Shown here: positions 1 to 64,000 of the stretch, in pieces | How positions within the stretch are numbered: position 1 is the stretch's first letter | How the letters are laid out: each line of letters starts with the position of its first letter | DNA from: Arctopsyche grandis | Taxonomy: Eukaryota; Arthropoda; Insecta; Trichoptera; Hydropsychidae | Direction of reading: 5' to 3' | Length of the DNA: 64,000 nt | NCBI RefSeq assembly: GCF_051622035.1 | Contig: NC_135359.1 | Location: 22,602,001-22,666,000, forward strand | Notes under the pieces: generated by a model | What the model was told of the DNA's origin: nothing | The model's input: the letters and a program-made list of their open reading frames with translations, nothing else | Databases searched by the model: none | Made by a program: the position numbers and the translations under genes

Positions 1-2288
1 TCGGATCGTGTACTTTCTGTGCTCTTCGCTGACACAATAGAATTTTCGGAAGCAGGAGACGATGTTGTTATGCTCTTTGTGGTATGAACAGATTTTTCAG
101 ATCCAGCTTCAGAACAGTGTTCACTCTGCACACGCTTTAAGGAATGATCCTCTTCGGATCGTGTACTTTCTGTGCTCTTCGCTGACACAATAGAATTTTC
201 GGAAGCAGGAGACGATGTTGTTATGCTCTTTGTGGTATGAACAGATTTTTCAGATCCAGCTTCAGAACAGTGTTCACTCTGCACACGCTTTAAGGAATGA
301 TCCTCTTCGGATCGTGTACTTTCTGTGCTCTTCGCTGACACAATAGAATTTTCGGAAGCAGGAGACGATGTTGTTATGCTCTTTGTGGTATGAACAGATT
401 TTTCAGATCCAGCTTCAGAACAGTGTTCACTCTGCACACGCTTTAAGGAATGATCCTCTTCGGATCGTGTACTTTCTGTGCTCTTCGCTGACACAATAGA
501 ATTTTCGGAAGCAGGAGACGATGTTGTTATGCTCTTTGTGGTATGAACAGATTTTTCAGATCCAGCTTCAGAACAGTGTTCACTCTGCACACGCTTTAAG
601 GAATGATCCTCTTCGGATCGTGTACTTTCTGTGCTCTTCGCTGACACAATAGAATTTTCGGAAGCAGGAGACGATGTTGGTGTGCTCTTTATGGTGTGAC
701 CAGATTTTTCAGATCTAGCTTCAGAACATTGTTCACTTTTCGAACGCTTCGAGGAATGATCCTCTTCGGATCGTGCACTTTCTGTGCTCTTCGCTGATAC
801 ACTAAAGTTTTCGGAAGCAGGAGATGATGTTGGTGTGCTCTTAATGGTGTGACCAGATTTTTCAGATCCAGCTTCAGAACATTGTTCACTTTTCGAACGC
901 TTCGAGGAATGATCCTCTTCAGATCGGGCACTTTCTTTGCTCTTCGCTGACAGACTAGACTTTTCGGAAGCATGAGACGATGTTGGTGGGCTCTTTATGG
1001 TGTGACCAGATTTTTCAGATCCAGCTTCAGAACAGTGTTCACTCTGCGCACGTTTTAAGGAATGATCCTCTTCGGATCGTGCACTATCTTTACTCTTTGC
1101 TGACACAATTGACTTTTCGGAGGCAGGAGATGATGTTGGTGTGCTCTTTGTGGTATGACCAGATTTTTCAGATCCAGCTTCAGAACATTGTTCACTTTTC
1201 GAACGCTTCGAGGAATGATCCTCTTCAGATCGCGCACTTTCTTTGCTCTTCGCTGACACACTTGACTTTTCGGAAGCAGGAGACGATGTTGGTATGCTCT
1301 TTGTGGTATGACCAGATTTTTCATATCCAGATTCAGAACAGTGTTCTGTCTGCACACGCTTTAAGGAATGATCCTCTTCGGATCGTGTACTTTCTTTGTT
1401 CTTCGCTGACACAATAGAATTTTCGGAAGCAGGAGACGATGTTGGTATGCTCTTTGTGGTATGAACAGATTTTTCAGATCCAGCTTCAGAACAGTGTTCA
1501 CTCTGCGCACGTTTTAAGGATTGATCCTCTTCAGATTGTGCACTATCTTTACTCTTTGCTGACACAATTGACTTTTCGGAGGCAGGAGACGATGTTGGTG
1601 TGCTCTTTGTGGTATGACCAGATTTTTCAGATCCAGCTTCAGAACATTGTTCACTTTTCGAACGCTTCGAGGAATGATCCTCTTCAGATCGCGCACTTTC
1701 TTTGCTCTTCGCTGACACACTTGACTTTTCGGAAGCAGGAGACGATGTTGGTATGCTCTTTGTGGTATGACCAGATTTTTCATATCCAGATTCAGAACAG
1801 TGTTCTGTCTGCACACGCTTTAAGGAATGATCCTCTTCGGATCGTGTACTTTCTTTGTTCTTCGCTGACACAATAGAATTTTCGGAAGCAGGAGACGATG
1901 TTGGTATGCTCTTTGTGGTATGAACAGATTTTTCAGATCCAGCTTCAGAACAGTGTTCACTCTGCGCACGTTTTAAGGATTGATCCTCTTCAGATTGTGC
2001 ACTATCTTTACTCTTTGCTGACACAATTGACTTTTCGGAGGCAGGAGACGATGTTGGTGTGCTCTTTGTGGTATGACCAGATTTTTCAGTTCCAGCTTCA
2101 GAACATTGTTTACTTTTCGAATGCTTTGAGGAATGATCCTCTTCAGATTGTGCAATTTCTTTGCTCTTCGCTGATACTCTAGACTTTTCGGAAGCAGGAA
2201 ACGATGTTGGAGTGCTCTTTGTAGTATGACCAGTTTTCTCAGATACTGCTTCAGAACTATTTTCACTTTTCGGATAATCTCCTATGCT
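1..2288 (-). repeat. 153-bp coding tandem array with 459-bp higher-order repeat
   Basis: Units recur every 153 bp; the same start recurs at 1, 154, 307, 460 and 613. Bases 1 to about 675 look identical from unit to unit. From about 980 to 2180 the units repeat in groups of three: segments starting at 980, 1439 and 1898 match at 459-bp spacing. Units nearest 2288 are the most diverged. Because 153 is divisible by three, unit gain or loss keeps the frame. Confidence 0.95.
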
Positions 2289-3628
2289 CTGCAAAAAATT
2301 AAATTATGTAAAATTAAATGTACGATTTAATAAAATAGCATATAAGAATTTCTTCGTAATACGAGTTTATATGTCGGTTTAAATATATCATTTTTATGTA
2401 TATTATATTTATAAATATATTTGTCATTACTATTTCAAGAGATAATATCGATATCATTGCATTGGTTTTCTCACATGCAATTTTTTCCGCCAATTGAGAT
2501 ACTTTGTGGATGAACTATAAAAAAATATTTCAATTACTGAGTATGTGATATGTCTTAATCATGACAAAATTAGATTAAAATAATACATTTTTGCAAGTTT
2601 CTATGGTGACTTCATCGAGGATAATTTTTCCATCGGTATTTTTAATGGTGGCAACTGAATTTACTTCCAAGGTTATCTGAAATTATTATTAGTGATTAAA
2701 ATTAAATAAAATATGTACGTCTCCAGTCATCGATGGAGCAAAGATCCCAATGTGAAGAATATGTGCTACAGTATCTACCAATAAAAATTTCCAAGAAAAA
2801 TCGGAAAACAAATTAAAGAGGAACTACATATATTAAAACTTGAAATATTCAACTTTTATTTACCATTGAATTGATGGGATTCACCTTTTCATCATTTTCG
2901 CTATCAATTTGCAGTTTTTTATAACGTGATAAAAGATCTTCCTTCTCAACTTCTAAATCTTTTATTAAAGTTTTCAGCTTTGTAATTTTCTCATTTAAAT
3001 CAAATACCTAAAATTTTTAATGAATTTCAAAATTGAAATCTGCTTAGTATAATGTACGCAATTATATTTAAACACTTAACAATAATATTTTTTACCTCTT
3101 GCTCCAATTCTTCACATTTATCTTTGTAATACGAATCATTTTTAATAGCATCGTCCATTGTGGACGTTTTAGGTGAAGTTTGTTCAGGGGAATTTCTTTT
3201 CCTCCAATCTTCTTCAGCTTGTCCTAATGTTAAAGAAAGTACAACTTCTCTGTCTTCCATTTCTTGGAGTAGCTTCTTAAGCTCATTCTCTCTTGTAATG
3301 TGAATATTTATACTTCTTTGATATTCATTTCGTTTAATATCCTATTTTTGACGAAAAACGAGTAAAACAATTTAAAATAAATATACATATAATGCACATA
3401 TGTACATACATTTAAGTATGTACTTAAATTATTTTTCAAATTGATATTGAAAATTAAAAAGAATACTTTATTATTTTTTAATGTTTCTAATTGATCTTCC
3501 AATTCTTTAATTTTTTTTTGTAATAGTTTTTCTCGTTCTTCACAAGACCCAGATAGTTCTGTTATAAAATTTTCCATATCGATGAGTTTGGATTTTATTT
3601 TATTTTCGCGAGGCGTTGAATCACTCAT
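1..3628 (-). CDS. Coiled-coil protein with a long Ser/Glu/Lys-rich tandem-repeat tail (partial, runs off left edge)
   Basis: Not recognised. Inferred exons (minus strand): 3467-3628 (ATG at 3628), 3096-3341, 2864-3007, 2587-2676, 2431-2514 and 1-2288. Every junction has GT/AG and phase 0, which gives 242 residues before the repeats. Exons 1-3 are rich in K, E, L and Q with heptad-like spacing (for example KIKELEDQLETLKNNK and LEVEKEDLLSRYKKLQ), suggesting a coiled coil. Exons 4 and 5 are weaker calls. The last exon stays open on this strand and frame through about 15 units of 51 residues (153 bp), each containing motifs such as SPASE, EEDHS and EHCSEAGSEKS, with one or two Cys per unit. No signal peptide or catalytic domain is visible. 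The array suggests a low-complexity, heavily phosphorylatable structural protein, but that is inference. The C-terminus lies outside the window. Confidence 0.7.
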
Positions 3629-3846
3629 TTCTGTAAAAAAATATACAAAGTTTCTTTTATAACATACATATGAACATATATGTATGTAGTAAAAGTATTG
3701 TAAACGTTACAAATATGTCGATTAAAGGGTATTTTTAAAATAAATAAAATATTAATATGACACTCATGCGTAGCTTAACTTGGACAATCTATGAAATATA
3801 TACATATATGTATATGAAAAGATTGAAATGGTAATATCTAAAACAG

Positions 3847-3905
3847 AGAAAAATGGAAGCATGTTGGAGAGGCCAGTCGATGGTGAGTGGGTGTAAATGA
3901 TGATT
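3847..3905 (+). mobile_element. RTE-type LINE 3' end remnant
   Basis: A short stretch matching the 3' end of the RTE-like fragment at 4215-5000: a block like 'gcatgttggagaggcc', then 'gatggtgagtgggtgta' and a degenerate atgatgatt tail. Only the extreme 3' end remains. The rest of 3629-4210 shows nothing I can identify. Confidence 0.55.
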
Positions 3906-4214
3906 ATGTATTATTGTGCAAAAATAGTATACTCGCTTCGAATTTTCTATGTCGGAAACTTAAATTTTACAATTTTATAATTGTAGTGGTTATAAATTGA
4001 CACTAACGCGATGGGTATTGCGAAATATAAAAATTAGAAGAAATTGCAAATGATTAATGAACATTAAATATTGTACTAAATAGAATTGGACCACTATTTC
4101 GGGAAAATGTTAACTCGTGTATCGGATTTTTTCTCACGTTGAAAATTCATTTGTTATTTTCAATTTGAAAATTCATTTCCTATTTCAATTTGAATTTTTT
4201 TTAATGGTATCATC

Positions 4215-5005
4215 ACAGCAGGAATAAATCATCTTCGGTTCGCAGACGATATAGTTTTAATAGCTCGCGATCCGGCTGACCTAATTAACAAAGAAACACA
4301 GGTGGACAGGGAAAGTACGAAAGTAGGATTGAAAATTAACGTAAATAAGACAAAACTAATGTTCAATAGTTATTGCATGTCTAATAGCATTTCATGAGAT
4401 GATAAATCAGTAGAAGTAGTAAATAATTATTTATATTTAGGTCATATAATTGACATATCCCGTAGTAAAGAAGAAGAGATAAAGAGATGTATGAAATTAG
4501 GATGGAGTGCATTTGGACAAATGAATGTTGTTTTTAAATCCAAAATGCCACACTGTCTGAAGAAAAAGATCTTCGATAAATGCGTTTTGCCAGTGATGAC
4601 GTATGGATATGAAACTTGGATACTGAACACCAAGATGCTACACAAAGTATAATGCAGTCTGTATGCTCGGCATAACGAGGAAATACAGGAAACGGAACAC
4701 GTGGGTGAGAAGAATGACAAGGGTAGTAGACATAGTGGATAGAGTTAAGAGATTGAAATGGCAATAGGCGGGCCCACGTGGCTAGAAGAATGGACGAAAG
4801 GTGGACAAAATAAGTGCTCAATGGTACCCGAGAGAATGAAAAAGGTTAAAGTGAAGACCGCAGGGAAGATGGGTAAGTGAAATTAGGAAAATGTGTGGGG
4901 TGAGATGGATGAGAGTTGCGCAAAACAAAAGACGAGTGAAAGCGTGTTGGAAAGGCCTTCATTCAGCAGTGGACGGTGAATGGCTGTAGATTATGATGAT
5001 GATAT
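4215..5005 (+). mobile_element. RTE-clade LINE fragment (reverse transcriptase C-terminal half), decayed
   Basis: Conceptual translation in shifting frames shows reverse-transcriptase landmarks in order: HLRFADDIVLIA (catalytic FADD box), GLKINVNKTKLMF, NNYLYLGHII, VLPVMTYGYETW and the RTE-type end WMRVAQNRR followed by a WT.DG.WL-like ending. It finishes in an atgatgatgat tail, typical of RTE LINEs. Stops and frame changes interrupt it, and the endonuclease and N-terminal RT portion are missing. It is a 5'-truncated, inactive copy. Confidence 0.85.
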
Positions 5006-5186
5006 AAATTATATGTGCGAAAGGGCGGACCTCTTTTTTTTTCATACTTCGATACGATCGATACAAGAAATAAAACGCATAAAATTTTAAGAATTTGTCT
5101 CACTTCCAAAAATTATGACGTACTATCTTAAAGTGTAATAGTCAATCAGCTGGCGTTTTAAGTCCAATCAACATATAAATAAATAG

Positions 5187-5450
5187 GGTCTACCTCACGG
5201 GACCGAAAGTGAAAAGCCCGAAAACGCAAATATCGGAAGGCAAAGATCGAAAATCGAAAGATCTTCAGCCGAAAGATCAAAAAAAAGGGTGCATGGTAAA
5301 CGTTACTATGTATATATAATATATGTCTATGAGTGGCATGCGGTGAAATTATCTCTCTTTTTGTCATGTGCGCGCGCAGAATACGGGAGGAAAAGCCTGT
5401 TACTCTTGTTCCTGTTGTATTCTGCTCGCGCAAATTAAGTGAGGATGTAC
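5187..5450 (+). mobile_element. Foldback MITE, copy A (right end lost)
   Basis: Starts with ggtctacctcacggg and continues with the block 'atatcggaaggcaaagatcg' shared with copies at 9208 and 29205. It then has the inner blocks gggtgcatggtaaacg, 'aatacgggaggaaaagcctg' and ctcgcgcaaattaagtgag. Inner arms are present, but the outer right arm is absent; the sequence passes into a G homopolymer at 5453-5469. No coding capacity. Confidence 0.75.
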
Positions 5451-5747
5451 GACGGGGGGGGGGGGGGGGAGGAGAGACTATGGGGGATGAACGAATGAGA
5501 CGACTGGCATGTTGATGCACGTGTTTTATTTATGACAGCTGAAGGCAGAGTGAGTGGCGGTTCTCCGAACCCAGCCGAGTTGGTCCCCACTCGCAGGAAG
5601 GCAACCAAATTCGACCATGTCGTATAAGCGAGCCGCCACAAGACTTTTACCGCACGCCACTGATATGTATACTAACCGTTTTTCATATGTATGCATGGTA
5701 AACAAACATTTTCGACAGTGTGGTGACGGTCACCAAATAAATATTAC

Positions 5748-5949
5748 GGTTCGGTGATTACTAGTCAAATGTGAACCGGTCACAGGACAACCGGTCGCTC
5801 TAGATCGGTCACACGTGATCACCCGTCACACTAAAACTGGTCACACCCTAAAATCGGTCAACCAGTTTTCTGTGACCGATCGTGTGACCGATCTAGCGCG
5901 ACCGGTTGTCCTTTGACTGGTTTACATATGACTAGTGGTCCGTTTACCT
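5748..5949. mobile_element. Palindromic foldback MITE rich in GGTCAC, just upstream of ANKMY2
   Basis: The first ~68 bp pair with the reverse complement of the last ~70 bp. Both arms contain actagtca, 'ggacaaccggtcg' and 'ctagatcggtcacacg'. GGTCAC or GGTCAA occurs repeatedly inside. A 13-bp direct repeat, aaataaatattac, flanks it exactly (5735-5747 and 5950-5962), longer than most DNA-transposon target duplications. Family unknown. It ends about 126 bp before the ANKMY2 start codon. Confidence 0.8.
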
Positions 5950-6088
5950 AAATAAATATTACAGGTGGAGTAAAGTGGCATTTGTAGCCGTGTGAGTTGG
6001 TAGCAGTGCGTGTGTTTGTATGAGCTGTGGTCGGCTAGAGGTGCGTAGTGTGGATTTTGAGAGGTTAGCTTTGGTCAGGTGTCCTGGG

Positions 6089-7492
6089 ATGTCGGAAAGC
6101 GTGAGCGGGTCAGGGTCGGGGTCGGGGGCAGGGGAGGTGTGCGAGGAGGGGAACTTGGACCAGCAGTTGCTGGAGGCCGTGTCGGGGGGCTGCCTGTCGC
6201 GCGTGCAGGCGTTGCTGCTGCAGAGAAGGGGTCCGCCGGATCTGCTGGACGCCCAGGGTTTGTCTCCGCTGCAGCACGCCGCCTACAAAGGTGACCCCGC
6301 CATGGTGCAGCTACTCATAGACCAGGTTTGCTCATCGTTCACTCGTTCCTATACTATCTGTGTCTGGTTACACCCACCCACTACCTTAAATCCACTTTTA
6401 TTCGTTTCATCGATTTTATTTATTGAGAACATTTTTGGAAATGTCATTGAGTACTCATTCTTTTTACATTTTATGTTTTAGGGGGCCGATGTCAATTTTG
6501 GAAAGCACGAATACAACTATACAACATTGCACTTTGGAGCTTTATCCGGTAACGCAGAAGTGTGTCAAACGTTAATGATGTCCGGTGTGAAAATTGACAC
6601 TAGAAATTCGATCGGTCGAACGGCTGCACAGATGGCTGCGTTTGTAGGAAATTATCATGTTGTAGCTAAAATTAACAATTTCATTCCAAAGAGCAGCGTA
6701 GACTACTTCACCAAGTCTAAAGCTTTAGATGCGGCGCCGATGCTGCCGCTCGCTCTCAGCGAACAGTTTCATAAGTTTATAATGGAAGTTAATTTAAATC
6801 CCGTCAGAGTAGCTTTGAATTTGTACCGGTCTACCGGATTGTCAGATCATTTGGACAAAGTTAAATCTGTATTGGAAGCTATGAGTGAAAAAGAGATGAA
6901 CAAGGGGAGTGATAATGACGAGATTTTATCATTTAAGTTGCACTACCTCTCCTATCTGGTCGGTGAAATCAATGACATCCGTCAGAGACATATTGCTTCT
7001 AAAGAACCTAAAAAAGACGAAAACTCCGAAGAGAAAAAGGTGGATTTTGTCGAATTGTTTTCCAGGAAGCTGTTGAAACCTGGAAAAGATGGTGTCACTT
7101 TAGAATATCAAGATAGCTTTTTGAAAGAAGGCGTTAGAAAATTTCCTTTTAGACAGTGTGTCATATTTCGTCAAGCTGTTTCCACGCTAGCCCAGAAGGA
7201 CTCGCCCAGTACTCTCTCTGTTATCGAGACTGCTATAAATGGACAACGTGGTTTCGTGAATACTGTGCCATATTGCATTACGTGTGGAGAAGAGAAACCG
7301 GCCAAGAAGTGTTCAAAATGCAAGTCTGTTCAATACTGCGACCGAGAATGTCAAAGACTGCATTGGTTTATTCACAAAAAGGCTTGCACTCGCCTGGCGA
7401 GTGCGCCGATCACAACTTCAACTGCATTAACACAGCGCAAAATAGACACGGTTGATCTTAGTCAACATTTACAAGATTTAGTCACGGGTTGA
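6089..7492 (+). CDS. Ankmy2: ANKMY2: ankyrin-repeat and MYND-finger protein
   Basis: Two coding exons, 6089-6325 and 6482-7492, joined in phase 0 across a 156-bp GT-AG intron give 415 residues; vertebrate ANKMY2 is about 440. An in-frame ATG at 6020 exists, but 6089 (MSESVSGSGSGSG) fits the family length better. Ankyrin repeats cover roughly residues 25-150 (LSPLQHAAYKGDPAMVQLLI, TLHFGALSGNAEVCQTLMMS). A zinc-binding MYND finger lies at about 344-381, starting CITCGEEKPAKKCSKC with the expected Cys/His spacing and ending HKKAC. In vertebrates the family binds FKBP38 and modulates Hedgehog signalling at cilia through adenylyl-cyclase trafficking; a similar role here is inference. A polyadenylation signal aataaa lies at 7688-7693. 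Confidence 0.93.
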
Positions 7493-7699
7493 TTTCTATG
7501 TATCATCTTTAAGTTATGCCAAAATTTCTACCGACATTATTTTCCATAGACATTATATTATACTCGGGTACTTATTTTATATTTGTAAACTTAGAAATGG
7601 ATGTCATAAATTATTCAAATATTGTTTAAAATCTTTAATTTTTTATGTGCTGCATATTATCATAATTGTTATAATTTTATTTAAGTAAATAAAGAGTCA

Positions 7700-8600
7700 C
7701 TGTTTGGATGTTTTATTGAAATGAAAGTCGTTTCATGGTTTTATTTTTTATAATACTGTAAATTTTGTAATCCATAAAAACTGTTTGTGTAATCAATCTA
7801 TGTATGTATGTTTTCAATTCACGGGGGTAGATAGAGGAAAACCCGTAACGATTTGAAGTAGTTTCTCTTTGCCTTAATTTGGATTAAAATTGCTGTACAA
7901 ATTCAGTGAAAAATAAATTTTTTCACTGGTAAATTAGGATAGATTTTTCAAGCAAAAATGTATGGACTCATTGATGTTAAAGAGATCAGCAAGTTGCTGA
8001 GTTATACCAGATTTTTATATGATAGCTTTTTATTACGGGTTCTTAAGTACACGAGTGCATGAGATTATGTATCACATTTGGTAGTTCGATATTAAAAACT
8101 AGTTTTGTATGGTGGACGAATATTCACTTAGGCATACATATAAGGTGACCATTTTTTTCACGCTTAAAACCTGGACATTTAAGATATCTCATAGAGAATG
8201 AGTGAATAGTCACTGTTATAGAATACAAGTTTAAAAAATATTGTTGAGTGTGTAACTTTTTTTTTCTTAAATTGTACAAAACAATAAAATGTACATTTAT
8301 ATATTTTATATATTGTAAAATAGGAAAATAATTTTGTGAAATAAATCTATTGTAGATTCGTATATAATATGTAATTGTATACTTGGGATTTCACAATCCC
8401 GAGTAAAATATAACTTAAATTAGAATATTATAATAAAATTAGTTAAAGACTGGTTTGTCAAGGTTTGCTGTACTCGATCTTTTAATAAATTCATAATTTT
8501 TGATTTTGTGGTTCTAATTGTTGTACTGGTTGCGTCTAACGACTTACTAGAACAATGTTCAAAAATAATCAGTATTATACTGGTAAAACTTGAATTATAC
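7700..8600. other. Intergenic, no gene seen
   Basis: AT-rich spacer after the ANKMY2 poly(A) signal. Around 8130-8215 'aaggtgaccattttttt' and 'acctggacatttaa' resemble the termini of some hAT-type MITEs, but no partner terminus was found. Nothing else recognised. Confidence 0.4.
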
Positions 8601-8604
8601 TTAA

Positions 8605-8908
8605 AAAAAAATCCCTGTTTTTGTCGCACAGCCTTAAGATCCGAACACAGTAGGCGACAGTGCGCTGCAGCGACGCAGCGCAGCACATCAGAGTTGGTAC
8701 AAAAGGCAACTCTGACGCGCAGTGTCGCGCCACTCGTAGTGTGTTCTCATACAATTAATATTTGGCAGCGCACTGTTGCCTAGTGCGGTCAAGCCTTTAC
8801 GGGTGCGCGAGCAGGATACAAGAGGACTACATGACATAATACCGAATCTCTTTGTATCTTGCTCGTGAAACGCAAGTATGACTACGACAAAAACAGGAGA
8901 TTTTTCGA
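8605..8908. mobile_element. TIR element with a second palindrome inside
   Basis: Outer ends are imperfect inverted repeats: left cctgtttttgtcgcacagcc, right ending cgacaaaaacagg. Inside lies a GC-rich palindrome of about 8640-8790 (left arm 'aggcgacagtgcgctgc', right arm 'gcagcgcactgttgcct'), then a hairpin built on gagcaggatacaagaggact at 8809-8868. A relative sits at 35295-35420. No coding capacity; family unassigned. Confidence 0.6.
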
Positions 8909-8929
8909 AAAGATAGAGATTTAGAAAAT

Positions 8930-9480
8930 CTCCAGGGAGATTTAGAAAAATCTACGATAGCAGACCGAAAAACGCTGGTTAATTGATAAACAAAATGTGC
9001 ATGTATAAGTGTATAAAGTTATTAAATTCGATATATATATATATACATAACTTTATCGCGTTATTTTATGAGAAACGAATTGGGATTCAATCAATAAATG
9101 AAGGAGATTGAGAAAAATCTAGAAAAGCAAACCGAAAGATGCTGGTTAATTGATAAAAAAATATGTATGCATTAGTGTATCAAAATTATTAAATTCGGTA
9201 TATATACGGGTCTACGTGCAGAGCCAGAATGTTAACTTACAGAAAACACAAATATCGGAAGGCAAAGATCGAAAATCGTTGTATCCTGCTCGCGCAAATT
9301 AAGTGAGTATGTACCGTTTACCATGCACCCTTTTTTTTTGATATTTCGACTTAAGATCTTTCGATTTTCGATCTTTGCCTTCCGATATTTGTGTTTTCTG
9401 TAATTTAACATTCCGGTTCGTCACGAAGACCGATATATACATAGCTTTGTCGCATTATTTTATGAGAAAAAAATTGAATC
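8930..9480. repeat. Tandem duplication (~180 bp) split by a foldback insertion
   Basis: Unit 1 (about 8930-9105) and unit 2 (9106-9207 plus 9433-9480) share 'gctggttaattgataaa', 'gtataa/gtatcaa..ttattaaattcg' and 'cgcgttattttatgagaaa'-type blocks. Unit 2 is interrupted by the foldback at 9208-9432. Unit 1 therefore serves as an internal picture of the uninterrupted site. Confidence 0.75.
9208..9432. mobile_element. Foldback MITE, copy B
   Basis: Outer inverted repeats are about 75 bp (gggtctacgtg... / ...gaagaccg). Both arms carry acagaaaacacaaatatcgg and aaggcaaagatcgaaaatcg. An 8-bp direct repeat atatatac flanks it (9200-9207 and 9433-9440), a presumed target duplication though low in complexity. 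It has no open frame and shares inner blocks with copies A and C. Confidence 0.85.
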
Positions 9481-9654
9481 AATGGCTACGTTTACACTAC
9501 CGATATCTACACCCGATCCCCCGATACTTAGGAATTTTTCCATATCCAGTTCCCATATTGCAACCTGTGGTTGTTATTTAGGAACTGGTTATGGAAAAAT
9601 TCCTAAATATCGGGTGGATCGGGTATAGATATCGGTAGTGTAAACGTAGCCATT
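9481..9654. mobile_element. Palindromic MITE beside the first hydrolase promoter
   Basis: A near-perfect inverted repeat of about 75 bp per arm: left begins aatggctacgtttacactac, right ends with its complement, with a short spacer near 9556-9575. No clear target duplication was found. It ends a few bases before the presumed 5' untranslated region of the first ABHD gene and lies within the second unit of the local tandem duplication. Confidence 0.85.
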
Positions 9655-9862
9655 CGTAAATAGTGAATTGTGCAATGGGTGTATTTTCGAGTGTTAGGTT
9701 GTATTGCGTTAGTGTTTTGAAGCGAGTCAGGTTGCAGCGAATCAGCTGTCACCGAGTTCTGTCAGTCTATGGTGGCGTTTGGCATCGACCACTTGTACAA
9801 AAGTGCGTTTCCGTAATAAACGATAGTAGTCGCTCTCACCCAGCGAGCCCCCAGCCTAATAG

Positions 9863-12800
9863 ATGGCCCGCGAGTGTGACATCATCAATGAACCCAGGTT
9901 TTTTACCACTGCGCCCCCCCGCCCCCGCCCCCGCCCCCCGCTCACCACCCACCCCCACTCCACTTCTCGTGGCCTTGATTCTTTGCCCGATAGCCCTGTC
10001 GACCAACTTTCGTCACGTCGAAAACCTCATAAACTTGACTTCCGGTTTATATTTCAGTGCCAATATACTATGACCCCAACAATTACGCACTTGACTGTTA
10101 TCCCGTCCGATTGTTTATGTAACGAGTTGTTCTGTTTGTTGTTTTCAACTGTGATGTCAGAATGCAAACATTGAAGCCAAATGTTTTTTTGTCGAGGCAA
10201 CAAAGAACTTGTTTTCCTAGTTCCCCTTAATTTATCACACGTTCATTTATACATTAATTCGTCATAAATTTCGCGCCAAAAATTCGATACATTTTATTTT
10301 TTTTTAATTTTTACAAGTTTTTCTTTATAAAATAAAATAAATAAATAAAGAAATTTATGTATGTACATACATATATATATATACCCATTGAAGGTGTAGG
10401 AATCTCGTCGTCGTCATCGTCATCGAAACCTTCGAGAATATTCCGCAACAACAAACTACATTCCCGAAACCCAGATGACATGCACCTGCAGTCATTATAT
10501 TAAACTCAGGCGGAACGCCCCTACCAGTCGAGTGGAACCAAAACGGTCGAAACACGCCGCCACCATTAAAATACATCGAGCGGAAAGGCGCCAAGCATTC
10601 CAGAAAATTCGACGCCTCGACGAAAACAAAATTCCTCTCGTACGCGTCAATAACCACTTCCATCAAGCATTCCAGAAAATTCGACGCCTCGACGAAAACA
10701 AAATTCCTCTCGTACGCGTCAATAACCACTTCCACCAAGCATTCCAGAAACACTATAAAAGGAGGTACAACGCAAACAACGCCAGTCGACCCACAGCAGC
10801 AAGCGTCGACACACAGCAGCAGACCAGTCAACATACAGCTCCTGACCAGCCACCACTACACTACGCGGACTTGGAAGATCAACCAGCCGGACGAGCCAGC
10901 AACACACTGCCGTATCCAGAGACCTTCCGTACATAGCTGAATGCCGAGCCAGCGACACTCTACCATATCCAGAGACCGCTGAACGACATACTTTTGCCCA
11001 CAAATACCATACCTTTGTACAACCATAGGCAAACAATAAAACTTTATAAAACTAGCACAACAGTGTTTCGTTAGGCCGGGATAAGGTCAACACATCGTAC
11101 CCCGCCTACATTGGTACTACTCCGACGTGATCTACGCAACCTTCTGATCATCCAACAGCGCTGTCAACACATCGCTACCCCGCCTACATTGGTGACCCCA
11201 TCTTTGAACCACACAACAGTGTTTCGTTAGGCCGGGATACGGTCAACACATCGTACCCCGCCTACAAAGGTTTTTAAATAACAAGTAAACAAAAATCCTT
11301 TGTCGATGTGGATAGAGCTGAATTGATATTGTTATTAAAAAGAATACTCAATATGTATAGGATGAAACAAATATAATACTGGAATAAAGTAAAAATAACT
11401 GGACAGTTCCTTTTATCCAGTCTATTTTAATCACTGAAAAAGGTTTTTGTGGAAAATCCTCAAAAATAATCGTTCGATTTGTGAATACATTTTCAGAGAC
11501 AGATTTCTTTGATTAATTTTAACAATCTAGGAATAGATATATGTGCATATATATGTATATATCGCCCAGTCGATGTAATGTCAGGACAGTTGATCTTCCT
11601 GTTTGATTTGAGTGAAGCAGCAGCATTATTTGAGTTTGACTATTAATATATAATAAATAAATAAAGTATATACATAAACATGTATGTATATTCATTGAGG
11701 TATACCTGTTAGGATTTCCTGGCATATAATTATATGAATAAATAAATAAAATGTATGTATGTACTTCTAAATCAGATGGTTTGATGTAATCATTTTGTTC
11801 ATATTGCATTATTTGACTCAACACATCATCGTTGCTGTTTTTATAGCTAGTGATAGCATTCACGCAATATTTGATTGCAATCAAATGCATTAACGAAAAA
11901 AAATGTCCTGAAAGGTTATCATCAATCAAAAAAGTGATTTCGTCAATATCATATATGACGCACATGGTTAATTTGCACCAATATGAATTTGAATAAACTA
12001 GTAATTATCTATAAATCGATGCTTTGTGTCATCGTTCATAAACATACAATTAATATATATATGTATAGCTAACATATTCGATATTTTAGATAAAATGATT
12101 TTTAAAAAATTAAATAATATGTAAATCTAGTGCTACCAAATCCAACCCACGTGATTAATATTTTGACTACAACTTCGTACTTATTAAAAGCAAACACAAA
12201 ATAAAATAATAACATACATATGTTGTTGCTTATTATATACTTTGTCTTTACATTGTAAAAAAAGAGATGAAGTATGTATATTATGAATCATTTTTTGATT
12301 GATTTGTATTGTCCCATTTTATATGAATCGAAATTGTGTTATATATAGTTTTATATACATATGTACATTGTATGATCTTTGTTATTTGTGTACATATGTA
12401 CATATATTATATAATATAGTATTCTGGCACATACATATATACAATGTTTATTTTTGAAATTATGTATTTAACCGGTAGGGTAAACATATCAAGAGGAGAT
12501 TATCGAATTATCTGCTATTTGAATAATATGAGTTTGATCCTCGTTATTAATACGATCCATATTCACAATATGTATAGTGTTTAAACGTGATTTTCATTGT
12601 CGTAATTGTTTCGATTTTTATTGCAGTAACGGGTGGCTACCAAATTGGGTTAGCTGGTCTTCGTCGTCGATTGTGATGTTGAGAGCTGTGGAGAAAAAAC
12701 TCCTGTCACGTTAGTAAATCAGATACATACATATTTTCATTAAGCCTTGACCTTTTAAGTGAATCAATCAAGTATGAAATACAACAAAATTTATAATTAT

Positions 12801-15011
12801 TCTAATAAATCATAAGCTGTACACGCAAAATCGATTGCTTTCACACGTTGCATGAAGAAAATTGTATTAATTGTAAATTTTGCATTATCAGCGATTTACT
12901 ATCATTACTTTAGGTTATTGTTACTTTGAAATATTGGATGAATCATTGTCATTTATATTGTGTATTTGTAATTAGTCAAGGTCAAAGTTCTCTATTATAT
13001 CTTGTTCTATACGTTTTATCTTGTGTTCAACTGATATATTTGCAACGCAAACTCGCTAAGTTTTTAGCATATGTGCGTTTTGTGGAATGTTGAATATTAA
13101 TTAATTACATGCCAATAGTATGATGCCCTATTTTCATTAAATCTTTTGACTATTCATATTCAACGTAAGAAATTTGAAAGTCGTACACAAATACAAATAA
13201 AAAAATCAGTATGCTTTTTCGAATTTAAAAACATTTCAATAAAAAATGAAATACTATTTATTATAATTATGCATTAAGATATATGTATATAGTTTTTAAA
13301 TAAATTTAATTGTATAAAACTCAAGTATTATAGAATCTTGGTGTTTTATAGAAATGGTGATTTTTTCAGGCTTATGACATCATACCTTAATGATGTTTTT
13401 TATAAATTTTGTGAACATTTATTTACAAACATACATAACTATACATATATGTATATAGTACATATATACGATTATCTTATCATTTTGACTATAGGCCTTG
13501 AAATTAAATTTATTTTTCTTTTGTCAATCTTGTTTGTATAATATGTTGAATTTTTATAAATCGTGTTTTTATTTTTTTATATTTTACCTACCAGTACGTA
13601 AATGATTATAACGTTGCATCGATAACACTTTTGTATCACCGTTACAGATTTAAAAACAGCATACCGTGGATGGTTTGTCGATATTGGACCAGTGGTTGGC
13701 AAAGCTGACAAAATATGGACGATATCATTAAATGAAGAATCACCAAAGACACCTCTTGTGCTGTTGCATGGTCTTGGTGCGGGTGTTGCAATGTGGGTCA
13801 TGAACTTAGATTCATTGGCTTCTGCACGCCCTGTATATGCAATTGATCTCTTAGGTAAAATGACCTTGGTGGTTTTCAAACAATTTTATTCTACATACAA
13901 ACCACTGAATATATGTATAGTATGATGTATATATTGAAATTCGAAGGCTTTGGACGGAGCTCTAGACCAGCGTTTAGCTCTGATGCAATGGAAGCAGAAA
14001 TGCAACTCGTAAATTCTGTCGAGGAATGGCGTAAAGAAATGAATATCGATAAATTTTATTTGCTCGGTCACAGTATGGGTGGATTTATAGCAGCGTCATA
14101 TTCGCTGCAGCATCCTGAAAGGTATGTTAATAATACGAATTAGTTGTGTTTATTTGTTGTAGATGTAATGTAAATGTTTATGTATTTATTTCTAGGGTGA
14201 AGCATCTGATATTGGCTGATCCATGGGGTTTTCCAGAAAGGCCTACTAATGTTGCCGAGCGATATCAATTGCCTTTATGGGTTCGTATGGTGGTTACCGC
14301 TGTGCAACCTTTAAATCCTCTCTGGGCTCTTCGTGCTGCAGGTCCTTTTGGACAATGGGTTGTCGAAAAAGCGCGCCCTGATTTAGTGAAGAAATTTGCA
14401 CCCGTGGTTCCCCTAGCTGATGAAATCATACCGCAATACATATATCAGTGTAATGCACAAACTCCGAGGTACTTTGACTTTTGTGCATATTTTATTCTAA
14501 TGTTATCTTAATAATTTTTTTATCTATTTTTTTTAATCTATATCCATGTATAGCGGTGAAAGTGCATTTCATGCTATGATGCATGGATTTGGTTGGGCAA
14601 AGAATCCTATAACCAGGCGAATGGATGAACTTAGTGTAGATATTCCTATCACTATGTTATATGGATCCCGTTCCTGGGTGGACAATATTACGGGAGATAT
14701 GATCAAAAGTCAAAGAACAAAATCCTATGTAAATGTACAGGTGTGAGAATGGTTTATTTTTTAATTCCATTGTGTTTTTATATTTATCATTCTGAATTTT
14801 GCTTTTTTTTATTTAGGTGATAAATGGAGCTGGTCATCATATTTATTTAGATAAACCAGACGTTTTCAACAGATATGTTCAAGAAGCATGTTTATATTCT
14901 GATCCTCGTGACATTCAAGAAATTTTAAAATCCGAGGGCAACGAATCTGACCAAGAATGTGACAGGGTAAAAAAGACAAGCTTGGCCTCTAAAGAAACAT
15001 TGGAAAGTTAA
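9863..15011 (+). CDS. Abhd4: ABHD4/ABHD5-family alpha/beta hydrolase, tandem copy 1
   Basis: Seven inferred exons: 9863-9897, 12627-12709, 13648-13854, 13947-14121, 14196-14468, 14554-14740 and 14817-15011. All have GT/AG junctions and matching phases; total 384 residues. Exon 1 ([12 protein letters not shown]) is the least certain. Exon 2 encodes [14 protein letters not shown], equivalent to the Trp-rich lipid-binding segment before the hydrolase fold in human ABHD4/5. Core landmarks: [23 protein letters not shown], nucleophile elbow GHSMGG (Ser151) and the HX4D motif HHIYLD (His328 as likely catalytic His). Vertebrate ABHD5 has Asn at the nucleophile; here Ser is kept, as in ABHD4, an N-acyl phosphatidylethanolamine/lysophospholipase-type lipase. 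The fly relative is pummelig. A role in lipid-droplet or membrane lipid turnover is inference. Poly(A) signal at 15865-15870. Intron 1 carries an LTR fossil. Confidence 0.9.
10395..11266 (+). mobile_element. LTR-retrotransposon fossil (LTR only, internally duplicated) in ABHD copy 1 intron 1
   Basis: Begins tgtaggaatc and ends ccccgcctaca (TGT...ACA), flanked by a perfect 4-bp repeat aagg at 10391-10394 and 11267-11270. Inside are a 74-bp tandem duplication, a TATA-like tataaaagg near 10755 and aataaaactttataaaact near 11035. A ttggtgacccc primer-binding-like tract follows an LTR-type end at 11188. The 3' LTR segment occurs more than once and the copies are almost identical, so the insertion is probably young. 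No gag or pol remains; it is not a whole element. Gypsy-type is likely but not certain. Confidence 0.75.
11280..12620. other. Rest of ABHD copy 1 intron 1
   Basis: AT-rich intron sequence with TATG/ACAT simple repeats. A stretch at about 12475-12550 has weak tRNA-like boxes (ggtagggtaaac, gtttgatcctc) but is too decayed to call a SINE. Nothing else recognised. Confidence 0.4.
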
Positions 15012-16130
15012 ATCTTCTTTATGAAAAAGGTCTATATTTAAGTTAAGAGGAACTCGTATTTAATCCACGGGTGTGGAAAATATCTGACATTAATTTTGTA
15101 TCTCTGTTAAAAACGAGTATTATAGTATATATTAATTGCCTACCATATTACCCTTTCTTTTCACTTTCAAAAAGTTTCAATTTGTTAATAATACACCTGT
15201 GCTACTTAAAATATTGACTCTTTCAATGTTGGGACATATTAATTCTGAGAAGAATCTGGCATGATTGTGTGAAATACCTATATTGTAAAAGTAATACATA
15301 TTCTTATTTATGTTGTTGATCTTGATGAGTATGCACATTCGATAATAAGGAATTATTATTTAATAATGTAGTATTTTTCACGAATCTTTATCACTTTTGA
15401 TATTTTTTTAACGAAATGTTTGTCAGAAAAAAATCAACATATATTATACATATATATGTACATGCATACCTATGTAGATTCATAGATAAAATTTATCCAA
15501 GTATGTATCATATATATGTACATCGAACAATAATATAATGTTAAATATCATTATAATAATTTTCAATATTAAAATTAATAACGGGTTTCAAGTTCGATTT
15601 TAATATGTATGTTGGTGTCTTAAATGTTTATATAAAATGTTTTACTATTATTATTTATTTATTGTGGTTGTTAGATTATTAAGGCATACACAAAATAGGA
15701 ATTCATATTTCCGAAATCAATGATACCTGACGGTGCTGCTAAATAATTATTTATATATAAAATATACTCGCCGATAATTATCATTTATTTTGTTCTGTTA
15801 ATGTTTTGATGATTCTATTTTTGTATTCACCGAGTGTTTAAGCGTTATTTTATTTACTAAAAGAAATAAAGTTTTTTATAAGTTTTTAATTTTTTTATTT
15901 ATCCAGCTATTATAAATTTTAAGAACCATTAAAATATAATTCGTCAATGTCAGAATTGAAAAGTTAATGAAGAGATGTAATTTTCTTTTTTATTTTTTTT
16001 TCTAACAAACATGCATATGTAAATTCTTTTACGTTTATTTTTGTTTGATTTGACATAGTAATAGTAACAACATTAATATATGTATACCATTATTATGTTT
16101 GATTAGTAGTATTCTATCTATGTATGTATG
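15012..16130. other. 3' untranslated region and spacer
   Basis: Likely 3' UTR of ABHD copy 1 as far as the aataaa at 15865-15870, then AT-rich spacer. No other feature seen. Confidence 0.5.
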
Positions 16131-16132
16131 TA

Positions 16133-16480
16133 TATTATATCCGGTGATTTCCATTACATTGTATGGAATCGAAACATGGACGCTAAAAAAGACAAAAAGG
16201 GACATGTTATATTCCTTTGGAATGTGGTGCTGGAGGCGGATATTGTGCATTATATGGACCACAAGGCGTACGAGCGTCTCCATCCTCAAATAGTTGGTAG
16301 TTTCGGAGAGACTCCATAATATGTAGAAAAAGTATATACGTATTGATATATAAGACCATATTATCAGGAAGAATTTGATGTCTAGAGAAACTGGTAGTCA
16401 CAGGAACACTAGAAGGAAGGAAAGCGAGAGGAACGTCTCTCACAATATGGTTAGATAGTATTCTTGTAGACGAGTATTTC
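16133..16480 (+). mobile_element. RTE-like LINE remnant, decayed
   Basis: Translation in broken frames shows the LINE reverse-transcriptase tail: TLYGIETWTLKKTKRDML, then a motif like LEKLVVTGTLEGRKARG followed by a TIW-type ending, as in RTE/BovB-type elements (YGxETWTL ... xxGxxxGRRxRGRxxxxW). Upstream RT and endonuclease are absent. Frames are broken, so it is an old dead fragment. Confidence 0.75.
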
Positions 16481-17960
16481 CCTCCAACTTATACTCGGGA
16501 ATCAAAAATTAATTTGGATTTACAGTATATGCATATGAGCTACATATATCTTAATTGATTTAATATCATTCTATTTATTGCAACCCAATCAAATATCATT
16601 GAATTTATTGCAACCCAATCTCTAAATTTTTAATAATGAAAACAACACTAGCTAGTAAATAGCGTGAATTTTATAAATGAATACCAATATATCCGCTCTC
16701 ATAGCACTGTAATAGTTCTTGGCTTGTTGTGTGTACATATAAAACAAAACTATGTACGATGAAGTGGCTTAAATACCAGTAAATATATAATATAAGAAAA
16801 TTTGTTTTATATAATACATATTATGAAACTTCGAATAAAGGATGAAATTGAAATTTTCTGAGTCGTGTTAAACTGTCGAGATAAATCAATCGCCTGAGAA
16901 TCGTACAGAATTTTAAATATGTATAATTTAAGTAAAACGCTTTCTTTGAACCTCACGCCTTTCAGTAAATGAGAAAAGATCATGCTACAATATGTATCAT
17001 GTTAATTATGTTAGAGATTTATTGTTCTAGTTGAAAGCTACTAGTCTTGCAAATATTTTGTATCCATCCTTGTCAAAATACTTACCCATAACAGGGAAAG
17101 TCTGCTAAACTATAGCTTTCAATAGACTTTAAATCGGATTATATTTTAGGCAAAAAAATTTCTTGCATATATTTCAATTTTTCTTGCATTTATTTTCGGC
17201 AAACGTTTCTCAAAAAAAATGCTGTAACTCGAAACGAAATAAACTTCAATGGTAACTCGAAAATATTAGGATAATTGAAATACTGAAAACAGCCAAAAAT
17301 TTACGATTCCGCAGGGATCGAGTACTCGTGTCTGCAGTCCTGCTAAGCATATTTAACTTGGCACAGGATCAGGAAGGGTGGAGGCGCATCGTCCACCGGA
17401 TTCCAGATGACAAGAAATGACCATGACGCTCAGTATTGGGCAAAACGAGAAAGGAGAATTATGTTTACCTCTTTCTCGTATTATTTAAATTCATTAGTAA
17501 CTATATTGCATAAAAAAAGATTCAATAGATCAATTTTTAAAAAATACACTCAAATGGATTACCTATGTATGTATGTAAAATAGATATTAAAAGTAATTTT
17601 CCGATTTGCTAGTGGAAAATATAATTTTTTCATGTCTTTACTTTATTTTTACATATTTACATTACAATAGGAAACGTTAGCGTCAATCGACAGTAAATTA
17701 TTGTAATGTTATTTTTCAGTTAAAAATGCAAATGCCTAATGAATTTGGCACGAGCAACGAATGAAGTATTAGTTAATTTTCCAGTTAGAATCCCATTGGC
17801 ATCTGGTCGGAATAGAAGGTGTTTGGATTAAAATGTTTTGACTAGCTTTATGTTTTGTGATGTTTTCAGTGTGCCGGTCGGCTCCGAGCGGTGAGGTAGT
17901 CGGTGGAGAGCCAGCTGGGTGCGAGGAAGCGGGGAAGCGGGGAGGCGGGGGAGGCGCACG
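16481..17960. other. Spacer between the two hydrolase genes
   Basis: AT-rich sequence without a recognisable gene. Bases from about 17860 are GC-richer (several gaggcggggaggc-like runs) and probably hold the promoter and 5' UTR of the second hydrolase. Confidence 0.4.
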
Positions 17961-17965
17961 CGTAG

Positions 17966-20900
17966 ATGTTCGTGTCGGTGGCGGCTGCATTATTCCTGAT
18001 CGGAGCCGCTTTTGCCATGACTAGAAGAAATAAACGAAACTCCGTCGAGACCAAGTGCGTGTTTTCCACCACTTGCCTTGCCTACAAACTCTACATCTAC
18101 ACAACTACAGCTACAAATACATACGTACATACGTGCATTCAGTATATTGTGTTCGAGCATTATATTCAATCGGCCCGGCCGGTGCGCAATTGTTGCGCTG
18201 CTTTTTTTTGCACGCGGCCATTATCTAATTCAGACAGACGGGCCAATTGTCCAATTGCCGGTACTCGGCTCTCGACATTCAACACTCTACACTCCACACT
18301 CCACACTCCATCAGCGCTTCTCGAATCGAGGAACGCGTCCTTTCAAGACAATCGTATCGATCGAGCGATTCGCTATGTAAACAAACATTCATAATGCCTT
18401 TTTGGCGCGAAAGTAAACCGATTCCCCGCGAATTTGATGTTGATGTACAAGAGTTTTGCCTGTTGATATATCAACGGATGGCTTTGGAATGAATTGATAA
18501 TCGGTTTTATATGTCACTATTGTTGTGCCCGTTGATCTTAACGGGTGGTTTCTAAAAAGGAATTGATACACGAATTAAAATAAAGTTATATGTTACATAT
18601 AAATATAATGTAAGGTAATTTATAGGCGCGCGCACCCACGTATTAACCCTTTGAGTGCTGATGTATTTTCTGTTAAAAACCCGCCATGATGAAAATTATT
18701 ATTTAGAACCATTGAAGTAGAATGCATAGAATCGCTCTCAGCCTCCAAAAATGTTGCTACAAAAACTGCGCGGCAGAGTTTGTTCATTGTTTGCTAAACT
18801 TCGTCTCTCTCTCTTGTCTCTCTTCTGAATTTCCGTCTCTCTCTTCGATGGCTCGCTTTTAGACGATACTTTTGTTAACAATGACCATTCTATGTTTAGA
18901 ACCCAATAGAAAGCCGGTATAAAAATTATAGCTAATTTAATTAAACAAACCCTAGATCACTACCCCAGATAACTACCGCCGAGGATTTCAAGTTTTGTAA
19001 ATGTGTGTTTAGACTAATATATCTTGCAACAATATAAAATAATCAAAAGGTGGAACTAATTTTTCCAAAACTAGTTCCATATTCTTCATTGTTGTTAAAA
19101 TATAATGCTTGCAATCTAAATGCCAAGCTATAATCTAAAATATTCAGCAGTTAAGGATTTCCATTGGGTAATTCTGCTATGGTTATAAATGAATGACATG
19201 GATTACAACACCCATGTTCAATGCTACCTGGAGAGGCTTAGCGGGTAGTATTTTTGTTTACTTTGTACATGCTCAAAATACAAAGTCTATCGGCGTGTTT
19301 CAGGCCCATGAACTTGTTGACAAAACGCCGATTAGCATTCAAAGAGTTAATAGAAACAGTTGAATGCGCGCATTACACGCTCGTCGTTCCAACCCATTCA
19401 CCCATTCGAAATGATGAATGAATGTGTGTGTGTCTTCATGTATGTGTGTACGCTCCCGCGCAGTGCATCTGACGCTGACGTCACCCGTCGCTTGGCGCTC
19501 AATATCAGAAGTTGATTTTTAGTTGACGCGTCCGCCACATACCCACAAAAATACATACATACATACATATTATATATTGCGTCCGTTTTTATTCCAAAAA
19601 TTGATTTTTAAGTAGTCATCGTATATAAAATATTCGATGCTTTGAACAAAAAAAAAAATACAACCGATTGAAATCGTAGTAATAATAGTAAAGTTGCAGA
19701 AATAAGCGCGAATACGTATGATTTGCAAATATCCAATGTATTCAGATCCAAGACATGTATTTTTTTCTCAAGGTGTAATTCGAAGAACTTCGATATTTAA
19801 CAAATCTATATAAATTTTTATTTATAAAATTAATAGTTGATTATTTTACATCAGCTCACTATATGTATTACGCCACGGATATTCAAAATTTAACCAATTC
19901 TGATTGGTCTGTGAAATCAAGACTGTATTTAATATATGTACTTACTTATGGATATTGTTTTACATATTTACATATATATTTATAAAAACAAACAAAATAT
20001 TAAATAAAAAAATAAAATATTAAATAAAAAATTAATATTAAATAAAAAAATATTGTCTTATATATGTACATATGTATAAAAACAAAACAAAATTAATCGG
20101 TTATAATTATTGAAATAGTAAAAAATATTTATAGTAAGCACCCAAAGGAATTTGCTCAATTAAGTATTTAACTAATTGAATTAGTCTGGATTAATTATAA
20201 ACGATTAAAACTGTAAATTAAAACATTAATATTATAAAAAGGTTATTAGTTAAAGCCTTTTATAAAAAATAGTAAAATTGATATTTTTTTTCAAGCGGTT
20301 GGGAACCAGGATGGTATAATTGGTCTAAATCCTCAGCCGCACTTTTGGGATCGGCAGAAAAAAGAATACTTTCCAGTGAGTATCAATTTTAAAATATTAA
20401 ATTAATACAATACAATCAGAATATGATCTTTCATTGTATCAAGGTTGCTAATTTTTGATAACACAGATACAATTTTAGTCAAGATAACGTTGTCTTTTAA
20501 TAATCTTGTTAATTTCCCAATGATATGCGACTCGGTCTATCTTTCATAATTTGTCGCTAGGTTTGAGAACGAGTTATAATGGACGATATATCGATATTGG
20601 TCCTATTGTGGGCGATGGTGATAAAGTTTGGACACTCTCTTTCAATGAAACGTCGGAAAAAACACCGTTGGTACTGTTGCATGGTCTCGGAGCTGGAGTC
20701 GCTCTGTGGGTGATGAATCTGGACGAGCTTGCAGACAATCGGCCCGTACATGCAATCGATCTATTAGGTATAACTCACATTACTCACCTTAAAGTTATCG
20801 ATGTTATTATTGAAATGCTAATTTGTTTTTGTATTTGATAGGCTTCGGCCGCAGCTCAAGACCGTCGTTTAGCTTGGACGGTAAAGTGGTCGAAATGCAA

Positions 20901-21893
20901 ATGGTTACATTCTTGGAAGAATGGCGTCGTAAAATGAAACTTGATAATTTTATCCTGTTGGGTCATAGTTTAGGTGGATTTTTAGCAGCTTCATACACGA
21001 TGCAATATCCTGAAAGGTATTATAAATCAATTCTAGTTTGCTATGAAATATTTTTCATATTAGTTTCATATTATTGAATTATTTATTGGTTTTAGAGTGA
21101 AGCATTTAATACTCGCCGATGCTTGGGGTATACCTGAGAGTCCACCGAATGTTTTCGAATATTACAAGCTTCCGATGTGGGTCCGTATGATATTTTACGT
21201 CCTTCGACCCCTGAATCCTTTGTGGCCTCTCAGGGCAGCTGGTCCCTGGGGTGAGAGCCTCGTAGGTAAAGCGCGTGCCAATCTAGTGGCGAAATTTGCC
21301 TCGTTCCTTCCACAAGCGGAAGATGTGATCCCTCAATATATCCATCAATGCAATTCTCAAAAACCGAGGTTTATACGCGTTTCATATTGACTTTGATGTA
21401 ACTTATTGTAAGCTGACGATGATTTTTGTTTAAAATTTCAGTGGAGAGAGTGCATTCCATGCGATGATGCATATGTGGGCTTTCGCTAAAATACCAATCG
21501 TCAGAAGAATGCATCGCTTGGATTCTAACACTCGACTTACCATGCTTTTTGGTGCCAAATCTTGGGTCGACAGTTCGATCGGATATTCTATTCAGAAAGA
21601 CTTGCGAAACTCTACTGTTGACGTTCACGTACGTTTCGGTGTAATTTTAATTTTATTGATTTTTGACGTGTTTTTAATTGTTTTTTTTTTCTTTATTTTA
21701 GATTATTCCAGAAGCTGGACATCATGTATATCTAGATCAACCGGAAATATTCAATAAATTTGTGTTGGATGTTTGTTATTGTGAAGATGAAATCGATCCA
21801 AACTCTCAGTCTAACGTCGACAACTCGGCTGTAAAATCGGACGATGTAAAATCTAATGGAAACATATTGATATCAAAGAATATCGATAAATGA
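17966..21893 (+). CDS. Abhd4: ABHD4/ABHD5-family alpha/beta hydrolase, tandem copy 2, with N-terminal membrane anchor
   Basis: Seven inferred exons: 17966-18054, 20296-20375, 20561-20767, 20842-21016, 21096-21368, 21442-21628 and 21702-21893; phases match throughout, 400 residues. Exons 3-6 are 207, 175, 273 and 187 nt, exactly as in copy 1, so the pair arose by tandem duplication. Exon 1 differs completely from copy 1: a hydrophobic segment [17 protein letters not shown] followed by RRNKR, a likely signal-anchor. Exon 2 keeps the Trp-rich [13 protein letters not shown]. Core: [26 protein letters not shown] (Ser168) and HHVYLD (His345). Exon 1 is joined on phase (AA + C) and a gtgcgt donor, so it needs transcript support. 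Poly(A) signals lie at 21934-21939 and 22155-22160. Intron 1 holds a piggyBac-type MITE. Confidence 0.88.
18647..19346 (+). mobile_element. piggyBac-type MITE, copy 1
   Basis: Flanked by TTAA on both sides (18643-18646 and 19347-19350). Starts ccctttgagtgctgatgta and ends in the inverted form cattcaaagag. The TTAA duplication and CCC start are hallmarks of piggyBac. Near the right end is aaaacgccgattagc, matching the gccgatcggc palindrome of the other copies. No open frame. It lies in intron 1 of ABHD copy 2. Confidence 0.85.
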
Positions 21894-21899
21894 GATAAG

Positions 21900-23660
21900 T
21901 ATTCTGCATTTGTGTCAATTGTATGTTGTTTTGAATAAACGGTGATCGATAGCATTTTATCAAAGATGAGGGTGATAATTTGTGATAGATTTGATTGACA
22001 ATGCTCTGTGATAAAGTGGTTTCTGTGTCGTATGTATGTATATGCTTAAAGCGATCTATAAAATGTAAGGATTTCTACCATGTTGTATTATTTTTTTTTA
22101 TTGTTGAAATTACTCATTGCAAGGATAATTACTTTTTGTTTGTGATACAAATGAAATAAACTCCTCTTTGAAAACTTGTCTCTGTTTTCAACGTATTTAT
22201 GTATAAATATTTACTTAGTTTTGCCAATAAATGTGTGTATTTTTGGATTATCTTATTGCTATATGCCATATTTACAATATGTTGATTTGCTACCTTTCAG
22301 TTAATTGTAATTTGTATGCTAATGTATTTTGGATATTATATTTTTTTATCTTAATGTGATATTGAATGTCTCCTTTCACTGAATTGTCATTTGTATACTA
22401 ATGTATTTTGGATATTACATATATTTTTCTTATCTTAATGTAATATTGAATGTCTTCATCTTATCTATTGATGCCTATATACATATGTACAATGTTTTTT
22501 CCTTGATATGCTGAAAAAGTCTGCGGGAACATCTACACGAAACGTTCCTCAAAGTATTATAATAAGTAATTATTTTATCAATCAGCATTATTGTGTTTAT
22601 TAGAATTTAAAATAATCTATTAGCTACTAATATGATCATTAACTGTATTTACTGCCATGATATAACTTCAATGAATTGATTGCATCCAATTTAAGTTTGT
22701 TGGTTGACATATATGTATTTATTTTTATAAAAACTTGCATTGGTATTTTATTTTCACTATGTATTTATATGTAAAAGAAACACAGATTTCGAAAAATTTT
22801 CAAATGTATATTTTACATTGGATTTAAAATGAATAAATAATATATTGTTTTGAATATATTTATTAATATATATCTTATAATATCGACAGTTAAAATAAAT
22901 ATGTATGCTTAGAAGTAAAATACGTATTTCTTTTATGATTTTTGTATATGTAACAAATCAATGACGTTATGAAAGCTCAATCATACATTTTTTTAATTTA
23001 ATACACATTGTAATACTAGTACAGTTTCTTTGTAAGAGTTGTATACACCGTTTGATACTTTTATATAACAGTATTATTTTACTGTGTGATTTAAATTTCA
23101 TCATGATTATTGATGTTAATAATTTTTAATAAAATGTAAGAAACTAATATATTGTTTTTATTTATGTATAATATATGCTTAAATAAATCATATAGTTATA
23201 ATTTTCCTATATTAAATTTTTACAGTTCAATTAATGAATTGTGTATGGAATGATAGTGAGTTTGTGACTTTTATTGCCAATCAGAATTGCTTTGAGATTT
23301 TTAGTTTAGATTCCAAGTGTATCGAAAATTTCCATTACATTGATCTGAAATTTTACAAATTTATTTGTTTAAGTCAACGTAAAATCATTTTAAAACCGAT
23401 TTGAAAATAAAAACTTGAGGTTATCGATAGTAATTACATTAATTGATATATCATTTATCGACAGCTTAAGTATTGCACAATTATATTGTAAATAAAATTA
23501 ATTGTATAAAAGTTGAAACCTATCGCAAATACATTAAAATATTAAAAGGTAAATAAAATAAAACTGTAAACTATAATTTTTGAGATTATAACTCAATCCT
23601 TTTGTATAACTAATTATATAAAAAATAATATTCTTATCATTGTGCAATGCTTCAAATAAT
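21900..23660. other. Spacer between ABHD copy 2 and ninjurin
   Basis: Two closely related ~100-bp segments at about 22270-22340 and 22350-22460 share aatgtattttggatatta and look like a small tandem duplication. Otherwise AT-rich with no gene recognised. The 3' UTR of the ninjurin transcript ending in the 23668 exon must lie just left of that exon on the minus strand. Confidence 0.45.
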
Positions 23661-23667
23661 ATAAATG

Positions 23668-23847
23668 TTATCTTAATTTAGCTTCATCGTCTCTCATAAA
23701 AAAAACATTTACGATTACGTCCACAGATACGATCAAGACATTTATTGCCAAGCACACGTTGTTGAGAATATCAGCTTTTTTGTGGTCTTCTGGTTTGTTC
23801 AGATCAAAGAATGAGCCCAGTACCACAAAGAGTACACCAGCGGTAAC
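23668..23847 (-). CDS. Ninj: Ninjurin alternative last exon D (most distal)
   Basis: 59 residues plus stop, starting VTAGVLFVVLGSFFDLNK. Next comes the conserved DILNN-type turn (ADILNNVCLAINVLIV), a second helix and a short charged tail, MRDDEAKLR. This matches the usual ninjurin order: helix end, polar hairpin, ILNN, helix. The acceptor is 'atgaaag' in phase 0. Confidence 0.85.
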   Translation of the reverse strand, partial: VTAGVLFVVLGSFFDLNKPEDHKKADILNNVCLAINVLIVSVDVIVNVFFMRDDEAKLR

Positions 23848-26800
23848 CTTTCATAAAATAAAATAATAAAATAAAAACAAACTCAAAAAAAACATAAAAA
23901 TAAAAAGCTTGTAATAATAACAAAAAAATAACTCAAATAGACTAATTCGCAAAGATTTCGCCAATGTAATATTAAATTCCACTCAGCTACTGATTATATT
24001 TAATTGATATTGGCATAATTGGTATTGTGCACTGTTCTGATGTTTGATTTTAAGGCTCTACTTTAGTCGCTAGAGCGGGATCGAGACCGAAACTCATTTT
24101 GATGACATCACAGAAAAGAGCAACGGTTACGAAGCCAAGTGCTACGTGATTTATAATAACTGCCATTGTTCTCTGTCTTTCACCCTTATGGAGGTTCAAC
24201 ACAGTCAGTATGATCGTTAAAACAGCCGCGGTCACCTGTTTTCAATAACAGTCGATTAAAATAAATTAAGTGGTATATATAATTCATCGAAAACGTGCAC
24301 GTTAACAAATATCTTTAAGCACACATACATATATAATATAATATATATCACACTTATGTTCTAACCCAATATTATTTTTTATTTCTATTATATTTAAGGT
24401 TTAACAGTCATGTCTCTTTGTAACGTGAGAGGATTGTTGGAATATTCGATGCCGAAGCCTGATATTATAATGTTAACTAGAGATATTATGAAAACGAATA
24501 TTAATATGACATCGTTCAGTATAATAGCCGCAGTCTGATCTCGGTGTTTATTAATGTTCAGTCCCCCTATTATAATGAATAACACTCCGACGATCATCTG
24601 CAGAAATAAAATTTGAGTTTAATGCTAAATTATTACCCTTATAGTTTATCGAAGAATACATTTTAAAAAGAGACGTCGACAGAACAATATTATTTCGATT
24701 CAATTTCCAAAATTTGTGGTACAGACATCAGAAACTTATCAAAACAAAACAATTTAATATGAGACTAGTACGATAGTTTTCACTTTATTAAATGGGGGTT
24801 TATATAAATTGACTTTGAAGCTTCATAGTGCACTAATTTAATTGAAACATACAATTTTAAGTTTATATGTGTCATATTGCCTTTTTATAGTCATGAGGTA
24901 ATGAAAATAATACCATCTAATGGAGTGAGTAGTATTTTAACTTCAAAATCATATTATCTTTTCTGAGTTGAAGCCGATCTAATTAATGAGTCATCATACT
25001 GGTCTCGTTTTACATACACAAGCTGGAAGGCATGTTATATTCAGATTAAAATATTAGAAATTCAATCAAATAAACTAAATAAATAAGTTCAGTCAATACT
25101 CCCTTTTCAAAAGCTATGCTTCAATTTCAGCAAATTCTATTGTCATGAGTATTATACAGGTTTTTCATTACAAATTGACCCTTTTTCATTTCAAATTGAC
25201 CCTTTTTCATTTCAAATTAAACCTTTTTCATTTAAATTGAACCTTTTCAATGTCAATTTGAAATGAAAAAGGGTTAAAAGTTAATTTCAGTATTGAATCT
25301 TTATGTATCATATATTCCATGTCTATTGAAACTAGGAAGTTAGAAATTGTTGAAAGTATTTCCTTATAGCTACTACATGTGTATATTAAATTAATTTGTT
25401 GACAATAATGTATTATTAAATTCTCACAATCGCCAATGCGTCCGGTCTAACTTTGTTCTATATTAAAATTAGCATATTTGGCAATGGACGGATCAAACGC
25501 TGAAATCATCAGGTTCAAAGCTGTAATGGCAAACGAACAACCAGTGCTAATGTAATTGATTAAGTTAGCTGAAAAATGATATGCTGGCAAGTGCAACTTG
25601 CAATCTCTGAACAGATTCAGCGTCAAACATATCAAACCCAACGCTACCTGTGTATTGAAGAAAAGTCCAATTTATACAATTTTTGACAATTTGTCTTTGT
25701 AAATAATAATTGGATTATTTAAATAACATAAATAAATAAATAGTTACCTGTAAAACTATAGATACGGTGATTAGCGTCAGCAGCAAAGTGTAGAACTCGT
25801 GCTTCTCTCCCACTTGCAGGATGTATTTGAGCTGTGATGCATTTGCTGTGAGCAGGGCTATATCCAGCATACCCTGGGCGATGGTCTTTTTAGTAGCATA
25901 TCTGTTGGCATCGAGTCCCTTGATCTGAAACCACGCATCTGCCAATGACATCATTGTGAACACAATTCTTCTTATTACATGCACTTGTTTAATTGAGAAA
26001 ATTGTTTGCACAATTTTACACGGTATACGGATGGAAAACGAAATCACAATGAATCCGGCACAGGTATTGCACGAGGCATCATTCGTCATTTCCTGCATTT
26101 TTAATTTACTTCACTGCCCGACTGCGAACAAATGCCAACATCCTTTCTATAGCCAAGGTTTTTTCGGCTGATTAATGTGTATAAAGGTTGTTATATATTT
26201 TTAATCTTGTAAATCAACACCGATTTCTATTAGTGTGAATTTGGATTTATGAAATTGTACCAGTCATTGGAAAGTGAAAAGTTATAAGTGACGAAAATGA
26301 GAGCACAAATCAAGTGCAGCAATTTAGTGCAAAATTGAGGTTGCCAAGTTTCTTTCGATGCATGTGAACCTCAATTCTTCAGTTAAATGATGATTACATT
26401 TATATTATAAATTACAATTGCATTCAGATTTCCAATTGAGTGACTCTTATTAACTTCTTATGTACATATTATGTATAATATCAAGAAAGTAGGAACAGTA
26501 ATTAAACTTTCTACATACTCAAATATGTAGAAATGAAAATGTAATTCATCACAAACATTGTAAGCAATGGTGTCAAATATTTGAAAATCGTTTTTTACAA
26601 TTATAAATATAAACATGTGTACTTATTTTTAAAAAAAAATTTAGTTTACATTTTATTAGCTGCGTTATTTATAAGTAACTAGCTGAACCCTGGCATGCGT
26701 TGCAATGCCATAATAACGCATGCAATTCCCGTTCCCTTTCCCGTTCTCGTTCCCGTTCCCATTTGTCGGAAAAACGCAGGTAGCGAACACATTTGAAATT

Positions 26801-29800
26801 ATTGCGTTGCAATGACACTCATTCCCGTTTTTCCCGTTTTTTCCCGTTTTTTTTTCACAGTAATCTTCCCGGACATGCACACAACAAATCCTGAAAGTTC
26901 CATCGTAACCGGTTCAGTGGCTTAGGAGCCTATTCGAGACACACACACACAGACATTAATTTTTATATACATATATACATAGACTCTACAAAAGGATCCA
27001 GCTCACATGATTAATATTTTCAATTTCGTAAATCATTTTTTTTATATGTTAGGGAAAAGTTATTAAATTTCATAATATTTTTGCGTAGGGGTGGGTGGAT
27101 TCAGGATCCAAATGAAAGGCCAAAGTTGCTTCACAGCATTTATTGAATGATTCAGGAGGTCCACACGTAACCAGCGCTCGCTCCAGAATAATCTGCTATG
27201 GCGTATGTAATAACCTCATTATAAAGGACAAGTTGCTCACCACAGCTTCCCCGATCCATTTGTGTATCTATTGTCTAGGTACGTACAGTTTTAAGTGAGT
27301 CTCACGCTCTCACCCGGGTTCTGAGAATTCTAGCGGGCATTTACTCGAGTATCGTTAGGCCAATTCGGGGGTCTCCATTGTTCACCCCCGAATGCACTTA
27401 GACAGCGGATACTCTTTCGTGCTCCCACGTTACAATATGTATTAAAAAAAAGATTAGGAAGATTTATTGAATTGTCAGAATATTCACTGAATGGGTTCCC
27501 TGCATCCCTATTACAGAACGATAATCATTTTTTTTTTATTTATATGCAATCAATTGAATTATTATTTTTGTACAGTATTTCATCTCGTCAAAGCATATGA
27601 AACGAAATATATTGAGCAGGTTTTAAATATATATACAACAAATATTTGTACATAAATATATTGAAACTGTATTCATGACCAATAATTAATTTGGAAATAT
27701 TAAATCTTAGATACATTAATGGAGAGTTTTCGAGAGAAGAAAATACAAATGTTTTCTTTAACTAAAGTGAATCGATAGATCATAGGCGGATCCAAGGGGG
27801 GTGCTATGGGTGCCATGGCCGCCCCCCTTGGATGAATTTAATTTCATATATAATATATATACATACATACATGTGTTTTAATTTCTCCAAATCTTCATTT
27901 TAACTTTTAAAATAATTAGTCCTTACAATGTATGGCCCAGTGATTTCAACAAGATATTTTTTTTGTATTATATTTCAATTTTAATGTCCCTCCCCTTCAC
28001 CATTTTCTGGTTTCAATTATTGTACGATAGATAAAGTACGCCGTAATAAAAAAAAACCTATACTAATATCACTATACGTAATTTTCAATACGAATTTGAA
28101 ACTACATACATATATTGAAATATAATAAAGGATAATTATTTTGTTAGTAATGAATAGAGACACGTATTTTGGGCATTTTGCTATTAATGCTTAATTGATG
28201 CTAAAATTCGGAATAGATGCTAAATTCGTAAAATATGCGAATAGATCTTTCAAAAATAGCAAACAAAAGTGAAATTTGCATAAAATTTATAAAATTAATA
28301 GACAATTTAGAAGGGTCTTCCTATCCCTTTGCCCATTTATTATGTGAAGAAATTGAGGGGATAAAACAGAGCTTGCAGTTTATCATAGACGGTGTTTTAA
28401 CTGTCGAAACCAAGGAACTGATGTTGTCTACTACTGTAAACAAAAGAAGACAGTTGGAGCTGTGTATCCAAAAGGCTGCTCAAAAAAGCATCTTATAACT
28501 AGACTCGCACTCAAGACTAAATGAGACAAATATTCCTCCAAAACATTGAGTAAACTATTCAATTCATCTGTGGCAGGTACAAAATCTAATATTATTGTTA
28601 AAGAAACAGTTTTGTTTTTTTAGAAACCTGCCATTGTTTAATGTATTAACAGAAGCTCAATGTTTGGAAGGATATCAGCACTTTTTTAGACAATTAATAG
28701 AGAATATAAAAAGTGAATCCACGCCGGATATATTGCTATTATTGATGGCAACAAAAATTAAATATGAAGAGTTTGGTTGTGCAGCTCTAAAATCTATTTG
28801 GTGTCCCGTCAATAGTGTGGATGCTGAAAGGTATTTTAGTAAATACAATATAATTGTTACCGATCGTCGCACAAATCTCAAAAAAGAATATGTAGAAATA
28901 GGCTCCATGTTGAGTTTTAATAAATTTTAATTGGTATTATATTTTTATATTCATATTTTTTGTGTTTGTATTTTTATATTCATGTTTTTTTCATTGTTTA
29001 ATTCCAAAACATTTTTGAATTTTTCTATTATTTTTGAATTGTTGTGTTGTCTTTAAATTGTATATAAAATTCATCGAAATTTTTTATTATTTAAAATTAA
29101 ACTCTTCATAAAAATAGATGCTAAAATTGAACATTTTTAATGCCCTAAAACGCTAAAATGCAAAATGAAAATGCTTAAATTGACAAAAATAGATGCCCAA
29201 AATAGGTCTACCTCACGGGCCGGAATGTGAAATGCCGGAAAACGCAAATATCGGAAGGCAAAGATCGAAAATCGAAAGATCAAAACAAAAGGGTGCATGG
29301 TAAACGGTACATACTCACTTAATTTGCGCGAGCAGGGTACAACAGGAACAAGAGGAACAGGCTTTTCCTCCCGTATTCTGCGCGCGCACATTAATACGGG
29401 AGGAAAAGCCTGTTCCTCTTGTTCCTGTTGTATCCTGCTCGCGCAAATTAAGTGAGTATGTACCGTTTACCATGCACCCTTTTTTTTTGATCTTTCGACT
29501 TAAGACCGGCCCAAAATACGTGTCTCTAGTAATGAATCTTATACTCATAAGGTAGTGTTTTTAATATCATAATTTGACTAAATGTAATATTAAAATTTTA
29601 TGAACACATCAGAAGAGTCTCTTAAGAGAAATTAATTTTGTTTGAAAACATGCAATTTATAATAGGCTCACTTTTTTAACAGTATCGATAGTAATTTCAG
29701 CAATTCGACTAATTTGCGCTCCATCGCGAGAGCTCTCCACATCGGTGGCCATCTCTTTAGAACTTTGTCCGGTATAATTTCTCACGAACTTCGGCTCCAT

Positions 29801-32800
29801 GTTACAAAAACACCACTTTTTAAAAATGAAAACGTTCGCTCGCGGCCCGCATCAACGGCAAACTAAAAGATACCTAGTCGCACCGTCTAGCATCTGCCAA
29901 TTTCACCTACAATTTTTTTGCTGCGATACGATTAGTATCTATCAAAAGTGATTTATTATGATTCAAGGCTTACTCATTTCGTATGATAAGATCGATATTA
30001 ATCTAATTACGCAGTGTTTACTTATTCTATTTAATTTTTTTTCGGCCTCAGCTTAAAGTTTATATTGTACATATATAATGGATGATTATTTTGTGTTTTT
30101 TCTACATCGATGATTGAAAATCACTATCTGCTGTCACTGATTGAGTACCATTTCCTAAATGGCGTGATTGGTATGTATTTTCCCTCGACTTTTCAGAAAT
30201 ACTTCCTATACTATTATGCGAATATATTATACATACATAAATATATTGTACGATTTTGATATACCTTTCCATAGTTTGATATTTCTTTGCAGTATTAAAG
30301 GGAAGAATCGACAACCCTTCGATTTTTTTTGAATTTAAATTTTCGGCGCCTGAATGCGGTAGAGCTTTCTATTACTATTCCTATTCCTACGAAAACGTCT
30401 GCTTTCAATACTTCGTCTCTTGTAAAGGCTATCCGGTTCCTTAATGTGATTGATGGGCATTTGGACCTGTTCAATTGTCATGTTAATGAGCTGGTTAGTT
30501 TCTTGAGACTCAAGACGAGACTATTTGAATGAGATGAATGATTGAAATTTTTATTGTTTTTATTTTGTTATTTTCTTTCTTTTGTTTTGTAAAACTGGTG
30601 TGACGCTTTGGGGCAACCTGTCAGGTCACACTGTCCATTGTCCGGAAAACCTTTAACAATGCATTTACAACCTTTGAACAATACACGGCCCCCTCAGGCT
30701 CCGGTGACTACTGATCATTTTATTGTTATTATTATTATTATAAATAATAAATTAAATTCAATAAATATAATGGAATAAATTTAAATAGATCACTTTAATT
30801 TATTTTTTATATACATATAGTATAGCAAATTGTAAATGCAACTTCACTTTATTATTAGTCATATTGAAAATTTAGAATTTCAATAGCATTCCGGAGAGTA
30901 TTTTAGCATTTCAAGTTTCAAGAGTTTAATATCTTTATTGTTTTATGATTGTCAACAACACAGATGTCAATTTTACACACAGTTATAAATCTTCGCTATC
31001 AAAGTTGTTCCAAATTCGTTTATAAATATGACTAAGAATTAAATTACTTTAAAAGATACACTTAAAATACAATATAGATATTGACCGTAAACATTGTAAA
31101 TAAATTATTCAATTCGATGACGTACAATAAAGAACTATGTACGTATCATTGTTATGAGCGATTGTGATTGTCGAAATTGGTTTATCTTTGATATTATCAC
31201 GGCTTTGAATTCTTTAATAATTCATTCTGTTAAAAGACGAATAAAGAAATTTACGTATTCTGTTATATGGTCAGTTATTTTGAACAATAGGCAAATTTCA
31301 AGATACACTATCGTTTGTGCGCTTTATTGAATGTTTTAGATACATATGTATGTACATATATGGTGTTGTTTTTATTAAATAAATTAATAATAATATTACG
31401 GCTGACACTTATCAAAAATTAAATTTTTGATAATGTGTATATAATTTTTTTGCTAATACAATTGGTTATACGGGTACATCTGAGCATCGAGTATACACTC
31501 TTGTACTGACACATACAAATACACAACAGTTACACGAATGGACTCTAGGTGTCACAAATGGTTTTAGTAAAGTGACAGTTCGCAAGTGATTGACGTTACA
31601 TCGAACAATATTGATATAAATGGAAAACGCATTTCCCAAATACTTTTATTTGTATTTGTAAGTGTGTATATTCGATGCTCGTATGCGCCCGTATAACCAA
31701 TAAGTACCCAATTCTGACATAGGCAGATCCAAGGGGGCTGCCATGTATACTATAATAATAACTTTTTTACTCCAGACGATTGGGAGAATTGTGCAGTCCC
31801 CATCGTCCATATAAATAATTTATAGTTCATAAATATAATAGTATTGAATAATAATAAAAAATAAAGTAAAACATAAATAAATATATAAATAATAATAATA
31901 AAAGATAATAATAATAACTAAGAATAATAAATAATAATAATAATAAAAATAAGAATAATTAATTAATTAATGCCCCCCCCTTGGACGACCTTAATTTTAT
32001 ATATATTATATATACATACATACATAAACTTTGATTTTTTACATTTAAATACATTATTCACAACAGTTTTTGATTTGTATAAATATATTTTAGTATTTTT
32101 CTATTTTAATTTTACTTGATTGCACGATTTTTTTTATTACGACCCTTCCAGGTAAATGGACTAAGCTAAATGCAAGATGAAAGTGACTGTTCGCGCTATT
32201 ATCTATGCAAAAAATAAAACTGCAGACTGCAGAAACAGAGTGGTACGCGGTACATATTTTTTTAAAGATAACTTTGCACATGTAAAAAAACGCTAGCATG
32301 CCTAGTCTATACTGTCGTGATTCAGGGCTAAAATCACCCCCTGGAGGGTTTTCGCTGATATTTTATCCTTGTATTGACATAGGTTTGACAGTGATTCCCA
32401 TATTTGAAAGAAATGTAGGGGAAACTTCTTATGAAGATACGCCCATCACAGCTGGAAACCACGAGCATGACTCATGCCGTACGTTTCAGTGTGTCCTTGC
32501 AAATTATGACCAATTCAATTCAATTCAATTTAAATGTCCCCCCCCCTTGACCATTTTTTACATCCATTGGTGAATTCTGGTATATCACATTTTTCGTTTA
32601 AATTCATTTAAAAACATACATGCTAAGCATAAACAAGCTACAAAATTAATTTTGGTCAAAAATCAAGCACGAGTAAATTCTAAATTTTGTACTGAAAATG
32701 ATTGAACAGAAACATGAAACTGATGATTATTATTACTATAAATGTTATGAAATAGGCAAAAATGCTTGGTTCGTGAAAATTATTGCAATGATACTGATAT

Positions 32801-33115
32801 GCATTCGCGAAATACTATAATAGTATTAGATATTTTTACGGATTCACTCAAAAACTTGCTCTTTGTTAGTCACCGTAATTATTCGTCGATTTATCACATA
32901 TGTGTATATCACATAGTACAATAGTGTTTAATTACGATAATTAATCGAATATTTTATTGTAATGTGACACATCCGCTGATATATTTTATCAGAAAACAAT
33001 GCTACTGACCGATTGTATCAATTTAAGATGAGCTGAAAAGATTTGGATGCAAATTAAAAATTTTACTAACCCCTTCCTGCATTTCAAGCCGATCCGGAGC
33101 TATGGAGGCCATCAT
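23668..33115 (-). CDS. Ninj: Ninjurin with four alternative last exons
   Basis: Constant exon 25748-25924 encodes 59 residues with the ninjurin signature (ANRYATKKTIAQGMLDIALL, then TANASQLKYILQVGEKHEF) and the first membrane helix ending SIVLQ. Upstream first exon 29672-29800 (ATG at 29800, MEPKFVRNYTGQ..., 43 residues) joins in phase 0. Another candidate start exon, 33071-33115 (MMASIAPDRLEMQEG), also ends in phase 0 at a GT. Downstream come four separate terminal exons, each with an AG acceptor, phase 0, a second hydrophobic helix and its own stop: 25447-25647, 24394-24597, 24050-24235 and 23668-23847. With the 43-residue start the products are 161-169 residues, normal for the family. Ninjurins are small double-pass membrane proteins; mammalian NINJ1 oligomerises to rupture the plasma membrane in lytic death, and the fly homologue NijA promotes loss of cell adhesion. 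Which isoform does what is unknown. Confidence 0.88.
24050..24235 (-). CDS. Ninj: Ninjurin alternative last exon C
   Basis: 61 residues plus stop: VTAAVLTIILTVLNLHKGER, the hairpin motif MAVIINHV, a helix ending CDVIKMSFG and tail LDPALATKVEP. Acceptor aaaacag, phase 0. The hairpin is His/Arg-rich compared with exons A and D. Confidence 0.85.
   Translation of the reverse strand: MTAAVLTIILTVLNLHKGERQRTMAVIINHVALGFVTVALFCDVIKMSFGLDPALATKVEP
24394..24597 (-). CDS. Ninj: Ninjurin alternative last exon B
   Basis: 67 residues plus stop: MIVGVLFIIIGGLNINKH, AIILNDVILIFVFII, then the family-typical end NIIISGFGIE and a tail to TVKP. Acceptor ttctgcag, phase 0. Of the four exons this looks most like the canonical ninjurin C-terminus. 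Confidence 0.88.
   Translation of the reverse strand: MIVGVLFIIIGGLNINKHRDQTAAIILNDVILIFVFIISLVNIIISGFGIEYSNNPLTLQRDMTVKP
25157..25275. repeat. Short tandem repeat with an inverted copy
   Basis: Three to four degenerate direct copies of 'ccctttttcatttcaaattg' (25157-25248) are followed at 25253-25274 by an inverted copy, aatttgaaatgaaaaaggg, so the block can fold into a hairpin. It lies between ninjurin exons A and B. Confidence 0.8.
25447..25647 (-). CDS. Ninj: Ninjurin alternative last exon A (most proximal)
   Basis: 66 residues plus stop: VALGLICLTLNLFRD, ANLINYISTGCSFAITAL, then MISAFDPS and a short tail. Acceptor tacacag, phase 0. The hairpin contains two Cys and is the most divergent of the four. 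Confidence 0.85.
   Translation of the reverse strand, partial: VALGLICLTLNLFRDCKLHLPAYHFSANLINYISTGCSFAITALNLMISAFDPSIAKYANFNIEQS
26679..26994 (-). mobile_element. Non-autonomous Helitron-like element
   Basis: Read on the minus strand it starts TCTATGTATATATG and carries gtctcgaataggctcctaag and ccactgaaccggtt. It ends with the hairpin ggcat...atgcc followed by CTAG and then T (26679). Hairpin plus CTRR-T and a TC start are Helitron hallmarks. The middle is a degenerate cccgttcccgttc tract. It lies in a ninjurin intron. Confidence 0.65.
27082..27434 (-). mobile_element. Solo LTR-like fossil
   Basis: On the minus strand it starts TGTAACGTGGGAGC and ends ACCCCTACGCA. A tttataatgag TATA-like site and an aataaatgctg poly(A) signal sit in the order expected for an LTR. 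A diverged relative lies at 55545-55836. No internal gene region remains. Family not determined; a target duplication is not convincing. Confidence 0.6.
27781..28015. mobile_element. MITE-like repeat (ggcggatccaagggg family), copy 1
   Basis: Starts cataggcggatccaagggg with an internal hairpin (ccaaggggggt ... ccccccttgg). It then has tatataatatatatacatac and ends near atgtccctccccttcacc. The same start, middle and end blocks occur at 31715-32560. Confidence 0.65.
28155..29528 (+). mobile_element. hAT-family DNA transposon, internally deleted, with a nested foldback
   Basis: Ends are perfect 20-bp inverted repeats (tagagacacgtattttgggc) flanked by an 8-bp target duplication, gtaatgaa (28147-28154 and 29529-29536), diagnostic of hAT. 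Frames at 28235-28498 and 28595-28930 are transposase remnants. The second ends in the hAT dimerisation region: SVDAERYFSKYNIIVTDRRT and a final LSFNKF. The DDE catalytic core is missing and the two frames are not continuous, so this copy cannot make transposase. It lies in the ninjurin intron. Confidence 0.9.
29205..29508. mobile_element. Foldback MITE, copy C, nested in the hAT element
   Basis: 304 bp. Outer ends ggtctacc... / ...cttaagaccg; inner arms of about 100 bp (29270-29385 against 29396-29505) are almost perfect inverted copies containing gggtgcatggtaaacgg and cttttcctcccgta. A 10-bp direct repeat gcccaaaata flanks it (29195-29204 and 29509-29518), which is part of the hAT right end duplicated on insertion. 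Confidence 0.92.
29672..29800 (-). CDS. Ninj: Ninjurin first coding exon (proximal)
   Basis: ATG at 29800, 43 codons, ends AAA before gtgagc in phase 0. The encoded N-terminus is polar (MEPKFVRNYTGQSSKEMATD...) with no membrane segment, as in ninjurin extracellular N-termini. Confidence 0.75.
30310..30750 (+). mobile_element. LINE 3' end (jockey/CR1-like ORF2 C-terminus plus 3' UTR)
   Basis: The frame ending at 30532 encodes TSSLVKAIRFLNVI, DLFNCHVNELVSFLRLKTR and LFE-stop, a typical jockey-like ORF2 C-terminus. The 3' UTR contains gtgacgctttggggcaacc and ends in a ttattattatt tail near 30735. RT and endonuclease are missing; 5'-truncated. Confidence 0.7.
31715..32560. mobile_element. MITE-like repeat (ggcggatccaagggg family), copy 2, interrupted
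   Basis: Starts cataggcagatccaaggggg, resumes at cccccccccttggacgacc (31973) with tatatattatatatacatac, and ends near aatgtcccccccccttgacc (32530), the same order as copy 1. Between 31745 and 31970 is an insert with an A/T-rich aataataat tail that may be a LINE 3' end. Confidence 0.55.
33071..33115 (-). CDS. Ninj: Candidate distal ninjurin first exon
   Basis: ATG at 33115, 15 codons (MMASIAPDRLEMQEG), followed by a gttagt donor in phase 0, so it could splice to the constant exon at 25924. The preceding ~180 bp on the minus strand is less AT-rich, as expected for a 5' UTR. Short and without homology support, so tentative. Confidence 0.45.
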
Positions 33116-33517
33116 CTTAGCCAATTTTTCTTCAAAAATTTAATTCAGAACCGGCGTCGATCTCTTCAATTACATCACACGTGCGAATAGCACAAAACAT
33201 CAGTTGTGTTTGCGTGCAACTTCACAGTATTCGTCTTTGAAGCATGTGGAAACGGAAGATGGCATCCTTGATACTATTTTTCAATGATGAGTATGTACTT
33301 TAGTGTTAAAACACGACCGATTTCGACCGACTCGCGTTGGCGTGTATACTGGGGTGAAATAATCAATAGCCTTCCGGTACTTTGTGGGTTCGTGGTACCG
33401 CATTTCGATTTCAGGTGTATTCAAACACTGATGGTTAGATGATTTTTTAATATTACAATATAAATCTATGAGAGATACATATTTTGAATGTTGGTAGATT
33501 TAAAAGTACCGGTACAT

Positions 33518-34830
33518 ACATATGTTAGATGAATTGGGATGGATGAGTATTAGAAATAGTTTAAATCTTAGTACATTGTCTTTTGTTTATAAGTTAGGTC
33601 AAATTAATCAAACCAAAACAGATGCCATATTCTTTAGTGTAAGAAATCATAAGCCAAGTTCAGATCTGAAAATCCCCTCTGGAGAAAGTCTGAAATGGCA
33701 GTCAGTAATAAAATATTTAGGAATAACGTTCTATAAAAGAATGAGATGGGCACCTCACGTTGAGGGAGCGAAATGCAAGGCGATGCGGGGTATATCCTCA
33801 ATATATCCAATATTTAATCGCCATAGTTCTTTATCAACTCAAAATAAAATAAAATTATATCGCGCGCTCATATTAACATTATTAACCTATGCTTCACCTG
33901 TATGGAATAACGCCTCGAATACTAACCTTTCCAAGCTCCAAGTAATACAAAATAAATCCCTAAAAATTATTTATAATACACCCATATATACTAACTTGAA
34001 AAAACTGCATGCCATATATAATATTCCGTTTGTTACAGGTATTACTAACAAACTAACCAGTAGATTCTATGACAGAATCACTAATAACCATACTAACACA
34101 CTTGTGATGAGTCTCGGTGATTACAACAAAATGTCTATACCCTTCAGGTATAACACACAGATTACCTAAACACAATCTGCTTTCGGTCATCGACTTTAGA
34201 GAGTATTTAATTAATATTATGTATTAGATGTATTATGAGCATTTATAAGAATTGTAAATAGGTTTTTGAGCTCTTTTTCCTATTATGCTGTACATTAACA
34301 TTAGGATAATATAATACTATGATTACTAACCAAATTAAATTAAATGTAAAATAGAAAATGATCAGTAGATCAATAGCTATTAAAATATATATAAGATGTA
34401 TTGTGAACATAATTTCGTAATAATAAAAAGCATTTAAAAATCAAAATCATAAGTTAGGTCATAAATTATTGCCTAAGTATTTTAAGGATTATATAATTCG
34501 AAATAGTGATATTCATAGTTATTATACTAGAAATAAGAACAATTTAGTTGTAGGTAGAGTAAGGGAAAAGAAGACAGCTGGTGGTGTCTTTCACAGGGGT
34601 GTGCTCATCTACAATTTCCTCCTAGAGTGTGTAAGGTTTTCCAAGACCGTGGAATGTGGATGCATTCTTGCGAGGTGCAAGGAGACACCCCTGTGAAAGA
34701 CAGTGCATATAAGTTTAGTATATGTGTATATATTAATATAATTTTAGGGTTAAGTAATTAAGTATATATTTGATTAAAAATAAAAGTTATATTAAATTAG
34801 CTAGCAAGCTAAAACTATATAAATAAATAA
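33518..34830 (+). mobile_element. LINE 3' end (jockey/CR1-like), split by a younger LINE
   Basis: Host LINE pieces: 33518-33600 (ELGWMSIRNSLNLSTLSFVY) and 34449-34830 (LLPKYFKDYIIRNSDIHSYY then TRNKNNL). Both are hallmarks of the C-terminus of LINE ORF2 proteins. Taking out the insert and one copy of the repeated target restores the same reading frame across the junction. The tail (ggatgcattcttgcgaggtg, gttaagtaattaag) recurs at 44300-44480. Confidence 0.85.
33601..34448 (+). mobile_element. 5'-truncated LINE inserted in another LINE
   Basis: Flanked by a perfect 12-bp target duplication ataagttaggtc (33589-33600 and 34449-34460). The frame from the insert start to 34169 encodes the end of a reverse transcriptase: QSVIKYLGITFYKRMRWAPH, RALILTLLTYASPVWNN, LQVIQNKSLKIIYNTP. 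The 3' UTR ends aataataaaaagcatttaaaaatc; the same ending occurs near 46040. The truncation at the 5' end and the duplication are typical of target-primed insertion. Confidence 0.9.
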
Positions 34831-35294
34831 CCAGTCAATTGTAATACAAGATATTAACGTAATAATATTAAGTAATAATATGTGGTGGGTTTATCTCGAG
34901 TGCTTGTAAGCGTGCGATTGCATGAAGTACTAGTAGTTATAATACCATATTACCTACTACCGTTGAACAATCTTTATATGCCAATTAATTAGTCATAGTC
35001 ATAATTCATATAAGTATGTACATATGTAGGTATATTTTATGATCGTTAAAAGTTACCTGAATTTTCATAAAAAAAATATAATTCGCGGAATTGAAAGTGT
35101 GAGTATTTGAACGATCGATCGCTATTTACGTATTTTCAATAATGCATACTTATTCGACTTTAATGGATGGTTCGATAGGTATAGATATTTTTAAATATTG
35201 CTGACGTACAAAGAAGTCGTGAGAACATTTTTATATAACGTATAGTATAGGTCATGTCAAAACTATGTACCTATAAATCTCTCTGTATTTATCG

Positions 35295-35420
35295 CACAGC
35301 CTTATTTAGGCGTGTGCGAGCGGGATACAAGGGGACTAGGTGACGTCATACCGAGTCCCCTTGTATCCTGCAAATGTAAGTAAGGTTGTGCTATAAAAAA
35401 CCTTGTAAAAACAGATATTT
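35295..35420. mobile_element. TIR element related to 8605-8908
   Basis: Ends ctgtatttatcgcacagcc and, inverted, gttgtgctataaaaaaccttgtaaaaacag. Inside is a hairpin gagcgggatacaaggggact / agtccccttgtatcctgc. Shorter than the 8.6-kb copy because it lacks the inner GC-rich palindrome. Confidence 0.6.
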
Positions 35421-35808
35421 CTACGGCACGCCACTGCTACATACATATGTAGTGTAGTGTATGTGTAGGTAGTAGGTAATCGCATCGTTTAAAAAAAACG
35501 ACAGGGAGAATTTTGCATGAGTTGCATGTGCACTATCCGCAATCAATTAGAACAAGTCCATAATAGAACATCATATTGGATTTGGAAAATTATTATTAGT
35601 AAGTTTTGAAATTATAAAAAAACTTATTTTAAGGGAAATTTTCCATATCTTTTATGAAGTGACCAAATTTTTTTCCTATTATCAATGTAGAAAATGTATT
35701 AAATTGTTTTTTAATTTAATTATTATAAGGTTTGAAATTTATATTTAAGATAAAGTAAACGATACTATAATAAACTTATTTGAAAAAAAAAAAGTTTCAA
35801 AGAATGGT

Positions 35809-36987
35809 TATTTATTTATTTATTTATTTAATAGTTTTGGACCATTGTGGCATTACAGGAAGAACCTAATGCGCCACAATGGCCTACATTTGAAAAATAT
35901 ATAAAAACATGATATAAAAACAAGTAAACTGTAAATAAAGGAAAAAAGCAAAAGCAGAAAACATGGTAAAATAAAATTACAAAAAAAGTAACAAAAGGAA
36001 AATAATACATCATTCAGAGAGAAAAAAAAAATAACAAAAGTGTAAAAATTAAAAATAAAATCCATAAATCCCATTCTTTGTTTACACTGATCAAAATTAA
36101 AATAGTATATAAAAATGTACAAAAGAGAAAGAAAAAATAAAATAAAATAAAACAAAATATGAATAAAAAATAAAATCACAGCGAGGCCCAAATGGAAGAG
36201 AGTAGATTAAGATTCCACTCATTCATCACATTCAAATTAAGAAAGTAATGATGAGCGCAGGTTACCAGATAAATATGTTAAGATAATATCCGACAATCTA
36301 CGCTCCCCAAGGTGGAAAATATCACATTCAGGGACAGCAGCAATGATTTCATTGAGAAGTCGAATAGCTCTTGGAATAGGAGCCATTCGAAAAAGAACTG
36401 TGCGAGCAGCAGGTACAACCATTAAATGATGATGTCTACCACGCACATAATTATTAGGGACATAAAGTCCCAACTGTTCCAGCAACAACGGGCATGACGT
36501 ATTACCACGCAATAGCTGGAGAACGAAACGAATTAACGAGAAGTTTCTCCGAAGTTCAAGGGAATTATACCCAAGCATGCCCAAAAGGAAAGGAGTAGGA
36601 TAGAGATATGGGTAGTACCCATACTCTTTCTTATAAAGAAAACGAAGAAATGCTTTTTGCACTTTTTCTATAATAAGAGAGTAGTTTGCTTCGTGCGGAT
36701 TCCACACAATTGCATTATACTCTAGCTTACTTCTAACAAGCGAGTTGAAAAGCAAGCGAGAAGACAAGGGGTTGGAGAATAATCTAGCATATCTCAAGAC
36801 AAATCCAAGTCGACGAAAGGAAACGTCAGCGATTGTCTTGATGTGGTTGTGAAAGGTGAATTGAGGATCAAAAGTGATACCCAAGTCGACCATTGATTCC
36901 ACGCGCTTCAACAATACGGATCCAATGGAATATCCGTGACAATAGAGCGAATTCGCACGTCCATAACTCATAATAGCACATTTACTA
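35809..36987 (-). mobile_element. Jockey/CR1-like LINE, 5'-truncated recent copy
   Basis: 1,179 bp matching the 3' end of the LINE at 60400-62722 with no indels and only two substitutions seen (36239 and 36336 region). It encodes the last 244 residues of ORF2 (MSYGRANSLYCHGYSIGS to the stop at 36237) and a 3' UTR ending in a tttatttattta tail. The match stops sharply after acatttacta, which marks the 5' truncation. Confidence 0.93.
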
Positions 36988-36999
36988 TATTTACATTTT

Positions 37000-37890
37000 A
37001 TGATTTGACGACCTTAAACTTTTCGTAGCCTTGCTATTGTTTCCCACTCTCTTTTACTAGTTTCGTTTCTTTTTGATTATTCCTTATTTCTGCAAGTTTT
37101 ATCATACATACATATGTACATAGATACCGAAGTATAAATTAACATATTTAAATCATTTTTAACTATGTATAATCTCAAGACTACTACCATTTAAAAAAGC
37201 ATATATTTAGATATATAGTATGGCATTTTTAATGGCATTTAACATAAATTTCCACTGCATTAAAATTGTTTAATAAGGTTCCCGGAAAAATGCACACAAT
37301 GGTTCCGCAGTCTCAAGAAATCCATATTTTAAAAGACTTCCACCTAAGTGTCAGCAACCTCTGATAACATACAAATACCCCTTTGATTATTTTTTGTGGA
37401 ATTCTTCTTTCGCGCTTTTGGAAGTTTTAATTTATCGAGTGTGCTGCACTATTGTGTGCATTCTCCGATCACCGTTTAACAATATTATATAGCCATCTGT
37501 AGATATTTTTAAAAAATAATAAAAATAATTTTGTTTAATATTCACATTGTTGTAGGTTATTTAATACAATATGTAAAACACAATTTATATATTTAAAAAT
37601 ACATAAAAAAATTACAAGCATTTATATAAGTTTAGTACATTCGTTTAAATTATCTTCTTAGCCCGTTTGCAAACCATAGTTTTTTTCTAATTCATCAATA
37701 GATGTCACTGCTAAAAGTGTGAATTTTGCCATGGCGCTCAACAGGTGACAGGAACGTCAGTTCTCTATCGACCGGCATTGGTGGCCGCGCTCTAATTCGC
37801 TGTCACGTCAATAATTCGACCACAGCGAAAGTTAACTGCCAAGGCCCGACATTCGCGGTCCTTCTGAGTCAGACCAGTTCATTCCTTCGT
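37000..37890. other. Spacer and promoter region before dihydropteridine reductase
   Basis: A weak inverted-repeat pair (aaaaatgcacacaatgg near 37288, ctattgtgtgcattctcc near 37453) may be a decayed ~190-bp TIR element. From 37725 the GC content rises and the sequence is probably 5' UTR; an in-frame ATG at 37726 would add 58 residues unlike the family. Confidence 0.4.
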
Positions 37891-37899
37891 CTCGTCACC

Positions 37900-38604
37900 A
37901 TGTCTGTGAGTCGCGTTCTCATTTACGGTGGCAGGGGAGCTCTTGGGGAAGCTTGTGTCTCTCACTTCAAAGCCAACAACTGGTGGGTGGCCAGCGTAGA
38001 TCTCCATCCCAACGAAGCTGCCGACACCAGCATCACCGTCAACTCTGAAGCTTCTTGGGTGGATCAAGAGAAGAATGTCCTGGAAGCAATCGCCACTGCT
38101 TTGGCCGGAGAGAAGCTGAACGCCGTGGTTTGTGTAGCTGGAGGATGGGCTGGTGGAAATGCAGCCAAGGAATTGAGCAAAGCTGCCGATCTCATGTGGA
38201 GGCAGTCTGTCTGGAGCTCTACCATCTCGGCTTCCGTTGCAGCTAACCACCTGGCTCCAGGAGGTTTCTTGGCCCTCACTGGTGCTAAAGCAGCTCTCGA
38301 AGGTACCCCCTCGATGATTGGGTATGGCATGGCCAAAGCTGCCGTTCACCAGTTGACCAAATCTCTGGGCTCTGAATTTTCTGGCTTACCCGAGAACTCT
38401 ATGGCTGTCGCTATCATGCCTATAACTCTCGATACTCCTATGAACAGGAAGTGGATGGCCAACGCAGACTTTACCACCTGGACTCCTCTCTCGTTCGTCG
38501 CTGAAATGTTCCTCAAATGGGGCAAAGGCCAAGACAGACCCAAGAGTGGCAGTATTTTGACCCTCATCACTAAAAACAGCGAAACTCAGCTCACAGTCGA
38601 ATAA
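37900..38604 (+). CDS. Dhpr: Dihydropteridine reductase (QDPR), single exon
   Basis: 234 residues; the human enzyme is 244. It recycles quinonoid dihydrobiopterin to tetrahydrobiopterin with NADH, supplying the cofactor for aromatic amino-acid hydroxylases (dopamine, serotonin and pigment synthesis). It is a short-chain dehydrogenase: N-terminal nucleotide-binding VLIYGGRGALGEACV, VVCVAGGWAGG, and catalytic YxxxK in GYGMAKAAVH (Tyr142, Lys146), then the family end MPITLDTPMNRKWM. The start at 37900 has a strong caccATG context and matches family N-termini. There is no intron in the CDS, and third positions are richer in G/C than in the surrounding DNA. No poly(A) tract or target duplication marks it as a retrocopy. 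A stop-overlapping aataaa lies at 38602. Confidence 0.95.
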   Translation: MSVSRVLIYGGRGALGEACVSHFKANNWWVASVDLHPNEAADTSITVNSEASWVDQEKNVLEAIATALAGEKLNAVVCVAGGWAGGNAAKELSKAADLMWRQSVWSSTISASVAANHLAPGGFLALTGAKAALEGTPSMIGYGMAKAAVHQLTKSLGSEFSGLPENSMAVAIMPITLDTPMNRKWMANADFTTWTPLSFVAEMFLKWGKGQDRPKSGSILTLITKNSETQLTVE

Positions 38605-38609
38605 ATTCA

Positions 38610-40238
38610 ACGCATCACATGGACCAGGAAATCGATTGAAATTCTGAACTAGGCCTAGTTTGTTCCTTGCATCTTATAATATGATATAATAATAGCTTGG
38701 GATAGAAATATAATGCTCTCTCAATACAACTACTATTCCAAACCAGCATTGATACTGTGCTCTTAAAATATGCAATTTGTTGTATTACCTCTATTGTCAT
38801 GAGTTATTCATTTTTACTAAATTGATATGTATTGTAATATTAAATGGGTCCATATCATTTTTGTCTGTACGACAAGTAGTTTGTAAAATATTCAATGGAT
38901 ATTTTTGCTTCTATCGTATTTTTTTTTAGCTAAAACGAATACAAGGTCATTTTTTTAGACAATATTGTTGTTATAATTAAAATAATCGATGTTGTAATTT
39001 TTGGTCGCTAGTCAAGAGTTGATCCGAAAATGGTTTATTAAAAATATTAATCCCGTACGTGTTATATTAATGTGCTATTTAAATGAATCCTGTAGATTTA
39101 GATGTGATCGTTGTTCAAATTATATTTTCCTGGTCTTCATAATTGAATCGAATTGAAGTGGTCGTCCGGTACGACATTTATACAAACATGAATCGTTTTC
39201 TTATGAGAATCTCATCCGAATCTTTGTATGTCTTGCCACATGTTTTATTTTTTGATAAAAATATATGTTACGTATTACTTACTGTACTGTTGGTGTTTTA
39301 TTTTTCCTTATCAGAGTTTTTTCCTTATGGTCGAAGATAGTTTCATGATAATGTTGACCCGAAATTAATCATAACCACAATTACATATATACTGCATGAC
39401 TATGCACATATGTATAAATAATATATGGCGGAAAATCATTGCAGAAATCATTTACAAATTTCATATTCGTAATTTTTTTTTTTAATATTTAAGTCGAGGT
39501 TATGAAAAAATTGAGTAAAGATTTGGTTCGGATCTTGGATGATGCGAATATTTTTTTGTTGGATTCAAATTTGATTTAATATCTTATTTATGATAATATG
39601 TATCGACAGAAATACACGTACTTTGATTTCCAAAAATCAATTTTAAAATGAAAACAATATTTTTATTTGAATTCTACATACATATGCACACTTATTTATC
39701 TACATTTTCATTTATTACATACAGTCGAAGTTTATTTTCAGTTGTAATATATTCCAACTGGCGTTTTATGTTATTCATATTCGAATACAATTTAACTAGT
39801 AAATTAAATCTTTACAAGCGCAAACACACTTTCAAGAATATGCGCCAGTTGTAATTTAACAGTTTAATTTTGAGAGCTCTTATGTTTTTACAAATGCTTT
39901 AGAATTCATTAATGCTTTAATATTTGCTAGATATTACTAATAAAGGCAATGAGAATAAAAGGTATTATGTTAACTCTAAGAATATGTTACTTTCCAAACT
40001 CAATTTACTAGTCGAGTGACGTTTTCACGAAAACCTAACTTCTCCATCTTACCTGGTACAACCTTATAGTTGAGTAGTATTTTCAGTTGTAATAAATTTT
40101 GACCAGTTGGAATGTAATTTGCCATATGAAACAATTTACGTAGGTTAAACGGAATTTATTCCAACTCGTCAAAATATATTACAACTGAAAATACACTTCA
40201 ACTATAACGGTAGTTGTACTTCCACTGTAGCATATTCA
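38610..40238. other. Spacer after dihydropteridine reductase
   Basis: AT-rich. Around 39720-40215 several segments pair imperfectly: 'acagtcgaagt..attttcagttgtaat' near 39721, cgttttatgtt/gaataatttgcg near 39770 and the inverted 'attacaactgaaaatacac' near 40175. This suggests a decayed long inverted-repeat element. No gene. Confidence 0.4.
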
Positions 40239-40242
40239 TTAA

Positions 40243-40828
40243 CCCTTTGAATGCTGAAGAACGCCGATCGGCGTTTTGCTGATAAGTCCATAGGCCTGCA
40301 AAACGCCAAAATGCATTGAGCATGTACAAAGTAAAGAAGAATATTACCTGCAAAGCCTTTAAAGGTAGTATTGAAAAAAAATGCATTGAACGTGTGTCGT
40401 GTAATCCGTGTCATTTATTTGTCAACGTTTATACAGACTCGTTTACACCGGAATTCATGAATTTATAACCATAGCAGAATTACCCGATGGAAATCACTAG
40501 CTGCTGAGTATTTTAGATTGTGGCTTGGCATTTAGATTATGAGCATTACATTTTAATAACTATGAAGAAGATGGAAATTGTTTTGGAAAAATACATTCAT
40601 TAATAGACTTATTTTGTTTATTTTATATTGTTGCAAGATATATTAGAGAATCTAAACACACCTTTACATAACTCGAAATCTGTAGGGTAGTGATCTAGGG
40701 TTTGTTTAGATTAACTGCAATTTTTATACCTGCTTTCTATTGGATGCTAAATAATTCTAGTTGGAAATGTTGGTGAAATTTTCAGCGTGGAGTCCTTTCA
40801 ACAAAAAAAAACGTCGGCACTCAAAGGG
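40243..40828 (-). mobile_element. piggyBac-type MITE, copy 2 (inverted orientation)
   Basis: Perfect TTAA on both sides (40239-40242 and 40829-40832). Starts ccctttgaatgctgaagaac and ends gtcggcactcaaaggg. Its left end matches the right end of copies 1 and 3, including the gccgatcggc palindrome. 586 bp, no open frame. Confidence 0.88.
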
Positions 40829-40978
40829 TTAAATGAAAATTCTTATTGTTATTAAAAATTTTATTTATCACATAATTTTATTTACAAATCAATATAAAAA
40901 TGTAAAACGTACAAAAAGTCTTAGCCTAAAATTTGAACTTTCATTAAATTCACAAAGAAGTGTTAAATTTTGCTGAAT

Positions 40979-42204
40979 TTAAATCGTTCTTCCGAACTTT
41001 TCTTCGTACTTCTTCTTGTAATTACCCTGAGGATCGAATTTCTTTGATAGCCTATCCCAATCTCTGGGTCTCTTCGTTGTCAAGTGTTTGAATACTTTTT
41101 CAGTTGTGCTTCTTTGTCTTTCATTGCACTTGTTGCAACCGTTAGCTAGAGCATCCGGTAAAGTCTCTATAAACAAAAACAAACATATATCATGCAACAT
41201 GTACAAACAACATTGTTATTCCGAACGTTGATGATTAACTTTCACCGATTTGACCACTCGCAAAAAATATACGAGAGTATAAGCATTCTAAAGTACGGTT
41301 ACATCATTAATTTTGCACAACTAAAGTTTCACGCAATTATAATCTGACAATGATTCTGAGTACTCGATATTACGAGATGTGTATAATGTACGCATTGTGC
41401 AACGAATATTGTATAGAGTTGGAAGTGCTTAGGAACTGCTATTGCAGTTTATAAACAACTACATACATTCATATGTACTTGCAATCTGACCTAAATATTG
41501 GAAAACCTGTTGCTAGTTATGGTGTGAAGCAATCATTCCATAATGATTTTGCACGTCGAGAAAATTTCGCTATTGAGTAAAAAACTTAGGGTTTTGTGCT
41601 GTATTTTGGTTACTAGATTTGTTGGTCAATGATAAGGTCGAAACTGAGACCGTGAAAATTTACCTTGGTCAAACGAAACTTCTAGAAGACATTTTTATAT
41701 ACATATATATAGAATACTTAGAATGAATATAAACTTTTACCTCAATTGCGGAGAATTGAGGATAATTACAAGAATATCAAGCGACTTTTCACCGTTACTG
41801 ATGTCATTGAAAACTGGTCGTGTTTATTCATTATCAAATAAATATTGATGATATTCCATAGCGACTGTCAATCGTCAAGTTCAAGGTGTGATGAGTAAGA
41901 AAGTGCAATGCTCTCGAATGTTTCTCGACATTTCTAACAATTGTCTGGTCTGCTTTGCATATCCACACACATATACATATCCAGTTTCACTTAAAAGTAA
42001 TATTTTGTACTGATACTTACTTTTCAATTCCCTTCCTTCAGCTGTGCAAGGTCCTTCGTCCAACATGCATTTGATGTAATTGTTGAGGATCCTGTCGTTG
42101 GCAAGGATACGATCTACGTCTACGTTATCATACTTTGTTGTGTATTTTTCTTTAGCGGCCAACACCAATGACAATGTCATCAGCAAGAATACAAAAATAC
42201 GCAT
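40979..42204 (-). CDS. Chemosensory protein (OS-D/CSP family)
   Basis: Two exons, 42021-42204 and 40979-41166, split after one base of a Lys codon, the intron position typical of insect CSPs; 123 residues. Signal peptide [18 protein letters not shown], then [20 protein letters not shown]. The four-Cys pattern is exact: C-x6-C (CMLDEGPC), 18 residues, C-x2-C (CNKC). The C-terminal part has the family's KRPRDWDRL and [11 protein letters not shown]. CSPs are small secreted helical carriers of hydrophobic ligands, used in chemoreception and also development or xenobiotic handling. A tcattgcag just before the ATG suggests an extra 5' non-coding exon. Confidence 0.95.
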
Positions 42205-42384
42205 CTTAATACTGCAATGACAACACAAATAAGTTCAGATGCTTTTTACTTTGAGGAGAAAAATGTGCTATAACTTCTATGTATGTAGTAAGGCAAAAAT
42301 GAGCAAAAGAATATCGTTCTTTACAAAGAATGTATTTTACAAAATACGAGATAGTATGTTACATTTCGGTGCGCTCCGTCCTAC

Positions 42385-42481
42385 CAATTTGCAATATCTC
42401 GAGACTCGTTTTCTCAACTTTTCGTCTGCTTAAACAAGAGTTCGTATATTGTACACAGAAATGTTTTTTGTATATATGTAT

Positions 42482-42580
<99 letters not shown>

Positions 42581-42774
42581 ATATATTTAATATACAAAAA
42601 ATATTGTGAACATTCATATAAATTTTTAAGCTATTAACACACTTTTAAAATATTTAAAAATATATATTTATATTTTTTAAATATTTAATGTTTTTTCTCA
42701 TTTGTATATACAAACTCGACGACGCAATATACCGAAAAAGTTGGGAAAACGAGTCTTCAGATATTGCAAGTTGT
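42385..42774. mobile_element. TIR element (aacttgcaatatct family), intact copy
   Basis: Ends ttgcaatatctcgagactcg and, inverted, gagtcttcagatattgcaa, about 40 bp each. The middle carries a TA array (42492-42578) and the blocks taatatacaaaaaatattg and ctattaacacacttt. The same element at 54708-56050 has been invaded twice, so this copy shows the undisturbed layout. It sits just upstream of the chemosensory gene. Confidence 0.75.
42492..42578. repeat. (TA)n microsatellite
   Basis: About 43 uninterrupted TA units inside the TIR element. Further TA arrays lie at 44483-44555 and 45009-45079. Confidence 0.97.
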
Positions 42775-42779
42775 TGGAA

Positions 42780-43720
42780 ATTTTAACACAAATACAAATT
42801 TGTAGTCATAATTTGGCAGTACTTATTTTAAAGGAGGACTATCCCTAGGATTATGTCAGTGACTATGTTTGGGACTATTTCAATGACTATGTATAGGAAT
42901 AAGACTACACGTATGTACATATATGTATATGTATATCAACGGCTGAAAAGAATGATCTAGTAGCGATGAAGAAGACTATATAATACCAATAATCAAATTA
43001 AAATTAAAAAATATATATATAAGTACAGAATTAGTATAATTACAGAGTATATTATATTTAAATTCATTACTGAATATATTGAGATAAAATTGTTGTTATA
43101 TTATTCTACTTCAAATCAAGAAATGGAATATATTCCAGAAGCTTTTACATAGATACATCTAATAGTTTTTATATACATATAGATATAGATTTTGAAGTTT
43201 TTTTTTATAGACATATAGAAATAGAATAAAAGTATTTTTGGTTGGGAACTTCGTGAACAACACAAAGTCTCTATTACGATATTTTTTTCGATTCAAATAA
43301 ATTTAATAAAAAATCAAATGAATATTTACTATTAGATTCGCCATGTTTACGCTGTTTATTTTACAAATACTGAGCGAAGCCGGGTAAAACAACTAATTTG
43401 AATATTAATTTTTGAGGAAAAACTTTCCTTAATGTTGTATTATAATGTAAATTTCTAAGTAATTTTCCAAATGATGAAATCTCATTAAGAATTAGTTATT
43501 TTGAATAAAATATTTTGCCAAAGTCTACATCAACGGATTTTTCTGGTTCATCTGCTCAGTTATCTATTATGAATCAATTCGGTTACCAAAACGAATATGT
43601 TCATTGAAATATGTTGAATTGTCTTATTGGAATCTTTCGTTAAAAATGAAATGCAACGAACGAGAGTAACATGAATCACCTGTAATGACTTTCGCTTTCG
43701 TTGGGCCTGAGAGCTGATGA
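42780..43720. other. Spacer with a Helitron-like end
   Basis: Mostly AT-rich. About 43230-43396 matches the 3' half of the Helitron-like repeats at 49-51 kb (ttactattagattcgcca, ctgagcgaagccgggtaaaa) and ends CTAA before T, a CTRR terminus. No gene seen. Confidence 0.55.
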
Positions 43721-43723
43721 TCG

Positions 43724-44085
43724 ACGGTGTTCGGAGCGCGGATGAAAAGTGACAGTGGACAGACTGGTCGAAAGAGAAACCAGGCTGTGGTGGACCAAAC
43801 CGTGGACTGGGGGCCATCAGCAAGCCAGCCCTGTTTTATATGCCTCTCATGTCTCATACAGCAACGCAGGGCCGGATTGGCGACATCGGAGTTCATTAGC
43901 CGCGACGAAGACACTTGCGCAACCCCTGACCGCTGACGAAACCACATGGGTAAAAATCGAAGGTCTTCCATGGTGGTACCACCTTATGGATATTCATTAT
44001 CCGATGGTCTTTAACCCCATCAAGTCCCTGTCAAATAATTTGATTAGGACTCAAGTTGTGATGCAACGTTTTGATGAACTTTGAA
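43724..44085. other. GC-richer island, unexplained
   Basis: Clearly richer in G/C than its surroundings and open for about 100 codons on both strands (plus frame with LWWTKPWTGGHQ and WVKIEGLPWWYHL; minus frame MEDLRFLPMWFRQRSG). I recognise no family. It could be a transposon-carried fragment or an old retrocopy. Confidence 0.35.
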
Positions 44086-44299
44086 GGTACATACATACAT
44101 ACATACATACATAGAAGGTTCACATACCATGTGACTTTTTTAAATGTAATTTTTGATTTCAAGATAATGAAGTAATTAAATATACAAAATTAACAAATGA
44201 AACTTCCAATTGAGTACTTTTATATATGTTCTCCCTCAAAAACAATGCACAATGCAATGTACAATAACTTTGAAGATTGTTCTTGGAGCTATTTTTGAT

Positions 44300-44477
44300 T
44301 TATTTCCACCATCTTAGCAGACCTGATGCCCTTCCTGAGTGCATCAGGTCTGCTAAGACCATGGATGCATTCTTGCGAGGTGCGAAGAGACACCTCTGTG
44401 AGGGACAGTACATATAAGTTAATTATAAATTTTAGAGTTAAGTAATTAAGACATATTGTTAAATTAGCTTGATAGCT

Positions 44478-44480
<3 letters not shown>
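44300..44480 (+). mobile_element. LINE 3' tail (same family as 34449-34830)
   Basis: Shares 'ggatgcattcttgcgaggtg', gacacctctgtgagggacagt, gttaagtaattaag and 'aaattagcttgatagctaaa' with the 34.8-kb copy, then runs into a TA array. A perfect 17-bp hairpin (44313-44329 / 44341-44357, cttagcagacctgatgc) sits at its left edge. Confidence 0.7.
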
Positions 44481-44559
<79 letters not shown>

Positions 44560-44990
44560 CAAGAGAATCTTGACCGATTGATTCATTTTTTCTCCTATTC
44601 TATTTTTCCAATATTTCCATTATTTTTATACTTTAGTTTAGTTATGTAATGTGCTATTTAATCATATTATAGCTTTCATTCTTTTCCTTTTCATTTGTTT
44701 GTTTTGTATTTACCTTTTTCATTTGTTTTATATTTGTAAATTTCAATTTCTTCTTATATTCTATCTTATAACCTTTTCCAAATATTTTAATACTTTAGTT
44801 TAATTATGCAATGTACTACATATTTTATCATGCCTTTATTCTTTACTTTTTAATTTGTTTTCCTTATATTTATCTTTTTCATTTTTGTAAAAATCTATTA
44901 TTGGACTCGGATGTTACATATATTATTTATTTACTTTTTGTTATTTTTATACCTATCTCTGTACATCCTGTCTGTTGATTTTTCAATTAA

Positions 44991-45079
<89 letters not shown>
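44560..45079 (+). mobile_element. LINE 3' UTR with poly(A) tail and TA arrays
   Basis: T-rich sequence containing a ~175-bp tandem duplication (tactttagttta.ttatg.aatgt in both halves), then tgttgatttttcaattaat, a run of 17 A (44992-45008) and (TA)n. The arrangement is that of a LINE 3' end with its poly(A) tail. Between the preceding TA array and this UTR is a perfect 11-bp stem (atcggtcaaga / tcttgaccgat). Confidence 0.55.
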
Positions 45080-45087
<8 letters not shown>

Positions 45088-45839
45088 CTTTTCCTATATC
45101 ATAATGTATTTTCTATATTTAGTCGGTGTTCTCATATAGCGTATGAGAATTATGTTGTATGGATTTCGTGTACGATATAGCTGCCCGGTCATGCGCTCCA
45201 GGTATGTCATGTTCATTTTCGTTGCTTTGTTATGAAAAATTATGAATGTATTTTCTACAAATAAAGCCAGAATAACATTTTTATGCCCCTATGTAAATAA
45301 TATGTACATAAAAATATCCACAAAAAATTAAATTAAAGAGGTTAACCTTTAAACTTTGGAACCTTTAACCAGAGAGAAAAAGGTTAACCTTTTCCACTCT
45401 GGCTTTTCCTCTATTAGTACTACTACTAACCTATTTCTCTAATTTCGAATTAATTTAATAAAAAAAATTCCATTTTTGCTTATCATTTATTTATCTTAAG
45501 AATTGTATTCTATTATATTTACAATGTTTTTTTTTTTCATCTAAAATCATTAATCTTGTGTATATATGTATGTATATAAAATTACATTTTAAATGTTTGA
45601 GTTGTTAAAAATTCTCTCTGCTCTGCTCCAACTCTGCTCCAGACTCTGAGTTATCCTCAAGGCTCTGTTCTAGGTTTCACCTTAATTAAAAATATTTCCG
45701 TCTACTTCCAACAACTTTAATATATTCTAAAAAACGGCTCATTTTAAAATTTCGAACACGTCTAGAGTAAAGAAGGATTTATTTTCAGTCCATCCGGTTT
45801 GTCATTCATTTAAGTGTTTGGTAAATTGGAGTATAAAAC

Positions 45840-46045
45840 TGTTTCATAATTTTTAAATTTAAAATTGATTTTATATTTAATACATACAAACATTATAAAT
45901 AACAAAATATAATAATATTATAAATACTAATATAAAAAATGTGTAAAATAAAAAATGATCACTGGATCTGTAGTTATCAGGATATACCTAAGATATATAA
46001 TACATATATAAATAATAAAAAGCTTCTAAAAATCAAAAAACATTT
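45840..46045 (+). mobile_element. LINE 3' tail (same family as 33601-34448)
   Basis: Shares the blocks aaaatgatca.t.gatc, agatatat and aataataaaaagc.t.taaaaatc with the tail of the LINE at 33601-34448. Only the tail remains. Confidence 0.55.
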
Positions 46046-46049
46046 TTAA

Positions 46050-48300
46050 GGCCTTTTCCAATTCTTCCAAATTGACAGATCCAGTACTCCAAAATCCCAA
46101 AATAAAACTACAATTCACATACTTGTTTTGAATCAATAATATGTATATTAACATTAAACAAATATACAACATAAACCACACAAAAATAAATACGATGGTG
46201 ATAATTTCGAACGCCCTTGCTTGATATATTTATGACCAGTTTGTGTGACATTTTGAGAATCACTATTTTAAATCAATGATTAGAAGCTGTTGGATTTCGT
46301 AACGTATAACTTAGGACTCAGATTTCATTATCGTCAAATACGATCAATGGAATGCAACACTTTGTTGTGAATCGCCTTAAATTCCACACATTTGACAATC
46401 AATGTTGCATTGCTTTGCTTTGCTTGTTGTCGATTTGAAGAAAAATCGACCTTGCTCAGAGGCTATCAATTAATGTATTGCGGCCGAGGATTTAAACAAA
46501 GTTTGTTCCGAGAATTTTTGTACCGACATATGTATGCATATGTAGGTTTCTTGAAAGATTACATTTAGAGACATTCTGTGAATTGTCTGCAGTGCTTTTA
46601 AGTTACTTCATGATACTTTGTATTGTTACTGACATTGTGAAATGTACATATGTACATTTGTTAAGTTCTTGTGTGCAGTTAATGATGGATCTAAAGCAGT
46701 TATGATATAAGAGGAAATGTTAAATACTTCCTTACCGTGCGTCAACCTGGTAAAACCGCTGTTGTGCAACTTCTTACAAGACTCAAATCGACATGCTCTT
46801 ACATATACAAAATGTAAATAGTAAATAAATATTGATACAGTATACCTTTTCAATCATGAGATATGTCATTGACCGCATTTTAATTGGTTTGTTCTTAGAA
46901 TGATTTATATTATGAGGAAAACTTGATTGAATTTATGTTAGAGTTTACTTACATTTAGATACATGCAATGTAGTATAATTTTTAAATTAATTTAAATATT
47001 ATATTTTTTTCTAAATATCACCCTGCTTTGTTTGCAAATTCAAAAACCGTATGATGTGATGAGAATGGAATTTCAACAGTTTTAAAGTACCGTTTTTAAT
47101 CGCAAACAGGAATATTTTAGTTTAATGCTTATGAATTATACATATGTAAATGTTTCCATTATAAATATTTTTCTATTGGAAAAACATTATTATTTGTTAT
47201 TGGATAAAATATTTATCACAAATAAATTTTATTGATCTTCAGAACTTTTGTATAAGTATTATTATAAAATTAGCAAATAAATGTTTCCTCTTATTTTAAG
47301 GCCATATGAAAACAGTAAATGAAGAATTTTTATGGGAATTGTTTCATTGTTTCAATTGTATAATAATATCATATTATAGCTATGAAAGTTCCACATAAAT
47401 GAAAGATTAAAAATCACAATTAGATTGCATGTATTCATTAATGTATTGTTGTGACATTTTCTTACATAAATTGTGATATGATGTGAAAATTTTCTATTGA
47501 GAAATTTTCTTTGTACTTAAAATCTGTTTCATTGACAGTATTAAGTATCTAGAATATTTTATTATTTACAATGAAATATATTTATATATATATAATCATT
47601 TTTATACAATAGTTCATATGCGCATACTAAAACTATCGAAAGGATGAGTTTTATTTTATTTGATTTTGTAAAGCAAAGAAAATTCTCCAAGGAAATGCTT
47701 TCAATATAAATATTATTTTCCACCGCTAGATGTCTCAATACTATTTTGATTATTTTATTAATTTAAGCTTAAAAAATATAAATAACATAGTGAAGCATTG
47801 AAATGTTTGATATTATTACGCTTTTAAAAGCTTTTATTGATGATATACAGGGGGATTGTTAAATAAAATGTTTAAAATTATGAAAGGACTCAATTTATTT
47901 ACAAAAGAAAAATTAAATCAATAAACTCATACATTATTTTATACTATGTATACATACACTATATAATAAAATCATGTAATAGTTATACCTTAGCTAAGAT
48001 ACATAGTAGATTATTAAAATCTATTCATAATCTTATATTCAATAAAAACAACATGTGCGTATTATAATTATTATATTATAAAAAAATGTCATAGATATTT
48101 CCTTCTATTAATATCAATACTTATGCAATATTATGGCATCGTCAAACTCGAAAAAGGCAGCTTTTGAATTTTGGATTTAATAACACTGTAACGTTGTTCA
48201 TCTTGTTGGACAACAACATACATACATAGATAGCTCCAACGAACGACTCAGTCTGATTTGATTACTCAAAATTATGATATATCACAAATACACTACATCG
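46050..48300. other. Spacer, no gene seen
   Basis: AT-rich sequence with short microsatellites. Short open frames such as 46626-46853 have no recognisable domain. The 3' end of the long chemosensory transcript should lie left of 48322. Confidence 0.4.
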
Positions 48301-48321
48301 AAATTTTGATATAAGAGCAAT

Positions 48322-50469
48322 TTAATTTCTGCCACCCGCGTGTGGACCAACGACCACTCTCACAGTGTTTCTCAATATGTCGGTGACGAATTCGGTCGTT
48401 CTGATTATTTTATTTCCAAAATGGTCGATGAGGCCCATTGTACCTGCGTAGATTGGCGTCAGATCGATATTAACAGGTGGAGGTAGGGTCGGATACTCGA
48501 TTGGCTTTTTAGTGGTCAATTTTTGTTTTGGCCTGACTGTTGTTGTTGATCTTGTTGTAGGCTTTTCTTCTTTTTTTGGTGTGGTTGTTGGAACTGTGGG
48601 CCGTGAAGTAGTCGAAGGAGCCATCTCATCGAAAGTAGAAGGAGATGAAGTCACCCTGAAACATTTTATTTAAAGATTGAATTTTTATATAAATTTCAAC
48701 ACTGAGATTATTAAATAATCTTTGATTTAATTGTCTCTAATAAAAAAAAATATAAACAGTGTTAAATATGTTTTTAAATAAAAAATAAAACAAGAGAATA
48801 CTATCATAGTTGCCATGTTAAACAATCGATACAAATTCATAGACAAAAATATTTGACTGTCAGAGGAATGTTTTATCATATTAAATTAAAACAAGATCTA
48901 TTAGGATAAATAACTAGGATTACACTATTAGGACTAGAGGTAGTAAATCTGTAAGATTTTGCTTAAAAATGTAAGCATATACATATGTATGAAAAATAAA
49001 ATTACCCTTCAAAAAGTACGTATCATACAAACATGCATATTCTAATATATAATTTGGAAAGAGACTTTTTATGTAAAGTTTAATGTATGTAGGTATGTAA
49101 GGTTTGGGTGGTAGAATCCGTGACGCTAAATTTAATAAAAACGTAAAAGAGGTTAGTAAAAAAATAAATGAGTTTTCAAATAAATGTAAATAAAATAAAA
49201 CTACTCAAATAAATTTAATAAAACTTTTACTATTAGATTAACGATGCTTAAGCGGTTTATATTACAAATACCGAGCGAAGCCGGGTAATACCACTAGTAA
49301 TATATATTTTCGAAAGAGACTTTGTATGCAAGTTTTGGTTCGTACATAGAATCTGTAACGTTCTATTAAAATTCTATGACGACAATATCGATAACGATCC
49401 CTTTTTCAGTGTCGGATACGGATTCCATTTTTAGTTCCGGTTCCCCTTTCAGTTCCGAATCAGGATTCCTGTTTCAGCTAGGGATCCCGATTCTTTTTTA
49501 AGTTCCAGATCTGGATTCCTTTTTCAGTTCCGGATCTGGATTCCTTTTTCAGTTCCGGTTCCGGATTCCTGTTTTAGTTTCAATTCTGATTTCATTTCCG
49601 ATCCCCGGTTCCAATTTCAGTGCCGATTCCCATATATATAAAAAAAAACATTTGTTTCTGATTGGCTATCATGAAATTTTTTTCATTCAAATAAAAAATG
49701 ATATTAAAAAAAAAACAAATTAATATTTACTATTAGATTAGCCATGTTTAGGCAGTTTATATTACAAATACCTAATGAAGCCGGGTAAAACCACTAGTAT
49801 ATCATATAAATGGATCAAATTCGGATGGAAATTTCTGTGATTTAATAATTTTGAAATCATTGTCTATTATCTTCAGACATAATTAGCAATTAGCCCTTGA
49901 GTGTTTAACCTAAATAGAAACCTGTCAGTATTGTAACAATTAATTGAAAAAACAATACATAAATAACATGGGTGCGGCGAAAATCGACCGATTTGAATCG
50001 TGACACGTCTATAATATATTATAATTAAAGCTAAAGCATGGAACTGATAGTGAACCTCATCGTCGTCGAGCTGGAGATGGACCTAATCGTAGGATTGATC
50101 TCTGAAGGCGAAGGTATCTCATCTACATCTGGACCAAAACGATTCAAAACAGCCGGTCTTGGTGGCGAAGGTCGGAACGGCTTTTCATCACCTAAAAAAT
50201 AAACAATCAATTAATTAAAACATTTCAAAATCAAAATATGTACATCTTTGAATTTTGGCTCGTATACTCACTTATGCGATTGTTGTCATCCTTTTCCAGG
50301 TAATCTTTGAATCGTCTCGTGTAGTCACCGGTTGGATCCCAACGGGCCGCCAAACGTTCCCAATCTTTGGGATGTTCAGTTTGAAGTCTGCTCAAGATGG
50401 CCAAAGCGTTGTGTTTCTGTCTCGGAGTACAACGAGCACACTTCGTACGCAAGCCTTCGGGTAATATTC
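48322..50469 (-). CDS. Chemosensory protein with extended Ser/Thr/Pro-rich C-terminus (5' exon not found)
   Basis: Exons 50272-50469, 50056-50191 and 48322-48655, with consistent phases. The first visible exon is the second CSP exon: ILPEGLRTKCARC (second Cys pair, C-x2-C), HPKDWERLAARWDPTGDY and RRF, entered in phase 1 exactly as in the gene at 41 kb. Instead of stopping there it splices at gtgagt into SDEKPFRPSPPRPAVLNRFG and then into a tail with STTSRPTVPTTTPKKEEKPT, ending FVTDILRNTVRVVVGPHAG. The extension is about 156 residues; ordinary CSPs end near 110-125 in total. If exon 2 is not spliced at 50056 it runs to a stop at 50031, giving a shorter isoform. The signal-peptide exon with the first Cys pair was not found up to 64000. 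The tail could be O-glycosylated; that is inference. Confidence 0.85.
49041..49297 (+). mobile_element. Helitron-like non-autonomous element, copy b
   Basis: Starts TCTAATATATAATTTGGAAA, contains agaatccgtgacg and attagattaacgatg, and ends accgagcgaagccgggt (hairpin-forming) then CTAG before T. Non-coding. It lies in the last intron of the long chemosensory gene. Confidence 0.6.
49298..49797 (+). mobile_element. Helitron-like non-autonomous element, copy c, adjoining copy b
   Basis: Begins directly after the CTAG of copy b with tatattttcgaaagagactt. It carries a long degenerate array of ttccggatctggattcc-type units (about 49400-49620), then attagattagccatgttta and aagccgggtaaaaccaCTAG before T. 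Confidence 0.6.
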
Positions 50470-51379
50470 CTGAAATAATAATAGAAAAAAATCATTATAG
50501 GCTAATTATTACGTTTTGAAATGTCGAAGCGTGAATTTGGGGACCTGTGAACTGATCTGACCGTGACTAAATCAACCACATTTACATGCCGTTTCAATAT
50601 ACATATGTATGTATGTACATATATATAATACATATGTAGGTCTATACAGGTATTGGACAATTCGAATAGGCGGGTGTTAAAAGCGAAAGGCGAATGTTGT
50701 CGTTGCAACAGTCGAGTTGACTTGCATGGGAGTAGAGCTTTTATTACTATAATTTGTAGATATTATGTCGTATTTATAAGCATAATTTGAAGCTACGTGA
50801 TAATTTTTCGAAATTTTTAATATTTCGTTTCCAAGACGATGATAGTGATTTCCATGGTGTCATGTTTGATATTTTATATACATACATATACTAACTTCCT
50901 CGTATTTAAAAGGTATCAAATTCAAAATGTTAATTTATAATAATATTTATGTGCATATATTGTAGTTGCTACTGATTTTCCTTCTGATTTTAAGTAAAAG
51001 TTGTGAATTGTTTATAAACCTTGGTAACAAAAATACACTGGGAGAATTTTGAGTATTTTTCACATTGTATTGAACATCAATTTTCAACATAATAAAGTTT
51101 GGTTATAAATTTAAAATCAAAAATTTAAAGGAATGTAATTCACAATTCTGTAGGAATGTAATTCACAATTCAAGATTAAGGTTATTCTACTTTCTAAAAC
51201 ATGTACACGAATTTGAATCAAATTATGATTAAAATTAGAGCCATATTATATTTCTTATGAAATTATGGTTTTGCTTTCGTTTTAAATTACAATTATAATA
51301 TTATTGACGTTTTAACTACATATGTACATACGCACTTGTATATGGTTCAGTTCGAGTGTATATTTCGTTCGTTCATGAA

Positions 51380-51610
51380 TCTATGTAATATATAATTTCG
51401 AAAGAGACTTTGTATGTATGTATATATGTATGTTTGTTTGGTTCGTAAAATCCGTGGCGTTCAATTTAATAAAAAAACAAATGAATATTCAAATACATTT
51501 AAATTAAATAAACCTATTCAAATGAATTTAATAAAATGTTTACTATTAGATTGGCCATGTTTAAGTGGTTTATATTACAAATACCGAGCGAAGCCGGATA
51601 AAAACAGTAG
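51380..51610 (+). mobile_element. Helitron-like non-autonomous element, copy d
   Basis: Starts A|TCTATGTAATATATAA, the expected A-TC border, then cgaaagagactttgtatg and attagattggccatg. It ends accgagcgaagccgga and CAGTAG before T. Non-coding. Confidence 0.6.
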
Positions 51611-51734
51611 TATATAATATATATGTAAATATATATTATATACTAGTTTGTTATAATACAAAATAACAAACGAACTAATTTGTTCGTGCACAAATTATTA
51701 CTCAATCGTTTGCCCCATGTTCTATTATAATTTA

Positions 51735-52715
51735 AAGTTTGAACCATTGTGGCATTACAGAAATTCCACAATAGTCAAAATATAACAGAGAAGAAAAAAA
51801 ACAAAAAAAAAAAATGTATAGAAATAAAATACATACATATTTATACATACAGTACAAAAAAAACAATAGTCACAAAAGTTCAGACAATAATGGAAGTAGT
51901 CACAAAACATAATAGGAGAAAAACTGGAAATGTCTTGCATCAACAGTCAGCACCACTATATTATGTATGTACATATATATGTATGTATGTATGTATGTAT
52001 AAGAACCAGTCTTGAATACAAAGCAATAAAGAAGATCAAAATTTGCGAATTGACTGATTAAACATAGTTGGGATTTATGAGGGAAAATATATGTTAATTA
52101 AAAATAATAATTTGTGCAATAATTATTGTAATATTGTAACATTTCAAATTCAAATTTTACAAATCAAATTCTACACTTTTCAAATTGAATTCAACATTTT
52201 ACAAATCGAATTTATCATTTTAAAAATCAAATTTAGCACTTAACAATAAAAATTCAACCATAGAAAATGTATTATTTAATTTTTATGATTTTATCTCAAT
52301 GAATTATACGATGATTCCGAATATGTCACTTTTAGAATCAAAACTCAACAAATCCATTTTCATAATTTTGAACTTTGAACTCTCATTGAGTTTAAGACTT
52401 TATACTATAAAAACAAAAAAAGTTATCTGTAAAAAAAGTATGTGTGAACCAAATTTTTTATTTTTATTTTAACGGACACGTCTCGTTTTGAGTTGGGGGG
52501 GGGGGGCCTCATATGTCAAATAGCTTAGGGCCTCACTACATCTAAATCCAGCCCCGAGGCTACCAGACAAATAGGTTAAAATAGTTTTTGATACACTCAC
52601 TGAGGTGGAAAATATCACTCTTGGAATAAAAGCCATCCGATAAAGTACTGTGCGGGCGGGAGGTACAACCATCAAATGATAACGTCTACCACACAGATAA
52701 TTATAACATATGTAG
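51735..52715 (-). mobile_element. Old relatives of the 60-kb LINE (3' fragments)
   Basis: At 51735-51790 'ttgaaccattgtggcattac' and ccacaatagtc match the 3' end of the LINE at 60.4 kb. At 52552-52715 the minus strand encodes MMVVPPARTVLYRMAFIPR and TILTYLSGSL, a diverged version of the same ORF2 C-terminus (MVVPAARTVLFRMAPIPR). They are decayed, with an inserted G run at 52494-52506. Confidence 0.75.
52140..52265. repeat. Degenerate tandem repeat
   Basis: Five or so diverged ~24-bp units based on 'cattttacaaatcaaattca'. Non-coding. Confidence 0.6.
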
Positions 52716-53104
52716 GAGCTTACTCTGCTATATATATGCTTAAATATAATATGATATTTATATGTTTACTCTGGGTTGCGTTTTTTTTTAAATGGAATTG
52801 GGAATTATAGCAATGTTGTGATACGTTTTATACATATTTTCCATTTTAAATACTTGGAGTTTTGACATTTCAAAGGGTTTGATAGCTAAAAGTGTCGTGC
52901 AATCCCTGGTGAGTCTATTTTTGGATATATTTTGACTGTCAGCACTAAAATCAATAGTTTTTGTGTAAACAAACTAGTTCATTCTTGAAAGAACCGGAGT
53001 GAATACTTGGACTGTAACATATACATACTTATAATTTGTTTAATAGCAAAATATCGTAAAGGGGCTGTTTCGCAATTAGTAACAATAATTGATTAATTCT
53101 GAAT

Positions 53105-53868
53105 TAAGGAGTTCAAAAAACCGCCAGAAAGAAAAAGCCGGTTTTCGGTTTTTTTACAAATAAAAAGCCGGTTGACCGGCTTTCATCGCTTTCAAAAAAT
53201 TTGAATTTAATTCTGAGATAAATTTGGTGATCCGAAAACGTATTTTACTATGAAATATTTCCATCTCTAGAAATTATTTTTATGAATCTGTTTTAGCTTA
53301 AAACAGCAAAAGCGTTTCAAAACGTTGCAATTTTCGGAAACGAATTCATTTGAAACGGCATATCACAAACATCTTAAAACCATAATAAAATAGTAAATAA
53401 AATCAATGGCGGACTATGGTATAGCAATCTTATAATAACTTAAAATAACGTTTTCTATACTTTTATACCTAAACGCACAAAAACTACAAAATATGGAAAA
53501 CCTAATTTGCCGAAATTCTGAAAGGTCTTATGTAGGTTATTGATACTACTTTCAATAATATTGTATAGGTTTATGACCTGGTCTTCGTCTATTACTGAAT
53601 CTCAAAACCACCTATTTAGTGCTTTACCTTTTTTTGTTGTTCAAAGAAATATCCGTCTATTCCCTTAGAAAGTTTGGATATACACATTTTTTTTTGATCT
53701 TTAATAGAAATTTGAAATTCATAATTGTTAGTTTTGAGGAAAACAATATATTAATTAAAGAAAACATTAAAAGGCCGGTTGATCGAGTCAAAAAAACCGG
53801 TTTTCGGCTTTTTGAAAAATGGTAAAAGCCGGTTTTTCGGTTTCAGTTTAAGCCGGCTTGGAAGCCCC
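53105..53868. mobile_element. Probable hAT-like MITE rich in ccggtttt motifs
   Basis: The right end, read inverted, is ggggcttccaagccggctta followed by repeated aaccgaaaaaccggctttt. The left end has aaaaagccggttttcggttt and a palindrome agccggttgaccggct (53166-53181). Subterminal ccggtttt repeats are typical of some hAT families. The left terminus and target duplication are not clear. Confidence 0.45.
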
Positions 53869-54109
53869 AATTCTAAATACTGACTATTGTTATCGATTTT
53901 TATAATAATGCATATGTGATTTGAATTTAAGTTAATAAACCAGTCATTCCACATTCTTGTGTACCGCATTACACGTTGCACAATTATACGAATTAAAATG
54001 CAATGCACATTTAAAACGCAACAATCCACAGTACGAATATTAAGTACGCAAGCAATCTGAAGGGAGACATCTCGTCAGATTGATGGATTTTACACCGGCA
54101 TAAAGTCAA

Positions 54110-54560
54110 AGACAATAGGATTTTTCATGGCGTAAAAATGGCGATGTTCGACTTCCGGCGCGCCAAACTTGGACACGCAATGACGTGTGAAAACCATTTA
54201 AATTTTCGCACCCAAGGACGATAACCGTACTATGCAGCTGTTTTCAATGGGTATTTTCGCCATTTTTCGAACGGAAAGCGAATTTCCTACACGTTTTCGT
54301 ATTCAAGCCGACATGACGTACGATGTCGTAAACCAAGTGCGCTCGTTTTGTGCTGAAGACCTCTGTATGTCCTGTTAAAGCTAATGCGACAATGAAGAAC
54401 AATAAGGCATTCGTTCTGTTCCAAAAGACAATGATCGCTGCGTTTTCATTATCTCTTCTTGAGAGAAGACGAGCTCTGGACGAGTGTTAAATTATGGCTA
54501 TCGTACACCACACGTGTCGTAAACGAACGAAGGTCGTGCTATGCTGAAATGTTTCTTTTT
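54110..54560. other. GC-richer island with short open frames, unexplained
   Basis: Bases are less AT-rich than the neighbourhood. A plus frame reads APKDDNRTMQLFSMGIFAIF onward to FCAEDLCMSC-stop, and a second short frame encodes MKNNKAFVLFQKTMIAAFSL before an aataaa near 54567. No family recognised. It could be a small transcript, an old first exon or a transposon remnant. Confidence 0.35.
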
Positions 54561-54812
54561 TTTTCAATAAAGTAATTGTATTTTTTAGCCACGGTTTACA
54601 TAGCTCAATGGCGAGTGTACTTAACTATTTGTAGATATGTCAGGAGCTAAATTCTTGTCGAAATTGAATAGTGTTTTTACAATTTTATAGATTGTTTAAG
54701 TGTAGAATGAACTTGCAACATCTCGAGACTCGTTTTCTCAACTTTTCGTCTGCTTAAACAGGAGTTTGTATATTGCATACACAAATGTTTTTTGTATATG
54801 TCATATCTCTAA

Positions 54813-55529
54813 CCCTTTGAGTGCTGATGTATTTTCTGTTGAGAGCCCGCCACGCTGAAAATTTTTGAAAAGAGCTGAAAAGAGCCGGCCACGCAACATT
54901 TCCAACTAGAATTATTTAGAAATCTAATAGAAACCAGGTATAAAAATTGTAGCTAATCCAAACAAACCCTAGATCACTACCCTAAATAGCTACCGCTAAG
55001 GATTTAGAGTTTTGTAAAGTTGTGTTTAGACTCTCTAATATATCTTGCAACAACATAAAATAAACAAAAGATAAAATAAACAAAAAAAAATCAAAAACAA
55101 AATAACAGCATTGCCAAGTTAAGTCCGGTTTGTATAAAAAAACTACAGAGAACGTATATCGATTGATTTATCAATTCAGCAAGTGTTGTACACATTATAT
55201 GTATTTGTTCCATCTTCTTCATTGTTGTTAAAATGCCAAGCCACAATCTAAAATACTCAGCAGCTGGGAATTTCCATCGGGAAATTATGCGATGGTTATA
55301 AATTCAGGAATTCTGGTGTAAACCAATCTTTATAATAGTTGAAAAATGACTGACATGGATTACACGACCCACGTTCAATACATGTTATTTTCAATACTAC
55401 CTGGAAAGGCTTAACGGGTAGTATTATTGTTTACTTTGTACATGCTCAAAAAACAATGCCTATCGGCGTGTTCCAGTCCCATGGACTTGTTGGCAAAACG
55501 CCGATCGGCGTTGATCACCATTCAAAGGA
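54813..55529 (+). mobile_element. piggyBac-type MITE, copy 3
   Basis: Starts ccctttgagtgctgatgta and ends atcaccattcaaagga. TTAA follows on the right (55530-55533); the left copy has changed to CTAA. It contains the aacgccgatcggcgtt palindrome. The invaded site in the sister TIR element reads atatttaatatac, supplying the TTAA. Confidence 0.85.
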
Positions 55530-55544
55530 TTAATATACGAAAAT

Positions 55545-55836
55545 TATTGTGAAGTTTATTCGTGGGTGAACAATAGAGACCTCGGATTAGGCTAACGGGA
55601 CTCAGTAAGTGCCCGAACAAAAGAAAACGCTGGAGTTCTTATAAAACAATAGACTAACCACGGTAGACTTTTACGTGTCTAGACAATAGATACATAAACG
55701 GATCAAGGAAGCTGTGGTGTGCAACTTGTCCTTTATAAAGAGGTACACACGGTAGATCAGATTATTCTGGATTGAGCGGTGGTTTCGTGTAGACTTCTGG
55801 AATCGTTGAATAAATGCTGTGCAGCGACTTTGGCAA
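55545..55836 (+). mobile_element. LTR fossil, diverged relative of 27082-27434
   Basis: Shares gggtgaacaatagagac, 'ctagacaatagata' and 'tcctttataaagagg' (TATA-like) with the 27-kb LTR, plus a poly(A) signal aataaatgctgtg. Incomplete at its ends and clearly older than the 27-kb copy. No internal region. Confidence 0.65.
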
Positions 55837-56054
55837 CACTATTAACACACCTTTAAAATATGAAAAAAACGTTTAAAAATTAATTCTTCCTATATATTTT
55901 TAAGAGTTAATGTTTATCTCTTAAAACAAATATTTAAATATATATAAAAAAATTTCGTATACGTGTTTTATATATGTATGTATATACAAACTCGAAGGTG
56001 AAATAAACTGAAAAAATTGGGAAAACGAGTCTTCAGATATTGCAAGTTCAATAA

Positions 56055-58170
56055 GACATGAATATGTATATGATACATAGTATATCGACGATATATGTAC
56101 ATACAATGTATGTATATGTAATTTTTTTAAGCACATTGAATTTGAGCAAAATATTCAAAAAAACAAGGCTTTTCTGCAATTTTGTGTAAAATCTGTTGAA
56201 ACCTGTCGTACTTTCATATAAGGCTTTTAAATTTTTAACTGTTTGAATATACCATTTTAAAATGTTTCGGAATCTTCAATTCACCTCAACTAGTGTATAA
56301 TCTTAAAATGTAAATTCTTATCTGCATATTTGCATTGAATACTTTGCGCACGACAAATGTAAAATTGTTTACATGTTTACTTTGAGAATTTTTATTATTA
56401 AAAATCGAAACAACCAAAATTATCGTCATTAAAATTTAAATGTATTAATTATATTATTTTAGAAAGGTGTAGCCACTGTAGGAATTTTTCTACAAGATAC
56501 TTCACTAAATTGATGGAAAATGTAAAAAAATGTGTGTCTTATTGAAGCAGCTACGCACAAAATGTATACATATTTTTTACATTTTAAAATTTACTAAATA
56601 ATTATTCCCTTATGATTTATAATTTATATATCCAATTACGAGTATCTGCGTAATGCACGTACTACGGCGGAGAATAATATAAATTATCATAACTAATAAG
56701 ATCATTATCGACACGCAGTTCACAAGTCAATAAATTAAATTGCACGAAACGATTAAAGGTTAATACCCAGTGATCTAGAAAATTAAGCACTTACATACGT
56801 ATTTGATTATATAATATTATGTATTATATTGAAATTGCATGTTAATTTAAATGCGCCAAAGTTAACTCAAGTATGTACCCATACTGCAGTTTAAAATAGT
56901 CTTTTATAGCAAAAAAAACATTATCGATTGACCTTCCTATTTAATTGTGACTATAGACAGTAATGATTTGAACGTGATTGATCATTGTAACAATTTACTC
57001 CTGTATTGCACTTATGTATGTATGTATGTATATGCATGGATTTATATAGTCATTAATACTGCAAGTACCTACAATATTTATTTGTAATTTGAGTATATTT
57101 CGAATGGATACGAAGTTCTTATATGAAGATACTTCCACCACTCTTTCTGCATTTATTTACGTTGAAAAGTATCAGTATTTTTAAATATTATAATATTTGT
57201 ATGTCGATGGATTTTTTCCTCGCCCCAAATATTTTAATTTTAGTGTAGACAAGAGATACAATCATTAAAACGGGGAAAGCTGACACACCTGATAATGTTG
57301 TACTCAAATACTACACGGTTATATCCTCTTCGATTCTAATTGACCTGAAAAGTATACATATAATGTCACATTGAGTGTACTTCCAACGCTTGAAGTTATT
57401 TCAACAGTTATGTTTATAGTTTATAAGGTGAATACGGTTGTTTCTGGTTTTGCAAGTAAACGTTCTACTTGGAAGCAAAAATGTTTAATTGATGATATAT
57501 TTTAAAAGGACGAGATATAATATTATCCGTTAGGTTGAACTTGTATAGCGTATAATAACCTTAAGGTGCCTTTTACTCGACATATGTACATATATTATAT
57601 ACATTTAATTGACTGAAGCTCTTGAGCTGAATTAAAACTGTTATTTAAAATAGTAAAAATCATGATGCAATTTGATATTAAAATAAATTTACGTCAATTT
57701 CTCGGGTAGGGATATTAGGATTTTCCAGTACCTTATACGTACATAAGGAATCATACATAAGGAATAGGCCATAGGATTTGAATAAATTGAATGCTTCTAA
57801 GGTTGTTGAGCATTTTAACATGGTTGTTTTGTATCCATCCCAGTCAAATCAGAGCAATGTATTTTAAATTGTTTGTGATTTATTTTACGACACCAATTTT
57901 CATCTTAATTTTTTGTCTCAGTTTTGATATTTTATTCGGGCGACTATAGCCTTATTTTTTGGAATGACATGAGTAATTATAGGTTGCTACAACGATCCTC
58001 TCGTTAAATCGGTTTATTTTTTTGGTTAATACTCGTAAAAAATCTTTAAGACAAGCCTCAAAATCGATATACAGTTGAATCATCCACTTTAAAAAAATAT
58101 AAGAGCAAACATAACGGAATTGTTTATTATAATATAATAACAAATCATAAAAAATGTGTGTAAATAAGTG
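56055..58170. other. Spacer, no gene seen
   Basis: AT-rich, with TATG microsatellites. Short open frames (for example 55921-56136 and 57952-58230) lack any recognisable domain. Confidence 0.4.
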
Positions 58171-58177
58171 GATATGA

Positions 58178-58528
58178 AGCCACAGCGTAGTGCACTGGTA
58201 TGAGTTATTGCATACCAGTAGAGAGGTCATGGGTCAAGTCAGGGCCAAATATACTGCTGGTAAGGTCTTATGGTTGTTAATACACAGATCGACCGTTTTC
58301 TGTTACAATTTTATTTAGCATAATTGTTGTGACGGATCCGAAAAATCAGTAACATATGTATAATTAACAATATAATTAACATATGCCTCTATTGCATTCT
58401 ACATGTACTGTTTTGTTTTGTACTTATGTATGTACAAAAATAATCTAACCATATGTGTCGCCTTTGGTTAATACCCTGTGATGGCACATATGAAGTATGT
58501 ATGTATGTAAAAATAAAATAAAAATAAT
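58178..58528 (+). mobile_element. Probable tRNA-derived SINE
   Basis: The head has a tRNA-type A box (tagtgcactgg, 58189-58199) and a B box (gggtcaagtc, 58231-58240) 31 bp apart, as in tRNA promoters. A ~250-bp unrelated body ends ttaataccctgtgatgg and an A-rich aaaaataaaataaaaat tail. No target duplication was resolved. Confidence 0.6.
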
Positions 58529-58739
58529 GTATACACATAGATATGTACATTTTAGATCCGAACTAGTTTAAAAAAATGTCCACTTCTTATTCAATTGGTT
58601 TGGAAAATTTAGTTTTTCTCCGCACACTTATTTGTTTGAATGCAATTACCGAATATGTAGGTACATATACATAGATTTCAAAGATGTATTAAATTAATAT
58701 TTGTTTTATTTTACAATAGTATAAAAAATATATATATTA

Positions 58740-59045
58740 GGGGTATAAAGTTTATAATTTCTATTACATGTAAAAAAATTTCAATCCGATTCAGTTCGCG
58801 GTTTGGGAGATAATTCAATTCAAAAACTTATAAAAAGGGGATACCTATGTACATATAAGGGGAGTTACCATTTCCAGTCAACTTAAAAATTTAAAAAAAA
58901 ATTACGTCGTATTAATAAGAATTTCAATAACCGATACTAAGTTTCAGTTCCATAGGACGATTGGTGTTCAAAAAATCCCCAAAATACACAGACACACAGA
59001 CACAAAGCCACACAGACACACACACACAATTTTTTTCTAAGTCAT
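58740..59045. other. Decayed repeat with CA-rich tract
   Basis: Contains 'tttcagttccataggacgat' and acacagacacacagacacaa, a layout seen in decayed Helitron-like repeats elsewhere in this window (26.7 kb). Neither terminus could be confirmed. Confidence 0.35.
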
Positions 59046-59049
59046 GAAA

Positions 59050-60399
59050 ACGTGATCAGTGATTGATTCTGAGTTCGAATCAGTCAAAATTTGGAGTTCG
59101 AATTTTTGCATGATTCAATACATATGTAGATAAAGTAATAATTACGTATGGTAGAAGAACTTTTTCGTATTATCGCCTTTTGAAGGTTCGTATGGAAATA
59201 TGCCTAATATTTTCTCTAAGAAAGTATGATCACCGATTATGATAGGCTTAAAAAATCGAGTCACTCGTCTGAAGAGCACTTGATCGAGAAGTGATGGGAG
59301 AAAGCAAACGCGGAACGTTTAGAAAATTGTCGAGTGCGTGCATAATGTGCATTCGTTAAATGCGCTAGGTATAAAATCAGGAAATGCTCGTTTACTTCCT
59401 GGTAACAAAACCGATTGGAAAACGAAAGATCGAACTTCATCTCGAGATATCTATGTACAGTTCAGTGGCGTTCAACTTTCACACAATTGAAAATTTTCAA
59501 ATTTCTACCCAGATACCTATATTTGTAAATATGTACATTCTTTTGACACTTTCACTACTTGTCGGTACATTCAAGACCTCTCAATTGCTATTTCGAACAC
59601 ATCTCGACAATCTATGGGGCTTTCCATCGTGCGTAGATAATGTCGTTGAATCATAGAAGATCTTCATTTATTCTACACTGTAAGAATACTGATTGAACAA
59701 TGGAATGACGTAGCGATAAAATTCATTACTTTTAGGAATACATAGCTGATGATTTTTATACTACGGTCGAATTGATATGTGACACGTATGCCGATGACAT
59801 TTACTTATTACACGGTTTGAATAATTGAATTGACATGCATCATTTCCTGTGTTTATGTGCAAGCTTTATATCTCTTGCGATCTTTATTTATGCATTTAAA
59901 TAATAATATTCACGGGTATGCTGGCATTATTGAGATAAATTTATGATACAACAATGACGTTAGTCTTGGAGGCAAGCTTTACTCGTAAATAAACCCTCAT
60001 AAAAAATATATTTACATATGTTTCTACAGTCAGTGTAATTAATGAAGAGAGCAGCAGAATGCTCATCATATACGTAGTATTACGGTGTTTCAGGGTCGAT
60101 TTTACATATATTAGTGTGTTTTTGATTAATTTGATTTTGATATTTGGAAGATGAAGTATCGATCATAAATATGTGCACAAAACTTGTTGATATTATGATG
60201 TAATTTAATATGGTATTGGCACGTTTTAATTTTAATTTGACTCGAAAGATTACTTCCTGTTCCTTTTTTTATGTATGAAAATTAGAGTTGAATGTGTTCT
60301 CGACTATGAATGTGCATATGTACATATATTATATTGTATGTTTATTGAGTCAATGTGAAAAAAATCTCAACTGAACAACCTTGTCATCAAAGTGACTGT
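59050..60399. other. Spacer, no gene seen
   Basis: The sequence around 59280-59640 is somewhat less AT-rich and has a tataaaa at 59371 and an open frame 59384-59656, but no recognisable domain. Confidence 0.35.
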
Positions 60400-62722
60400 T
60401 ATATTTATTTATTTATTTATTTAATAGTTTTGGACCATTGTGGCATTACAGGAAGAACCTAATGCGCCACAATGGCCTACATTTGAAAAATATATAAAAA
60501 CATGATATAAAAACAAGTAAACTGTAAATAAAGGAAAAAAGCAAAAGCAGAAAACATGGTAAAATAAAATTACAAAAAAAGTAACAAAAGGAAAATAATA
60601 CATCATTCAGAGAGAAAAAAAAAATAACAAAAGTGTAAAAATTAAAAATAAAATCCATAAATCCCATTCTTTGTTTACACTGATCAAAATTAAAATAGTA
60701 TATAAAAATGTACAAAAGAGAAAGAAAAAATAAAATAAAATAAAACAAAATATGAATAAAAAATAAAATCACAGCGAGGCCCAAATGGAAGAGAGTAGAT
60801 TAAGATTCCACTCATTCATCACATTCAAATTAAAAAAGTAATGATGAGCGCAGGTTACCAGATAAATATGTTAAGATAATATCCGACAATCTACGCTCCC
60901 CAAGGTGGAAAATATCACATTCAGGGACAGCAGCAACGATTTCATTGAGAAGTCGAATAGCTCTTGGAATAGGAGCCATTCGAAAAAGAACTGTGCGAGC
61001 AGCAGGTACAACCATTAAATGATGATGTCTACCACGCACATAATTATTAGGGACATAAAGTCCCAACTGTTCCAGCAACAACGGGCATGACGTATTACCA
61101 CGCAATAGCTGGAGAACGAAACGAATTAACGAGAAGTTTCTCCGAAGTTCAAGGGAATTATACCCAAGCATGCCCAAAAGGAAAGGAGTAGGATAGAGAT
61201 ATGGGTAGTACCCATACTCTTTCTTATAAAGAAAACGAAGAAATGCTTTTTGCACTTTTTCTATAATAAGAGAGTAGTTTGCTTCGTGCGGATTCCACAC
61301 AATTGCATTATACTCTAGCTTACTTCTAACAAGCGAGTTGAAAAGCAAGCGAGAAGACAAGGGGTTGGAGAATAATCTAGCATATCTCAAGACAAATCCA
61401 AGTCGACGAAAGGAAACGTCAGCGATTGTCTTGATGTGGTTGTGAAAGGTGAATTGAGGATCAAAAGTGATACCCAAGTCGACCATTGATTCCACGCGCT
61501 TCAACAATACGGATCCAATGGAATATCCGTGACAATAGAGCGAATTCGCACGTCCATAACTCATAATAGCACATTTACTAGTATTCAGTTCAAGCCCTAA
61601 ACTGGAACTGAACTCTAAAACAGCGTTAATATCAGCTTGAAGGAGAGAGGCTTGCCTCTCATCCTTAACAGCAAAGAATAGTTTAACGTCGTCAGCAAAC
61701 AAGAGACATGAAGCATTGCGTAGTACTTTTGGGAGGTTATTAATGACTATTGTAAATAGTAAAGGGCCTAAGGTGGACCCCTGAGTTACACCAGATCGCG
61801 TAAAAAATGAAGGAGATTCATAAATACCATATCTAACAAATTGCTTCCTATCACTAAGATAAGAAGCAAAGAGTTTAAGAAGACGTGGAGAAAAGCCCAC
61901 TTCAGCTAATCTGATCATAAGAGCGTCATTGTTGACAAGATCAAATGCTTTTCGAAAGTCAAAGTAGGCTACATCAACTTGTTGTCCACGGTCAACTTTA
62001 GACATGGTATAATATGAAAAGCAGGCAAGATTAGTGGTAGTGGAACGACATGGTGAAAAACCATGCTGCTCATCACACAACAATCTTTTGAACTGCAAAA
62101 GAATCAAACGGTGAAGGATATTATCGAAAATTTTGGGAATAGCCGAGATGATAGCAATAGGTCTGTAATTTTCAACCTCATTTTTAGAGCCACTTTTATG
62201 AATGGGAATGACTCTAGATAATTTCCATTTTTCAGGATAATTACCAGAATCCAGAATAAGGTTAAAAATAAACTGAAGAGGCTCTAAGAGCGAATTACAG
62301 CATGCCTTTAATACGTCAGGGGGCACACCGTCAGGCCCAACAGACCTTTTCAGCTTCAAAATTGCTATCCTAACATCTCCAAGCGAGACCCGCGGAATGT
62401 CTATAATAACACCTTCAGTACCAATTTGGGAAGCCAAATTAGCATCAAGGGATGGTGATCTCTGATCAAATACAGAGCTAAAAAAACTAGCAAAAGCTTT
62501 AGCGATCTCAGGACCGACACAACTTTTATTATTAAATGAGAACGAATGCTCAAGGCCATGTGAAATATGCTTACTCTTAATAAATCTGAAAAAGTATGCC
62601 TTTATATGTATGCCTTTAAACGTGATGTCTTTTAAAATGTTCTCGTATTGAAAAGTCCCTATTTGAAACATTTCGCAGTCGTTATCTGTAACTGTAAAAG
62701 GACATTTTTTTTCGTTGTACAA
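60400..62722 (-). mobile_element. Jockey/CR1-like LINE with long open ORF2 (5'-truncated)
   Basis: The open frame 60830-62722 (630 residues) encodes a reverse transcriptase: KSGSKNEVENYRPIAIISAI (finger), DVAYFDFRKAFDLV (residues ~250-263), GVTQGSTLGPLLF, catalytic FADDVKLF (FADD at 342-345), LGLELNTSKCAIMSYG, and the thumb and C-terminal region to LSGNLRSSLLF. No stop interrupts it. The upstream apurinic endonuclease and ORF1 are absent; the first ~45 residues look unlike LINE protein, so the truncation lies near 62580. The 3' UTR ends in a tttatttattta tail at 60400. It is too short to move itself, but very young by comparison with 35809-36987. Confidence 0.93.
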
Positions 62723-62729
62723 AAACCAA

Positions 62730-64000
62730 ATAGTTTACACGGTCAATTAGCAAGTGTTTTCGGGTTTATTTGAGGATGGTATAGAAAGTGACAAAAGTGG
62801 AAAAATGTTTATTTGAAACGTACAGGTATTTAAAAACGTGTGCCTACATGTATAATATATTGTAAAATTTTATGAAAGTTCTAAAGAAAAATCGATCGAT
62901 CTCGTATTTCACACACGTACCGACATATTTGCGTGCAATGACCTATAAAATTGATTATGAATAGAGTACCTTGTCAATCAAGGTTGTTTATATACGTACA
63001 TATGAACATATATGGTGTTTTAGTATTCGGAAGTTGACATGTTTGTTTGAATAATGATTATCATCTCCGAGTACAGCCGTGCAAATACACAACGTCATTA
63101 CAATCGTAAATGTGTACATTGCGCAGTTTTATTCGCATTAAGTCGACACAATAAATCGTTAAATTGGGCAATAATGTCTTTGGATTTTATGTCGATGGTT
63201 TTTCGACCGAATTAAGTACTATTTACATTCGTAGGGGAATTTCGTCGATTGTCGTACCATACATAATAGCTTTCGATTTCATTGGACGTAATTATAATAC
63301 ATATGTACATACATATGTAAGTGAATATTGAACACATCAGTAGGTGTTGACCTTATGTATATCATAGAAATCTTTTTTTTTTTTTTTAATAATTATTTTA
63401 CTTATTGTTGATTATTGAGTGTGACCGTTCGATAGATGATCGATCTGAAAACGTATTACAGTTGTGTAATTGCATCTTTTTATGTCAAGGTTTTGTGGGG
63501 TCGAATTTCATAATACCTATATAATATAATTATTTTACATCAATATGGTCACCCTTGCGTGCTCGCTTCGTTGTTCTGAATATTTTTTGCTATTTTATGC
63601 GTACATGTATGTACATATCTAATCAAGTTTTTTTTTATTTTATTTATTGTTTCTTTTAACAATTTACAGCTATCGGTATTGGAAACTTGTTGATTTACTA
63701 TAGAACACATACTATTTTGACATTTTAAAATGTAGTATTATATTTATAGTATTATTAAATTAAAAACATCCGGAGACAATATATGCAAATAATGGACAGA
63801 AAAATTTGCTATTTACTTGATTTGAAATTCGATTATAATTTAAAGTATTTTTTGCGTTTCAAAGATTATTGATATAATACAATAAACAATCGTCAACGCT
63901 CTGCAGCCCAACATGAAATACGAAGATTTTTCAATGGGACGAGAATTAATCATTTATTATTGTAATAGTTGGTATATTTTGTATTGACAACTGCTTTATT
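62730..64000. other. Right-edge spacer, no gene seen
   Basis: AT-rich with ACAT/TATG microsatellites and a T run at 63371-63387. The missing first exon of the long chemosensory gene could lie further right, outside the window. Confidence 0.4.

Follow-up and report, generated by a model that had tools for sequence, protein, structure and literature searches.

A ninjurin gene of the insect Arctopsyche grandis with four candidate alternative last exons

Introduction

Ninjurins are known already, as are alternative C-terminal exons in insect serpins (PMC10513286). NINJ1 filaments perform plasma membrane rupture, and the inability of NINJ2 to do so is a matter of debate in which the N-terminus is set against the helix and lipid contacts; NINJ2 is reported to have gained rupture activity by exchange of the N-terminal 30 residues (PMC12547243). 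Insect ninjurins respond to injury or infection (PMC3460944; PMC6262927), and ninjurins are over-represented among mosquito transcripts enriched in antenna and palp, with 17 Ninjurin-domain entries in the transcriptome (PMC5637092). Drosophila NijA kills cells, an activity for which the intracellular loop is partly required, and NijA without its N-terminal ectodomain neither killed nor was detected at the surface (PMC3460944).

The residues through which NINJ1 assembles have been probed by mutation. According to Degen et al. (2023), K45Q, D53A, I84F, Q91A, G95L, T123L, I134F, and A138L cut or abolished lysis and gave fewer filaments, and A47L was non-functional in cells (PMC10307626). The strongest coevolving pair, F127 and G95, connects adjacent subunits, and T123L was dysfunctional alone, but contributed activity when present with the wild type (PMC10307626). 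In the literature searched, we found no description of alternative ninjurin endings; genome annotations (RefSeq, FlyBase) may already list such isoforms.

Here we describe an insect locus in which one half of a ninjurin is constant and the other is available in four naturally occurring versions, a ready-made chimera experiment. We consider it probable (roughly 0.7), judging from sequence features, that this is one ninjurin gene whose four alternative last exons would give four ninjurins assembling differently. If so, splicing would diversify a death and adhesion protein in insects.

Results

Gene layout

The window, by which we mean the whole stretch of 64,000 nucleotides that was analyzed, carries on its minus strand (contig C5) a ninjurin gene consisting of one shared exon and four separate candidate last exons, A to D, as follows.

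25925..25954, minus strand: probable coding start, with the ATG at 25954, reading MMSLADAWFQ in frame with the shared exon; we infer this start and do not place it by homology
25748..25924, minus strand: shared ninjurin exon, matching PF04923, with the 5' edge given by the sequence-only reading; it holds the amphipathic N-terminal helices and the first half of membrane helix 1
25648..25747, minus strand: intron between the shared exon and ending A, 100 bases, G+C 0.19
25447..25647, minus strand: ending A, 201 bases with stop, 66 aa
24394..24597, minus strand: ending B, 204 bases with stop, 67 aa
24050..24235, minus strand: ending C, 186 bases with stop, 61 aa
23668..23847, minus strand: ending D, 180 bases with stop, 59 aa

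The shared exon (IKGLDANRYATKKTIAQGMLDIALLTANASQLKYILQVGEKHEFYTLLLTLITVSIVLQ) closes with the donor CAG/GTAACT at 25748/25747, in which GTAACT starts from 25747. Each of the four endings has an AG acceptor, phase 0, a length divisible by 3, and its own stop, and the first codon of B is ATG. Endings B and C are separated by 158 bases and C and D by 202 bases; the G+C content of the endings is 0.35 to 0.44 versus 0.19 to 0.27 in the DNA between them. The locus therefore has the plan of tandem last exons, namely, one constant donor, homologous exons, same-phase acceptors, and separate stops. The coordinates of the donor, the four acceptors, and the stops in the sequence-only reading proved exact to the base, and phase, lengths, stops, and ninjurin homology confirm its claim of four downstream exons, each with a phase-0 AG and its own stop.

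Several other features of the window were noted. A tandem array with a 21-base unit (25161-25262; 4.9 copies, 87% matches) lies between A and B. Immediately upstream of the gene, the segment 26670-26960 has TTCCCG-type runs and ends in GGGTTCAGCTAGT on the minus strand; it resembles the end of a mobile element, which we take to be perhaps Helitron-like. On the minus strand, 41887-42234 is a chemosensory-protein exon matching OS-D (PF03392), a family whose description is that of insect pheromone-binding proteins, and 3-2303, at the window edge, is a 767-aa open frame with a Ser/Lys/Glu-rich repeat (SEKSGHTTKSTPTSSPASEKS...). By eye, 35856-37013 and 60449-62734, also on the minus strand, hold two similar 117-aa frames adjoining reverse transcriptase-like frames and are probably two copies of a single retroelement.

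Start of the coding sequence

The 5' edge of the shared exon, set at 25924 in the sequence-only reading, did not hold up well. The putative acceptor there, within TGGCAGATGCGTGGTTTCAG, is pyrimidine-poor (0.47; the fractions for the acceptors of A to D are 0.65, 0.71, 0.47, and 0.65, so that C is equally poor), and upstream of 25924 the frame stays open as far as the in-frame ATG at 25954, which has an A at -3, and a second in-frame ATG at 26098. The start of the shared exon was thus probably misplaced. In the simplest model, the first exon would be translated from 25954 to 25748, and each isoform would have two coding exons; the N-terminus of the gene, as read from the sequence, then seems short. 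Base composition does not settle whether there is an upstream exon, since G+C in 60-base windows is 0.35 to 0.43 from 26190 to 25981, dips to 0.28 at 26010-25951, and is equally high in the stretch ~26300-26370; G+C as proof of such an exon was accordingly set aside as indecisive.

A second ninjurin gene in the genome

A search of the genome (475.7 Mb, 189 contigs) with the Pfam Ninjurin profile yielded two loci, the present gene on C5 and a gene on C8, and the same two were found with the shared exon, among the best-scored candidates. The C8 gene (C8:7774001-7783900) has the same join after LQ and one ending in 9.9 kb, and no extra endings passed the threshold in those 9.9 kb (best remainder E 0.046). 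By eye it is NijA-like, with a longer upstream part. Searching the genome with single endings recovered, among the best-scored candidates, only A itself for A; B itself, the C8 gene (E 2.3e-4), D (0.053), and C (0.16) for B; and, for D, D itself, a weak hit to B (E 0.12), and a poor match on C4 (E 4.8). Viral and prokaryote contig collections, neither meant for insects, gave 36 and 41 pattern matches, none of which was confirmed as a relative, an outcome to be expected of a gene from an insect.

Ninjurin identity and chance controls

By itself, the shared exon matches PF04923 with 92.9 bits over profile positions 1-54. Joined to A, B, C, and D, it scores 117, 136.8, 117, and 129.3 bits over profile positions 1-102, always reaching the last position, and all four joined isoforms pass the curated cut-off of 26 bits. 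Of the endings alone (A 16.1, B 33.5, C 15.0, and D 25.5 bits), only B is above that cut-off. Phase, signals, stops, and lengths, together with the completion of the family profile by each ending, support the reading of one gene with alternative endings.

For leave-one-out searches, profiles were built from the other three endings and the last exon of the C8 gene and run against the 1120 stop-to-stop stretches of at least 30 aa in the window. Each ending came first among the stretches outside its training set, with E-values of 0.015 (A), 6.7e-13 (B), 1.5e-5 (C), and 2.4e-8 (D), the best unrelated stretches reaching 0.14, 0.24, 0.055, and 0.31, respectively. Endings B, C, and D are thus clearly recovered by profiles built without them. 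Ending A is weak alone, so that it is chiefly the joined alignment that supports it. No fifth or decayed copy came above the inclusion threshold when 20-30 kb was scanned in six frames (best remainder E 0.25).

Open frames after an AG are common here: 411 of the 5674 AG sites in the window, both strands counted, open a frame of at least 58 codons, which is why such frames are no proof alone and the case rests on homology. Codon usage was likewise rejected as proof of coding. The reading frame is the best of three for all five exons, but a test at the 95% level failed to separate the four endings from random open stretches, the shared exon being the sole exon (0.666 bits per codon) above that level (0.585).

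All four joined isoforms align to human NINJ1 (chain 8uip_A) and NINJ2 (chain 8szb), with scores for NINJ1 versus NINJ2 of 79.2 versus 62.9 bits for A, 81.8 versus 87.5 for B, 70.8 versus 69.9 for C, and 88.4 versus 73.9 for D. Equating B with NINJ2 was considered and dropped; the order of the scores agrees, but B lacks the key Gln that marks NINJ2. Membrane helix 1 has a hydrophobicity of 2.48 to 2.87 across the four isoforms, and the Kyte-Doolittle peaks of membrane helix 2 are 1.52 (A), 2.87 (B), 2.16 (C), and 2.44 (D). A hydrophobic second helix in every ending, as proposed from the letters alone, is borne out for B to D (2.16 to 2.87) but not for A, where the helix is weakly hydrophobic.

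The join and the NINJ1 interface residues

The last residue of the shared exon aligns with Q91 of human NINJ1 and the first of the endings with position 92, which puts the join inside membrane helix 1; each ending replaces the remainder of helix 1, the loop, helix 2, and the tail. The proposal that the shared exon ends within the first membrane helix is thus correct, with the addition that the endings hold the rest of that helix. In alignments to 8uip_A, the shared exon keeps the residues aligned to K44, K45, D53, I84, and Q91, and the K44/K45 and D53 equivalents expected of an amphipathic N-terminal helix are present by residue alignment. Position 47 is Ile in the shared exon versus Ala in NINJ1, Val in NINJ2, and Leu in the C8 gene. 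The swapped half has the following residues, in NINJ1 numbering.

Ending A: A93, G95, L117, T123, F127, N133, L134, A138
Ending B: I93, G95, I117, L123, F127, N133, I134, G138
Ending C: T93, A95, I117, L123, T127, D133, V134, K136, S138
Ending D: T93, G95, I117, L123, V127, D133, V134, V138
C8 gene: A93, G95, R117, V123, F127, N133, V134, S138

Ending A retains G95, T123, F127, N133, and A138 of NINJ1, and its loop is 3 residues longer than that of NINJ1. Of the four, B most closely resembles both the family profile and the C8 last exon. Ending C is the most changed at filament positions (G95A, T123L, F127T, N133D, I136K, and A138S), and D, whose loop (DLNKPEDHKKADILNN) resembles that of NINJ1, has the changes F127V, N133D, and A138V. 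The G95-F127 pair is kept in A and B, with Ala-Thr in C and Gly-Val in D. As judged from these alignments, A comes nearest to NINJ1 at those interface positions in the swapped half that have been tested, and C and D have changed most there. Across the whole swapped half, A matches NINJ1 at 16/50 residues, B at 19/52, C at 12/51, and D at 19/50, so that the lead of A is confined to the interface positions. The C8 gene has V123; position 123 is thus not conserved among the ninjurins of this host, and Leu in B to D is no loss by itself. Mapping of the NINJ1 filament positions tested by Degen et al. places some of them in the endings and upholds, at the level of aligned residues, the proposal that the swap would touch the oligomer surface.

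Poly(A) signals

Downstream of the endings, canonical hexamers occur at different distances.

24378..24383, minus strand: AATAAA, +11 after the B stop
23999..24004, minus strand: ATTAAA, +46 after the C stop
23360..23365, minus strand: first AATAAA after the D stop, +303

After the stop of A come the variants AATACA (+33) and AATATA (+60), and the first canonical hexamers are ATTAAA at +605 and AATAAA at +658, both before exon B. The hexamers of B (+11) and C (+46) would fit separate 3' ends.

Age of the endings and selection

The endings share 13-22 of 53-60 residues pairwise (B-C 22/60), and their identities to the last exon of the C8 gene are 23/61 for B, 17/59 for A, 12/60 for C, and 15/54 for D. 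No exon-to-exon DNA homology was found among A to D; overlaps of flanks aside, the best DNA match is one of 17 bases (E 0.007) between the downstream flanks of A and C. With only such short matches, dating the endings by DNA similarity was abandoned. The proposal that the cassette grew by exon duplication stands in that the endings are homologous. Recent growth is not supported, the B-C identity (22/60) being about that of B and the C8 exon (23/61). As the endings are about as distant from each other as B is from the C8 last exon, the cassette may be old.

Decay without selection was simulated with point changes only, in which a redrawn base may equal the old one, in 4000 runs per value. The AG and the open frame survived in 17-34% of runs at 0.2 redraws per site, 2.3-7.4% at 0.5, and 0.4-1.2% at 1.0. 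Because simulated survival is low and exon-to-exon DNA homology is absent, all four endings were most likely constrained for most of their history, which is in line with the earlier suggestion that selection has kept all four intact; one or two of them may have lost constraint recently.

These results bear on the possibility that only one or two endings are used (B probably, D perhaps) and that the rest are fading duplicates that still look intact. Taken alone, A and C have the lowest family scores (16.1 and 15.0 bits), the first 600 bases after A contain no canonical poly(A) hexamer, and the second helix of C carries D133 and K136; moreover, with 17-34% of unselected exons still intact at 0.2 redraws per site, the simulation is compatible with a recent loss of constraint. 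We nevertheless consider this possibility unlikely: all four endings keep acceptor, phase, frame, loop-helix layout, and stop despite having no exon-to-exon DNA homology, and the retention of G95, T123, F127, N133, and A138 of NINJ1 by ending A is hard to explain if A is dead.

Discussion

If the gene does produce four alternative ninjurins, as we favor, the donor at 25747 would pair in the pre-mRNA with one of the four acceptors, the choice of acceptor would be tied to the poly(A) site downstream of the chosen exon, and the mRNA would end there. All isoforms would carry the constant half of the interface (the positions aligned to K44, K45, D53, I84, and Q91) and would vary in the other half (93, 95, 117, 121, 123, 127, 134, and 138). 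With one half constant and the other varied, differences among the isoforms are to be expected in self-assembly, in the choice of partners, or in location. This reading also predicts filaments built from more than one isoform, the strength of which would follow the blend.

It is tempting to go further and suppose that the choice of last exon sets lytic power, with A providing a NINJ1-like interface and C and D, with their altered positions 127 and 138 and the charges in the second helix, serving to cap or blend mixed filaments. Were this so, splicing would give the insect what vertebrates hold as separate NINJ1 and NINJ2 genes. We regard this extension as doubtful. The bulky Ile at position 47 weakens it and would speak against a lytic role in view of the non-functional A47L of NINJ1, though the same position is a bulky Leu in the C8 gene. 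The short-looking N-terminus would do so as well, by analogy with the data on the NijA ectodomain and the NINJ2 N-terminal exchange.

Alternatively, the endings may all be used, the choice among them mainly setting 3' ends and mRNA stability and the isoforms being functionally equal. The poly(A) signals do vary in type and distance, as such a role would have it, but residues at the tested interface positions differ among the endings, some by charge (N133D and I136K), and we find this explanation improbable. That A to D are instead the remnants of four tandem ninjurin genes, with first exons lost or elsewhere, was rejected as a very improbable reading, for although gene duplication could leave homologous tandem C-terminal exons and B starts with ATG, a single shared exon was found at the locus (genome search, best-scored candidates), the 158- and 202-base gaps are too small for the 177-base shared exon plus a promoter, and B to D by themselves have no amphipathic helices.

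The one-gene, four-ending reading can be compared with several known systems. Vertebrate NINJ1 and NINJ2 have the same whole-length domain, and the equivalents of K44, K45, D53, I84, and Q91 are kept in the shared exon here. In humans, NINJ1 and NINJ2 are two genes (PMC12547243), whereas the four second halves described here would come from one gene. NINJ2 is described as having a Gln at the place of NINJ1 F117 (PMC12547243); this Gln is absent in all endings, which have Leu (A) or Ile (B to D) there. Drosophila has three ninjurin genes, NijA, NijB, and NijC, versus the two found here by Pfam. NijC is reported to be without extensive extracellular domains (PMC11664169), and the present gene would be alike if the ATG at 25954 is the start. 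The NijA locus of the fly is described with four exons, a 'form A', and the transcript NijA-RA, and that description, as far as it covers gene structure, presents no set of alternative endings (PMC3460944).

Among proteins unrelated to ninjurin, the isoforms of Gasdermin B likewise illustrate how splicing alters the activity of a lytic cell-death protein, although there it is the interdomain linker that changes (PMC12547243). The same gene plan is known from insect serpin-1, in which constitutive exons precede several alternative C-terminal exons, homologous to one another, which exchange the working part of the protein; PpSerpin-1 is reported to have alternative N-terminal exons as well and an extra base at its C-terminal join (PMC10513286). 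What serpin-1 swaps is the loop that determines inhibitor specificity (PMC10513286), whereas the ninjurin gene would swap half of a membrane protein and, with it, a presumed self-assembly surface.
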